In this document: positions 1 to 42,875 of the stretch, one piece after another
Numbering within the stretch: position 1 is the stretch's first letter
How the letters are laid out: every line of letters begins with the position of its first letter
DNA from: Alphaproteobacteria bacterium
GTDB lineage: Bacteria; Pseudomonadota; Alphaproteobacteria; Micavibrionales; UBA2020
Reading direction: 5' to 3'
Assembly: GCA_030682495.1 (NCBI GenBank)
Contig: JAUXOC010000064.1
Location: 1 to 42,875 of the forward strand
Length of the DNA stretch: 42,875 nucleotides
The notes under the pieces: model-generated
What the model was told of the DNA's origin: nothing
Database searches by the model: none
The model's input: only the letters and a program-made list of their open reading frames with translations
Program-made: the position numbers and the translations under genes

Positions 1-99
1 GAAGACATCGCCGCCGCCGTGGTCTACCTCGCCTCCGACGAAGCAGGCTATATGACCGGCCAGACGCTGCACATTAACGGCGGGATGGCGATGATTTGA
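1..99 (+). CDS. fabG: 3-oxoacyl-ACP reductase FabG, C-terminal end (partial)
   Basis: Only the last 32 codons are in the window; the reading frame is open from base 1 to TGA. The translated end contains the pattern [20 protein letters not shown] followed by HINGGMAM, the typical C-terminal signature of short-chain dehydrogenase/reductases and especially of FabG (YLAS...TGQ.lhvnGGm.M). FabG reduces 3-oxoacyl-ACP with NADPH in fatty-acid elongation. It lies upstream of acpP and fabF, the usual fab cluster order, here interrupted by one minus-strand gene. A strong hairpin terminator follows. The identity rests on the C-terminal signature and the neighbours, because the cofactor and catalytic regions are outside the window. 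Confidence 0.88.
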
Positions 100-118
100 G
101 CGTCGTCAGGAAGCTGCA

Positions 119-154
119 ACAAAAAAGCCCCGCTTGTTTGCGGGGCTTTTTTGT
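119..154. terminator. Bidirectional rho-independent terminator after fabG
   Basis: A run of A, a GCCCCGC / GCGGGGC stem and a T run form a symmetrical terminator. It closes fabG on the plus strand and can also serve the convergent minus-strand gene that ends at 183. Confidence 0.85.
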
Positions 155-182
155 TTTCGGCACTGCGGAAATCTCCAAGAGT

Positions 183-1157
183 TTAGAACTTATGATGGTG
201 CTTGGAAATATTCTTGGATTGATTGGCGCCATAATTGCTGCCGTCGCCCATCTCGCCGAGCCTGTCAAAAAAGTTGGACGGCAGTTTCTCAAGATAGGGG
301 CGCTCGACCGGCCAGCGTTTTTCGTTTTCAAACCGGGCCCGCGTCTGAGAATACGTTTGCTGTAGACGCATGGGGCTGTCATACCATGCATCGAAGACAG
401 CGCGTGTCGCTTTCATTTCATCGCCACTCTTGAGCATCTCTCCCAAGAACGCCGCTTTCATGTCAATATAGCTTAAATCGTAGGCAATCGTTTGCCAAAC
501 GGAAGTCTCCCCCTTGGCCTGTAAACGGTAGGCGGCAAGCATTGCTGTCGCTGTTGCATCCGCCTCAAGCGCAAAGGCTGCGCGCAGCGTTTCTTGAAAT
601 GTCGTATTGATGGTGCCAACCATGCCTTGGGTTTTCTGCACAGCGTGCCGGGATTCTTCAAGGACATGTAACATCTGGCGGGGAGCCGCGAGATCTGATC
701 TGACTGTCAGCGAATTTGTGGCGTCAATAAAAACAGCATCCCACGCATTTCGGCTGTCATTGATGCATATAGCCGTGCCCAATTGTTCGAGCGCCTTGAC
801 GGCCTGACCGCCGACCAATTCCTCTTGCGCCATTTTTTGCAAAAATTCACGCGCCTGATTTGCGCCGCGGGCAGAGGCCGTTTCCACAGGTTGCCCCGCA
901 ACGTAACAAACCGTTTGCCAGTTTTCTTTCCATTCTTGCAGCGCCGCTTGCTGGCGGGCGGCTTCCACGAGCACAGGCCGTAAGTCCGCGCGCGGGCCAT
1001 AGTCTGCTGAATGCGGTGCATTTTGATGGTCTACGTATAGGTTCGCGCCAAAACCGGCGGCCCCAAGCAGCGCAACGCCAAGCACCACCCGACGAAAGGA
1101 TTTTTTGTTAAAGGTATCGGCTAATCCCTCTACCTTGTCTCTTATTCCTTCAAACAC
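183..1157 (-). CDS. Membrane-anchored hypothetical protein (possibly DUF6782-like)
   Basis: A 324-aa protein whose function is not recognised. Residues about 24-42 form one hydrophobic segment after a basic stretch (KKSFRRVV), consistent with an N-terminal signal anchor and an exported body. The remainder is soluble and mostly helical. A segment near residues 185-197 reads LHVLEESRHAVQ, a His/Glu-rich helix that faintly resembles the putative metallopeptidase family DUF6782; this link is tentative because no classical HExxH is present. The tail is polar and His-rich (SKHHHKF). It sits between fabG and acpP on the opposite strand and is divergent from acpP with a 209-bp shared upstream region. 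Nothing in the context fixes a role. Confidence 0.7.
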   Translation of the reverse strand: MFEGIRDKVEGLADTFNKKSFRRVVLGVALLGAAGFGANLYVDHQNAPHSADYGPRADLRPVLVEAARQQAALQEWKENWQTVCYVAGQPVETASARGANQAREFLQKMAQEELVGGQAVKALEQLGTAICINDSRNAWDAVFIDATNSLTVRSDLAAPRQMLHVLEESRHAVQKTQGMVGTINTTFQETLRAAFALEADATATAMLAAYRLQAKGETSVWQTIAYDLSYIDMKAAFLGEMLKSGDEMKATRAVFDAWYDSPMRLQQTYSQTRARFENEKRWPVERPYLEKLPSNFFDRLGEMGDGSNYGANQSKNISKHHHKF

Positions 1158-1251
1158 AACAAATGCCCCCTCAGGCTCTTAACTTATGAAAACACTAATA
1201 CTTTCTCATACCTGTCGTTTTTCGTCAAGGTTTGGTCGGGCGGTCATTGAT

Positions 1252-1273
1252 TTTACGTAATATTTACCGTAAA
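1252..1273. promoter_or_regulatory. Imperfect palindrome in the acpP divergent promoter region
   Basis: TTTACG and CGTAAA arms flank an AT-rich centre, about 95 bp upstream of acpP and about 100 bp upstream of the divergent gene. A third ACGTAA occurs near 1344-1349. It could be an operator; no regulator is identified. Confidence 0.3.
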
Positions 1274-1366
1274 GCAGGTGTTTGCCAAGGCCAAAAATTT
1301 ATGTTACCTAATGCACCTCTCTGCACAAGAGTGTCAGAATTTTAACGTAACCAAACGAGGTTTTAA

Positions 1367-1609
1367 ATGAGCGACATCAACGAACGCGTCAAGAAAATCG
1401 TTGTAGAACATCTGGGCGTCGATGGCGCCAAAGTGACCGACGAAGCAAGTTTCATTGACGATCTGGGCGCAGACAGCCTGGATACCGTCGAACTGGTTAT
1501 GGCCTTCGAAGAGGAATTCGGTATCGAAATCCCCGACGATGCGGCTGAAAAAATCCAGACCGTCAAAGACGCGATCAGCTTTATCGAGCAGAACGCGAAA
1601 GCGGCCTAA
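1367..1609 (+). CDS. acpP: Acyl carrier protein AcpP
   Basis: An 80-aa acidic protein of the usual ACP length. It carries the acyl chain during fatty-acid synthesis as a thioester on 4'-phosphopantetheine. The attachment site is Ser37 in the motif [11 protein letters not shown]. The four-helix pattern of ACP is intact (start [12 protein letters not shown], end [10 protein letters not shown]). The ATG is preceded by AACGAGG at a normal distance. fabF lies 160 bp downstream after a terminator-like hairpin, so acpP is probably made in excess of fabF by partial termination, which is common for acpP. The identification is secure. Confidence 0.98.
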
Positions 1610-1636
1610 CAGGCCCGCCGTTCCGGCACGGATTTG

Positions 1637-1678
1637 AACAGCCCTTCTCTTTGCACAAAGGAGAGGGGCTGTTCTTTT
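1637..1678 (+). terminator. Terminator or attenuator between acpP and fabF
   Basis: A long stem made of AACAGCCC...CTTT and AAAGGAGAGGGGCTGTT, with a few imperfections, is followed by CTTTT. It lies between two genes of the same pathway and strand, which suggests partial read-through into fabF. Confidence 0.7.
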
Positions 1679-1769
1679 ACCGCCTCCCGCCCACATCATT
1701 TGGGTTCTTCGCAAAACCACCACGCCGCATCAAACAAACCGGCCACCTAAACACAGGATAGATTAAGGC

Positions 1770-3032
1770 ATGAGACGTGTTGTCGTAACAGGTATGGGCA
1801 TTGTCAGCCCGCTGGGCATCGGGCTCGATCACAACTGGCAGGCGATCACCGCCGGCAAGTCGGGTATCCGCAAGATCCGCGGTTTTGACGCCTCGGACAT
1901 TTCATCGCAGGTTGCGGGCGAAGTGCCCGTCTGGGAAGGCGCGGAAGCGGTCTTTGATGTGAATAAATACATCGAGCCGAAAGAGCAGAAGAAAATGGAT
2001 AAGTTTATCCATTTCGGCTATGCCGCCGCCGTTGATGCCGTCGAAGACAGCGGCTATGTGCCCGCGGACGAAGAAGCGCGCTGCCGCGCCGGCGTCCTTA
2101 TTGGCTCGGGCATTGGCGGGCTTTCCAACATTCACGACACCTCGCTGCTGATGGCCGAAAAAGGCCCGCGCCGGATTTCACCGTTTTTTATCCCCTCCTC
2201 GCTGATCAATCTGATTTCGGGGCAGGTCTCTATCCGCTATGGCTTCAAGGGGCCGAACCACGCCGTCGTCACCGCCTGCGCTACCGGCAGCCATGCCATC
2301 GGCGATGCGGCACGCATGATCGCTTTTGACGATGCCGACGTCATGGTCGCGGGCGGCGCCGAAGCCGCCATCTGCCGCGTTGGCGTGGGCGGCTTTGCCG
2401 CCTGCCGCGCACTATCCACGTCTTATAACGACGCTCCCGAAAAAGCATCGCGCCCGTTTGACAAAGGCCGCGACGGTTTTGTCATCGGCGAAGGCGCGGG
2501 CGTTGTTGTACTGGAAGAATACGAACATGCCAAAAAACGCGGCGCGAAGATTTACGCCGAAGTCATCGGCTATGGCATGTCGGGCGATGCCTATCACGTC
2601 ACATCCCCTGCCGAAGACGGCGACGGCGGTTTCCGCGCCATGAAGGCCGCGCTGAAACGCGCGCAAATCGCACCGGAGCAGATCGACTACGTGAACGCGC
2701 ACGGCACATCGACGCCGCTGGGCGACGATATCGAACTGACCGCCGTCAAACGCCTGTTTGGCGAGGCGATCAAGACAACCTCTATCTCTTCGACCAAATC
2801 GGCGATTGGCCACTTGCTCGGCGCGGCGGGCGCGGTCGAGGCGATTTACAGCATCAAAGCCATCGAAACCGGCATCCTGCCGCCGACCCTGAACCTTGAC
2901 GATCCGTCGGACGTTGCCGCGGGCATCGATCTTGTGCCGCACAAGGCGAAAGAGAAAAAAGTCGATGTCGCCCTGTCGAATTCTTTCGGCTTTGGCGGCA
3001 CCAATGCCTCGCTTGTCTTTCGCAAGGTTTAA
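1770..3032 (+). CDS. fabF: 3-oxoacyl-ACP synthase II FabF
   Basis: A 420-aa beta-ketoacyl-ACP synthase II (KAS II), which condenses malonyl-ACP with acyl-ACP in chain elongation. The thiolase-fold triad is intact: nucleophile Cys170 in [12 protein letters not shown], His311 in HGTSTPLGD and His348 in [13 protein letters not shown]. The glycine-rich end [15 protein letters not shown] is also typical. Length and start ([16 protein letters not shown]) match the family. It follows acpP, and mltG begins 3 bp after its stop, so fabF and mltG are co-transcribed, the usual arrangement in alphaproteobacteria. The identification is secure. Confidence 0.98.
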
Positions 3033-3035
3033 CGG

Positions 3036-4034
3036 GTGAAGGCGATCAAATTTCTCGGCCTTTGTGCGCTGGCGGGTTTGCTGGTGCTGATCTCTGCCGC
3101 TGTGTGGTTTGACCGCGCCTTTCACGCCGTGCATGTCCTGCCTGAAAACACGATGATGTTTGTGGAGCCGGGCAGCCCTGTTGCCAAAATCGCCCGCGAC
3201 CTTGAAACCCAAGGCTTTGTCAAAAGCGCCTTTGTTTTTGAAGCTGGCGCGCGCTATATGCAACTGCGCTATCCGGAACGCGGCGGGCTGAAGGCGGGCG
3301 AATATCAAATGCCCGTGACCGCCGCCCCGCGCGATATTCTGCGCATTTTGCAAATGGGCAAAACCTTTCAACGCCGCATCACCATTCCCGAAGGATTGAT
3401 GGCCGTTGAAATCATCGCGCTTGTCAACGCCGCCGATGCCATGACGGGCGAGATCACCGATATTCCGCCCGAAGGCAGCCTGCTGCCCGAAACCTATCAC
3501 TATACCCGCGGTACCAAACGCAGCGATATCGTCGCGCGCATGCAAAAATCAATGACGGCCGCGCTCTCTGAACTGTGGGAAAAACGCGCCGAAGGCCTGC
3601 CCTTTGCCACGCCGGAGGCAGCCATCGTTTTTGCATCCATCGTCGAGAAAGAAACCGCCATCGCCGCCGAACGTCCGCGCGTGGCCGGCGTTTTTGTCAA
3701 TCGCCTGCGCCTTGGCATGAAATTGCAAACCGACCCCACCGTTATCTATGCGATCACCGAGGGCAAGACGCGGCTTGGCCGCCCGCTTTTGCGCCGCGAT
3801 CTGGAAGATGTCGATTCCCCCTATAACACCTATAAATATGCAGGCCTGCCGCCGGGGCCGATTGCCAACCCCGGTTATCAATCCATCGCGGCGGCGCTGA
3901 ACCCCGAAACGCATGACTATATCTTTTTTGTCGCCGACGGCACGGGCGGCCATGCTTTTGGCAAAACCCTGCAAGAGCATAACCGCAACGTCCAGCGCTG
4001 GCGCCAAATCCAGCGCAGCAAAGCCGCGCCTTAA
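3036..4034 (+). CDS. mltG: Endolytic murein transglycosylase MltG
   Basis: A 332-aa YceG-like protein that cleaves nascent glycan strands in the periplasm and sets their length. The start is GTG, three bases after the fabF stop. A single N-terminal membrane segment (about residues 5-24, LGLCALAGLLVLISAAVWF) is followed by a LysM-like region with the pattern MMFVEPGSPVAKIARDLE. The catalytic domain contains VFASIVEKETAIAAERP with the expected catalytic Glu near residue 204, then VFVNRL, LQTDPTVIYA and the conserved YNTYKYAGLPPGPIANPG. All family landmarks are present. Its last codons are repeated just downstream of the gene (4018-4084). Confidence 0.96.
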   Translation: MKAIKFLGLCALAGLLVLISAAVWFDRAFHAVHVLPENTMMFVEPGSPVAKIARDLETQGFVKSAFVFEAGARYMQLRYPERGGLKAGEYQMPVTAAPRDILRILQMGKTFQRRITIPEGLMAVEIIALVNAADAMTGEITDIPPEGSLLPETYHYTRGTKRSDIVARMQKSMTAALSELWEKRAEGLPFATPEAAIVFASIVEKETAIAAERPRVAGVFVNRLRLGMKLQTDPTVIYAITEGKTRLGRPLLRRDLEDVDSPYNTYKYAGLPPGPIANPGYQSIAAALNPETHDYIFFVADGTGGHAFGKTLQEHNRNVQRWRQIQRSKAAP

Positions 4035-4084
4035 ACGGAGTGGCAAAGCCGCGCCTTAAAGAAATGGCAGAGAGGCGCCTTAAA
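4018..4084 (+). repeat. Short tandem repeat of the mltG 3' end
   Basis: The last coding bases and stop of mltG (GCAAAGCCGCGCCTTAAA, 4018-4035) recur exactly at 4043-4060. A shortened form, AGGCGCCTTAAA, recurs at 4073-4084. The period is about 24-25 bp. It looks like a slippage duplication that copied the stop codon region. Confidence 0.75.
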
Positions 4085-4161
4085 ATTTTTCGTCTTTTCA
4101 TGTATTTGACGGTTTCTGGCGGCTTTTACCCCTCTTTCACGCTTTTTTGCTAAGATAAGGC

Positions 4162-4773
4162 ATGATGAAAAAAGAGCTTCAGGGCAGCACCCACATCGAT
4201 CCGGACTTACTGGACGGCGACAGCCCGTTCCGCCATTCGCTGTTAATCGCCATGCCGGGGCTGCAGGACGGATTGTTCACCCGCAGCGTTATTTACGTCT
4301 GCGCCCATAGCGATGCGGGCGCGATGGGTATTGTCGTCAACCAGCGTCTGCCCGATGTCGGCTTTGGCGAATTGCTGTCACAATTGAAATTGCCGCGTTC
4401 GACGCTGCGCATTGAACCCGTGGTGCATTTCGGCGGGCCGGTCGAAACGGGGCGCGGCTTTGTGCTGCATTCCACCGACTTTATCCGCGAAGACACGGTG
4501 CGCATCAACGAAACGCTCTGCATCACCGGCACGGTCGATATTCTGGAGGCGATTGCGCAGGGTACGGGCCCCACGCGCAGCATCTTCGCGCTTGGTTATG
4601 CCGGCTGGAGCGCGGGTCAGCTGGAGTCAGAAATCCAGACCAACAGCTGGCTGACCATTCCTGCGGATGACGATATTATCTTTGGCACGCCGCTCGACGA
4701 TAAATGGCAAAAGGCACTCTCCCGCCTCGGGATTGACCCCTATGCCCTCTCGGCGGAGGCCGGACACGCCTGA
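4162..4773 (+). CDS. YqgE/AlgH family protein (UPF0301)
   Basis: A 203-aa protein of the YqgE/AlgH family, whose biochemical role is unsettled. Recognisable family patterns are LLIAMPGLQDGLFTRSVIYV, a GAMGIVVNQ turn, VHFGGPVETGRGFVLH and GYAGWSAGQLESEI. The length fits the family. Two consecutive ATG codons are available at the start; AAGATAAGG precedes them. It follows mltG with a 127-bp gap containing the mltG end repeats. A membership call is safe, but no substrate can be inferred. Confidence 0.93.
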   Translation: MMKKELQGSTHIDPDLLDGDSPFRHSLLIAMPGLQDGLFTRSVIYVCAHSDAGAMGIVVNQRLPDVGFGELLSQLKLPRSTLRIEPVVHFGGPVETGRGFVLHSTDFIREDTVRINETLCITGTVDILEAIAQGTGPTRSIFALGYAGWSAGQLESEIQTNSWLTIPADDDIIFGTPLDDKWQKALSRLGIDPYALSAEAGHA

Positions 4774-4818
4774 TTCGCGCCTTTCCGGTACACAAGCACC
4801 GCGTATATGAAAAATTCT

Positions 4819-4848
4819 TTGACACGCCCCGCACGGCAGGCGTAGGTT
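4819..4848 (+). promoter_or_regulatory. Sigma70-like promoter upstream of the ankyrin gene
   Basis: TTGACA at 4819-4824 is separated by 18 bp from TAGGTT at 4843-4848. The -35 is perfect and the -10 is weak. It lies 44 bp upstream of the ATG at 4892. Confidence 0.4.
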
Positions 4849-4891
4849 TGGCAGCTTGTTCAACCTGCAAGCTTTAAGAAGTTTTTATCCC

Positions 4892-5605
4892 ATGCCTTCG
4901 TACTTCCTTGAAAAACTCCGCGCCGCCGCCCGTAACGGCTTTGGCGCCGCAAACGGCAATGCCTCCGGCCCCTTCACCGCCGCGAGCGCCGCCGTGCTTG
5001 CCAAAGCCGCATGGGAACAGGACACGGCCACCGTGCGCAATATCGTCACGCGCTGGCCCGAAGCGGTCAATACCGCATCGGATGACGGACTGACTCTGCT
5101 GCACTGCGCGGCAGCAGGGATGGATAGCGCACAGATCGACTGGCTGCTGGCGCGCGGAGCAGACAAAAATGCGCGCGACAAAAACGGCGACACGCCGCTG
5201 CATTACGCCGCGCAATCGCAATTTTCCGACGGCACGCAAAAACTTCTGGCCGCCAGAGCAGAGGCCGATGCGCGCAACAACAAATCAGAAACGCCGCTTT
5301 ATTACGCCGTAATGTTCGAACGCGCAGAAAGCATAGATCTATTGATTGCCGCCGGTGCTGATGACACTGCGGCGCGCCATGACGGCGAAACGCCGCGCAG
5401 TCTGGCGCCCAAAGAAGATAAACAGCGCCCCGGCGGCCTGCCCGCCGGCAGCACGCCCACCGATATGACGGCTACCCTTGATGTCGCCATCGCCGCTGTG
5501 CGCGGCGCACGGCAACAAGCCCTTGCCACCGCCGCGATACTGGAAAGCGACATGACGCTGCACCCCGCCGTTACGGTGCGCAAGCGCAGCCGCTCCCCTG
5601 TCTGA
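4892..5605 (+). CDS. Ankyrin repeat protein
   Basis: A 237-aa protein with about four ankyrin repeats, a protein-protein interaction scaffold. The clearest repeats are DDGLTLLHCAAAG, KNGDTPLHYAAQS, KSETPLYYAVMFE and HDGETPRSLAP, each followed by a helix and a GA(D/E) turn (LLARGADKNARDKN, LIAAGADDTAARHD). The N-terminal 60 residues are Ala-rich without a convincing signal peptide, so a cytoplasmic location is likely. The ATG at 4892 is preferred to an upstream in-frame TTG at 4856 because a purine-rich AAGAAG lies ahead of it. It is convergent with the acetyltransferase that ends 9 bp away. No partner or function can be deduced. Confidence 0.85.
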   Translation: MPSYFLEKLRAAARNGFGAANGNASGPFTAASAAVLAKAAWEQDTATVRNIVTRWPEAVNTASDDGLTLLHCAAAGMDSAQIDWLLARGADKNARDKNGDTPLHYAAQSQFSDGTQKLLAARAEADARNNKSETPLYYAVMFERAESIDLLIAAGADDTAARHDGETPRSLAPKEDKQRPGGLPAGSTPTDMTATLDVAIAAVRGARQQALATAAILESDMTLHPAVTVRKRSRSPV

Positions 5606-5614
5606 TTCTAAAAA

Positions 5615-6196
5615 TTATTCGTCCGCCAGCTTTGAAAAAATGACGTGGTCGCGCCAGACGCCGTTGATTTTGACATAGCCGCGCGCGATGCCTTCTGCAT
5701 GGAAACCGTTTTTTTCAAGGACGCGGTGGCTGGCGCGGTTCTCGGGCAGGCAGCCGGCCTGCAGACGGTGCAGCCCCATATCGTGATGTGCATAGGTGCA
5801 GAGTCTGCCGACCGCTTCGGTCATCAGCCCCTGCCCCTTGACCGCACCATCGAGCCAATAGCCCAGCGTCGCCATCTGTCCCGCCCCGCGGATGATATTG
5901 CCAAGTGTGATGCCGCCCAGCAGCGCATCATCATTTTGCCGGAAAATAAAAAACACATGCGCGCAGCCCTGATGGCTGTCGTATTGCCACAAAGCGCGGC
6001 GCGCGGTGAAGCCATGACGGCTGACCTGCCGCAGCGCCGCCGAAGGACTCCACGGGCGCAGAAAATCGCTGTTGCGGCTGATCTGTTCGACCCATGCCTC
6101 AGCATCGCGCGACTCGGGCAGACGCAGATAAATCCGCGCCGCATCCAGCCGCGGCGGCAGATCGGGTTTCGGACGTTTCCAAAGGCTGGCCAGCAT
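5615..6196 (-). CDS. GNAT family acetyltransferase, RimJ/RimL type
   Basis: A protein of about 193 aa with the RimJ-like GNAT fold, which transfers acetyl from acetyl-CoA to an amino group, often a protein N-terminus. Supporting patterns are IYLRLPESRDAEAWVEQ, FLRPWSP (typical of the RimJ subgroup), the acetyl-CoA loop region LDGAVKGQGLMTEAV and the C-terminal NRASHRVLEKNGF followed by EGIARGYVKINGVWRDHV. The start at 6196 (MLASLWKRPKP) is chosen because the upstream extension overlaps the divergent transpeptidase promoter. The acceptor could be a ribosomal protein or another small substrate; the sequence does not decide. Confidence 0.88.
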   Translation of the reverse strand: MLASLWKRPKPDLPPRLDAARIYLRLPESRDAEAWVEQISRNSDFLRPWSPSAALRQVSRHGFTARRALWQYDSHQGCAHVFFIFRQNDDALLGGITLGNIIRGAGQMATLGYWLDGAVKGQGLMTEAVGRLCTYAHHDMGLHRLQAGCLPENRASHRVLEKNGFHAEGIARGYVKINGVWRDHVIFSKLADE

Positions 6197-6305
6197 GAAG
6201 GCTCGCGAAGAAGAGGCAGATGAAAAAAGGCAAAAAATAACTGCTTTTGCACTATATATCATTTATTATACTGCAAAAAGCTTTCAACCCCAAGGAAACC
6301 TGCCG

Positions 6306-7442
6306 ATGCGTCATCCGCGAACGCTCCTCACCGCCGCGCTCTTTGCGCTGACCGCCGTCTGCATGGCTGCGCCCGCTGCAGTCTTTGCGACATCGCCCGC
6401 GAAGCCCGCCGAGAAAAAAAACACCGAGAAAAAAGCAGCCGCCAAGCCCGCGCAAAAACCAAAAAGCGCCAAGGCCGCCAAAGCCCTGAGCGAAGAGACG
6501 CTAAAAGTCACCAATAAACCCGAAGAGGGCAGCCTGCCCGATTATCCCATGGGGGCGCGTATCGCCATGGGCAAGCAGACCACGCATACCGCGGGGGAAG
6601 AAGATACTTTTCTGGATATCGCCCGCCACCACACGCTTGGATATGTGGAGCTGCGCGCTGCCAATCCCGATATCGACCCCTGGGCGCCACCGCCCGGACA
6701 GGATGTTGTCATCCCCGGCTTTCAGTTGCTGCCGCGCGCGCGCCAGCAGGGCATTGTCGTCAATCTGGCCAAGATGCGGCTTTATTATTTCCGCGATCCG
6801 GGACGTGAGCCGATCAGTTACCCCATCGGCATCGGCAGCGAAGGGCTGGACACACCGACCGGCGTGACCAAAATCGTGCGCAAAGCCGCAGGGCCCAGCT
6901 GGTATCCGACCGAACGCATGCGCGAGGCGAAGCCCTGGCTGCCGCGCATGGTGCCGTCCGGTGCGGCCAACCCGCTGGGGACGCATGCGCTGTATCTGGG
7001 CTGGCCGACCTTTCTGATCCACGGGTCAAACAAGCCTTGGGGCATCGGGCGCCGCGTTTCTTCGGGCTGTATGCGGATGTATCCCGAGAACGTGGTTGAT
7101 TTCTTTTCTATGGTGCCGGTGGGGACGCGCGTTGCCGTGGTTGACCAGCCTATTTTGGTCGGCTGGCTGGATGACGGGCTGTATCTGGAAGCGAACCCGA
7201 CGCAGACCCAGAGCATCGACATCGAAAACGGCATCGACATCACCCCGACCCCGCTGACCGATAAAATGCGCGACATGATTGTGGAGGCGGCAGGCGTTGC
7301 CGGCCACCGCGTGAACTGGAGCGTGGTCGAAAAAACCCTCCGCGAGCGGCGCGGCATGCCCGTCATGATCGCCACCCCCAGCGCAAAAGACAGCGGCAGC
7401 ACAAGCAGCAGCACTGTCCGCACCCGCGCGCAATATAACTGA
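6306..7442 (+). CDS. L,D-transpeptidase (YkuD domain), secreted
   Basis: A 378-aa exported protein. The ATG at 6306 has AAGGAA upstream and starts a signal peptide (RTLLTAALFALTAVCMAAPAAVFA). A low-complexity Lys/Ala/Pro linker follows, then a LysM-like segment (EEDTFLDIARHHTLGYVELR, then PGQDVVIPG). The YkuD catalytic domain starts near IVVNLAKMRLYYF. Its active-site block is HGSNKPWGIGRRVSSGCMRM, with catalytic Cys about residue 254 and the upstream His about 239. Such enzymes form 3-3 peptidoglycan crosslinks or attach proteins to the wall in the periplasm. The tail is Ser-rich and probably disordered. A terminator follows, and the next gene is convergent. Confidence 0.95.
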   Translation: MRHPRTLLTAALFALTAVCMAAPAAVFATSPAKPAEKKNTEKKAAAKPAQKPKSAKAAKALSEETLKVTNKPEEGSLPDYPMGARIAMGKQTTHTAGEEDTFLDIARHHTLGYVELRAANPDIDPWAPPPGQDVVIPGFQLLPRARQQGIVVNLAKMRLYYFRDPGREPISYPIGIGSEGLDTPTGVTKIVRKAAGPSWYPTERMREAKPWLPRMVPSGAANPLGTHALYLGWPTFLIHGSNKPWGIGRRVSSGCMRMYPENVVDFFSMVPVGTRVAVVDQPILVGWLDDGLYLEANPTQTQSIDIENGIDITPTPLTDKMRDMIVEAAGVAGHRVNWSVVEKTLRERRGMPVMIATPSAKDSGSTSSSTVRTRAQYN

Positions 7443-7468
7443 CAGGAACGGGCGGCAAGACCCCATAT

Positions 7469-7506
7469 AAAAACCGCGCCTGTCGAAAGACAAGGCGCGG
7501 TTTTAT
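7469..7506. terminator. Bidirectional terminator between ykuD-type gene and lipoprotein gene
   Basis: AAAACCGCGCC and GGCGCGGTTTT form a long perfect stem with a short loop, with A and T runs on either side. It separates two convergent genes. Confidence 0.85.
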
Positions 7507-7548
7507 CTTGTACGTCAAAGGGCGGCGGAGACCGCCTGCCCGAAGACC

Positions 7549-7725
7549 TTACTTGCGCAGCGAGTGGCTGAACGTTTTGTCAGCTTTTTTCGCAGGCTGG
7601 TAGCTATCAACGGTGCCTTCGCCAGCCGTGCGGCCAGCAGACATCGGCGTCCAGGTACCGCCGCTGGTGCAAGCGGATACGGTGAGAACGGCCAGCACGG
7701 ACAGTGCGATCATAGAACGTTTCAT
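7549..7725 (-). CDS. Small lipoprotein of unknown function
   Basis: A 58-aa protein starting MKRSMIALSVLAVLTVSAC. The signal sequence ends in a VSAC lipobox, so Cys19 should be lipidated and the mature part (about 40 residues, TSGGTWTPMSAGRTAGEGTV...) anchored in the membrane. The start is fixed by a good ribosome-binding site, AAAGAGGAAATAAAA, before the ATG; longer in-frame starts lack this. It is convergent with the transpeptidase and lies 164 bp upstream of the amidase stop. I do not recognise the mature sequence. Its position between two cell-wall enzymes suggests an envelope role, but this is only contextual. Confidence 0.8.
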   Translation of the reverse strand: MKRSMIALSVLAVLTVSACTSGGTWTPMSAGRTAGEGTVDSYQPAKKADKTFSHSLRK

Positions 7726-7745
7726 TTTTATTTCCTCTTTGAAAA

Positions 7746-7765
7746 GCCTTCTAGAAAAAGAAGGC
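7746..7765 (-). promoter_or_regulatory. Leader hairpin upstream of the small lipoprotein gene
   Basis: GCCTTCT and AGAAGGC form a perfect 7-bp stem with a 6-nt loop, ending about 20 nt before the lipoprotein start codon. Confidence 0.4.
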
Positions 7766-7770
7766 GTTGG

Positions 7771-7782
7771 TACAACGTTGTA
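7771..7782. promoter_or_regulatory. Perfect 12-bp palindrome, possible operator
   Basis: TACAACGTTGTA is a perfect palindrome 46 bp upstream of the lipoprotein start codon. This size and symmetry fit a dimeric repressor site. No regulator gene is adjacent. Confidence 0.35.
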
Positions 7783-7889
7783 ACAGTCATTATTTACTAC
7801 AGTAGACGATTCTCGTCCAGCCTGAGGCGTTTTCGGTAATACCGGAAGAGCCTCCAAAAACCCCTGTATGCAAGGTGTTTCCAGACGTT

Positions 7890-9221
7890 TTAAATCTTCT
7901 GCAAGGCACGGATTTTGCGGAAATAGGCATCGACACCATCGAGCACCGCAGACGAGATTCTGCGCTGAAACTCGGCAGAACTGAGCAATTTGACCTCAGC
8001 CGGGTTGGACAGGAACCCCGTTTCGATCAACACAGAGGGCACGTCCGGCGCCTTCAAAACAGCGAAGCCTGCAGACCTGTGGGAATTTGGCAACAGTCTT
8101 ACACTTTTGCGGCGGAAGGCGTCTTCGAGGAAGCGGGCAAGCAGGCTCGACTCATTCATCTTCTCGCGCATGGCAAGGTCGAGAAGAATACCTGCGATCT
8201 CCTGACTCTCTGAATTAAGGTCGACACCGGCCACCACGCCTGCCGTGTTTTCGCGCTCTGCCAACCGAGCGGTTTCCGCATCCGATGCCGTGCGCGACAG
8301 GGTATAGATCGATGCGCCGCGCACATCATTGCGCTGTATTTTATCGGCATGGAGAGAGATAAACAGATCCGCCCGCTCCCGCCGCGCCATATCCAGCCGG
8401 TCGCGCAGGCGGATTTGCACATCGCGGTCACGCGTCATGACGACGCGGTAGCGGCCGGTTTCTTCCATTTGACGTTTCAATTCGCGCGCCACAGCCAGCG
8501 TGATGTTTTTTTCAAGAATGCCGCCGCTGGCCACCGCCCCCGGATCGGCACCGCCATGACCGGGGTCCAGCACGATCACATATTTGCGTTCAGCCCCGCC
8601 GCGTGGCGCAGGGGCCGCGCCCGGCGGTTTACGCATCGGCACATCGGGAGGCACGGCGCGGGCGACAGACTCGTTACGCGCCGCGGCAACGCCGCTTTCG
8701 GGTGCCGGCATGGGCGGTGCCGCGCCCAGTGCCGCGCCGCCCAAAAGCTTGTTGCCATGCACTTTTTCAAGACCGGCCTGAAACAGGTTTTGCGAAGAGG
8801 GCGACAGATCGACCACCACGCGGTCGCGGGCGGTACTGCTGCGGTCCAGTGTAAAAGCCCCCGCAACCACCGCTGTTCTGCGCAGATCAAAGACAATGCG
8901 GGTCAGCCCGCCGTCCAGATCGCCGCTGCGGTAGGATTTCAGCAGGTCGCCCGCCGCGACCGGACGGCTGCGCGGGATTTTCCACTCGCTACGCGGCAGG
9001 TCAATCACCAGACGCGGTGGACCTTCCAACATAAATACACGGAAATCGGCCTTGCGGTCCAGGTCGACAACAATACGCGTTTTGCCCGCGTTGAGGCCGT
9101 AGCGGATGCCTTCGACGACCGGTGCGGCGTTGTTCTGCGCCCGCACCTGCGGCCCCGCCCCCAGCGCGGCCAGCATCAGAAAAGCCGACAAGAATATGAC
9201 AAAAGAGCGACTCAGGCGCAC
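7890..9221 (-). CDS. amiC: N-acetylmuramoyl-L-alanine amidase, AmiC type
   Basis: A 443-aa periplasmic amidase that removes stem peptides from glycan strands and helps split the septum. An N-terminal signal peptide (FVIFLSAFLMLAALGAGPQVRA) is followed by an AMIN domain at about residues 35-130 (VEGIRYGLNAGKTRIVVDLD...), which targets the enzyme to the division site. A Pro/Ala-rich linker leads to the zinc amidase_3 domain, about residues 215-440. The zinc and catalytic motifs are VLDPGHGGADPGAV, a Glu in the GGILEKN segment, SLHAD and LIETGFLSNPAE. Length and domain order match AmiC-type enzymes of proteobacteria. It is divergent from rne. Confidence 0.95.
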   Translation of the reverse strand: MRLSRSFVIFLSAFLMLAALGAGPQVRAQNNAAPVVEGIRYGLNAGKTRIVVDLDRKADFRVFMLEGPPRLVIDLPRSEWKIPRSRPVAAGDLLKSYRSGDLDGGLTRIVFDLRRTAVVAGAFTLDRSSTARDRVVVDLSPSSQNLFQAGLEKVHGNKLLGGAALGAAPPMPAPESGVAAARNESVARAVPPDVPMRKPPGAAPAPRGGAERKYVIVLDPGHGGADPGAVASGGILEKNITLAVARELKRQMEETGRYRVVMTRDRDVQIRLRDRLDMARRERADLFISLHADKIQRNDVRGASIYTLSRTASDAETARLAERENTAGVVAGVDLNSESQEIAGILLDLAMREKMNESSLLARFLEDAFRRKSVRLLPNSHRSAGFAVLKAPDVPSVLIETGFLSNPAEVKLLSSAEFQRRISSAVLDGVDAYFRKIRALQKI

Positions 9222-9784
9222 TGTTTAAACCCCGAAGAGCCCCGAAAGGCTGTTTTTCCCCAAAGCCAGTATAAACAAACTCCGCCCCCCGAAACAATAA
9301 ATCAAACGGTAAAGATCATGATTCCATGGATTTAATCATCATTTTCGCCCGAACGGCGGCGCGGGCGGGTCTGCGCTGCGAATAAAACATTGAGAAGCCC
9401 TGCGCAGTCGCGTATCATCCGCCTTGCGACAAAAATATTCCCTCCGGCTGAATGCTGCGGCATCGCTGTGGAATATCGGGTCAACGAGTTTTGAGGTCGG
9501 CTCATATCAACCTCCTGCTTCTTCGGTATGTATTTTCCGGAAAAGTCAGTGCGAATGAGCCCGGTGACAAGAACCGAGATTTTTTGGCAAGCGGCGTCCG
9601 GCCTTTATTTTGCGGACGCGCTCTGAAGAGGCAAAGCGCTTTCACGTTGAAAGCTGACGCAAGGAAGCCTCCTTAGATAATGCCGGTTCAAGGCACTGCC
9701 AGCCTGACAGAACAGAACGGCGCGCCGGTTTTTTCCTTTGTCGCAGGAAAGAACTGTAAAGCTTTGCGCCAAAGGATTGAGACA
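9222..9784 (+). promoter_or_regulatory. Long rne upstream region with structured leader
   Basis: This 563-bp stretch between amiC and rne has no supported gene. It contains a GC-rich hairpin at 9346-9367 (CGCCCG/CGGGCG) and two perfect 7-bp stems close to rne: GCGTCCG/CGGACGC (9594-9619) and GCTTTCA/TGAAAGC (9638-9654). In other bacteria RNase E represses its own mRNA through leader hairpins, so a similar role is plausible here but is inferred. A promoter could not be placed with confidence. The site AAAGGATTGAGACA precedes the rne ATG. Confidence 0.5.
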
Positions 9785-12679
9785 ATGACGAAAAGGATGC
9801 TGATCGACGCAACCCATCCCGAAGAAACACGGGTGGCCGTCATCTCGGGCAATCGCCTCGAGGAATACGACTACGAAAACATTCTGCGCAAGCAGCTTAA
9901 AAGCAATATCTATCTGGTAAAAGTCACCCGCGTCGAGCCGTCCCTGCAGGCGGCTTTTGTTGATTTTGGCGGCAACCGCCACGGCTTTTTGCCCTTCCCT
10001 GAAATTCACCCCGACTATTACCGCATTCCCATCGCCGACCGCGAAGCGCTGCTGGCAGAGGAACGCGCCCTCGCCGCCGCACAGGCCGCGAAGGAAGACG
10101 AAGAAGATGCCGCCGAACTGGCCGAACTGGCACAGCGCGGCGAAACCATCGACGACGACGAGAGCGAGAGCGAAGGCGACGAGGACGGGCTTGACGTCCG
10201 CCCCCTGGCCGAAGTTATCGAAGACGAAGACGACGATGAAGATGACGAAGAAGAAGCCTATACCCCCATTCATACCGGCTCCATCGCCGCCGACATCGCG
10301 CAGGAATCCCTGATCGACGACGAAGATGACGAAGACGATGAGAACGAGGACGACGCGGAAGGCAGCGACGCCGAAGACGATTCCGAAGACGATTCTGACG
10401 AAGAAGAAGACGACGAGGATGACGAAGACGAAGAGGGCGACGACGCCGACGTAGCCGAAGCCGGCGCTGAAGCCGAAGCGGTTGCTGCCAGCGGCGAAAC
10501 CGCCGAAGGCTCCCCCGCCGCAACCGCGCCGCAAGGACGTGGTGGCCGTGGCCGCCGCAAGCCGGGCGTGGAAACGGTCGGCGGTGACGTGGTCGAAACC
10601 CCCGTGTTCCGCTCTTCCATCAAACGCCGCTATAAAATTCAGGAAGTCATCAAGCGCAACCAGATCATGCTGATCCAGATCAGCAAGGAAGAACGCGGCA
10701 ACAAAGGCGCAGCTGTCACCAGCTATATCTCGCTGCCCGGCCGTTATTGCGTTTTGATGCCGAATTCACCCCGTGGCGGTGGCGTTTCGCGCAAAGTATC
10801 GAATGCCAAAGACCGTCAGCGCCTGAAAAAAATCCTGCACGAGCTGAAAGTGCCCGAAGGCATGTCGGTCATCTTGCGCACGGCGGGCGTTGCCCGCTCC
10901 AAAGCCGAGATCAAGCGCGACCTCGACTATTTGCTGCGCCTGTGGGATCAAATCCGCGAACACACGCTGAAATCGACCGCACCTGCGCTGATCTATGAAG
11001 AGGGCAACCTCATCAAACGCGCGATCCGCGACCTCTATCGCCGCGACATCGACGAAGTGCATGTAGCCGGCGAAGAAGGATTCAAGGCTGCCAAAGATTT
11101 CATGCGCACCCTGATGCCGAGCCATGCCGACCGCGTACATGAATACAAAAACGGCGATATTCCGCTGTTCTTCCGCTATCAGGTCGAAAGCCAGATTGAC
11201 GAAATCCACAACCCGACGGTTCACCTGAAATCGGGCGGTTATATCGTCATCAACCCGACCGAGGCGCTGGTATCCATCGACGTCAACTCGGGCCGCGCCA
11301 CCAAGGGGCGGCATATCGAAGAAACGGCGATGAAGACCAACATCGAAGCCGCCGAAGAAATCGCCCGCCAGCTCCGGCTGCGCGATCAGGGCGGCCTTGT
11401 CGTGATCGACTTTATCGATATGGAAGACCGCCGCAACAACCGTCTGGTCGAGCGCAAATTGCGCGACGCCATGGCCGGTGACCGCGCGCGTATCCAGCTG
11501 GGACGCATTTCCGCTTTCGGCCTGCTGGAGCTGAGCCGCCAGCGTTTGCACCCGTCGCTGGTCGAAACCAACTTTGAGATCTGCAAACATTGCAGCGGCG
11601 TTGGCGTCGTGCGTACGGTGGAAACCACCGCCGTGATGATTTTGCGTGCGATCGAAGAAGAGGCCTTGCGTGGCCGCGCGACCGAGCTGCGCGTTAGCGT
11701 ACCGACCGAAGTTGCGCTTTATGTGTTCAACCACAAACGCGAAATGATCTCGAGCCTTGAGACGCGTTATAACATGCGCGTCTTCATCCATGCCGACGAC
11801 AGACTGCTGAAGCCTGCCTTCACCATCGAAGCGGTACGTGCCGCCGGTGAACGCCGCACGGGTCGCCCTGCGGCGCTGGCGCCGGTCAAGTCGGTGGATA
11901 TGTCCGACCTGCCCGATATCGATCCCGAAGACATCACCGACGATACGCCGATGGCCGAAGAAGGCCGCGACGATGAAGAACGTGGTGACAGCCGTGGCGA
12001 CAGCCGCGGTGAAAGAAGTGGCGAAGGCCGTGGCGAGCGTGAATTCCGCGATAACCGTGGCGGCGACCGCGAAGGCGGCCGTGGCGACAAAAACCGCCGC
12101 CGCCGTGGCCGTGGTGGCCGTGACCGCGATAACCGTGGCGGCGAAGGCCGTAATCCACAAGCAGGCGAAGGCCGCCCGGCACAAAACAGCGAAAACCAAC
12201 GTCCGCCGCGTGAAGCCCGAACCGAACAACCGCAAGAAGCCGGCAGCGAAGGCGGCGAGAGCCGTCCTCCCGCCAGCGGCGAACAACGTCCGCAAGGTGA
12301 AAACGGCAACCGCAACCGCCGCCGCCGTGGCCGCCGTGGTGGCCGTGGCCGCGACCGTGACCAACCACGCGGCGAAGCGCGTAATGGACAAAGCGGCGAA
12401 GGCCGCAATGCACAAAACAGCGAGCCGCGTCAGGGACAGTCTGGCGAACCCCGCGCGCCGCAAACACCGCGCCCCGATGGCGGCAGACAGCACGGCGAAG
12501 CCAACGGCAATACGGCGCCGCGCGAAGCCCGTGCCGAACAACCGCAAGCCCCGCGTGAAGCCACCGCCCGCGCACCGCAGAAAGATGCTCCGCAAATTCT
12601 GCCCGTGCGTGACCCCGGTGCTGCCTCCGGCGGCGACAAAGAACAACGCAAAGGCTGGTGGAAACGCCTGACCGAGTAG
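9785..12679 (+). CDS. rne: Ribonuclease E
   Basis: A 964-aa endoribonuclease that initiates mRNA decay and rRNA processing and scaffolds the degradosome. The start MTKRMLIDATHPEETRVAVI is typical; an in-frame upstream ATG at 9680 is rejected because it has no homologous sequence. The S1 domain begins near residue 37 (NIYLVKVTRVEPSLQAAFVDFG) and is interrupted by an acidic, low-complexity insertion of roughly 175 residues (about 100-275), after which it resumes at KIQEVIKRNQIMLIQISKEE. The catalytic region holds VSIDVNSGRATKG and LVVIDFIDMEDRRN (metal-binding Asp residues) and the zinc-link CKHCSGVG near residue 600. The last 270 residues are a disordered Arg/Gly/Glu/Gln-rich tail. A terminator follows. 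Confidence 0.97.
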   Translation: MTKRMLIDATHPEETRVAVISGNRLEEYDYENILRKQLKSNIYLVKVTRVEPSLQAAFVDFGGNRHGFLPFPEIHPDYYRIPIADREALLAEERALAAAQAAKEDEEDAAELAELAQRGETIDDDESESEGDEDGLDVRPLAEVIEDEDDDEDDEEEAYTPIHTGSIAADIAQESLIDDEDDEDDENEDDAEGSDAEDDSEDDSDEEEDDEDDEDEEGDDADVAEAGAEAEAVAASGETAEGSPAATAPQGRGGRGRRKPGVETVGGDVVETPVFRSSIKRRYKIQEVIKRNQIMLIQISKEERGNKGAAVTSYISLPGRYCVLMPNSPRGGGVSRKVSNAKDRQRLKKILHELKVPEGMSVILRTAGVARSKAEIKRDLDYLLRLWDQIREHTLKSTAPALIYEEGNLIKRAIRDLYRRDIDEVHVAGEEGFKAAKDFMRTLMPSHADRVHEYKNGDIPLFFRYQVESQIDEIHNPTVHLKSGGYIVINPTEALVSIDVNSGRATKGRHIEETAMKTNIEAAEEIARQLRLRDQGGLVVIDFIDMEDRRNNRLVERKLRDAMAGDRARIQLGRISAFGLLELSRQRLHPSLVETNFEICKHCSGVGVVRTVETTAVMILRAIEEEALRGRATELRVSVPTEVALYVFNHKREMISSLETRYNMRVFIHADDRLLKPAFTIEAVRAAGERRTGRPAALAPVKSVDMSDLPDIDPEDITDDTPMAEEGRDDEERGDSRGDSRGERSGEGRGEREFRDNRGGDREGGRGDKNRRRRGRGGRDRDNRGGEGRNPQAGEGRPAQNSENQRPPREARTEQPQEAGSEGGESRPPASGEQRPQGENGNRNRRRRGRRGGRGRDRDQPRGEARNGQSGEGRNAQNSEPRQGQSGEPRAPQTPRPDGGRQHGEANGNTAPREARAEQPQAPREATARAPQKDAPQILPVRDPGAASGGDKEQRKGWWKRLTE

Positions 12680-12697
12680 GTTCTGACGATATCGAAT

Positions 12698-12732
12698 AAA
12701 AAAACCGGCGGTTATTCCCGCCGGTTTTTTTA
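12698..12732. terminator. Bidirectional terminator between rne and divL
   Basis: AAAAAAACCGGCGG and CCGCCGGTTTTTTT form a strong symmetrical stem-loop between the convergent ends of rne and the PAS kinase gene. Confidence 0.88.
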
Positions 12733-12776
12733 TGCACGAACCCCGCGCACAAAGTCTTGCCGCTATTCTACCTCTG

Positions 12777-15158
12777 TCATTCCCCCGCCTCGTCCGGATG
12801 GACGTGGGTGGCGATTTTGCTGGCGCCGGTATGGCCGAGCGGCAGGCGGCAGGTGACGGTGGTGCCGACGCCTTCGCGGCTTTCGATTTTGACATCGCCG
12901 CCGTGCAGCTCGACGATACTTTTGACGAGTGACAGCCCCAGCCCAGCCCCGCCTCTGCGGTGTGCTTTGCGGCTGCGGATGCGTTCAAACGGCGTAAAGA
13001 CGTGCTGCAAATCATCTGCCGGAATACCCATGCCGGTATCGCGCAGGCTGATATCGACAAAATCGCCCTGCACCGCCGCGGCAATCGTCAGCAGCCCGCC
13101 AGCCGGGCTGTAATTGATAGCGTTGCTAATCAGATTCAGCAGCACCTGTTTCATGCGGCGCTCGTCGGCAAAGATCACGGTGTCTTCGGGGCACTGCACA
13201 AACATTTCGATCTTTTGCTTGCGCGCCCATTCCTGCGTCAGATGTGCAACCTGTTCGATCAGTACCCGTACTTTCACATCGGCGGGGTAAAGCTTCAGAT
13301 AGCCCGCTTCGATGGTCGAGAGATCAAGGATATCATTGACGAGCGATACAAGGCGCTGCCCCGCTTCGATCATATTCGCGGTATATTCCAATTGGCGTTC
13401 GTTGAGCGTGCCGAAATACTGGTGGTGCAGCATTTCGGTGAAGCCCATGATGGCATTGAGCGGTGTGCGCAGCTGATACGACACGTTGGCCAGAAAATCT
13501 GTCTTGAGCCGCTCGGCTTCTTCCAGCGCCGCGTTTTTTTCCATCAGCGCCTGTTCGACTTTGACGGTATCGGTAATATCAAACCAGGCATTCAAAATAT
13601 TCCCGTCCGGCAGCGGCACGATGGAATATTCCAGCACCGACCCGTCGGCGCGGCCGATGCGGCCCTTGCGCGGTTCGCGCTCCAGCGCGTTTGACAGCAG
13701 CAGGTTTTTCATCTCCGGCCAGACGGCAGAAGGGAAGAAACCGCTGAGACTGTCGAGCACCTGCGTAATATGCAGATCTTCGCCCAGTGCCTTGACCTTA
13801 ATGCCCCACATGCGGGTGAAAGCTTCGTTGAACAGGCGCAGGCGGCCGTCTTCGCCAAAAACCGCAATACCTTCGACAAGGTTGTCGAGCGTTTCGCGCT
13901 GCACGGCCATCAACGTGTTGTACGATGTTTCCAGCTGCAAACGGCTGGTGACGTCTTCCATGGTCAGCAACAGCCCGCCCATGGGACGCGGCACGCAGAT
14001 CAGGCGCACGACGGTGCCGTCGGGCAGATACTGCATTTCCTCGTAAGGCTCCAGCAGCGAGGTGAAGCGGCTGATCCACTGCTGTTTAAACTGTTTATAA
14101 TCCGCCTGTTCGGGCAGTTTGCGCAGTTCGCGCAGCTTATCGATCACTTCGACGATTTTGGGCTTGGTGTCCATCCAGCGGCTTGGCATGCCGGTCAGCT
14201 GTTCGTAGGACGAGTTGTAAAATTCCAGCCGCATATCGGCATCAAACATGGCGATGCCGGTGCGCAATTGTTCCAGCGTTTCGCGCTGCGAGGCGGAGAG
14301 GCGTTCGTAAGACGTCTCCCATTCCTCTTCCTTCGTCACGTCGATGGCGATGCCGATCATGCGTTTTTCTTGCGGCATCGGAATTTCGATCAGCTCGTAG
14401 AGGCGGCGCTGGCCCTCGACAATCATATGGCCGCGCAGCGACTGCGGCGCCAGCTTGCCCATCGCCCGCTGCGCCAAAACGCGCTGGGTGATATCGCTGC
14501 GCGCGGCGCCGGTCAGCGGCAGTTCTTTCTGTTCGGCGACCGCACCCGCCGCCGTATCGTCAAGGATACGCGCATATACTTTGTTGCACCATGTGAGATC
14601 AAGCGCGTGGTTACGCATCCAGACCGGATAGGGCAGCGCGTTAAAGCTGCTGCGTAGTTCAGCTTCGCGTTTTTCGACCTTGCCCATAGCTTCGACGCTT
14701 TTCATCGCGGCGGCGGCGAAATCGCTGATATCCATGACCCAGACAACCGAGAAAATCTGCCGCCCGTTTTGCACCAGCCCGCGCTTGCCAAAGACCTTGA
14801 GCGCCGTTTTGCCGCGGCGGCTGTACATGCCGATTTCAAAATGTTCGCCGAATTGTTGCAGCCGGTCATAGAGGCCTTCGAGCGCGGCGGCATCGCCCGG
14901 GGCAAGCCCCGCCTGCACATCGGCAAGGCTTTCGACTTTGTCTACGCCCAGCAGCTGGCAGAAACCGGCCGACATCGCCTGTACGCCGTCCTGATCCCAG
15001 CCGCAATATTCGAGCGGCACGGCGCGCGAAAACGCCTCCAGCCGGTCATACTGCCGCAGCAGCCGGCGCCGGTCGCGGCGCGCAGGGATCAGCGCATCGA
15101 GCAGACGGTCAGTCAGCGACAGCTTCGGTTCGGTGGATGCCGCAGCATCTTTATGCAT
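12777..15158 (-). CDS. divL: DivL-like PAS sensor kinase with Tyr in place of the phospho-accepting His
   Basis: A protein of 793 aa (798 if a GTG at 15173 is used; the ATG at 15158 has GGGGAAG in front). Four PAS-like regions lie at about 45-150, 165-280, 290-405 and 420-535, then a HisKA helix and a HATPase_c domain. The H-box reads NVSYQLRTPLNAIMGF, so Tyr561 (codon 13476-13478) replaces the usual His. The ATPase is intact: NLISNAINYSP, DTGMGIP, GGAGLGLSLV. This combination is that of DivL, which in Caulobacter senses DivK and controls CckA and CtrA. No membrane segment is seen, unlike Caulobacter DivL. It lies directly downstream of ahcY, as in other alphaproteobacteria. The cell-cycle role is inferred by homology. 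Confidence 0.85.
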   Translation of the reverse strand: MHKDAAASTEPKLSLTDRLLDALIPARRDRRRLLRQYDRLEAFSRAVPLEYCGWDQDGVQAMSAGFCQLLGVDKVESLADVQAGLAPGDAAALEGLYDRLQQFGEHFEIGMYSRRGKTALKVFGKRGLVQNGRQIFSVVWVMDISDFAAAAMKSVEAMGKVEKREAELRSSFNALPYPVWMRNHALDLTWCNKVYARILDDTAAGAVAEQKELPLTGAARSDITQRVLAQRAMGKLAPQSLRGHMIVEGQRRLYELIEIPMPQEKRMIGIAIDVTKEEEWETSYERLSASQRETLEQLRTGIAMFDADMRLEFYNSSYEQLTGMPSRWMDTKPKIVEVIDKLRELRKLPEQADYKQFKQQWISRFTSLLEPYEEMQYLPDGTVVRLICVPRPMGGLLLTMEDVTSRLQLETSYNTLMAVQRETLDNLVEGIAVFGEDGRLRLFNEAFTRMWGIKVKALGEDLHITQVLDSLSGFFPSAVWPEMKNLLLSNALEREPRKGRIGRADGSVLEYSIVPLPDGNILNAWFDITDTVKVEQALMEKNAALEEAERLKTDFLANVSYQLRTPLNAIMGFTEMLHHQYFGTLNERQLEYTANMIEAGQRLVSLVNDILDLSTIEAGYLKLYPADVKVRVLIEQVAHLTQEWARKQKIEMFVQCPEDTVIFADERRMKQVLLNLISNAINYSPAGGLLTIAAAVQGDFVDISLRDTGMGIPADDLQHVFTPFERIRSRKAHRRGGAGLGLSLVKSIVELHGGDVKIESREGVGTTVTCRLPLGHTGASKIATHVHPDEAGE

Positions 15159-15182
15159 ATCTTCCCCATTCACCCGATCATG

Positions 15183-15219
15183 TTAAAACGCTTCCCTTGC
15201 GTGAACAAGGGAAGCGTTT
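15183..15219 (-). terminator. Terminator after ahcY
   Basis: AAACGCTTCCCTT and AAGGGAAGCGTTT form a perfect 13-bp stem with an 8-nt loop, followed on the minus strand by TTTTAA. It separates ahcY from divL. Confidence 0.78.
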
Positions 15220-15249
15220 GTAAAAGCTGAAAATTTTTAGCTTGATCGA

Positions 15250-16566
15250 TTAGTAGCGATAGTGATCGGGCTTGAAGGGGCCGATATTTTCAAGGCCGAG
15301 GTACTCCGCCTGCTTTTCCGTAAGCGTTGTCAGCTTCACGCCGAGCTTTTCAAGGTGCAGACGCGCGACTTTTTCATCCAGATGCTTGGGCAGCACATAG
15401 ACTTTGTTTTCGTATTTCTCGCTGTTGCTCCACAGTTCGATCTGCGCCAGTACCTGATTGGTGAAGGACGTCGACATCACAAAGCTGGGATGCCCCGTAC
15501 CGCAGCCAAGGTTGACCAGACGGCCCTTGGCCAGAACGATCAGGCGTTTGCCGTCGGGGAAGATCACTTCGTCAACCTGCGGCTTTACTTCTTCCCATTT
15601 GTAGTTGGAAAGCGCGGCGATCTGGATTTCGCTGTCGAAGTGGCCGATGTTGCAGACAATCGCGCGGTCTTTCATTTCACGCATATGGTCGAGCGTGATG
15701 ACATCGACGTTGCCCGTGGCGGTCACGAAAATATCGCCGAGCGGTGCGGCTTCTTCCATCGTGGTGACCTGATAGCCTTCCATCGCGGCTTGCAGCGCGC
15801 AGATGGGGTCAATTTCGGTTACCAGCACGCGCGCGCCCTGCGTGCGCAGAGACGCCGCCGAGCCTTTGCCCACATCGCCATAACCGCAGACAACGGCGAC
15901 TTTACCGGCCACCATCACATCGGTTGCGCGTTTGATGCCATCTACCAGCGATTCACGGCAGCCATAGAGATTGTCGAATTTGGATTTGGTCACACTGTCA
16001 TTGACGTTGATAGCGGGCACTTTCAGCTCACCCTTCTTCGCCATGTCATAGAGGCGGTGCACGCCCGTGGTGGTTTCTTCGGACAGGCCTTTGATGTCTT
16101 TGAGCAGGTCCGGATATTTTTCGTGGATCAGCTGCGTCACGTCGCCGCCGTCATCGAGGATCAGGTTCGGCACCCAGCCATTCGGGCCGTGCACGGTCTG
16201 TTCGATGCACCACCAGAATTCTTCTTCGTCCATGCCTTTCCAGGCAAAGACGGGAATGCCCGCAGCGGCGATGGCGGCCGCAGCCTGATCTTGCGTCGAG
16301 AAAATATTGCAAGACGACCAGCGCACTTCGGCGCCGAGATCGGTCAGCGTTTCGATCAGCACAGCGGTCTGGATTGTCATGTGCAGGCAGCCGACGATAC
16401 GCGCGCCTTTCAACGGTGCTTTGCCTTTATATTCGGCGCGCAGGGCCATCAGACCCGGCATTTCGGTTTCGGCGATTCTGATTTCTTTGCGGCCCCAATC
16501 GGCCAGTGACATGTCTTTTACCTTGAAATCACCTGCCGCGGTTTGCTTTGCCTGTGCCATTGTCAT
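15250..16566 (-). CDS. ahcY: Adenosylhomocysteinase
   Basis: A 438-aa S-adenosylhomocysteine hydrolase that splits SAH to homocysteine and adenosine, relieving product inhibition of methyltransferases. Diagnostic stretches are [33 protein letters not shown], the NAD-binding [32 protein letters not shown], and the C-terminal FKPDHYRY. The start is fixed by AAAGGAG six bases ahead of the first ATG; a second ATG two codons later is less well placed. It sits between the PTS genes and divL, bounded by hairpins on both sides, so it likely has its own promoter. Linkage to the regulatory PTS genes is conserved in many alphaproteobacteria. Confidence 0.98.
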
Positions 16567-16587
16567 TGCCTGCTCCTTTGGGGCCTA

Positions 16588-16622
16588 TAAATAAAACTGC
16601 CCTTAAAATAAGGGAAAAGGGC
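16588..16622 (-). terminator. Terminator after the PTS EI gene
   Basis: On the minus strand GCCCTT and AAGGGC pair (an alternative nested pairing is CCCTTATTTTAAGGG) and are followed by AGTTTTATTTAT. It lies between the EI stop and ahcY. Confidence 0.55.
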
Positions 16623-16660
16623 GGAAATTCAAGGATAAACTCGGGAATAAAAGGACGAAA

Positions 16661-18418
16661 TCAGCTGCCGTATTGTTCGACAATGGCCGTGATCTGCGCG
16701 GGGTCGTATTGATCCATGACCAAACGGGCATGTGCTTCGCATTCCGCAAGGCCGAGCGCCCTGATTCGCTGCTTGATGCGCGGCAAAGCGGCAGAGCCGA
16801 CGGAGAATTCGCGCAGCCCCAGCCCCAGCAGCAGCGGCGTATATCTGGGGTCCGCCCCCATTTCGCCGCAGATGCTGACAGGGATGCCCGCACGCCGTGC
16901 CGCTTCCAGCGTGAATTCAATCAACCGGAGTACCGCCGGATTCAGCGGGTTATACAGCGCCGCCACCTGATCGTTGCCACGGTCAATCGCCACGGTATAT
17001 TGCACAAGGTCGTTGGTGCCGAGCGCGAAGAAATCCGATACCGCCGCCAGACTGTCCGCTGACAGCGCCGCCGCCGGAATTTCGATCATCGTGCCGAGCG
17101 GCGGCAAAGCCTCCGGCACAGCGGTGCCCTCGGCTTTTAAATCGGCGTGGCAGCGGCGCAAAAGCTGTGCGGCCTGTTCGACCTCTTCTGCGGTTGTCAC
17201 CATGGGCAGCAATACGCGCACAGGGCCCAGCGCGGCGGCGCGCAGCATGGCGCGGAACTGGTCGATCAGCAATTGCGGCTGTTTCAGCGACAGGCGAATG
17301 GCGCGCAGACCGAGGGCGGGATTCGTTGCTTCGGCAATCCAGGCACCCACCGCGCGGGCGATTTTATCGCCGCCGATATCCAGCGTGCGGAAGGTTACCG
17401 GCTTGCCCTGCATCGCGCGCACGACCGCGGCCATGCTGTCAAATTGTTCATCTTCGCTGGGCAGGGTGCTGCGGTTCATAAACAGAAATTCGGTGCGGAA
17501 CAGCCCGATGCCCTCCGCGCCGGAGTCCACAATTGCCTGCACGTCGCGCGGCAGCTCCAGATTGGCGCGCAGCGAAATCGCCTGTCCGTCGGTGGTTTCG
17601 GCAGGCAGCGTGGTAATTTTATCCAGATCGGCGCGGGCGTTTTGCAGCGCCTGCTGGCGCGCGCGGTATTCGGCCAGCGTTGCCTCGGACGGGTTTAAAA
17701 TCAGAACGCCCGTCACGCCATCCACAATAGCGATGCCGCCGTGGCCGCTATGATCGAGCATATCGGGGTCAAGCCCGAGCACCGAGGGGATGCCGAGTGA
17801 ACGCGCCATCACCGCCGTATGCCCCGCCGCGCCGCCATGCACCGTGGCAAGACCGGCAAAACGCTTGGGATCCATCAGCGCGGTATCGGCAGGGGAAATT
17901 TCCTTGGCCAGCACAATGCCGCCCGGCGGCACGGAATCGAGCGCGATATAAGGCAGGTTCATGAGGATGCGGATGAGACGGTTGCTGACCGCCTCCACAT
18001 CGTCAATACGCGCGGCGATGTATTTATCGCGCAGGGCGCGAAACTGGTCGGTCAGTTCCTGCATCACATGCTCGATCGCGGCTTCGGCATTGATGCCTTC
18101 GTCGGCAATGCGCTTGATCACGCCGCGCACAAGGCGGGAGCCGGAGAGCATGGCCAGATGCGCATCGAGCAAAAGACCTATTTCTTCCGCCGCCGTATCG
18201 GGCAGCGATGCGCTTTTTTCTTTCAGCTCGCCCAGTTCGTTTTGCGCGGTCATGACCGATTGCTGGAAACGTGCCTGTTCAGCCGCGATGTCCTGCGCTG
18301 CGACTTTCCACTGCGGCACGTGCGGGCGGTCGACCTGCACCAGAAAAGCGGGGCCAATCGCAATGCCGTGCGATACGCCAATGCCGCGCAGTGTTTTTTC
18401 GCGGCGATCAGGCGACAT
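16661..18418 (-). CDS. ptsP: PTS enzyme I (phosphoenolpyruvate-protein phosphotransferase)
   Basis: A 585-aa enzyme I that takes phosphate from PEP and passes it to HPr. The N-terminal swivel domain begins LRGIGVSHGIAIGPAFLVQ, and no GAF domain is present, so the architecture is that of classical EI rather than EI-Ntr. The phosphorylated His is about residue 200 in HGGAAGHTAVMARSLGIPSV. The PEP-binding barrel contains GLFRTEFLFMNR, TFRTLDIGGDK, FFALGTNDLVQYT and the catalytic Cys in SICGEMGADPRYTPLLLG. It is the last gene of the accD...EI run, 2 bp after HPr. No sugar EIIB or EIIC gene is in the window, so a regulatory phosphorelay is likely. Confidence 0.95.
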   Translation of the reverse strand: MSPDRREKTLRGIGVSHGIAIGPAFLVQVDRPHVPQWKVAAQDIAAEQARFQQSVMTAQNELGELKEKSASLPDTAAEEIGLLLDAHLAMLSGSRLVRGVIKRIADEGINAEAAIEHVMQELTDQFRALRDKYIAARIDDVEAVSNRLIRILMNLPYIALDSVPPGGIVLAKEISPADTALMDPKRFAGLATVHGGAAGHTAVMARSLGIPSVLGLDPDMLDHSGHGGIAIVDGVTGVLILNPSEATLAEYRARQQALQNARADLDKITTLPAETTDGQAISLRANLELPRDVQAIVDSGAEGIGLFRTEFLFMNRSTLPSEDEQFDSMAAVVRAMQGKPVTFRTLDIGGDKIARAVGAWIAEATNPALGLRAIRLSLKQPQLLIDQFRAMLRAAALGPVRVLLPMVTTAEEVEQAAQLLRRCHADLKAEGTAVPEALPPLGTMIEIPAAALSADSLAAVSDFFALGTNDLVQYTVAIDRGNDQVAALYNPLNPAVLRLIEFTLEAARRAGIPVSICGEMGADPRYTPLLLGLGLREFSVGSAALPRIKQRIRALGLAECEAHARLVMDQYDPAQITAIVEQYGS

Positions 18419-18420
18419 TC

Positions 18421-18699
18421 TTACGCCTCCTCGTCAAAGCGGCGCGCGATGAGGTCTTCGAGCGCCGCCACGGCTTCGTCCGCACCGTCGCCGGTGGCGG
18501 CAATACGGATGGAAGTCTCCATACTGGCCGAGAGCATCAAAAGCCCCATGATCGATGTGCCGCAGACTTCCATATCGTCCTTGGCCACCGTGACGTCTGC
18601 GCCCAGTTCTTCGACCAGCCGCACAAACTTCGCCGCCGCGCGGGCATGCAGGCCGCGGCGGTTGATGATCATGACGGTTTTTTCGCTACGCGACGTCAT
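18421..18699 (-). CDS. HPr family phosphocarrier protein
   Basis: A 92-aa HPr, the small carrier between enzyme I and EIIA. The phosphorylated His is residue 18 in NRRGLHARAAAKF. Ser49 in CGTSIMGLLML matches the regulatory serine phosphorylated by HPr kinase, and hprK is indeed three genes upstream, so both phosphorylation routes are available. The start at 18699 (MTSRSEKTV) is chosen because the longer frame runs into the EIIA gene. It lies 7 bp after EIIA and 2 bp before EI, so all three are translated from one transcript. Confidence 0.95.
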   Translation of the reverse strand: MTSRSEKTVMIINRRGLHARAAAKFVRLVEELGADVTVAKDDMEVCGTSIMGLLMLSASMETSIRIAATGDGADEAVAALEDLIARRFDEEA

Positions 18700-18706
18700 A
18701 AATTGG

Positions 18707-19105
18707 CTATGCCTGCAAAAGTGCGGTGGCGACGTTGATATATTTGCGTCCCGCTTCGGCGGCCAGTTCGGCGGCTTTTTGCATCGGTTCGGTCTGGCGG
18801 ACGGAAGCAAGCTTGATGAGCATCGGCAGGTTAATACCGGCCAGTGCCTCGACATTCTTCTCCGACGTTACCGAAATCGCAAGATTGGACGGTGTGCCGC
18901 CAAACATATCGGTCAGCACAATCACGCCCTTGCCGCTGTCGACGTCTTTGATCTTTTCGATGATCTCTTTGCGTTTGGCTTCCATGTCGTCTTCGGGACC
19001 GATGCAGACGGGGGCAATCTGTTTTTGCGGCCCGACGACATGTTCCATCACGCTGATGAATTCTTCTGCCAGTCGCCCATGGGTGACAATAACGAGGCCG
19101 ATCAT
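18707..19105 (-). CDS. PTS EIIA component, mannose/fructose family
   Basis: A 132-aa single-domain EIIA(Man) protein. The phosphorylated residue is His9 in GLVIVTHGRLAEEF. The second landmark, VIVLTDMFGGTPSN, is intact. There is no attached EIIB domain. Its ATG overlaps the 3' end of rapZ by 4 bp, which implies translational coupling. In alphaproteobacteria this stand-alone EIIA is found with HprK and HPr, without a sugar permease, and is thought to report the phosphorylation state of the relay to regulators; which regulator is not visible here. Confidence 0.95.
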   Translation of the reverse strand: MIGLVIVTHGRLAEEFISVMEHVVGPQKQIAPVCIGPEDDMEAKRKEIIEKIKDVDSGKGVIVLTDMFGGTPSNLAISVTSEKNVEALAGINLPMLIKLASVRQTEPMQKAAELAAEAGRKYINVATALLQA

Positions 19106-20169
19106 GCTGTTTTCCTTTTTTTGCTTGTTGTCTTTGTGCGGACTTTATCCGTTTTTGTTTTACGGACTTTATCCGTTCTTACCTTACGGGCACTACCCGT
19201 TTTTGCCTTCATATCCAGGCCCTGCCGCTCCGCGGCGTTCAGACCTTGCCGTGCTGTCCAGCCGGCCAGATCGCGGTGACGCACTTCGGCGCTGAAGCCT
19301 GCGCGCGTAAACCACGCGCCCAGCTGTTCGGCGGTAAAGACAGAGCGGTGGCGACCGCCCGTGCAGCCGATGGCAATCGTCAGATAATGCCGCCCTTCGC
19401 GCAGATAACGCGGCAGCAGCGGCGCAATCAACGCGGTCAGGTTTTTGAAAAACGGCTTATAGGCCGTATCGCGGCGTACCTTGTCGGCAACCGGCTTGTC
19501 GAGACCGGAGAGAGGACGCAGCGCCGGATCCCAATGCGGGTTGTCAAGAAAGCGCACGTCAAAAACCAGATCGGCCTCGCGCGGCAAACCGTTTCTGAAA
19601 CCGAAAGACGTGATAAACACGGCCAGCCCCAGATCTTTGTCGAGGCGGAAATAACCCGACAGAATACGTTTCAGATCCTGCGGACGCAGATGCGATGTAT
19701 CGATCACATGATCGACCGCATCGCGCAGCGGCAAGAGCGCGGCGCGTTCCTGCGCAATGCCGTCACCGACAGGGCGGTCAACCGCCAGCGGATGGATACG
19801 CCGCGTCTCGGTGAAACGCTGCTGCAAAACATCGGTCTGGCAATCCATATACAAAAGTTTGAGTGCAAGCCCCTTCATACCGCGCAAGCGCGTGACACTT
19901 TCTGCCAGCGCCTGCGCGCTGAAATCCCAGCCGCGGCTGTCCACACCGATCGCCACGGGGCTATGCTGCCCCGCCTGTTCGGCCAAGAGCGGCTCCAGCA
20001 GCGAAATCGGCAGGTTATCAATGGCCTTGTAGCCGATGTCTTCGAGAATTTTCAGCGCCGATGAATGCCCCGCACCCGACATGCCGGTGACCAGAAGCAC
20101 GGGGCGGCCAGCGGGTTTCGCGGGGGCGGCTTTGCTTTTTTTCGGTGTCTTGGGCGCGGGCTTTTTCAT
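19102..20169 (-). CDS. rapZ: RNase adapter / nucleotide-binding protein RapZ, with altered Walker A and Lys-rich tail
   Basis: A protein of 355 aa, longer than the usual 285-300. The core matches RapZ/YvcJ: LEDIGYKAIDNLPISLLEPL, FITSFGFRNGLPREADLVFDVRFLDNPHW, and IAIGCTGGRHRSVFTAEQL. The P-loop reads GMSGAGHSSALK, with His35 where Lys or Arg is usual, so nucleotide binding may be changed. The N-terminus carries a Lys/Pro-rich stretch, and the C-terminus a basic tail of about 50 residues containing repeated TDKVR units. RapZ in enterobacteria guides RNase E to a small RNA; here it lies in the PTS cluster between hprK (4 bp upstream) and EIIA (4-bp overlap). Whether the target is the same is not known. 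Confidence 0.93.
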   Translation of the reverse strand: MKKPAPKTPKKSKAAPAKPAGRPVLLVTGMSGAGHSSALKILEDIGYKAIDNLPISLLEPLLAEQAGQHSPVAIGVDSRGWDFSAQALAESVTRLRGMKGLALKLLYMDCQTDVLQQRFTETRRIHPLAVDRPVGDGIAQERAALLPLRDAVDHVIDTSHLRPQDLKRILSGYFRLDKDLGLAVFITSFGFRNGLPREADLVFDVRFLDNPHWDPALRPLSGLDKPVADKVRRDTAYKPFFKNLTALIAPLLPRYLREGRHYLTIAIGCTGGRHRSVFTAEQLGAWFTRAGFSAEVRHRDLAGWTARQGLNAAERQGLDMKAKTGSARKVRTDKVRKTKTDKVRTKTTSKKRKTA

Positions 20170-20173
20170 GACG

Positions 20174-20644
20174 CTATTTTACAATCATTTCGGGATGATG
20201 GACAACCGCCATCGCGGCGCGCAATTTGCAAACCGCCGAAGCGTCAAAAGCATGCAGACGGAACAGCGGCAGATTGACGCCAAGAATATCCATTTCCTGC
20301 ACCTCCGGCAAACGCGGCACGTTTTCGCGCGGCACAAGGTCGATGACCAGTTTCAAAGGCGCAGGATCAGCGACAGGATAGCGCAAAAGGCCGAGGCCGC
20401 GCACCTCGATCAGCCCGCGGATGGCATCAATCGCGCCCGCATAGATTTTATTCTGCCGCTTTTCCAGCTCTACCTGATCGTCGGAAATCAGCGATGCACC
20501 CTGCATGATCAGCCGGAAGGCAAGGTCGGATTTGCCGCTGCCCGATGCGCCGCGGATAAAAACCGCCGCGGGCGAATGGTCGGGCGATGTCATCAGGACA
20601 GCCGTGCCATGACGGATCACGCGGTTCGGATTTTGTGGTTTCAT
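20174..20644 (-). CDS. hprK: HPr kinase/phosphorylase, short alphaproteobacterial form
   Basis: A 156-aa protein that corresponds to the catalytic half of Gram-positive HprK. The P-loop is GASGSGKSD (residues 32-40), followed by LAFRLIMQGASLISDDQVEL and the HprK signature ENVPRLPEVQEMDILGV. It should phosphorylate HPr on Ser49. The ATG at 20644 with GGGG five bases ahead is preferred; a GTG at 20671 overlapping the folC stop would add nine residues. The N-terminal substrate-sensing domain of Firmicutes HprK is absent, as is normal in this class. The chvG/chvI-type two-component genes that often precede hprK in alphaproteobacteria are replaced here by folC. Confidence 0.93.
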   Translation of the reverse strand: MKPQNPNRVIRHGTAVLMTSPDHSPAAVFIRGASGSGKSDLAFRLIMQGASLISDDQVELEKRQNKIYAGAIDAIRGLIEVRGLGLLRYPVADPAPLKLVIDLVPRENVPRLPEVQEMDILGVNLPLFRLHAFDASAVCKLRAAMAVVHHPEMIVK

Positions 20645-20670
20645 AGACGCCCCGCGAAAAAACCGCGGCA

Positions 20671-22059
20671 CTACCCCGCAGCATCGTTCAGTTTCAGGGC
20701 GTGGCCGACCAGATACAGCGAGCCCGTCACCAGTATACGCGCCGGCGCGGGATATTTAAAGAAGAGCGCGCGCATCGCCTGCGGCAGACTTTCCGAAACG
20801 CCGATATTGTCATAGCCCTCTGCCGCCAAAAGCGCGGCGAGGAGATCAGACGGCTCCATCGGCGCATCAATATCGAATCCAACCACCTGCGCCGAGGCAA
20901 AACCACCCGACAGACGGCGGAAAAAATCATCAGGCGACTTGCGCGCCTTGAAGGCCGTCAGCAGATGCAGCGGCAGGCCATCCGCCGCCGCCCAGTGGTC
21001 AATTTGCGCGCGCAGGGTTTCGGCGCCGGAATCGTTATGCGCGCCGTCTACCCATAGTTCCCATCCGGCGGGCAGCAGCGTGGCCAGCGCGCCGCTTTGC
21101 AGATGCTCCAGCCTTCCGGCCCAGCGCACGCGGGTCATTGCCTCTGTCAAGGTGGCGGCATTGGCCAGCGCGGCAAAAGGACTATGGCGCAGCGCAGTGA
21201 TCGCCGCTCCGGCGTTCAATATTTGATGCGCGCCGTGCAGCGCGGGGGACGGCAAATCGACAGAAACACCTTCTGCCGTATAACGGAAACCGCCCGCTGT
21301 TGCCTCGACATGCCAATCGCGGCCACCGGCCAGCAGAGGAGAAGCACCGGTTTCGCGCGCGCGGGCATCGAAAACCGGCAGCACGGTATCGTCAAATTGC
21401 GGCGCGACCACAGCGGGGCAGCCGCGTTTGATAATGCCTGCCTTTTGCGCCGCGATGGCAGGCAAGGTATCGCCGAGCGTGCGCATATGGTCGTAGGAAA
21501 TGCGCGTGATCACGGCGCAGGCAGGGTTTTCGATTACATTGGTTGCATCGAGCAGGCCGCCAAGGCCGACTTCCAGCAGCACCGCATCGGCCGGATGACG
21601 CGCAAAGGCCAGAAAAGCCAAGGCGGTGAAAAATTCAAAAAACGAAATCTCGCGTCCGCGCGCGGCGGCATCGACTTCGGCAATCAGGGATTTGAGAAGA
21701 GCGCCGTCGATTTCATGCCCGCCCACAACAATGCGTTCGGAAAACCGCACCAGATGCGGAGAGATAAAACGGTGCACGCGTTTGCCGCCTGCCTCCAGCA
21801 TCGCCTGCAAAAACGCGACGGTCGAGCCTTTGCCATTCGTGCCCGCCACATGAAAAACCGGCGGCAAGGATAATTGCGGGTCGCCCAGCGCAGCCAGCAG
21901 CACGCGGAAACGGTCAAGCCCTGCGGGTACATGGGGGGGATAGGTATCGCGGATACCGGCAATCATTGCATCCAGCGCCGGATCGGCGCTGTAATTCCAG
22001 TCGGACGCCGTGATATCGGGCAGCACGGGGGCTTGTGCAGTTTTGGCTTCAGGCAGCAC
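20671..22059 (-). CDS. folC: Folylpolyglutamate synthase / dihydrofolate synthase FolC
   Basis: A Mur-ligase family enzyme of about 462 aa that adds glutamate to folates and makes dihydrofolate from dihydropteroate. The ATP loop is VFHVAGTNGKGSTVAF, followed by SPHLVRFSERIVVGGHEI, LLEVGLGGLLDATNV and the C-terminal domain motif LWVDGAHNDSGAETLRAQ. The reading frame stays open upstream into accD, but the GTG at 22059 is preferred: it has GGGGGAG seven bases ahead and gives a normal length. A longer form would overlap the accD end. It is between accD and hprK on the same strand; accD-folC adjacency is common in alphaproteobacteria and the folC-hprK junction is less usual. Confidence 0.93.
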   Translation of the reverse strand: MLPEAKTAQAPVLPDITASDWNYSADPALDAMIAGIRDTYPPHVPAGLDRFRVLLAALGDPQLSLPPVFHVAGTNGKGSTVAFLQAMLEAGGKRVHRFISPHLVRFSERIVVGGHEIDGALLKSLIAEVDAAARGREISFFEFFTALAFLAFARHPADAVLLEVGLGGLLDATNVIENPACAVITRISYDHMRTLGDTLPAIAAQKAGIIKRGCPAVVAPQFDDTVLPVFDARARETGASPLLAGGRDWHVEATAGGFRYTAEGVSVDLPSPALHGAHQILNAGAAITALRHSPFAALANAATLTEAMTRVRWAGRLEHLQSGALATLLPAGWELWVDGAHNDSGAETLRAQIDHWAAADGLPLHLLTAFKARKSPDDFFRRLSGGFASAQVVGFDIDAPMEPSDLLAALLAAEGYDNIGVSESLPQAMRALFFKYPAPARILVTGSLYLVGHALKLNDAAG

Positions 22060-22105
22060 CGGATGTCTCCCCCACCGCGCAGGCGGCCTCCAAAAGATCT
22101 GGCGA

Positions 22106-23053
22106 TTATGCGCCGGCTTCGTCTTCACGCGGCGTTTTAACCGGCAGCGCGGTGCTGCCGTTGGTTTTGCCTCTGCGCGAAACGGGCTTTGCCGCGCCGC
22201 CATCCATCAAAAGACCGATCAGGCTGGCCAGCTTGGCCGCCAGTTCGCCGCGCGGCACGACCAGATCGACCATGCCATGATCGCGCAGATATTCTGCGGT
22301 CTGAAAACCGTCGGGCAGGCTGGCGCGGATGGTTTCCTGAATGACGCGGCGCCCGGCAAAGCCGATTTGCGCACCCGGTTCAGCGATTTGGATATCCCCC
22401 AGCATGGCAAAAGACGCACTGACGCCACCCGTGGTCGGGTCGGTGAGGATCACGATATAGGGCAGGCGCGCTTCTTTGACCTGTTCAACCGCAATCACGC
22501 TGCGCGGCATTTGCATCAGCGACAGCATGCCTTCCTGCATACGCGCACCGCCCGAAGCGGGAATGACGATAAACGGCGCACCGAGCGTCACGGCAAGGCG
22601 TGAACCTGCAACCAGACCATCGCCCACCGCTGCCCCCATAGAGCCGCCCATAAAACTGAAATCCAGCGCGGCAATCACGGCGGTACGTCCGCCGATTTTG
22701 CCCTGCGCCACGGCAACGGCGTCTTTGCGACCTGTCGTCGATTGCGCGTCCTTGAGACGATCGACATATTTTTTACGGTCTTTGAATTTCAGCGGGTCAT
22801 AGGCAGGTTTGGGCAGCTCGGCCAGTTGATATGCGCCGCCGTCAAACAGCATCGCCAGACGGTCCATGACATCCATGCGCAGATGATGGCCGCAGTGGTG
22901 GCAGACGTGCAGATGTTTTTGCAGTTCCTGATGGTGCAGCATGGCGCTGCAGCCCGGGCATTTTTGCCAGAGATTATCGGGAACGTCCTTTTTGCCCGCC
23001 ATATCGGCAAGCGCCTTGATCTTGGGGCGGACGAAATTGGTAATCCAGTTCAT
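22106..23053 (-). CDS. accD: Acetyl-CoA carboxylase carboxyltransferase subunit beta
   Basis: A 315-aa beta subunit of the carboxyltransferase that makes malonyl-CoA. The N-terminal zinc ribbon has Cys32, Cys35, Cys51 and Cys54 (CPGC and CHHC). The carboxyltransferase core has ALDFSFMGGSMGAAVGDGL, IPASGGARMQEGMLSLMQM, LTDPTTGGVSASFAMLGDI and IGFAGRRVIQETI, all typical. The last 30 residues are a basic, probably disordered tail. It is the first gene of the accD-folC-hprK-rapZ-EIIA-HPr-EI run. The usual trpB/trpA neighbours are absent. A perfect TATAAT lies about 70 bp upstream on the minus strand. Confidence 0.97.
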   Translation of the reverse strand: MNWITNFVRPKIKALADMAGKKDVPDNLWQKCPGCSAMLHHQELQKHLHVCHHCGHHLRMDVMDRLAMLFDGGAYQLAELPKPAYDPLKFKDRKKYVDRLKDAQSTTGRKDAVAVAQGKIGGRTAVIAALDFSFMGGSMGAAVGDGLVAGSRLAVTLGAPFIVIPASGGARMQEGMLSLMQMPRSVIAVEQVKEARLPYIVILTDPTTGGVSASFAMLGDIQIAEPGAQIGFAGRRVIQETIRASLPDGFQTAEYLRDHGMVDLVVPRGELAAKLASLIGLLMDGGAAKPVSRRGKTNGSTALPVKTPREDEAGA

Positions 23054-23119
23054 GCCATCTCACATCGGTTGGTGGTTCAAGTTCATGCGAAACCTGTAAC
23101 AAAAACAGGCCAAAACGTC

Positions 23120-23125
23120 ATTATA
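23120..23125 (-). promoter_or_regulatory. -10 box of a probable accD promoter
   Basis: A perfect TATAAT (minus strand) lies 67 bp upstream of the accD ATG, in the gap after pyrF. The -35 is weak (TAACAG at 17 bp), so the promoter may need an activator. Confidence 0.4.
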
Positions 23126-23197
23126 ATTGTGGCCGCGAGCGTCTGTTATTACCATAGGGCGGCGTCTGGTGCGGGTTTTCTAGATGTTATGTAATGT

Positions 23198-23926
23198 TTA
23201 GGCTGCGGCGGCGCGCAGGCTCTCGACGATATCGGCAGCGGCGCGGGCGGGGTCTTTGGCTTCTGTGATCGGGCGGCCGATGACAAGGGCATCTGCGCCG
23301 AGCGCCGCGGCTTCCTGCGGGGTCATGATACGTTTCTGGTCGCCCGCCGCCGATCCGGCAGGACGAATCCCCGGCACAACCAGCGCAAAACCCGCCCCGC
23401 AGAGGGCGCGCAGGCGCGCAATTTCCTGCGGCGAGCAGACCGCGCCGCCCATGCCGCTGTCCTTGGCGAGCACGGCCAGTCGCGCCACCTGATCGGCAGG
23501 GGTATCAGACACGCCGATACCGTGCAGATCCTGCGCATCCATATGCGTTAGTACCGTGACGCCGAGCAGAACCGGCGCGGCGATGCCGGTTTTATCCTGC
23601 ACCTCGGCCGCGGCCAGCACCGCTGCGCGCATCATCTCGCCCCCGCCGCCGGCATGCAGCGTCAGATAATCGGCGCGGCAGCGCATCGCGCTGCGCACCG
23701 CCCCCGCCACCGTATTGGGAATGTCGTGCAGTTTGAGGTCGAGGAATATTTTTACCCCGTCCCCCGCCGCCGCGCGTACGGCATCAATCCCGCGCGGCCC
23801 TTCGGCGATAAAAAATTCCAGCCCCAGTTTCAGATCGACGCCTGTGCCCTTCAGCTTTGCCGTCAGGTCCAGCGCGCCGGACAGGTCAGGCGCATCGATG
23901 GCGCAGAAAATGCGGGGGATGTGCAT
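23198..23926 (-). CDS. pyrF: Orotidine-5'-phosphate decarboxylase PyrF
   Basis: A 242-aa TIM-barrel enzyme that makes UMP from OMP, the last step of pyrimidine synthesis. The catalytic Asp-Lys-Asp segment is FLDLKLHDIPNTVAGAV. Other family landmarks are FCAIDAPDLSGALDL near the start, the LGVTVLTH strand, VVPGIRPAGSAAGDQKRIMTP with the phosphate-binding region, and ALVIGRPITEAKDPARAA. Length is normal. It follows ridA by 14 bp on the same strand, so the two are co-transcribed. The identification is secure. Confidence 0.97.
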   Translation of the reverse strand: MHIPRIFCAIDAPDLSGALDLTAKLKGTGVDLKLGLEFFIAEGPRGIDAVRAAAGDGVKIFLDLKLHDIPNTVAGAVRSAMRCRADYLTLHAGGGGEMMRAAVLAAAEVQDKTGIAAPVLLGVTVLTHMDAQDLHGIGVSDTPADQVARLAVLAKDSGMGGAVCSPQEIARLRALCGAGFALVVPGIRPAGSAAGDQKRIMTPQEAAALGADALVIGRPITEAKDPARAAADIVESLRAAAA

Positions 23927-23940
23927 GTTGTTTTCTATGC

Positions 23941-24411
23941 TCAGACCAGCTCGAAAATCGCGTCTACTTCAACCGCCGCCCCAAAAGGCAGCGCAGCAAC
24001 GCCGACTGCGAAACGCGCATGTCTGCCCGCATCGCCGAGCGCGCCGACAATCAGATCGGAGGCGCTGTTGATGACTTTGGGATGATCGAAGAAATCTGTG
24101 GTCGAAGCCACGAAGCCGCCCAGTTTCACGCAGCGTGCGATGCGCGACAGGTCACCGTCCAGCGCGGCATTGGCCTGCGCGAGAATATTGACGGCGCAAA
24201 GACGTGCGGCATCCTGCCCTTGCTCTAGCGTGGCGTCGCGGCCCAGCTGGCCTTTGACCATCTGGCCGTCCAGCCCGACGGGCAACTGGCCGGAGATATA
24301 AAGCGTCTTGCCCGATATCACAAAGGGCACGTAATTGGCGACCGGCGCGGCGGGTGTGGGCAGCGTGACGCCGAGGGATTGCAGACGTTCCTGAATGGCA
24401 GATGCGGACAT
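23941..24411 (-). CDS. RidA family protein
   Basis: A 156-aa member of the YjgF/YER057c/UK114 (RidA) superfamily. Typical members hydrolyse reactive enamine or imine intermediates. Family features are LQSLGVTLPTPAAPVANYVPF, the LYISGQLP strand, NILAQANAALDGDLSRIARCVKL and the C-terminal block ARFAVGVAALPFGAAVEVDAIF with the conserved Arg. It is longer than classical RidA (about 128 aa) and fits the subgroup that acts as a general clean-up protein. It is upstream of pyrF by 14 bp. Exact substrate is unknown. Confidence 0.92.
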   Translation of the reverse strand: MSASAIQERLQSLGVTLPTPAAPVANYVPFVISGKTLYISGQLPVGLDGQMVKGQLGRDATLEQGQDAARLCAVNILAQANAALDGDLSRIARCVKLGGFVASTTDFFDHPKVINSASDLIVGALGDAGRHARFAVGVAALPFGAAVEVDAIFELV

Positions 24412-24496
24412 GAAAAAACTCCTTTGGCGAGAAGCCTAAAGGAGCTTGTTCATCACTGCAATCTTTATGCGCCAGAAAACGCTCTGCGCTAAAAAA

Positions 24497-24673
24497 TCAG
24501 AAGGCGTTGCTGAGATCGATTTTGGCGAATTTTTTATATTCCGCATCCACCTGCGCTTCGGTCGTCGCAGCGGCGGCGCGGCGCGGGAAAGCTTCCTTGA
24601 AGGCACCGCGGACATCCGGCATGGTCGCTGCCCAAGCATCGCTGTTCGGGAAATGTGTGCCTTCTTTACCCAT
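24497..24673 (-). CDS. Small 58-aa protein of unknown function
   Basis: A short gene that is easily missed. The ATG at 24673 has an excellent ribosome-binding site (GAAGGAGAG) at normal spacing. The product begins MGKEGTHFPNSDAWAATMPD and continues with a helical stretch (VRGAFKEAFPR), an Ala-rich linker and a helix (TEAQVDAEYKKFAKIDLSNAF). It has no signal or membrane segment and looks like a small cytosolic helical protein. It is 85 bp upstream of ridA on the same strand, so it may be the first gene of the ridA-pyrF transcript. I do not recognise a family. The good start signal, the sensible composition and the third-position GC bias support it as real. Confidence 0.7.
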   Translation of the reverse strand: MGKEGTHFPNSDAWAATMPDVRGAFKEAFPRRAAAATTEAQVDAEYKKFAKIDLSNAF

Positions 24674-24739
24674 GTACCGCTCTCCTTCGTGTGCTGTGTT
24701 CGATTCTGGTAACAGCTACAGAATGTCATATCTTCCTTA

Positions 24740-24971
24740 ATGATATCCTAACGCCGGTTAAAAATTGGCTAGTACGGGGTATAATTATTTATGGCTTTGA
24801 TTTTATTGTATATTTATCTCCTCCGCTTCGCTTGAATAAACAGAGATCAGATATTTTTCATAGGCTTGAGTGGCCGAAGCCTTGCCCGCAGCGGGTGGCG
24901 CACCGTCTTTCGCTGCGCGAATCCCCCTGCCGAAGAATGGGCTGGGGCGTTTCAAAAGAGCCCCTTTATAA
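24740..24971 (+). other. Structured non-coding stretch, possible small RNA
   Basis: No gene is supported here. The plus strand has a perfect TATAAT at 24780-24785 with only a poor -35 (GTTAAA at 17 bp). It is followed by stems GGCTT/AAGCC (24863-24881) and CGCAGCG/CGCTGCG (24887-24917, enclosing GGTG/CACC), then the long palindrome at 24972-25095. This would suit a structured RNA, but promoter and transcript are unproven. Confidence 0.25.
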
Positions 24972-25095
24972 ATTTAGACGATCATCCCCTTGAAGCACGC
25001 ATCCTCCTTTTTGTCATACCGGCTGTCATGCTCCGCATGCAAAGCATGGCGCCAGTATGACGAGGTACGTGTTTCAAGGGGATGATCGTCTAAAT
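24972..25095. repeat. 124-bp nested palindrome with perfect 23-bp terminal inverted repeats
   Basis: The outer arms 24972-24994 and 25073-25095 are exact inverted copies (ATTTAGACGATCATCCCC...). The pairing continues inward for about ten bases with three mismatches. A second inverted repeat is nested inside, from GTCATACCGGC at 25013 to GCCAGTATGAC ending at 25061. It contains no plausible gene. It could be a MITE-like or REP-like mobile repeat, and it lies where it could terminate the gene ending at 25136. Confidence 0.85.
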
Positions 25096-25135
25096 AAATG
25101 TCTGCTGCCCCGTCCGCAGACCCGGCCGAAGTATT

Positions 25136-27739
25136 TCAGCGGCGGGCGGATTTACGTTTCTTTGAGGCGGGACGCAGACCTGCCGCCGTTTCCTCTTCGG
25201 CAAAGAGGGAGGTTTCCCATTTCTGCGGCAAAAGCTCGGCGGGTTGCAGCAGCGATGCGCCTTCACGCCAGAGCGATGCGCGCTTCACGCCGGTTTCCCA
25301 GGCCATCAGTGCCAGTTTTTGCATCTCGTCAATGCCGGTATGATGATCGAGGATCAGGGTTTGCAAAACAGCGCCGCATAAGAACGGCTCCACCGCCGCC
25401 TGCATCGCAATTTGCGCGGAGAGGCCTACGCGGCGGATGCCGCTGCCGGAGGGCAAAAGACAGTCAAACACATCCAGATGCTGCGGCAGCAGATGCGGTG
25501 CGCCTTCGAGCGTCATCGCCCCGCAGGCATGCAGGCTGGCTGCATCGATATCATCATCCGAAAAACCAAGCGCGGCGAGGACATCTTCGGCATCGCCAAT
25601 CGGCAGTTCATCGGCGCCTGCGCCCAGCGTCCAGCGATTGAAAACATAGCGCAAGTCTTGCGCGGCGGGCAACAAACGCTCCACCGCCGCGATCATCTCG
25701 GGCGTCACGCCTTTGGCCGCCAGCGTTTTGTGGTTGATGCAAGGCGCATCCAGAAGCGTGCCGTGTCCGGTGGCATAGGCGTGAATATCGTCGATCTGCC
25801 GCGCGCTATAGCCGAGGCGTTTCAGCGCGGCGGGCACAGCGGGGTTGAGCTTTTTGCCGTACAGCATACCGACATCCGCCGTATCGCCAAAGAAACCTTC
25901 AAAACGCACCGGCGCGGCTTCGGGCGCGATATCGCGGCAGGTGACACCCAGTAGCGCCTGCACATCCAAAGACGTCCAAAGCCCTGTCAGATGCGCATGG
26001 CGAAAGCCCTGTTCCTTGCCAATTGCATAGGCGCGCTGCCAAACATCGGCCAGCGCCGGGGCGAGCGTTTTGTCGGACGAGAGCGCGGTATTCAAAACCG
26101 GCAGGCGGCGCATCACGCCCTTGGCCGTGCCGCGCGCGCCGCTTTGGGCTTCCATTTTGCCGCGCATCGCCGCCAGTCTGTCGCGCGATTCCGCTGCGTA
26201 GTCATCGTATGCGCCCAGCCGGTCGGCCATTTCGGCGGAGGCCAGCTGCGCCGCGCCCGACACCAGCGCCGTGACCTGCGCCCCCAGCGTGCGCGCCGCA
26301 TCGCTGTCAAAACCGCTGCCCGCCGACATCAAAAGACCGCCCAGACCGCTATAACCGATCACAACCGGACGGCGCGCGCGGGTCGCCGCCGAAAGACCGG
26401 GCATTTCCAGCGCCGCATCCAGCGCCACCGTCAACAGCCGCACCGCCTGCACCAGATGCCGCGCCGAAAGCAGCGCCTGCGTCTCTTCAATATCCACAAG
26501 CGCAGCCAGCGCGGTCAGATTAAGCGTACCGCCTGCGGCCTCGACCCCCGGTACAGAAACCAAGGCCTGCGCCACAGCCAGATTTTCAGCCCGCGCACCG
26601 CCTGCATCCTGCGCGCTGTCTCTGAAGAAAAACTGGGGCTGCCCGGATGTCCAGAGCGCTTCGCCGATCTTCGCCCAAAGCGCTTCGGCATCGGCATGGC
26701 GCACGGCTTCGCCCGCATCGCGCAGCAAGAACCCGTGGCCGGTCAGCGCGGTTTCGATGAAATCGTCCGAGACGGACAAAACGGTTTGCAGCGGCGGCGT
26801 TTGCGGCGCGTCGATATCGACAGCAGAAATCTCCAGCCGCTCGAAGCCTTGCTGTGCGTAATCAATCGCACGGCGCAAAAGCGTTTCGGGCGCGCCGGCC
26901 GCCCGCATATCCTGTACCGCGCGCGACAGTTTGCCGTTAAAAGAAGTATCAAAACCGCGCAGCGCATCGCGGTCGCAAGATTGCGTCACGACGCCTGCGG
27001 CTTCGTCCATCAGACGCCGGCCAAGGTCGCGGGAGAGCGCATCTATTTCCTGTTCCGTCTGCCGGTTGATGATTGCCAGCGCCTGATCGTGCTCTGCCGG
27101 AATAACCGCGCAAAGCGGCGCGGCATCGCCGTCCAGCGCGGCAATATCGGCCAAAATCGACAGGCGGCGGCCGGCATCGGCAACCGTGCTGTCCGGCGTC
27201 AGGGCAATCGTGCCGTAAGGCAGCGCGGGCGATGCGAAATCCTCCGGCAGTGGCGCGATGCGTTCTGTCGGTATATAGGCACGCGCAAAAGCGGCGCCAT
27301 AAGCCCAGTCCAGCCCCGCCGTGGCCAGCAGGGAAATCTCGGGCAAAGCGATACGGTGCAGCATGACATGGCAAAGCTCGTCATAAAAAATGCGCGCTTC
27401 CAGATCATCATCAAACAGCCCTGCGCGATGTGCCGCATGGCAAAGCCCGCCTGCCACGCGGTGCAGAACGTCGCGCAGATCGGACTCTGTTGAGACCGCC
27501 GCGTCCCCCTCTGCCGTATGCGGGCAGAGCCAGACCGGCAGTGCGCCATCGCTTTGCGGCTTCAGTGCGCCCTGCGGCGGACGCGGGGCAAAAACTTTTT
27601 CGGCCAGCACGTCACAGGCCGCCTGCCCCCAGAAAACCGGCAAACGGTACACGCCGCCCTCCGCCGCCGTATAATCACGCCAGCGGACGGTGTCGAAAGG
27701 ATGAATTCCTTCGGTTGTATAGAGGCGCTCGAAACGCAT
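25136..27739 (-). CDS. Degenerate class II ribonucleotide reductase (NrdJ) homologue
   Basis: A protein of 867 aa (ATG at 27739, AGGA five bases ahead); genuine alphaproteobacterial NrdJ is about 1200 aa. The scaffold is clear: N-terminus FERLYTTEGIHPFDTVRW; FDDDLEARIFYDELCHVML; GLDWAYGAAF; SDDFIETALTGHGFLLRDAG; YSGLGGLLMSAGSGFDSDAAR then SAEMADRLGAYDDY; LGYSARQIDDIHAYATGHGTL; ACGAMTLEGAPHLLPQHLDVFD; and a final QPAELLPQ. The working parts are missing: no NPCSE-type motif with the thiyl-radical Cys, no APTGTI phosphate loop (the site reads LTGLWTSLDVQ), no C-terminal Cys pair, and the central barrel is shortened. It ends in a basic tail (SKKRKSARR). It is probably a non-catalytic paralogue; function unknown. 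The frame is intact over 2.6 kb, so it is not a pseudogene. Confidence 0.8.
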   Translation of the reverse strand: MRFERLYTTEGIHPFDTVRWRDYTAAEGGVYRLPVFWGQAACDVLAEKVFAPRPPQGALKPQSDGALPVWLCPHTAEGDAAVSTESDLRDVLHRVAGGLCHAAHRAGLFDDDLEARIFYDELCHVMLHRIALPEISLLATAGLDWAYGAAFARAYIPTERIAPLPEDFASPALPYGTIALTPDSTVADAGRRLSILADIAALDGDAAPLCAVIPAEHDQALAIINRQTEQEIDALSRDLGRRLMDEAAGVVTQSCDRDALRGFDTSFNGKLSRAVQDMRAAGAPETLLRRAIDYAQQGFERLEISAVDIDAPQTPPLQTVLSVSDDFIETALTGHGFLLRDAGEAVRHADAEALWAKIGEALWTSGQPQFFFRDSAQDAGGARAENLAVAQALVSVPGVEAAGGTLNLTALAALVDIEETQALLSARHLVQAVRLLTVALDAALEMPGLSAATRARRPVVIGYSGLGGLLMSAGSGFDSDAARTLGAQVTALVSGAAQLASAEMADRLGAYDDYAAESRDRLAAMRGKMEAQSGARGTAKGVMRRLPVLNTALSSDKTLAPALADVWQRAYAIGKEQGFRHAHLTGLWTSLDVQALLGVTCRDIAPEAAPVRFEGFFGDTADVGMLYGKKLNPAVPAALKRLGYSARQIDDIHAYATGHGTLLDAPCINHKTLAAKGVTPEMIAAVERLLPAAQDLRYVFNRWTLGAGADELPIGDAEDVLAALGFSDDDIDAASLHACGAMTLEGAPHLLPQHLDVFDCLLPSGSGIRRVGLSAQIAMQAAVEPFLCGAVLQTLILDHHTGIDEMQKLALMAWETGVKRASLWREGASLLQPAELLPQKWETSLFAEEETAAGLRPASKKRKSARR

Positions 27740-27740
27740 T

Positions 27741-27934
27741 AATATCCTGTTCCCGCTTGCCGCCCGCCAACCCAAGCGGGAACAGTAAGCGGTTTAATCC
27801 TGTCCCCGCTTGCCGCCCGCCAACCCAGGCGGGAACAGTAAGCGGTTTAATCCTGTTCCCGCTTGCCGCCCGCCAACCCAAGCGGGAACAGTAAGCGGTT
27901 TAATCCTGTCCCCACTTGCCGCCCGCCAAACCAT
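27741..27934. repeat. Tandem array of a 53-bp palindromic unit (3.6 copies)
   Basis: Units begin at 27745, 27798, 27851 and 27904, exactly 53 bp apart; the last is truncated. Each full unit holds CTGTTCCCGCTT and AAGCGGGAACAG (or a variant with C/T changes) around a 15-nt loop, so every copy can form a hairpin. The array ends one base before the start codon of the NrdJ-like gene, and the first copy supplies its ribosome-binding AGGA. Confidence 0.92.
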
Positions 27935-28127
27935 GAGAGTTTACGTATTGCGGGAAGCTTGTAGCCGTACTGACGGCGCTTACTCTGGCACAGCCCCGCC
28001 CCTGCGATCAACCGGCGATTTTGGCGGCAAGCCGTGTGAAAAGCACAGAAAAACATTGCGCTTTTGCCGTGATGCCGCATATTGGGAAGCAATAAAAACA
28101 GCCGGATTCCGGCACAGCGAGAGTCTC

Positions 28128-28517
28128 ATGGCGAAAATTTCCATATTTGGCGTTTTGACCAACGTACAGATGCTCATCCATACCCTGTTTCACGGCAGCA
28201 AGGTCGGCGAAGACGATTTGGGCAACGTCTATTACCGCGGCAAAGCCCGCAAAGGCACCAAGCGCGAACGCCGCTGGGTGATTTATAAAGACAAGCCCGA
28301 AGCATCGCTGGTGCCCGCCGAATGGCACGGCTGGCTGCACCACCAGACCAATACCGTACCCGCCGCGGAAAACAAACACCGCAAGAGCTGGCAAAAACCG
28401 CATCTGCCCAATCAAACAGGCACGGAAAACGCCTATCGCCCGCCCGGCCATGCCCTGATGGGCGGCCAGCGCGCCGCCAGCACGGCGGATTACACTGCAT
28501 GGACGCCGCCGGAATAA
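28128..28517 (+). CDS. NADH:ubiquinone oxidoreductase accessory subunit NDUFA12 family
   Basis: A 129-aa homologue of the mitochondrial complex I subunit NDUFA12, found in alphaproteobacteria and mitochondria. The family pattern is present: GSKVGEDDLGNVYYRGK, then ERRWVIYKDKPEASLVPAEWHGWLHH. The C-terminal AYRPPGHALMGGQRAASTADYTAWTPP is typical of the bacterial members. It is a peripheral matrix/cytoplasm-side subunit that stabilises complex I. The reading frame is open further upstream through the repeat array, but only the ATG at 28128 begins the homologous part. The order NDUFA12 - MlaD - DUF2155 is conserved in alphaproteobacteria. Confidence 0.93.
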   Translation: MAKISIFGVLTNVQMLIHTLFHGSKVGEDDLGNVYYRGKARKGTKRERRWVIYKDKPEASLVPAEWHGWLHHQTNTVPAAENKHRKSWQKPHLPNQTGTENAYRPPGHALMGGQRAASTADYTAWTPPE

Positions 28518-28553
28518 CCACAAAGAAAAGAACAGAGAACGGAGAGATTGATC

Positions 28554-29042
28554 ATGCAAAGAAATATCGTTGAAACCGCCATGGGCGCACTGGTACTGGC
28601 TGTTGCCCTCGGCTTCGCCTTTTTCTTTCATACCACCGCACAGATCGGCGACAAAGACGGGTATGAACTGAAAGCCCGTTTCAGCAAGATCGACGGGCTT
28701 GAAACCGGCAGCCCGGTGAAAGTCAGCGGCATCAAAATCGGACGCGTCCTCGGCCTCAGCCTCGACCCTGAAAGCTATCAGGCCGAAGTGCGCATGAACA
28801 TCGACAACAACGTCAAGCTGCCGCGCGACACCGCCGCAGTCATCGCCAGCGCGGGTTTGCTGGACGGAAAATTTCTGACGCTGGAGCCGGGCGGGGATGA
28901 CGAAATGCTCGGTGCCGGTGATTTCATCGAATACACGCAATCCACGCCGGGGCTGGAGCAGCTGCTCGGTCAGGTTATTTTCAGCATGACCGACAAAAAA
29001 GACGACGCCGAAAAAGCGCCCGAGAAAGCGCCGATGCCCTGA
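28554..29042 (+). CDS. mlaD: Outer membrane lipid asymmetry protein MlaD
   Basis: A 162-aa MCE-domain protein with one N-terminal membrane segment (about residues 9-27, AMGALVLAVALGFAFFF). MlaD is the periplasmic substrate-binding hexamer of the Mla phospholipid transporter. The MCE domain is recognisable: YELKARFSKIDGLETGSPVKVSGIKIGRV, VKLPRDTAAVIASAGLLDGKFLTLEPGG, then the C-terminal helix PGLEQLLGQVIFS. GGAG precedes the ATG; a TTG two codons earlier is possible. The stop overlaps the start of the DUF2155 gene. MlaE and MlaF are not in the window. Confidence 0.93.
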   Translation: MQRNIVETAMGALVLAVALGFAFFFHTTAQIGDKDGYELKARFSKIDGLETGSPVKVSGIKIGRVLGLSLDPESYQAEVRMNIDNNVKLPRDTAAVIASAGLLDGKFLTLEPGGDDEMLGAGDFIEYTQSTPGLEQLLGQVIFSMTDKKDDAEKAPEKAPMP

Positions 29043-29584
29043 TGAGCCGCTTTTTGTTTTCCTTCTCTGCCCTGAAGCTGGCGGCGTTTTTCGCGGTTAT
29101 ACTGGCGGCGTTTTTTGCCGCTGGGCCCGCACAGGCGCGCGAGATGGAAGACATGAACGTCGTCGTCGTGCGCAGCATCGACAAACTGTCGGCGCGCACG
29201 CATACGTTTGACATTCCGGTCGACCGTACGGTGCAATTCGGCAAATCGCTGTTTATCAAAGTGCGCGCCTGCCGCAAATCCCCGCCGGTGGGGGAGCCGG
29301 AATCCGCTGCCTTTTTGCAAATCTGGGAGCGCAAGCCGCACGAAGACACTTCGCGCTGGGTTTTCAGCGGCTGGATGTTTGCATCCAACCCCGCCCTGTC
29401 GGCGATGGACCACCCTGTCTATGACGTCTGGGTGATTGACTGCAAAAAATCCGTGACCTCGGCAAAATCCGAAACATATTCATCCGAAGCCGCGCCGTCC
29501 GAAGCCGCGCCCGCAGCGGCAGACCCCGCCGCCGCAACGTCCGATACCGATGCCCTCGACACCGAAGCGTCACCCGAAGAATAG
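29042..29584 (+). CDS. DUF2155 family exported protein
   Basis: A 180-aa secreted protein. A signal peptide (ALKLAAFFAVILAAFFAAGPAQA) is followed by the DUF2155 domain: LDKL-like SIDKLSARTHTFDIPVDRTV, then FGKSLFIKVRACRKSPPVGEPESAAFLQIWE and GWMFASNPALSAMDHPVYDVWVIDC. Two conserved Cys residues (in RACRKSPP and VIDCKK) may pair. The last 45 residues are a low-complexity Ala/Ser/Asp/Glu tail. The stop codon of mlaD overlaps its ATG, so the two are coupled. Its 3' end overlaps the convergent aat gene by 166 bp. Molecular function of DUF2155 is not known; the linkage to MlaD suggests an envelope role. Confidence 0.92.
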   Translation: MSRFLFSFSALKLAAFFAVILAAFFAAGPAQAREMEDMNVVVVRSIDKLSARTHTFDIPVDRTVQFGKSLFIKVRACRKSPPVGEPESAAFLQIWERKPHEDTSRWVFSGWMFASNPALSAMDHPVYDVWVIDCKKSVTSAKSETYSSEAAPSEAAPAAADPAAATSDTDALDTEASPEE

Positions 29585-30225
29585 CCGCCGCGCCAGCGCA
29601 TAAACCTGACATCTGTCATCAACAGCGCATCGCGCAGACGCCGGTGATATTCCGCGCGCGGAATTTCGACGCAGCCGAATTGCAGCAGATGCGGGTTGAC
29701 AAATTGCGCATCCCAAAGCGCGAAGCCTCGCGCCCTGAGCCGTGCGGCCAGATGCACAAAACCAACCTTGCTGGCATCACGCGCGCGCGAAAACATGCTC
29801 TCGCCAAAAAATGCACCGCCCAGTGCAATACCGTAAAGCCCGCCGACGATGAGGCCGCTGCCTCTTTCGCGCACCTCTACACTATGCGCAAAGCCGCGCC
29901 AGTGCGTTTCGGTATAGAGTGCGATGATATCCTCGTTGATCCATGTTTCGGCACGCGCATCGGCGCAGCTGCGGATCACCGCCGCAAAATCGCGATTGAA
30001 CGTGACGTCATAGGTACGCGCGCGCACGCTGCGCCGCAGACGCGCCGGAATATGCAGCGCGTCCAGCGGCAAAACGCCCCGCTGCTCCGGATCATACCAG
30101 CCGATACCCTCGGCATGACGTCCTTCGGCCATCGGAAAAACACCGGCGGCATAGGCACCAAGCAAAAGATCGGGCGTTAGCACGATACTGTCGTTGTTAT
30201 TTTCTGTGTCGTCGGCGCCGGACAT
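29419..30225 (-). CDS. aat: Leucyl/phenylalanyl-tRNA--protein transferase Aat with antisense-derived tail
   Basis: A 268-aa enzyme that attaches Leu or Phe to proteins with basic N-termini and sends them to ClpS/ClpAP. Family motifs: LLLGAYAAGVFPMAEGR, IGWYDPEQRGVLPLDALHIP, GLIVGGLYGIALGGAFFGESMFS, LRARGFALWDAQFVNPHLLQFG and IPRAEYHRRLRDAL. The core ends near residue 215 at RWRGGYSSG, where other family members finish. The remaining ~53 residues are a Ser/Ala-rich tail coded by the antisense strand of the DUF2155 low-complexity tail. This suggests loss of the original stop codon. The catalytic core is complete. Confidence 0.93.
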   Translation of the reverse strand: MSGADDTENNNDSIVLTPDLLLGAYAAGVFPMAEGRHAEGIGWYDPEQRGVLPLDALHIPARLRRSVRARTYDVTFNRDFAAVIRSCADARAETWINEDIIALYTETHWRGFAHSVEVRERGSGLIVGGLYGIALGGAFFGESMFSRARDASKVGFVHLAARLRARGFALWDAQFVNPHLLQFGCVEIPRAEYHRRLRDALLMTDVRFMRWRGGYSSGDASVSRASVSDVAAAGSAAAGAASDGAASDEYVSDFAEVTDFLQSITQTS

Positions 30226-30299
30226 GGCGTCTCCTTCGCTGCTGCTGCATTTTAGCGCAGCCGCCGCGGCGGCGAGACACTTTATTTTATCGCAGACTT

Positions 30300-30587
30300 T
30301 TACGAAAAGGCCGGTGGTGTGCGGCGTGGACGCCGCCGGTGGGTGCAGCGTTGCCGCACGCAGGCCTGATCGCCGTCAAACACATGCACAATGTTATATT
30401 CGTCGCCGTAGCCCGGCGTCACCACCCCGCCCGCAAGATCATGTTCCAGATAAAGCCCGCCCAGATGTTCGACCAGCATCGGCCGGCCCGGCCGAAAAAC
30501 AATGCGCCCCAGTGTATGTGCCAGATTGCCCCCGCGCGTCTCGCACAGACGCTGTGGCATTAAGACGGTTTGATCCTGCTGTGTCAT
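30300..30587 (-). CDS. Hypothetical 95-aa protein upstream of aat
   Basis: A small unrecognised protein, MTQQDQTVLMPQRLCETRGG..., with a beta-rich middle (LGRIVFRPGRPMLVEHLGGLYLE, GYGDEYNIVHVFDGDQA) and an Arg-rich C-terminus (QRCTHRRRPRRTPP). It has no signal or membrane segment. GGGGGA lies seven bases before the ATG. It is 74 bp upstream of aat on the same strand and could share its transcript. The basic tail might bind nucleic acid, but this is a composition argument only. Reality as a gene is likely but not certain because of its size and the high GC background. Confidence 0.55.
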   Translation of the reverse strand: MTQQDQTVLMPQRLCETRGGNLAHTLGRIVFRPGRPMLVEHLGGLYLEHDLAGGVVTPGYGDEYNIVHVFDGDQACVRQRCTHRRRPRRTPPAFS

Positions 30588-30786
30588 GATGAAGTCCCCC
30601 GCTTCGTTGGTGTCGATGATGATAGATTGGTCGTTTTGTGGTTCCGGCCTCGGCGGGTCCGGCTTGGCAGGGATTACATCTTAAAACTGTTAAGTTTTAG
30701 TTAATGTATGCAGATTTTCCGAGGATTTCTGCGGCATACAGCGAATTCGCAATATTATTTCTGGAAAATATTTGAACACCGACAAT
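30588..30786. other. AT-rich intergenic region with inverted repeats
   Basis: No gene is seen. It contains AAAACTGTTAAGTTTT (30683-30698), a near-perfect palindrome, and GTATGCAG/CTGCGGCATAC (30706-30739). It lies between the end of an acetyltransferase gene and the 95-aa gene, both on the minus strand, so it may hold a terminator and a promoter. Confidence 0.35.
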
Positions 30787-31308
30787 TTAGACCGGCAGCA
30801 GGTCTTTGGTCAGCTTGAGCGTCAGATTGTCGTCAATCGGGCGCATTTCCCCCGGGCGTACCGGCTCGTCGTCATAGGCGATACCGGCACCGTCCGGCAC
30901 ATAGCCCTTGCGCACATAAAGCCGCTGCGCCGCGCCGTAAGATGCGTAAAGCCCGACGCTGATCGCGGCCGCCGTTTTGCCCGCCGCGCGCGCTTCGGCT
31001 TCGCAGTGGTCGACCAGTTTTTCACCGATGCCGCGGCGGCGGAAATCGGGCAATACGTTAAGATCCTGTATTTCCGGCAAGCCCAGACGGCGGAACGGCG
31101 CATAGAGCGGCTGGGCGTTCAACTGCACGTAACCGGCAATCGCCCCGCTGTCTGCATCCAGCGCCAAAAAAAACTGGCGGCGGCCTTCATCCTGCTCGCC
31201 GAGGCAGCGGGCGAAATATCCGGCTTCATGCGTCTGCCCCATGCCGCGCGCAAAGGCATCCAGCGCGGGGATATCATTTTCGGTCGCAAGGCGTATGGTG
31301 ATTGTCAT
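30787..31308 (-). CDS. GNAT family N-acetyltransferase
   Basis: A 173-aa GNAT protein. The start MTITIRLATENDIPALDAF is typical, and the acetyl-CoA signature is LPEIQDLNVLPDFRRRGIGEKLVDHCE (R/Q-x-x-G-x-G/A form). The C-terminal part has the usual SVGLYASYGAAQRLYVRKGY pattern. The start at 31308 is preferred because the longer frame overlaps the divergent zntB start region. GAGAAA lies upstream. The acceptor substrate cannot be told from the sequence. The gene is divergent from the ZntB-type transporter, with about 115 bp between them. Confidence 0.9.
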   Translation of the reverse strand: MTITIRLATENDIPALDAFARGMGQTHEAGYFARCLGEQDEGRRQFFLALDADSGAIAGYVQLNAQPLYAPFRRLGLPEIQDLNVLPDFRRRGIGEKLVDHCEAEARAAGKTAAAISVGLYASYGAAQRLYVRKGYVPDGAGIAYDDEPVRPGEMRPIDDNLTLKLTKDLLPV

Positions 31309-31422
31309 ATGCGTTTTCTCCGGCAAACTAAAGCACAGGTCTTTATGCGCCCAAGCCGCGGGGTTTTCAAGCCGCACGAAAAGCGTCATACTCGGTGCAG
31401 AAACATCGCCGCCGGAGAAACC

Positions 31423-32391
31423 ATGGACGAAACCCGCGCCTGTCTGCACTGTTACCGCCTGGACGGCAAGGGCGGCGGCGTGACCTGCGACCTGCCCTCG
31501 GCGATGGCCGAACGCGAGGCCCCGGTCTGGATCCATCTCAACGGCCATCACGTTGATACCAAAAAATTTCTGCGCGAGGATGCGGGCATCGACCCGCTGC
31601 TCATCAAATCCATGCTGGCGGAGGAAACCCGCCCAAGGCTGGAAGAAACCGAGCAGAGCACGCTGCTGATTTTACGCGGCATCAACCACAACCCGGGGCC
31701 GGAGCCGGAAGATCTGGTTTCCATCCGGCTGTGGATGAGCGGCCACCGCATCATCACCATCAGCCGCCGCAAGGCGCGCGCCATTGCCGATCTGGACGAG
31801 CGGCTGAAGCAAAACCGCGGCCCGCGCAAGACGGGCGAGTTTATTTCGATGCTCTGCATGTGCCTGAACGACGGGATCGAACCGGCGCTCGGCGCACTTG
31901 AAGATTCCATCGACACGCTGGAGGATATTTCTGTCGACCGCCCGACCCCGACGCTGCGCGGCGATCTGGCGGGCGTCCGCAAACAGGCCACGCTGTTTCG
32001 GCGCCACCTGACCCCGCTGCGCGATGTCGTCAGCCGTTTACAAAAGACAGATCAGGTCTGGCTGTCACCCGGCGACAAATGGTCGCTGCACGACAGCCTT
32101 GACCGCATGACACGCTTTATCGAAGAGCTGGAATCTCTGCGCGAACGCAGCCTGATTTTGCAGGACGAAATTTACAGCGCCCTGTCGGCGCGGCTCAACC
32201 GCAACATTTATTTGCTGTCCGTGATCACGGTGATTTTCATGCCGCTGACCTTTCTCTCCGGTCTGCTCGGCATGAACGTGGAGGGCATTCCGGGAGCATC
32301 ACACCCGCAGGCCTTTGCGGCTGTCTGTGCGATGGCCGGGGCCATCGCCCTGATTCAGCTCTATATTTTCCGAAGATTGAAATGGTTTTAA
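31423..32391 (+). CDS. zntB: CorA-family divalent metal transporter, ZntB type
   Basis: A 322-aa inner-membrane protein of the CorA superfamily. A cytoplasmic N-terminal domain (VWIHLNGHHVDTKKFL, SMLAEETRPRLEE, LRGINHNPGPEPEDLVSIRLW) leads through a long helix to two C-terminal membrane segments, YLLSVITVIFMPLTFLSGLL and AVCAMAGAIALIQLYIF. The pore-mouth GMN motif is present in SGLLGMNVEGIPG. The NPGPEPEDLVSIRLW and VEGIPG features favour the ZntB (zinc) branch over CorA (magnesium). GGAG precedes the ATG at 31423. The upstream open frame is shadow sequence over the divergent acetyltransferase. Confidence 0.92.
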   Translation: MDETRACLHCYRLDGKGGGVTCDLPSAMAEREAPVWIHLNGHHVDTKKFLREDAGIDPLLIKSMLAEETRPRLEETEQSTLLILRGINHNPGPEPEDLVSIRLWMSGHRIITISRRKARAIADLDERLKQNRGPRKTGEFISMLCMCLNDGIEPALGALEDSIDTLEDISVDRPTPTLRGDLAGVRKQATLFRRHLTPLRDVVSRLQKTDQVWLSPGDKWSLHDSLDRMTRFIEELESLRERSLILQDEIYSALSARLNRNIYLLSVITVIFMPLTFLSGLLGMNVEGIPGASHPQAFAAVCAMAGAIALIQLYIFRRLKWF

Positions 32392-32463
32392 CGCCGCATA
32401 GAATGTTTTGACAATCCCTGCGCGCGACTTATCATGGAAACTGCATAAACAGGAACCGCCCCC

Positions 32464-33054
32464 ATGTCAGAGAAAAAAGCAGAACCCGCCAGCACCACCG
32501 GCTTTGTGATACGCGTGCTTTTGGTGGTCGGCCTTGTTCTGGCGCTGATCGGCGCCTATATCGCCTTTGTTATCCTGCCCAAGGAATGGCCGGAGCCACC
32601 ACAAGGTCTCAGCAGTGAAGCCCTGCCCGCCTATTACGCCACCCAGCGCAGCGTCTTTGCCAGCACCAATACGACCACCACCACCGCCACACCCGCCGAA
32701 ATGGGGCTGAAGCCTGTCAGCTGGCGCACGATGGTGCATCTGGAGAATGCCGCAGAAGCGCGCCCCGATGTTGTTATTCTGGCGACAGATATGGACGACA
32801 ACCTGCTGGACGTTGATACGTTCCGCGCCAAGATCGTTTTGGCAGGCGATGAAAATCAGGAACTACCCGGCATCGGCTTTGTCGCCGAAAAACCCGGCCG
32901 CTATGTCGCACGCCGCATCGCCTTGCCTGAAAACGGCGATTGGGAAGTGCGGGCCGAGGTGCGGCGCGGCAACCAAACCATGCTGGTCGGCCAAAAAATC
33001 CGCCCGCTGCTGCCCCTGATGCCGAAACAAGAGCCGCAGGAACCCGCGCCCTAA
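32464..33054 (+). CDS. Membrane-anchored hypothetical protein (FixH-like topology)
   Basis: A 196-aa protein with a single membrane segment at about residues 15-37 (VIRVLLVVGLVLALIGAYIAFVIL) and a periplasmic body. The region after a Thr-rich linker (NTTTTTATPAEM) is predicted to be beta-rich: WRTMVHLENAAEARPDVVILA, AEKPGRYVARRIALPENGDWEVRAEV. This resembles the exported domain of FixH or YtkA-like proteins, which is only a fold-level impression. It has a Pro/Glu-rich end. It follows zntB by 72 bp and has its own terminator. No cytochrome oxidase (fixNOP) genes are in the window, which argues against a true FixH. Confidence 0.7.
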   Translation: MSEKKAEPASTTGFVIRVLLVVGLVLALIGAYIAFVILPKEWPEPPQGLSSEALPAYYATQRSVFASTNTTTTTATPAEMGLKPVSWRTMVHLENAAEARPDVVILATDMDDNLLDVDTFRAKIVLAGDENQELPGIGFVAEKPGRYVARRIALPENGDWEVRAEVRRGNQTMLVGQKIRPLLPLMPKQEPQEPAP

Positions 33055-33073
33055 CCCTGAAAATATCCTGCCG

Positions 33074-33097
33074 CCCCGCTTGATGCGGGGTTTTTAT
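33074..33097. terminator. Terminator between two convergent genes
   Basis: CCCCGC TTGAT GCGGGG followed by TTTTTATTTG. It ends the FixH-like gene and lies at the end of the convergent acetyltransferase gene. Confidence 0.75.
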
Positions 33098-33600
33098 TTG
33101 ACGTACAATTCGTAAAAAATATGGGCTTCTTCGACGCCGTCATGCCAGACATGGCTTTCTTCATGCGTGCGCACAAAGCCGTGTTTCTGGTTGGCGCGCA
33201 TCGAGGCCGCATTAGAGGCGCGGTGCGACACGATGATGCGCGCAATCGTCGGATGCGCCCGCGCCCAGTCGATGCGCATTTGATATATCGGCACCGATAG
33301 TCCGCGCCCGCGCAGATCAGGCCGGAGCCACGACCCCCACATTTTTGCCAGTGTCTTGGCGGGGTCGTCTTTGGCCACCGCTATCGCCGTCATCCCCGCG
33401 ATAACCCCTTCTGTATCAAAGACACCAAAAATCGCGACATCTAGGCTTTCCAGCCGTTCGCGCCAGATATCTTCACTGTTATCTTTTTCCTGCGCGAAGG
33501 AAGAGCCAAAAACATGCGGATCCGCCGCCAGCGCGCGCAGACGGATATCGCGCAGCAGCCTCCAGTCTTCGGGCAGCAGGCGGCGCAGGGTTACATCCAT
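33094..33600 (-). CDS. GNAT family N-acetyltransferase
   Basis: A 168-aa GNAT protein. It begins MDVTLRRLLPEDWRLLRDIR and has the acetyl-CoA binding segment MWGSWLRPDLRGRGLSVPIYQMRIDWA, followed by RIIVSHRASNAASMRANQKHGF, the usual end of the fold. The start at 33600 lies 2 bp after the stop of the upstream oxidoreductase gene, so both are one transcript with translational coupling. The acceptor is unknown. No unusual features. Confidence 0.9.
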   Translation of the reverse strand: MDVTLRRLLPEDWRLLRDIRLRALAADPHVFGSSFAQEKDNSEDIWRERLESLDVAIFGVFDTEGVIAGMTAIAVAKDDPAKTLAKMWGSWLRPDLRGRGLSVPIYQMRIDWARAHPTIARIIVSHRASNAASMRANQKHGFVRTHEESHVWHDGVEEAHIFYELYVK

Positions 33601-33602
33601 GC

Positions 33603-34715
33603 TCAACCTGCTTTTTTGGCCGGTGCAGCTGTGCGGCTTTGATGGTAGCCGCGCAGATATTGCGGCGGCACGTCTGCCTCTGCGCCCAGCGTCTGCGCTG
33701 CATGTACCGCCCAATAAGGGTCACGCAGAAATGCGCGGGCGAGCAGTGCCATATCGGCCTCGCCCTTGCGGATGATATCGTCGGCCTGCTGCGGCTCGGA
33801 AATCATTCCGACCGCAGCGGTGGGTATCTCTGCTTCGCGGCGGATTTGCGCCGCGAAGGGCACCTGATAGCCGGGATCTGCCGGAATTTTGGCATCATGC
33901 ACATTGCCGCCCGACGAACAGTCGATCAGATCAACGCCGCAATCTTTGAGCGCCGCTGCAAGTGCGGTGCTGTCTTCAATCGTCACGCCGCCTTCTGTCC
34001 AGTCGCTGCAGCTGAGCCGTGCCGCCAGCACGATATCTGCCGGAATTTCGCCGCGCACCGCGCGCGCGGTTTCAAGGACAAAGCGGAAACGGTTGTCACG
34101 GCTGCCGCCGTAATCATCGGTGCGGTGATTGCTGAGCGGGGAGAAAAATTCATGCATCAGATAACCATGCGCGCCGTGCAGTTCGATCAATCTGAATCCG
34201 GCCTTTACCGCGCGCCTTGCGGCCAGCACAAAAGATTCCTGCAGGCGTTTGATATCCTCGAGCGTCATTGCGTGCGGCACCGGATGTCCGTCCTGAAAAG
34301 CCAGCGCCGAGGGCGCAATCGTCTGCCACGCCGCCGGATCGGACGGGGGCAGCGGCGCGCCGCCGCGCCATGGCACATCGCAAGACGCTTTGCGCCCTGC
34401 ATGCGCGATCTGTATACCGGCAACCGCGCCCTGTGATTGAATAAAATCGGTGATGCGTTTCATCGGTTCGGCATGCGCATCGCTCCAGATACCGGTACAG
34501 CCCGGCGTGATGCGGCCTTCGGGCGTCACGCCTGTGGCTTCCATCATCACAAGCCCCGCTCCGCCCGCGGCGCGCGCGCCCAGATGCACCAGATGCCAGT
34601 CATTCACAAAACCATCGACCGCTGAATACTGGCACATCGGCGAGACGCCGATGCGGTTTCGGAACGTGACACCGCGCAGGGTGAGCGGAGAGAAAAGACC
34701 GGCTTCGGATGACAT
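33603..34715 (-). CDS. NADH:flavin oxidoreductase, old yellow enzyme (YqjM/XenA class)
   Basis: A 370-aa FMN TIM-barrel ene-reductase. Class-defining residues are Cys28 in VSPMCQYSAVDGF, which tunes the flavin, and the active-site pair His180/His183 in ELHGAHGYLMHEFFSPLSN. Other landmarks are FRNRIGVSPM, IQIAHAGRK, DDYGGSRDNRFRF and ALLARAFLRDPYW. These place it in the thermophilic-like group (YqjM, XenA) rather than the classical Oye group. It reduces activated alkenes with NAD(P)H; the native substrate is unknown. It is 2 bp upstream of a GNAT gene. Confidence 0.94.
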   Translation of the reverse strand: MSSEAGLFSPLTLRGVTFRNRIGVSPMCQYSAVDGFVNDWHLVHLGARAAGGAGLVMMEATGVTPEGRITPGCTGIWSDAHAEPMKRITDFIQSQGAVAGIQIAHAGRKASCDVPWRGGAPLPPSDPAAWQTIAPSALAFQDGHPVPHAMTLEDIKRLQESFVLAARRAVKAGFRLIELHGAHGYLMHEFFSPLSNHRTDDYGGSRDNRFRFVLETARAVRGEIPADIVLAARLSCSDWTEGGVTIEDSTALAAALKDCGVDLIDCSSGGNVHDAKIPADPGYQVPFAAQIRREAEIPTAAVGMISEPQQADDIIRKGEADMALLARAFLRDPYWAVHAAQTLGAEADVPPQYLRGYHQSRTAAPAKKAG

Positions 34716-34757
34716 AAAAAATTCCTCTTGTTTATCGGGGGCGTTAAAGCCTGCCTG

Positions 34758-35309
34758 TTATTCTATACCCGCCCGGCGCTGGCTGTGCAGCCATTTTTCT
34801 GCCGCCGCGGCGCTGCGCAAACGGATATAATCCGCCTGCGGGTAAAGTCCAGCATCGGCAAAAATCGCGCCGAATTGCCGCCGCCGCCGCCAGTAAGAAC
34901 GGAACAGCCAGAGCATAATGCTGTCTTTGGACAAAAACGTGCGCAGCCGTTCAGTATTGCCGTTGCAGACCGAATTTTGATCCGCAATGCGCCGCACGGA
35001 GCGGCTCAGCAACCGCCAGAACACCAGATAAAAAGGATAATCAAGCCAGACGATCGCCTCCGCCCGTGGCCAGACCGCCGTGCGCACCTCCGAATAGTTG
35101 CCGCAGATAACCCAGTCTTCCCCTGCCGCGACCGCTGTGACGCGCCCGTAAAAATCTTCCTTTTCGCGCAGCTGCCAGCCGGGCAGCCAGTGCAGGTCGT
35201 CAAGATCGCAAAAAACCTGCCCGCCCTGCGCCGCCAGCGCGCGCGCAAAGGTCGTCTTGCCCGACCCTGTCGCACCAATCACTGTGATACGCCGATATGT
35301 TTGCACCAT
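34758..35309 (-). CDS. P-loop kinase-like protein (adenylate kinase / FlaR-like)
   Basis: A 183-aa P-loop NTPase. The Walker A motif is ITVIGATGSGKTTFARALA, followed by CDLDDLHWLPGWQ and EDWVICGNY, a pattern seen in the small kinases annotated as topology modulation or FlaR-like proteins. A later segment AIVWLDYPFYLVFWRLLSRSVRRI and the LRSAAAAEKWL end also fit. The start at 35309 has GGGAGAAG ahead. The substrate is unknown; it may phosphorylate a nucleotide or small metabolite. It is between the OYE gene and a terminator. Confidence 0.82.
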   Translation of the reverse strand: MVQTYRRITVIGATGSGKTTFARALAAQGGQVFCDLDDLHWLPGWQLREKEDFYGRVTAVAAGEDWVICGNYSEVRTAVWPRAEAIVWLDYPFYLVFWRLLSRSVRRIADQNSVCNGNTERLRTFLSKDSIMLWLFRSYWRRRRQFGAIFADAGLYPQADYIRLRSAAAAEKWLHSQRRAGIE

Positions 35310-35341
35310 GCGACTTCTCCCCTCGCTCAAAGACAGCATAC

Positions 35342-35373
35342 AAAAAAACCCGGCCACAGGGGCCGGGTTTTTT
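35342..35373. terminator. Bidirectional-type terminator
   Basis: AAAAAACCCGGCC ACAG GGCCGGGTTTTTT. It terminates the minus-strand lipoprotein gene (35398) just upstream of the kinase-like gene. Confidence 0.85.
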
Positions 35374-35397
35374 GACGGGCAGGGCTTTTGTGCTGCG

Positions 35398-35934
35398 TTA
35401 TTCTACGCGCCAGCCTTTGTTGGTTTTGGTCAGAAACGCGCTGACTGTTTCTTCACCGCTTTCGACGCGGTTCTTGAAGACGGGGTCATTGGCCCATTTC
35501 TCGGTAATATCATGCTTAATGCGGACTTCTGCCTGTACAATTTTCATACCGCCTTTGTCTTGCGGTTCGGTGTATTCGACCAGTTCAAGCATTTTGGTCT
35601 TACCATAGCAAAGTTCGTTATCCTTCTGGATTTTTTTACCTTTGGACGTCACATCGAAAGTACCCTCGACAACAGCCAGAAAACCGGAGCCGCGTGTTTT
35701 CGTATCTACTTGTTCGAGCAGCTTTTCTTTAACAAGAACATCAAGCCAAGCCACTTGCTGCTTGTTGACGTAGGGGCCGGAGATTGCCACTGTGAACGGA
35801 ATCTTGCGGCCTACCTCCATGCAAAGCGGTTGTTCGAACTCTTCCTGCAAGGCTTTCTTGATCCCGCCTTCTTCGCCGCAGCCTGCGAGCATCAGGCAGG
35901 CGATAACCGCTGCCGCCAGTGTCTGTTTTTTCAT
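35398..35934 (-). CDS. Lipoprotein of unknown function
   Basis: A 178-aa protein with a lipoprotein signal, MKKQTLAAAVIACLMLAGCGEE; the lipobox is LAGC, with Cys19 the modified residue. The mature part is a single domain with a beta-rich pattern (VAISGPYVNKQQVAWLDVLVKE, FLAVVEGTFDVTSKGKK, MKIVQAEVRIKHDITEKW). Two further Cys residues (QPLCMEV and NELCYGK) could form a disulphide. The start is chosen by GGGAGAAACATC before the ATG; the longer frame has no signal sequence. It lies between a terminator and an unrelated minus-strand gene. I do not recognise a family. Confidence 0.85.
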   Translation of the reverse strand: MKKQTLAAAVIACLMLAGCGEEGGIKKALQEEFEQPLCMEVGRKIPFTVAISGPYVNKQQVAWLDVLVKEKLLEQVDTKTRGSGFLAVVEGTFDVTSKGKKIQKDNELCYGKTKMLELVEYTEPQDKGGMKIVQAEVRIKHDITEKWANDPVFKNRVESGEETVSAFLTKTNKGWRVE

Positions 35935-36030
35935 GATGTTTCTCCCGGTTTTTTTTAAATAGAAAATCTTATGTGCTGCGCGGAGTATACGGGCGGGAAA
36001 TTGCTGCAAGCAAGCAGAAATTGCCGCGCA

Positions 36031-37461
36031 TCATTCGCGCGATTTCATCAGACGCAAGGCGAGGAACAAAACGATACCGGCCATGGCAAACAGCACCATC
36101 AGCCGCAGTGCGCTCGGCGCCGCCAGATCGCCGCCCTGCGTGAAGTCAACGGTGTCAACAATCACCGAGAGCGTACTGATTAACGTAAAGGCCAGCACAA
36201 AAGTTCCCAGCCTTTTGTCATAGAGGTGCGAAAGGCTTTCCATGATGCGCCGATAGATTTTTTCGATCATATCCAGCTTCGATTCAAGATTGCGGAAGCG
36301 GTCACGCGTCGCCCATGCCGATTCGAGCGCATGCCAGACCTTGAGCGACTGCGGATCGAGATGGTTGTCGAAGTCATCATACACGGCGATGAAGAGCGAA
36401 ATTTTCGACTGGTATTCGACGATGATGCGCGATTGCCGCTCCAGAAGCCGCATGTCCTGCGTGTGTTTGCGCCGGTCCAGCTCGTTGGCGAGGAAAAAGA
36501 GATCGCGGTCGATGTCTTCGGCCGTCACGTAAAACACGTTTTGCACGCGCACCATGTTCGCGAGCACGGCGGCCTCCGCTTCGCCCGTGCCGCCGCGCAT
36601 ATAAACCACCGCCGAATTGCCGGAGCCCGGATAGAACGCGGCATCGGGCAGGATCGAGACGTCTTCGAGCTTATCCGCCTGTTCGCTATAGACCAGCGCG
36701 CGGCAGGCGTCTTTGAGCGCGGAGAATTCATTGCCGCCGTCGCATTCGATTGTGAAAAGACGATGCACCCAGAACAATGTGCCTATATCGTGACCGAAGC
36801 TGACGCGCCGCCAGAATTCTTCTTTTTGCTGACCGTCGTGGAAATTGAACAGCGCCAGCTCTTGCGGCACGGCCTTGGCGACTTTTTCAAACATGCCGCT
36901 GAACAAGCCCTGATAGTCGTTGAGCACCGAGCTGATACGTTCGCACAAATCGCGGTACATCGGCAGCGTCAGGTCGCGCGCGGCCGTCACCGTGCCTTCG
37001 AACATCGCCGCGCCATAGCCAAGATCATACATGCGGATATCAAGGGCGGAGAGCGTGAAATGCCCGTCTTCTTTTTGCGCGCGTCCGGCATCACGCGGAT
37101 AGATATGGGCGTCAAGCCCGTATTCGGCCAGAACCTCGCCCAGCGCCTCGCCTGCCAGACGGCGGCCGGCAAAAAATTCGGGGATCAGCGTGGCGCCGCG
37201 CTTGGTGTCGATGTCGATTTTCATACCGGAGTCGCGCAGCGGCGCATCGGGCGCGTACCATTCACCGCTGAAAATCGCGCGCAGGGTGGTCAGCAGGCTT
37301 TGCTGGAACGGCCCATAGCCCTGCGTGAGCAGCGCGCGGCTGTCGAGCACAAGGCCGGATCGCATCGGCCCGTTGAACAGCATGGTGCGCGATTGCCCGC
37401 GCGGAAGAAAAACCGTCATACCCAGCCCCCTGATGTGGTCGTATCCACTGCAGGGCATCAT
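36031..37461 (-). CDS. Hypothetical protein with long soluble domain and two C-terminal membrane segments
   Basis: A 476-aa protein of unknown function. Residues 1-350 are soluble. The region around 320-400 (LFFLANELDRRKHTQDMRLLERQSRIIVEYQSK...) is a long helical, coiled-coil-like segment. Two membrane helices follow near the C-terminus: LGTFVLAFTLISTLSVIVDTV and RLMVLFAMAGIVLFLALRL. This plan resembles CorA or the RMND1/YagE family (soluble domain, long helix, two terminal membrane helices), but no GMN motif is present. The start used gives MMPCSGYDH; an internal MTVFLPRG start at residue 15 is also possible. It lies between the lipoprotein and the beta-propeller gene. Confidence 0.75.
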   Translation of the reverse strand: MMPCSGYDHIRGLGMTVFLPRGQSRTMLFNGPMRSGLVLDSRALLTQGYGPFQQSLLTTLRAIFSGEWYAPDAPLRDSGMKIDIDTKRGATLIPEFFAGRRLAGEALGEVLAEYGLDAHIYPRDAGRAQKEDGHFTLSALDIRMYDLGYGAAMFEGTVTAARDLTLPMYRDLCERISSVLNDYQGLFSGMFEKVAKAVPQELALFNFHDGQQKEEFWRRVSFGHDIGTLFWVHRLFTIECDGGNEFSALKDACRALVYSEQADKLEDVSILPDAAFYPGSGNSAVVYMRGGTGEAEAAVLANMVRVQNVFYVTAEDIDRDLFFLANELDRRKHTQDMRLLERQSRIIVEYQSKISLFIAVYDDFDNHLDPQSLKVWHALESAWATRDRFRNLESKLDMIEKIYRRIMESLSHLYDKRLGTFVLAFTLISTLSVIVDTVDFTQGGDLAAPSALRLMVLFAMAGIVLFLALRLMKSRE

Positions 37462-37515
37462 AGCAAAGACGCCCCGATTGCGGCCAGCGTTTCTGCGGCG
37501 TTTATGTCAAGGATA

Positions 37516-38556
37516 TCACGGCTTGGGTCCTGCCGCGCGCGCGGCAGGCGCGGGGGCAAGGTGGCGGCGCACTTCGGCGGTCAAATCGTCTTTGTCAAAT
37601 TCGGTATAGCGCAGGTGCCAGGGTTTGCCATCGCCCGCACGCTCCTGATACAAAAGCCCGACCTTGGTGCCCAAATCAATCGTATCGGGGTGGCCGTTTT
37701 CGCCCGTGCCTTCGGGGTAACGCGTCGGCTCAATCGGCGTGCGCATCGGCACCCAGGGGCCTTCGGGTTTATCGGCGGCAGCAAAAAACACGCGCTGGCG
37801 TGTACCGATCACATCTCTTGGCAAATCCAGAAAACAAACGCCGGTCATCAAGAAAGCGCCCTCGGCCAGTTTATCAATCTTCACGCCCTCGATGCCCCAT
37901 TCAAAATTTTCCGCATCGGGGCGGTTGTGGAACGGCACGTCTTCCTGTTTCAAAACCAGCACCGGTGTGTTCCACGGCGTTTGCGCGCCCTCAGCGGGTT
38001 TTTCACGCAGGGACATATAAACATCTCCGCAGCCGATGCGGCGATAGCCCGAATAGACCATGCATTCATGCGTTTTGCCGCCGATATCGATATCCGACAT
38101 GCCGACATCATACAGGCTCATAACATTGGCGCGGTCTTCGGGCTTGAGGTCGTCACACGTCGCGGCGGGTTTTTCTGCGCCGGTAAAATATTCGCCGTCC
38201 TGCGATGTCGCCAGCGCGATCACGCCATCGGGATGAAAGCACGTTGTCTGCACATACATTTGATACAGCGGCTTGCCGTCTTTTTCGGCATACATCATGG
38301 CGGGGGCGCAGATCTCGCGCCCGTCCACGCCGTCGATTTTCGCATAGGGCAATTCCTGCCACGGCCCGCCCGGATGATCGGCGCGGAAGCGTCCCACCAC
38401 CCATTGCTGCGTGACCGACGTACCGAGACTGCAATACATCAGATAGCCGCCCTCCGGCGCGCGGATAACGCTCGGGTCTTTCATCTCCAGATAGCCTTTG
38501 GCTTCATCGTGCGTGGTGCCATCGAGGCGGCGGATCTCGACTTTATGCGAGGACAT
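37516..38556 (-). CDS. Beta-propeller glycosidase-like protein (GH43-like fold)
   Basis: A 346-aa protein whose repeated pattern suggests a five-bladed propeller like those of GH43, GH62 or GH130 families: YLEMKDPSVIRAPEGGYLMYC, WVVGRFRADHPGGPWQ, CAPAMMYAEKDGKPLYQMYV and YDVGMSDIDIGGKTHECMVYSG. Acidic residues that could be catalytic (Asp in MKDPSVI; Glu in REICAPAM) are visible, but assignment to one family is not secure. No signal peptide is seen. The start at 38556 (MSSHKVEIRRLDG) has GGAG ahead. It is divergent from guaA. Possible role: intracellular glycan or sugar-phosphate processing. Confidence 0.7.
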   Translation of the reverse strand: MSSHKVEIRRLDGTTHDEAKGYLEMKDPSVIRAPEGGYLMYCSLGTSVTQQWVVGRFRADHPGGPWQELPYAKIDGVDGREICAPAMMYAEKDGKPLYQMYVQTTCFHPDGVIALATSQDGEYFTGAEKPAATCDDLKPEDRANVMSLYDVGMSDIDIGGKTHECMVYSGYRRIGCGDVYMSLREKPAEGAQTPWNTPVLVLKQEDVPFHNRPDAENFEWGIEGVKIDKLAEGAFLMTGVCFLDLPRDVIGTRQRVFFAAADKPEGPWVPMRTPIEPTRYPEGTGENGHPDTIDLGTKVGLLYQERAGDGKPWHLRYTEFDKDDLTAEVRRHLAPAPAARAAGPKP

Positions 38557-38744
38557 GTAAACTCCGTTGGTTATGGATAAAGAGGCCTCCAGACTAGACA
38601 AATTTTTGCCGCCCCTCAAGCGCAAAACCCCAAGCCTTTCATAATGTTTGGCAAAAAGATTCAAGACCTGACAGCCGCAGGGCGGAATGTTAAAACCAAA
38701 GCATATCGTCGCACCGGCGATTCACGCCCATTCAGGAAAACGCC

Positions 38745-40337
38745 ATGACCCAGACCGCCCCCCGCCCGCAAGACCTCGCCGCCACTCTGCCCGCCGCACA
38801 TGACACGGTGCTGATCCTCGATTTCGGGTCGCAGGTAACGCAGCTGATCGCGCGGCGTGTGCGCGAGGCGGGGGTCTATGCGGTGCTCAAGCCTTTCAAT
38901 ACCCCCCTCGCCGATCTGCGCGCCCTCAGCCCCAAGGCGATTATCCTCTCGGGCGGACCCGCATCTGTGACCGAAGAAAATTCGCCGCGCGCGCCGATGG
39001 AAATATTCGACATGGGCGTACCGGTGCTGGGCATTTGTTATGGCCTGCAAACCATGTGCACGCAGCTGGGCGGGCGCGTGGCGGCATCGGATAAACGCGA
39101 ATTTGGCCGCGCCTTTATCCGCACCGAATCCGCAAAACTTCTGGCCGGTATGGGCGACGGCGCAAAAGCCGAAGTCTGGATGAGCCATGGCGACAGCGTC
39201 AAAGACCTGCCCGCCGGATTCAAAACCATCGCCGCCAGCGACAGCTGCCCCCATGCCGCGGTCGCCGATGAAGCGCGCGGGCTGTACGGCGTGCAATTCC
39301 ACCCCGAAGTGGCGCATACGCCGCAGGGCGCGCAGCTTTTGCGCAATTTCGTCATCGACATTGCAGGCTGCAAAGCCGATTGGAGCATGGCACATTTCCG
39401 CGATGAAATCATCGAACAACTGCGCGCGCAGGTGGGCACAGGGCGCGTCCTCTGCGGCGTTTCGGGCGGGGTTGATTCGACCGTGGTGGCCGCGCTTTTG
39501 CATGCCGCGATCGGCGATCAGCTGACCTGCGTTTTTGTCGATACGGGGCTGATGCGCAAAAACGAAGCCGCCGAAGTGGTCGAGCTGTTCCGCGATCATT
39601 TCAATATTCCGCTGGTGCATGAGAATGCGGAGGATATTTTTCTCGACCGCCTTGCGGGCATCTCGGACCCTGAACAGAAACGCAAGATCATCGGCAAAAC
39701 TTTTATCGATGTCTTCGAGGGTGCAAAGAAAAAAGCCGGTGCCGCCGATTTCCTCGCACAGGGCACGCTTTATCCGGATGTGATCGAAAGTGTTTCGTTC
39801 GCAGGCGGGCCGAGCGTGACCATCAAATCGCACCACAACGTCGGCGGCCTGCCCGATGATTTGCAGTTCAAGCTGGTCGAGCCGCTGCGGTTGCTGTTCA
39901 AAGACGAAGTGCGCGCGCTCGGCCGCGCGCTCGGCGTGCCGGAAAAATTTATCGGCCGCCACCCCTTCCCCGGCCCCGGCCTTGCCATCCGCATTCCAGG
40001 CGAGATCACGCGCGAGAAACTCGACACCCTGCGCGCCGCCGATGCCATTTTCATTGCCGAGCTGCACGACAAAAAACTCTATACCGAAACATGGCAGGCC
40101 TTTGCCGTGCTGCTGCCCGTGAAAACCGTCGGCGTCATGGGCGACGGCCGCACCTATGACCACGTGCTTGCGCTGCGCGCCGTCACCTCGGTCGATGGCA
40201 TGACCGCCGATTACGCCCCGCTACCGCACGACTTCCTCGGCCACGTCGCCACCCGCATCGTCAATGAAGTCCGCGGCATCAACCGCGTCGTCTACGACAT
40301 CACCTCAAAGCCGCCGGGGACGATTGAGTGGGAGTGA
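38745..40337 (+). CDS. guaA: GMP synthase (glutamine-hydrolysing)
   Basis: A 530-aa enzyme that aminates XMP to GMP. The class I amidotransferase domain has [19 protein letters not shown], Cys98 in GICYGLQTM and [10 protein letters not shown]. The ATP pyrophosphatase domain has the P-loop [16 protein letters not shown], followed by the dimerisation domain with [13 protein letters not shown] and the C-terminal signature [22 protein letters not shown] precedes the ATG. The start MTQTAPRP and length are normal. The next gene begins only 4 bp after the stop, with a markedly different base composition. Confidence 0.99.
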
Positions 40338-40341
40338 ATAA

Positions 40342-41109
40342 GTGATATACATTTTAATCAAGTTTATTTTAGTTGTGGTCACCAACCTCGCACCCTGGAT
40401 ATGTGCGCTTGTCAGCCGCTTTCTCAAGATGAACATTTGGCAAATGTGCGCTCTCAGCCTGACAATCCTTGGCGTTCACGCCTTCTTTCCTCTCTCAGTT
40501 TTTTATAGAGGGGGCAGCAGTTACCCGCTTGTCTACTATAGTGCCATGTTTTTCGTTTGCCTCTGGTTCACTGCAGCGTTCCAGAAGGGAGAGGCTATCA
40601 CGAAGAGAAGAAGGCTTCTGTTTTGTTCCTGTGCCATTGGCATAGTCTTTTTTCTTCACTATAACATGCCCGTTTTCAAACAGTTATTAGCGCATTACAC
40701 TTTCCAAGAAACGCCCCTTTCATACAAGAAGACAGGGGACCTTACTTGCGCAGCTGTTAGTGTCGTCAGCGCAAGCGGTATTTTTGATCAAAACAAATTT
40801 AAGCTTAAAGGCGGAACCATTGGTAGTTTTTATTATAAGTACACCATAGACGGTAAAACTTACGAGTCCTCCTCACGCTCTTATCTGCGGCATGTCTTTG
40901 GGTGCGGGGAAACTTTCTCGAAAGCTTATTACTCACCCCTTAATCCGGCATGGACCGTAGTAGATAATAGCCTGCCTGAAAAATATTACTGGCAAAACTT
41001 TTTTCTTTCCCTCGGATACCTGACCTTCCTCCTAATCTTCTGCGCCGCAATTTACTGGCGCTCCTGCAGATTCAGACCGATGGGAAAGGACGAACAGATT
41101 CAAAAATGA
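40342..41109 (+). CDS. Membrane protein with extracytoplasmic DUF3592-like domain
   Basis: A 255-aa protein that begins with GTG 4 bp after guaA. It has about three N-terminal membrane helices (IKFILVVVTNLAPWICALV, WQMCALSLTILGVHAFF, LLFCSCAIGIVFFLHY), an exported domain, and a last helix near the C-terminus (NFFLSLGYLTFLLIFCAAIYW). The domain contains YYKYTIDGKTYESSSRS and YYSPLNPAWTVVDNSL, which resemble DUF3592 (Y-x-Y-x-x-G-x-x-Y ... Y-x-P-x-x-P). DNA is clearly AT-richer than guaA, and the proximity to guaA looks like an insertion site. Its ATGA overlaps the next gene. Function unknown. Confidence 0.75.
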   Translation: MIYILIKFILVVVTNLAPWICALVSRFLKMNIWQMCALSLTILGVHAFFPLSVFYRGGSSYPLVYYSAMFFVCLWFTAAFQKGEAITKRRRLLFCSCAIGIVFFLHYNMPVFKQLLAHYTFQETPLSYKKTGDLTCAAVSVVSASGIFDQNKFKLKGGTIGSFYYKYTIDGKTYESSSRSYLRHVFGCGETFSKAYYSPLNPAWTVVDNSLPEKYYWQNFFLSLGYLTFLLIFCAAIYWRSCRFRPMGKDEQIQK

Positions 41110-41699
41110 CCGACCTTGAAAGAATCATCCTCGATTATTTTCCGACGCGCACAATATTGCTGGGCGCTTTCGCCTTTATTTTGCATTTGATGAGCGCTCT
41201 TTTTTTCGGGATATTCCGCTGGGTGCTGGAAAGGATATTTAAGCGGCTTTCCCTTCCGGCAAAGAAGCCGCCTGCGGGAAAAGATATTTTCTTTTTCGGC
41301 ATCAAAAGAAAACCGGCGCTTGCGCTTGCTATCTTCACAACACTCGCCTTTTTGCCATGGCTGATTGATGTTGCCCAAGCTCTCGCCATGACCTGCGTTC
41401 CCGAGCCGAAAGACTCTGACAGCGCGGATGTTTTCGCGCCATGGTGGGCAAGCGCCCTTTCGACCATTCGCTCCACCGCCATTTTCGCAGCGACACCCGT
41501 TTTCATTTTTATGCCACTTCGCTGTTTTTACCTCTATCTACGATATCCTGAACCTATGCCGCTTTCGGATACCGACAGAATTCTATATCGCTTCGGGCTG
41601 GCTTTTTACCTTTCCTATCTTTTTGTTGCCGTCGGAACGGTTATCAACCTTATGCAGACGCGCTGGCCCTGCAACTGGGATTCGCCGCCGAGTCTCTAA
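41106..41699 (+). CDS. Multi-pass membrane protein of unknown function
   Basis: A 197-aa protein with about four membrane helices: ILLGAFAFILHLMSALFFGIF, LALAIFTTLAFLPWLIDVA, STAIFAATPVFIFMPL and FGLAFYLSYLFVAVGTVI. The second and third are joined by an acidic loop (CVPEPKDSDSADVF). It overlaps the preceding gene by four bases, so they are co-translated and may act together. It ends in a short polar tail. I do not recognise a family. It shares the low-GC character of its neighbours. Confidence 0.72.
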   Translation: MTDLERIILDYFPTRTILLGAFAFILHLMSALFFGIFRWVLERIFKRLSLPAKKPPAGKDIFFFGIKRKPALALAIFTTLAFLPWLIDVAQALAMTCVPEPKDSDSADVFAPWWASALSTIRSTAIFAATPVFIFMPLRCFYLYLRYPEPMPLSDTDRILYRFGLAFYLSYLFVAVGTVINLMQTRWPCNWDSPPSL

Positions 41700-41705
41700 A
41701 AGACA

Positions 41706-41782
41706 TAGACATCCCCCGCCATACGTTCTATAAAAACATGCAACCGCCTGCGCGCGGGATACGGCACATAGAGGGGTTGCAT
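41706..41782 (+). promoter_or_regulatory. Promoter-leader module, copy 1
   Basis: TAGACA (41706-41711), a 17-bp spacer and TATAAA (41729-41734) make a good sigma70-type promoter. The transcript would begin near ATGCAACC (41738-41745), which pairs with GGTTGCAT (41775-41782) to form a leader hairpin. AGAGGGG, a likely ribosome-binding site, overlaps the base of the stem, and an ATG follows at 41784. The 64 bp at 41719-41782 recur at 42812-42875. Confidence 0.7.
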
Positions 41783-41783
41783 C

Positions 41784-41828
41784 ATGGCGAAGACGGCGAA
41801 AAAAGATGACAAGTTCCGCCTTAAATAA
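41784..41828 (+). CDS. 14-codon leader ORF overlapping the next gene
   Basis: ATG at 41784 follows AGAGGGG at the normal 7-base spacing and encodes MAKTAKKDDKFRLK before TAA. It overlaps the start of the 322-aa membrane protein gene (ATG at 41806) in the +1 frame. It may be a leader peptide that couples translation to the next gene, or the true gene start displaced by a frameshift at the AAAAAA run. The peptide is too short to judge by composition. Confidence 0.4.
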   Translation: MAKTAKKDDKFRLK

Positions 41829-42774
41829 GGAAGGGCTTTCGCACCGGCAGCATGCGGGATGCATTCTTTTTTCCTACACGTTTGGCATGGCGGCAGGAAA
41901 TCTGGCTTTTCCCTTTTTCTTCGGCGTTAACAACGCGTCAGACAGTATGCCCGCCTACCTGATGACCATTGTCACCTTTATTTTGGGCGCGCCGCTTCTG
42001 TTGCTTGCACTGTTGTCCTTTTCACTGATTAAAAAGCAGCTGGAGCGGCACACTTTCATATCCTGTGCGCTTGCCTGTGTGCTTATTCCCGCGCTTATCG
42101 GATATGCCACAGAAGATTTCACTCTCCTGTTCTACATCTTCATACTCACGCTGCCCTGCGCCGCTTTTTACTACGCCTGCCTGCAAACAAAGCTGGCACC
42201 TGCCAAGCCTTCCCGCAACAAAGCGGCGCTGGGCTTGGGTCTTGCCACTGCCGTTTTCCTGCTTTGCGGCTTCCTTGGCGGCGAATGGGTCAGAGATAAA
42301 CACTATGCCGATCTTTTGCCGCCCGGTCTGGGCACGACAAAGCCTTTGTACAAGGCGGAGAGATCTTGGGGGTTCGGCCCCGGTGGCAACGAGGTTGGAC
42401 TGATCGTCTATGCACTTCCCGAGGAAGCCGCCTTGGAGATAGAGCAAAAAGGCCTCACGTACCTGACATCACTCGACACCCAGCGCAGAAGATTCAAATG
42501 GGGCGAAACGCCGATGACCGCAAGCCGCCACTGGACAGACTACATGCGCCTGCCGGATAAACATGACTATTCTAAAGAAACACCAAAAATTGAACATTAC
42601 CTGAATAGATACGGATACAGGTTCGGCATAGACCCGAATAGCGAATTCTTTGACATGGCGAATGAGTCGCTTCTTGAAAGCGGTAATTTTTACGCCCATC
42701 CGGATCTGGGCGGCGGCGGGTTTGTTCTTATTATCCCTAAGAAGAGAAGGATTATCCATGCCTATGCCGGATAA
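41806..42774 (+). CDS. Membrane protein with extracytoplasmic C-terminal domain
   Basis: A 322-aa protein with four to five membrane helices in the first 165 residues (AGCILFSYTFGMAAGNLAFPFFF, LMTIVTFILGAPLLLLALLSF, FISCALACVLIPALIGYA, LLFYIFILTLPCAAFYYACL, ALGLGLATAVFLLCGFLG). The remaining ~155 residues form a soluble domain, probably outside, with the pattern WGFGPGGNEVGLIVYALPEEAA and PDLGGGGFVLIIPKKRR. No family is recognised. The ATG at 41806 has only a weak purine-rich stretch upstream; a leader ORF at 41784 overlaps it. It lies between two copies of the promoter-leader module. Confidence 0.72.
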   Translation: MTSSALNKEGLSHRQHAGCILFSYTFGMAAGNLAFPFFFGVNNASDSMPAYLMTIVTFILGAPLLLLALLSFSLIKKQLERHTFISCALACVLIPALIGYATEDFTLLFYIFILTLPCAAFYYACLQTKLAPAKPSRNKAALGLGLATAVFLLCGFLGGEWVRDKHYADLLPPGLGTTKPLYKAERSWGFGPGGNEVGLIVYALPEEAALEIEQKGLTYLTSLDTQRRRFKWGETPMTASRHWTDYMRLPDKHDYSKETPKIEHYLNRYGYRFGIDPNSEFFDMANESLLESGNFYAHPDLGGGGFVLIIPKKRRIIHAYAG

Positions 42775-42798
42775 CACCTTTTACGGCCACATAAAGAA

Positions 42799-42875
42799 TA
42801 GACACGGCGCACCATCCGTTCTATAAAAACATGCAACCGCCTGCGCGCGGGATACGGCATATAAAGGGGTTGCAT
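42799..42875 (+). promoter_or_regulatory. Promoter-leader module, copy 2 (runs to the window end)
   Basis: TAGACA (42799-42804), a 17-bp spacer and TATAAA (42822-42827) repeat the arrangement of copy 1. The 64 bp at 42812-42875 differ from 41719-41782 at only three positions. ATGCAACC and GGTTGCAT again pair, with AAAGGGG at the stem base. A gene is expected to begin just beyond the window. Confidence 0.7.

Follow-up and report, generated by a model that had tools for sequence, protein, structure and literature searches.

A class II ribonucleotide reductase gene lacking its catalytic motifs at the ancestral nrdJ locus of an alphaproteobacterium, and its counterparts elsewhere in the class

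The window analysed here, that is, the whole stretch of 42,875 nucleotides, carries on its minus strand an open reading frame of 867 codons derived from the class II ribonucleotide reductase (RNR) gene nrdJ. A preliminary description had reported the frame as intact, and this is confirmed at the same coordinates, with the addition of the strand, which had not been given. The gene and its neighbours are as follows.

23198..23926, minus strand: pyrF (PF00215), conserved on the YjgF/Rid flank in much of the family
23941..24411, minus strand: YjgF/Rid family gene (PF14588), conserved on the flank opposite NDUFA12
25136..27739, minus strand: NrdJ-derived gene devoid of catalytic motifs; start codon ATG at 27739, product of 867 aa
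28128..28514, plus strand: NDUFA12 (PF05071), the divergent neighbour that marks the ancestral nrdJ locus
28554..29039, plus strand: mlaD (PF02470), nrdJ locus
29144..29443, plus strand: DUF2155 gene (PF09923), nrdJ locus
29419..30225, minus strand: aat (PF03588), nrdJ locus

A 53-bp tandem repeat of 3.6 copies (27744-27933) stops 4 bp before the nrdJ ATG, and an upstream TTG start at 27775 falls within this repeat.

Homology of the translated product to class II RNRs lies far above chance in the Pfam, NCBIfam and structure-derived matches alike. The 867-aa protein matches the Pfam models Ribonuc_red_lgC (1e-22) and Ribonuc_red_2_N (2e-13) above the gathering score, and the NrdJ of Rhodobacter sphaeroides (7b9q) matches it at 2e-89 over residues 32-149 and 253-834. 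The NCBIfam NrdJ model NF005736 is matched at 3e-113, yet with 380 bits the protein falls below the cut-off of 1737, while a genuine NrdJ (L079) reaches 2190 bits on the same model. The NrdJ-like segments quoted earlier for this product are real, the first of them being LFDDDLEARIFYDELCH.

None of the motifs of the active enzyme, namely N-x-C-x-E with the thiyl-radical Cys, PTGT, the Cys of PHACFIQ and the C-terminal redox pair with its zinc domain, was found in the window protein. It contains eleven Cys in total, none of them at catalytic positions, and the six-Cys C-terminus of genuine NrdJ is absent. The preliminary list of missing motifs (N-x-C-x-E, PTGT and the C-terminal Cys pair) was correct, while its figure of about 300 lost barrel residues was not: the barrel has lost NrdJ residues 173-217, and about 60 further residues (to ~280) are unrecognisable. 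The second loss relative to genuine NrdJ comprises the last ~255 residues, which make up the whole C-terminal TSCPD (IscU-like) and Cys-rich region. A motif search for NxCxE, PTGT and PHAC likewise found none in all 16 carriers of the gene in the window's family, nor in G026 and G027; NxCxE and PTGT are present in each of the 16 genuine NrdJ frames examined. From this loss of motifs we infer that the window protein no longer reduces nucleotides, and its description as non-catalytic is supported at the sequence level. The parts kept and lost are arranged as follows.

27293..27739, minus strand: N-terminal class II RNR domain, kept (aa 1-149; Ribonuc_red_2_N match at aa 33-128)
27275..27280, minus strand: junction at aa 154/155; by comparison with genuine NrdJ, a block corresponding to its residues 173-217, which includes the first active-site Cys (PHACFIQ), is deleted here
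25940..27292, minus strand: remaining alpha/beta barrel (aa 150-600; Ribonuc_red_lgC match, model superposes on 7b9q)
26519..26590, minus strand: site of the lost finger-loop N-x-C-x-E and second redox Cys (~aa 384-407, ENLAVAQ...GGTLNL), by alignment
25958..25978, minus strand: site of the lost PTGT loop (~aa 588-594; WTSLDVQ replaces APTGTIG), by alignment
25430..25843, minus strand: insert domain of alphaproteobacterial NrdJ (~aa 633-770; GHGTLLDAP..INH, FNRWTLG, CGAMTLEGAPHL), the best conserved part
25238..25429, minus strand: last barrel segment (aa 771-834; 7b9q match and model superposition)
25139..25237, minus strand: tail that is short, variable and disordered (pLDDT about 30-47) and replaces the TSCPD (IscU-like) and Cys-rich domains

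The insert domain of the window protein keeps 77% of the NrdJ-invariant residues, with a pLDDT mostly of 88-96. In R. sphaeroides NrdJ this insert is known as the HUG domain and reportedly stabilises the active dimer.

An AlphaFold2 model built from a 30-row alignment (pLDDT 85.5, pTM 0.86) superposes on 7b9q with a Z-score of 46.4 (2.7 A, 766 residues aligned), well above its match to the NrdJ of Thermotoga maritima (Z 32) and to class I enzymes (Z about 30). This alignment includes genuine NrdJ sequences and may bias the model towards the NrdJ fold, but a model from the 14 non-catalytic relatives alone still matches 7b9q (Z 44.6, rmsd 6.3 A), although it is poor in the insert domain, which is better modelled with the 30-row alignment. 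In these predictions the NrdJ fold appears to be retained; they are silent on activity.

The ancestral order of the locus is accB-accC-aat-DUF2155-mlaD-NDUFA12-[nrdJ], and in other alphaproteobacteria genuine NrdJ occupies this place. Genuine NrdJ of ~1200-1270 aa adjoins NDUFA12 and, as far as each contig extends, mlaD, DUF2155, aat, accC and accB in Desertibaculum, MarineAlpha3, Kiloniellaceae and other assemblies, and the same placement was found in 14 of 20 additional genomes with genuine NrdJ sampled from the class. As the window gene shares this position with genuine NrdJ, it is nrdJ itself, dead in place. Its description as a paralogue was mistaken: the gene is an orthologue in its ancestral position, and a search of the genome for a second nrdJ found none. 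Like alphaproteobacterial NrdJ (NF005736; 7b9p/7b9q), the window protein has the domain order to ~residue 925, the insert domain, the predicted fold and the chromosomal locus; unlike it, the window protein lacks the catalytic and redox motifs, TSCPD and the Cys-rich domain.

In the window's family, 15 of the 17 other genomes carry the dead nrdJ, and beyond the family it was found in one f4 and one f5 genome. A single-protein query over the named genomes gave no matches, while an alignment query found relatives; NrdJ relatives on plasmid records are distant, 29-32% identical among the ten listed. At 1e-20, 124 of the 142 genomes of the order gave no match, and the protein is therefore dispensable in many relatives, although many of the compared genomes are fragmented drafts in which absence calls hinge on completeness. 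Within the family, identity to the window protein is 40-45%, and the matched frame is free of internal stops in all 16 carriers, several frames ending at contig edges. Simple pairwise counting (Nei-Gojobori type, not tree-based) gives dN/dS values of 0.036-0.18 between close relatives, with the insert domain the most, or among the most, constrained parts. The preliminary suggestion that the gene has been kept is borne out by the open frames and by these values, against the ~1 expected for a decaying gene. In the f4 genome (G026), the protein, which lies on two contig ends, retains the TSCPD and Cys-rich domains, with SPSGGY replacing NPCSEY. In yet another family of the order, a 151-aa frame (G034 C4:1938-2270) matches the TSCPD part of NrdJ alone.

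Dead NrdJ was furthermore found in 13 genomes of a sample of 385 from the class, belonging to at least three further clades; this screen used scores and frame lengths, so that the number is a lower bound and some cases may be missed or misassembled. The NDUFA12-side neighbours adjoin the dead gene in 12 of these 13 genomes, with YjgF alone beside it in G358. Brevundimonas variabilis (L096) and an alphaproteobacterial assembly (L095) are named relatives with the same kind of dead NrdJ. In a FastTree tree of the neighbouring genes, the window's order groups with G522, G447 and f122 (support 0.998), and the remaining dead lineages fall in at least three separate places; in a tree of the slowly evolving TSCPD domain, dead NrdJ is scattered among genuine-NrdJ lineages. 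A full-length gene tree groups all dead NrdJ (support 1.000) on very long branches. A single origin of all dead NrdJ was considered and rejected on the scatter in the former two trees. The full-length grouping is read as long-branch attraction, and the claim is accordingly limited to at least three further clades, with no count of losses. In one lineage the gene has come apart: in the one-contig genome G439, the NrdJ relic lies in two pieces 2.1 Mb apart (L189, L190), and it is whole in the sister genome G516.

The eight tabulated dead proteins that possess a TSCPD domain keep 88-99% of its invariant residues, as against 9-43% in the finger region. At the Cys-rich end, six such proteins have exactly four Cys within the last 60 residues. 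In five of the six, the CxxC...CxxC arrangement matches in alignment the zinc-binding positions 920, 923, 936 and 939 of the S. nassauensis NrdJ, and the redox Cys 933 and 945 are lost (assignment of ligands and redox Cys: PMC5704485); the sixth (G323) has a longer spacing and was missed by the pattern search, but both CxxC pairs are present. Lost electron transfer with retained structure would be expected to leave such a pattern.

The only other RNR large subunit found in the window genome is the class I NrdA, with NrdB adjacent, and dNTP production in this genome is by class I NrdAB. All 31 dead-NrdJ genomes have a further RNR, detected as class I NrdB in 28 of them and as class III NrdD in the remaining three. 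The cobalamin adenosyltransferase family PF01923 was detected in 8 of the 31 dead-NrdJ genomes vs 28 of 29 genuine-NrdJ genomes. Fisher tests of dead against genuine give p values of 0.003 (NrdB) and 7e-9 (PF01923), uncorrected for shared ancestry. Neither PF01923 nor the second adenosyltransferase family, PF02572, was found in any of the 18 carriers of the window's order; the enzyme is absent throughout the clade formed by this order with G522, G447 and f122, and in G358, and is retained in the dead-NrdJ lineages f128, f111, f70 and f152. A cobalamin sensor, one of the roles first proposed for the window protein, is therefore unlikely in the window's order. The proposal of a nucleotide sensor is disfavoured by inference, since the stretch in which the class II specificity site would be expected has been lost or can no longer be recognised, while a role as partner or regulator of a true NrdJ is excluded in the window genome because no true NrdJ was found there.

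The window gene is almost certainly the alphaproteobacterial nrdJ locus itself, turned pseudoenzyme: the catalytic residues are absent, yet selection maintains the gene. The reading we favour, and consider somewhat probable, is that this pseudoenzyme is kept for a catalysis-independent function, probably of a scaffolding kind. In a lineage that possessed another RNR and had ceased to make adenosylcobalamin, the radical and phosphate-binding chemistry would have been lost, and the folded body, consisting of the N-terminal domain, the barrel shell and the insert domain, would then have been held by purifying selection. The dead protein may serve as a scaffold or regulator by means of a surface for protein-protein contacts or assembly, most likely that of its insert domain, and the retained role would be a non-catalytic job already present in genuine NrdJ. 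The scaffold mechanism as such is put forward tentatively, as one possibility.

Among the alternatives, a regulatory subunit of class I RNR survives best, in which dead NrdJ would bind NrdA/NrdB or shared reductants and tune dNTP supply. The natural dimerisation of RNR large subunits, the retained barrel and the presence of another RNR in every dead-NrdJ genome would suit this role, but the one detected is class III in three genomes, and dead nrdJ is not adjacent to nrdAB. Nor was an NrdR-type box found upstream of the gene in the window's family, which says little because the control, the family's own nrdA, is also without one. We regard such a subunit as rather unlikely. A different enzyme or ligand sensor, acting through the residues H670, N701, C739 and H749 of the insert domain, is improbable: all four are unchanged in the 14 relatives aligned, but most of the motifs that hold them occur already in genuine NrdJ and are therefore not new, and the genome is without cobalamin adenosyltransferase.

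Slow decay, in which nrdJ became redundant beside NrdAB and the open frame reflects a time lag, would accommodate the loss of the gene in most of the order, its splitting in G439, the long branches and the differences between lineages in the parts lost. It is largely refuted by the dN/dS values, however; frames that remain open at 40-45% identity across four genera are too old and too clean for a lag, and the catalytic positions have been lost coherently, with the predicted core retained, so that decay appears improbable. That the protein is a still-active RNR with rebuilt motifs is scarcely credible, the overall fold being kept in prediction but NxCxE, PTGT, the first Cys, the C-terminal redox pair and the adenosyltransferase all being absent.

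The repeated occurrence of dead NrdJ in several alphaproteobacterial lineages suggests a second job for the enzyme. It is quite possible, if a little short of an even chance, that the class II RNR of alphaproteobacteria performs a second function that does not depend on catalysis, the sole one kept once another RNR supplies dNTPs, carried by the insert domain in some lineages, that of the window among them, and by TSCPD and a redox-dead zinc finger in others. As the insert domain is kept here and TSCPD elsewhere, there is perhaps no single shared function. If such a function exists, the dead proteins represent natural separation-of-function mutants. Lineages that have given up ribonucleotide reduction, and in which TSCPD is nearly unchanged or the insert domain is kept instead, open the question directly to gene-removal tests in bacteria that can be cultured, for example Brevundimonas.

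The nearest precedent for the repurposing of an RNR, likewise a noncatalytic large subunit, is found in the R1 homologues of beta-herpesviruses (UL45, M45), which have lost catalytic residues and are kept for a protein-interaction role (PMC5469499). Those proteins are viral, class I-related and act on host signalling, whereas the window protein is of class II, chromosomal, orthologous and family-wide in bacteria. The split NrdJa/NrdJb and the C-terminal Cys-rich domain of NrdJd show that the TSCPD (IscU-like) region and the zinc region can be separated as modules (PMC5704485, PMC9669993); there the modules serve catalysis, whereas in the dead lineages they outlast it. In class II RNR the IscU-like domain has no reported role (PMC9669993), and no prior account of a bacterial RNR pseudoenzyme was found in the open literature searched. 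On the side of annotation, genes of this kind, whose only matches are to models of B12-dependent RNR, can falsely signal B12 dependence.

Additional small features were observed downstream of the dead nrdJ. A 28-nt inverted repeat with a 68-nt loop, REP- or MITE-like, lies at 24972-25095, and the interval between the dead gene and the YjgF gene (24412-25135) contains a small minus-strand ORF of ~58 aa (MGKEGTHFPNSDAWAATMPD...), with a similar small ORF at L055 7205-7393. ORFs belonging to a single homologous cluster, presumably ankyrin-like, were found near the dead nrdJ in two of the family's genera (L055-L058).
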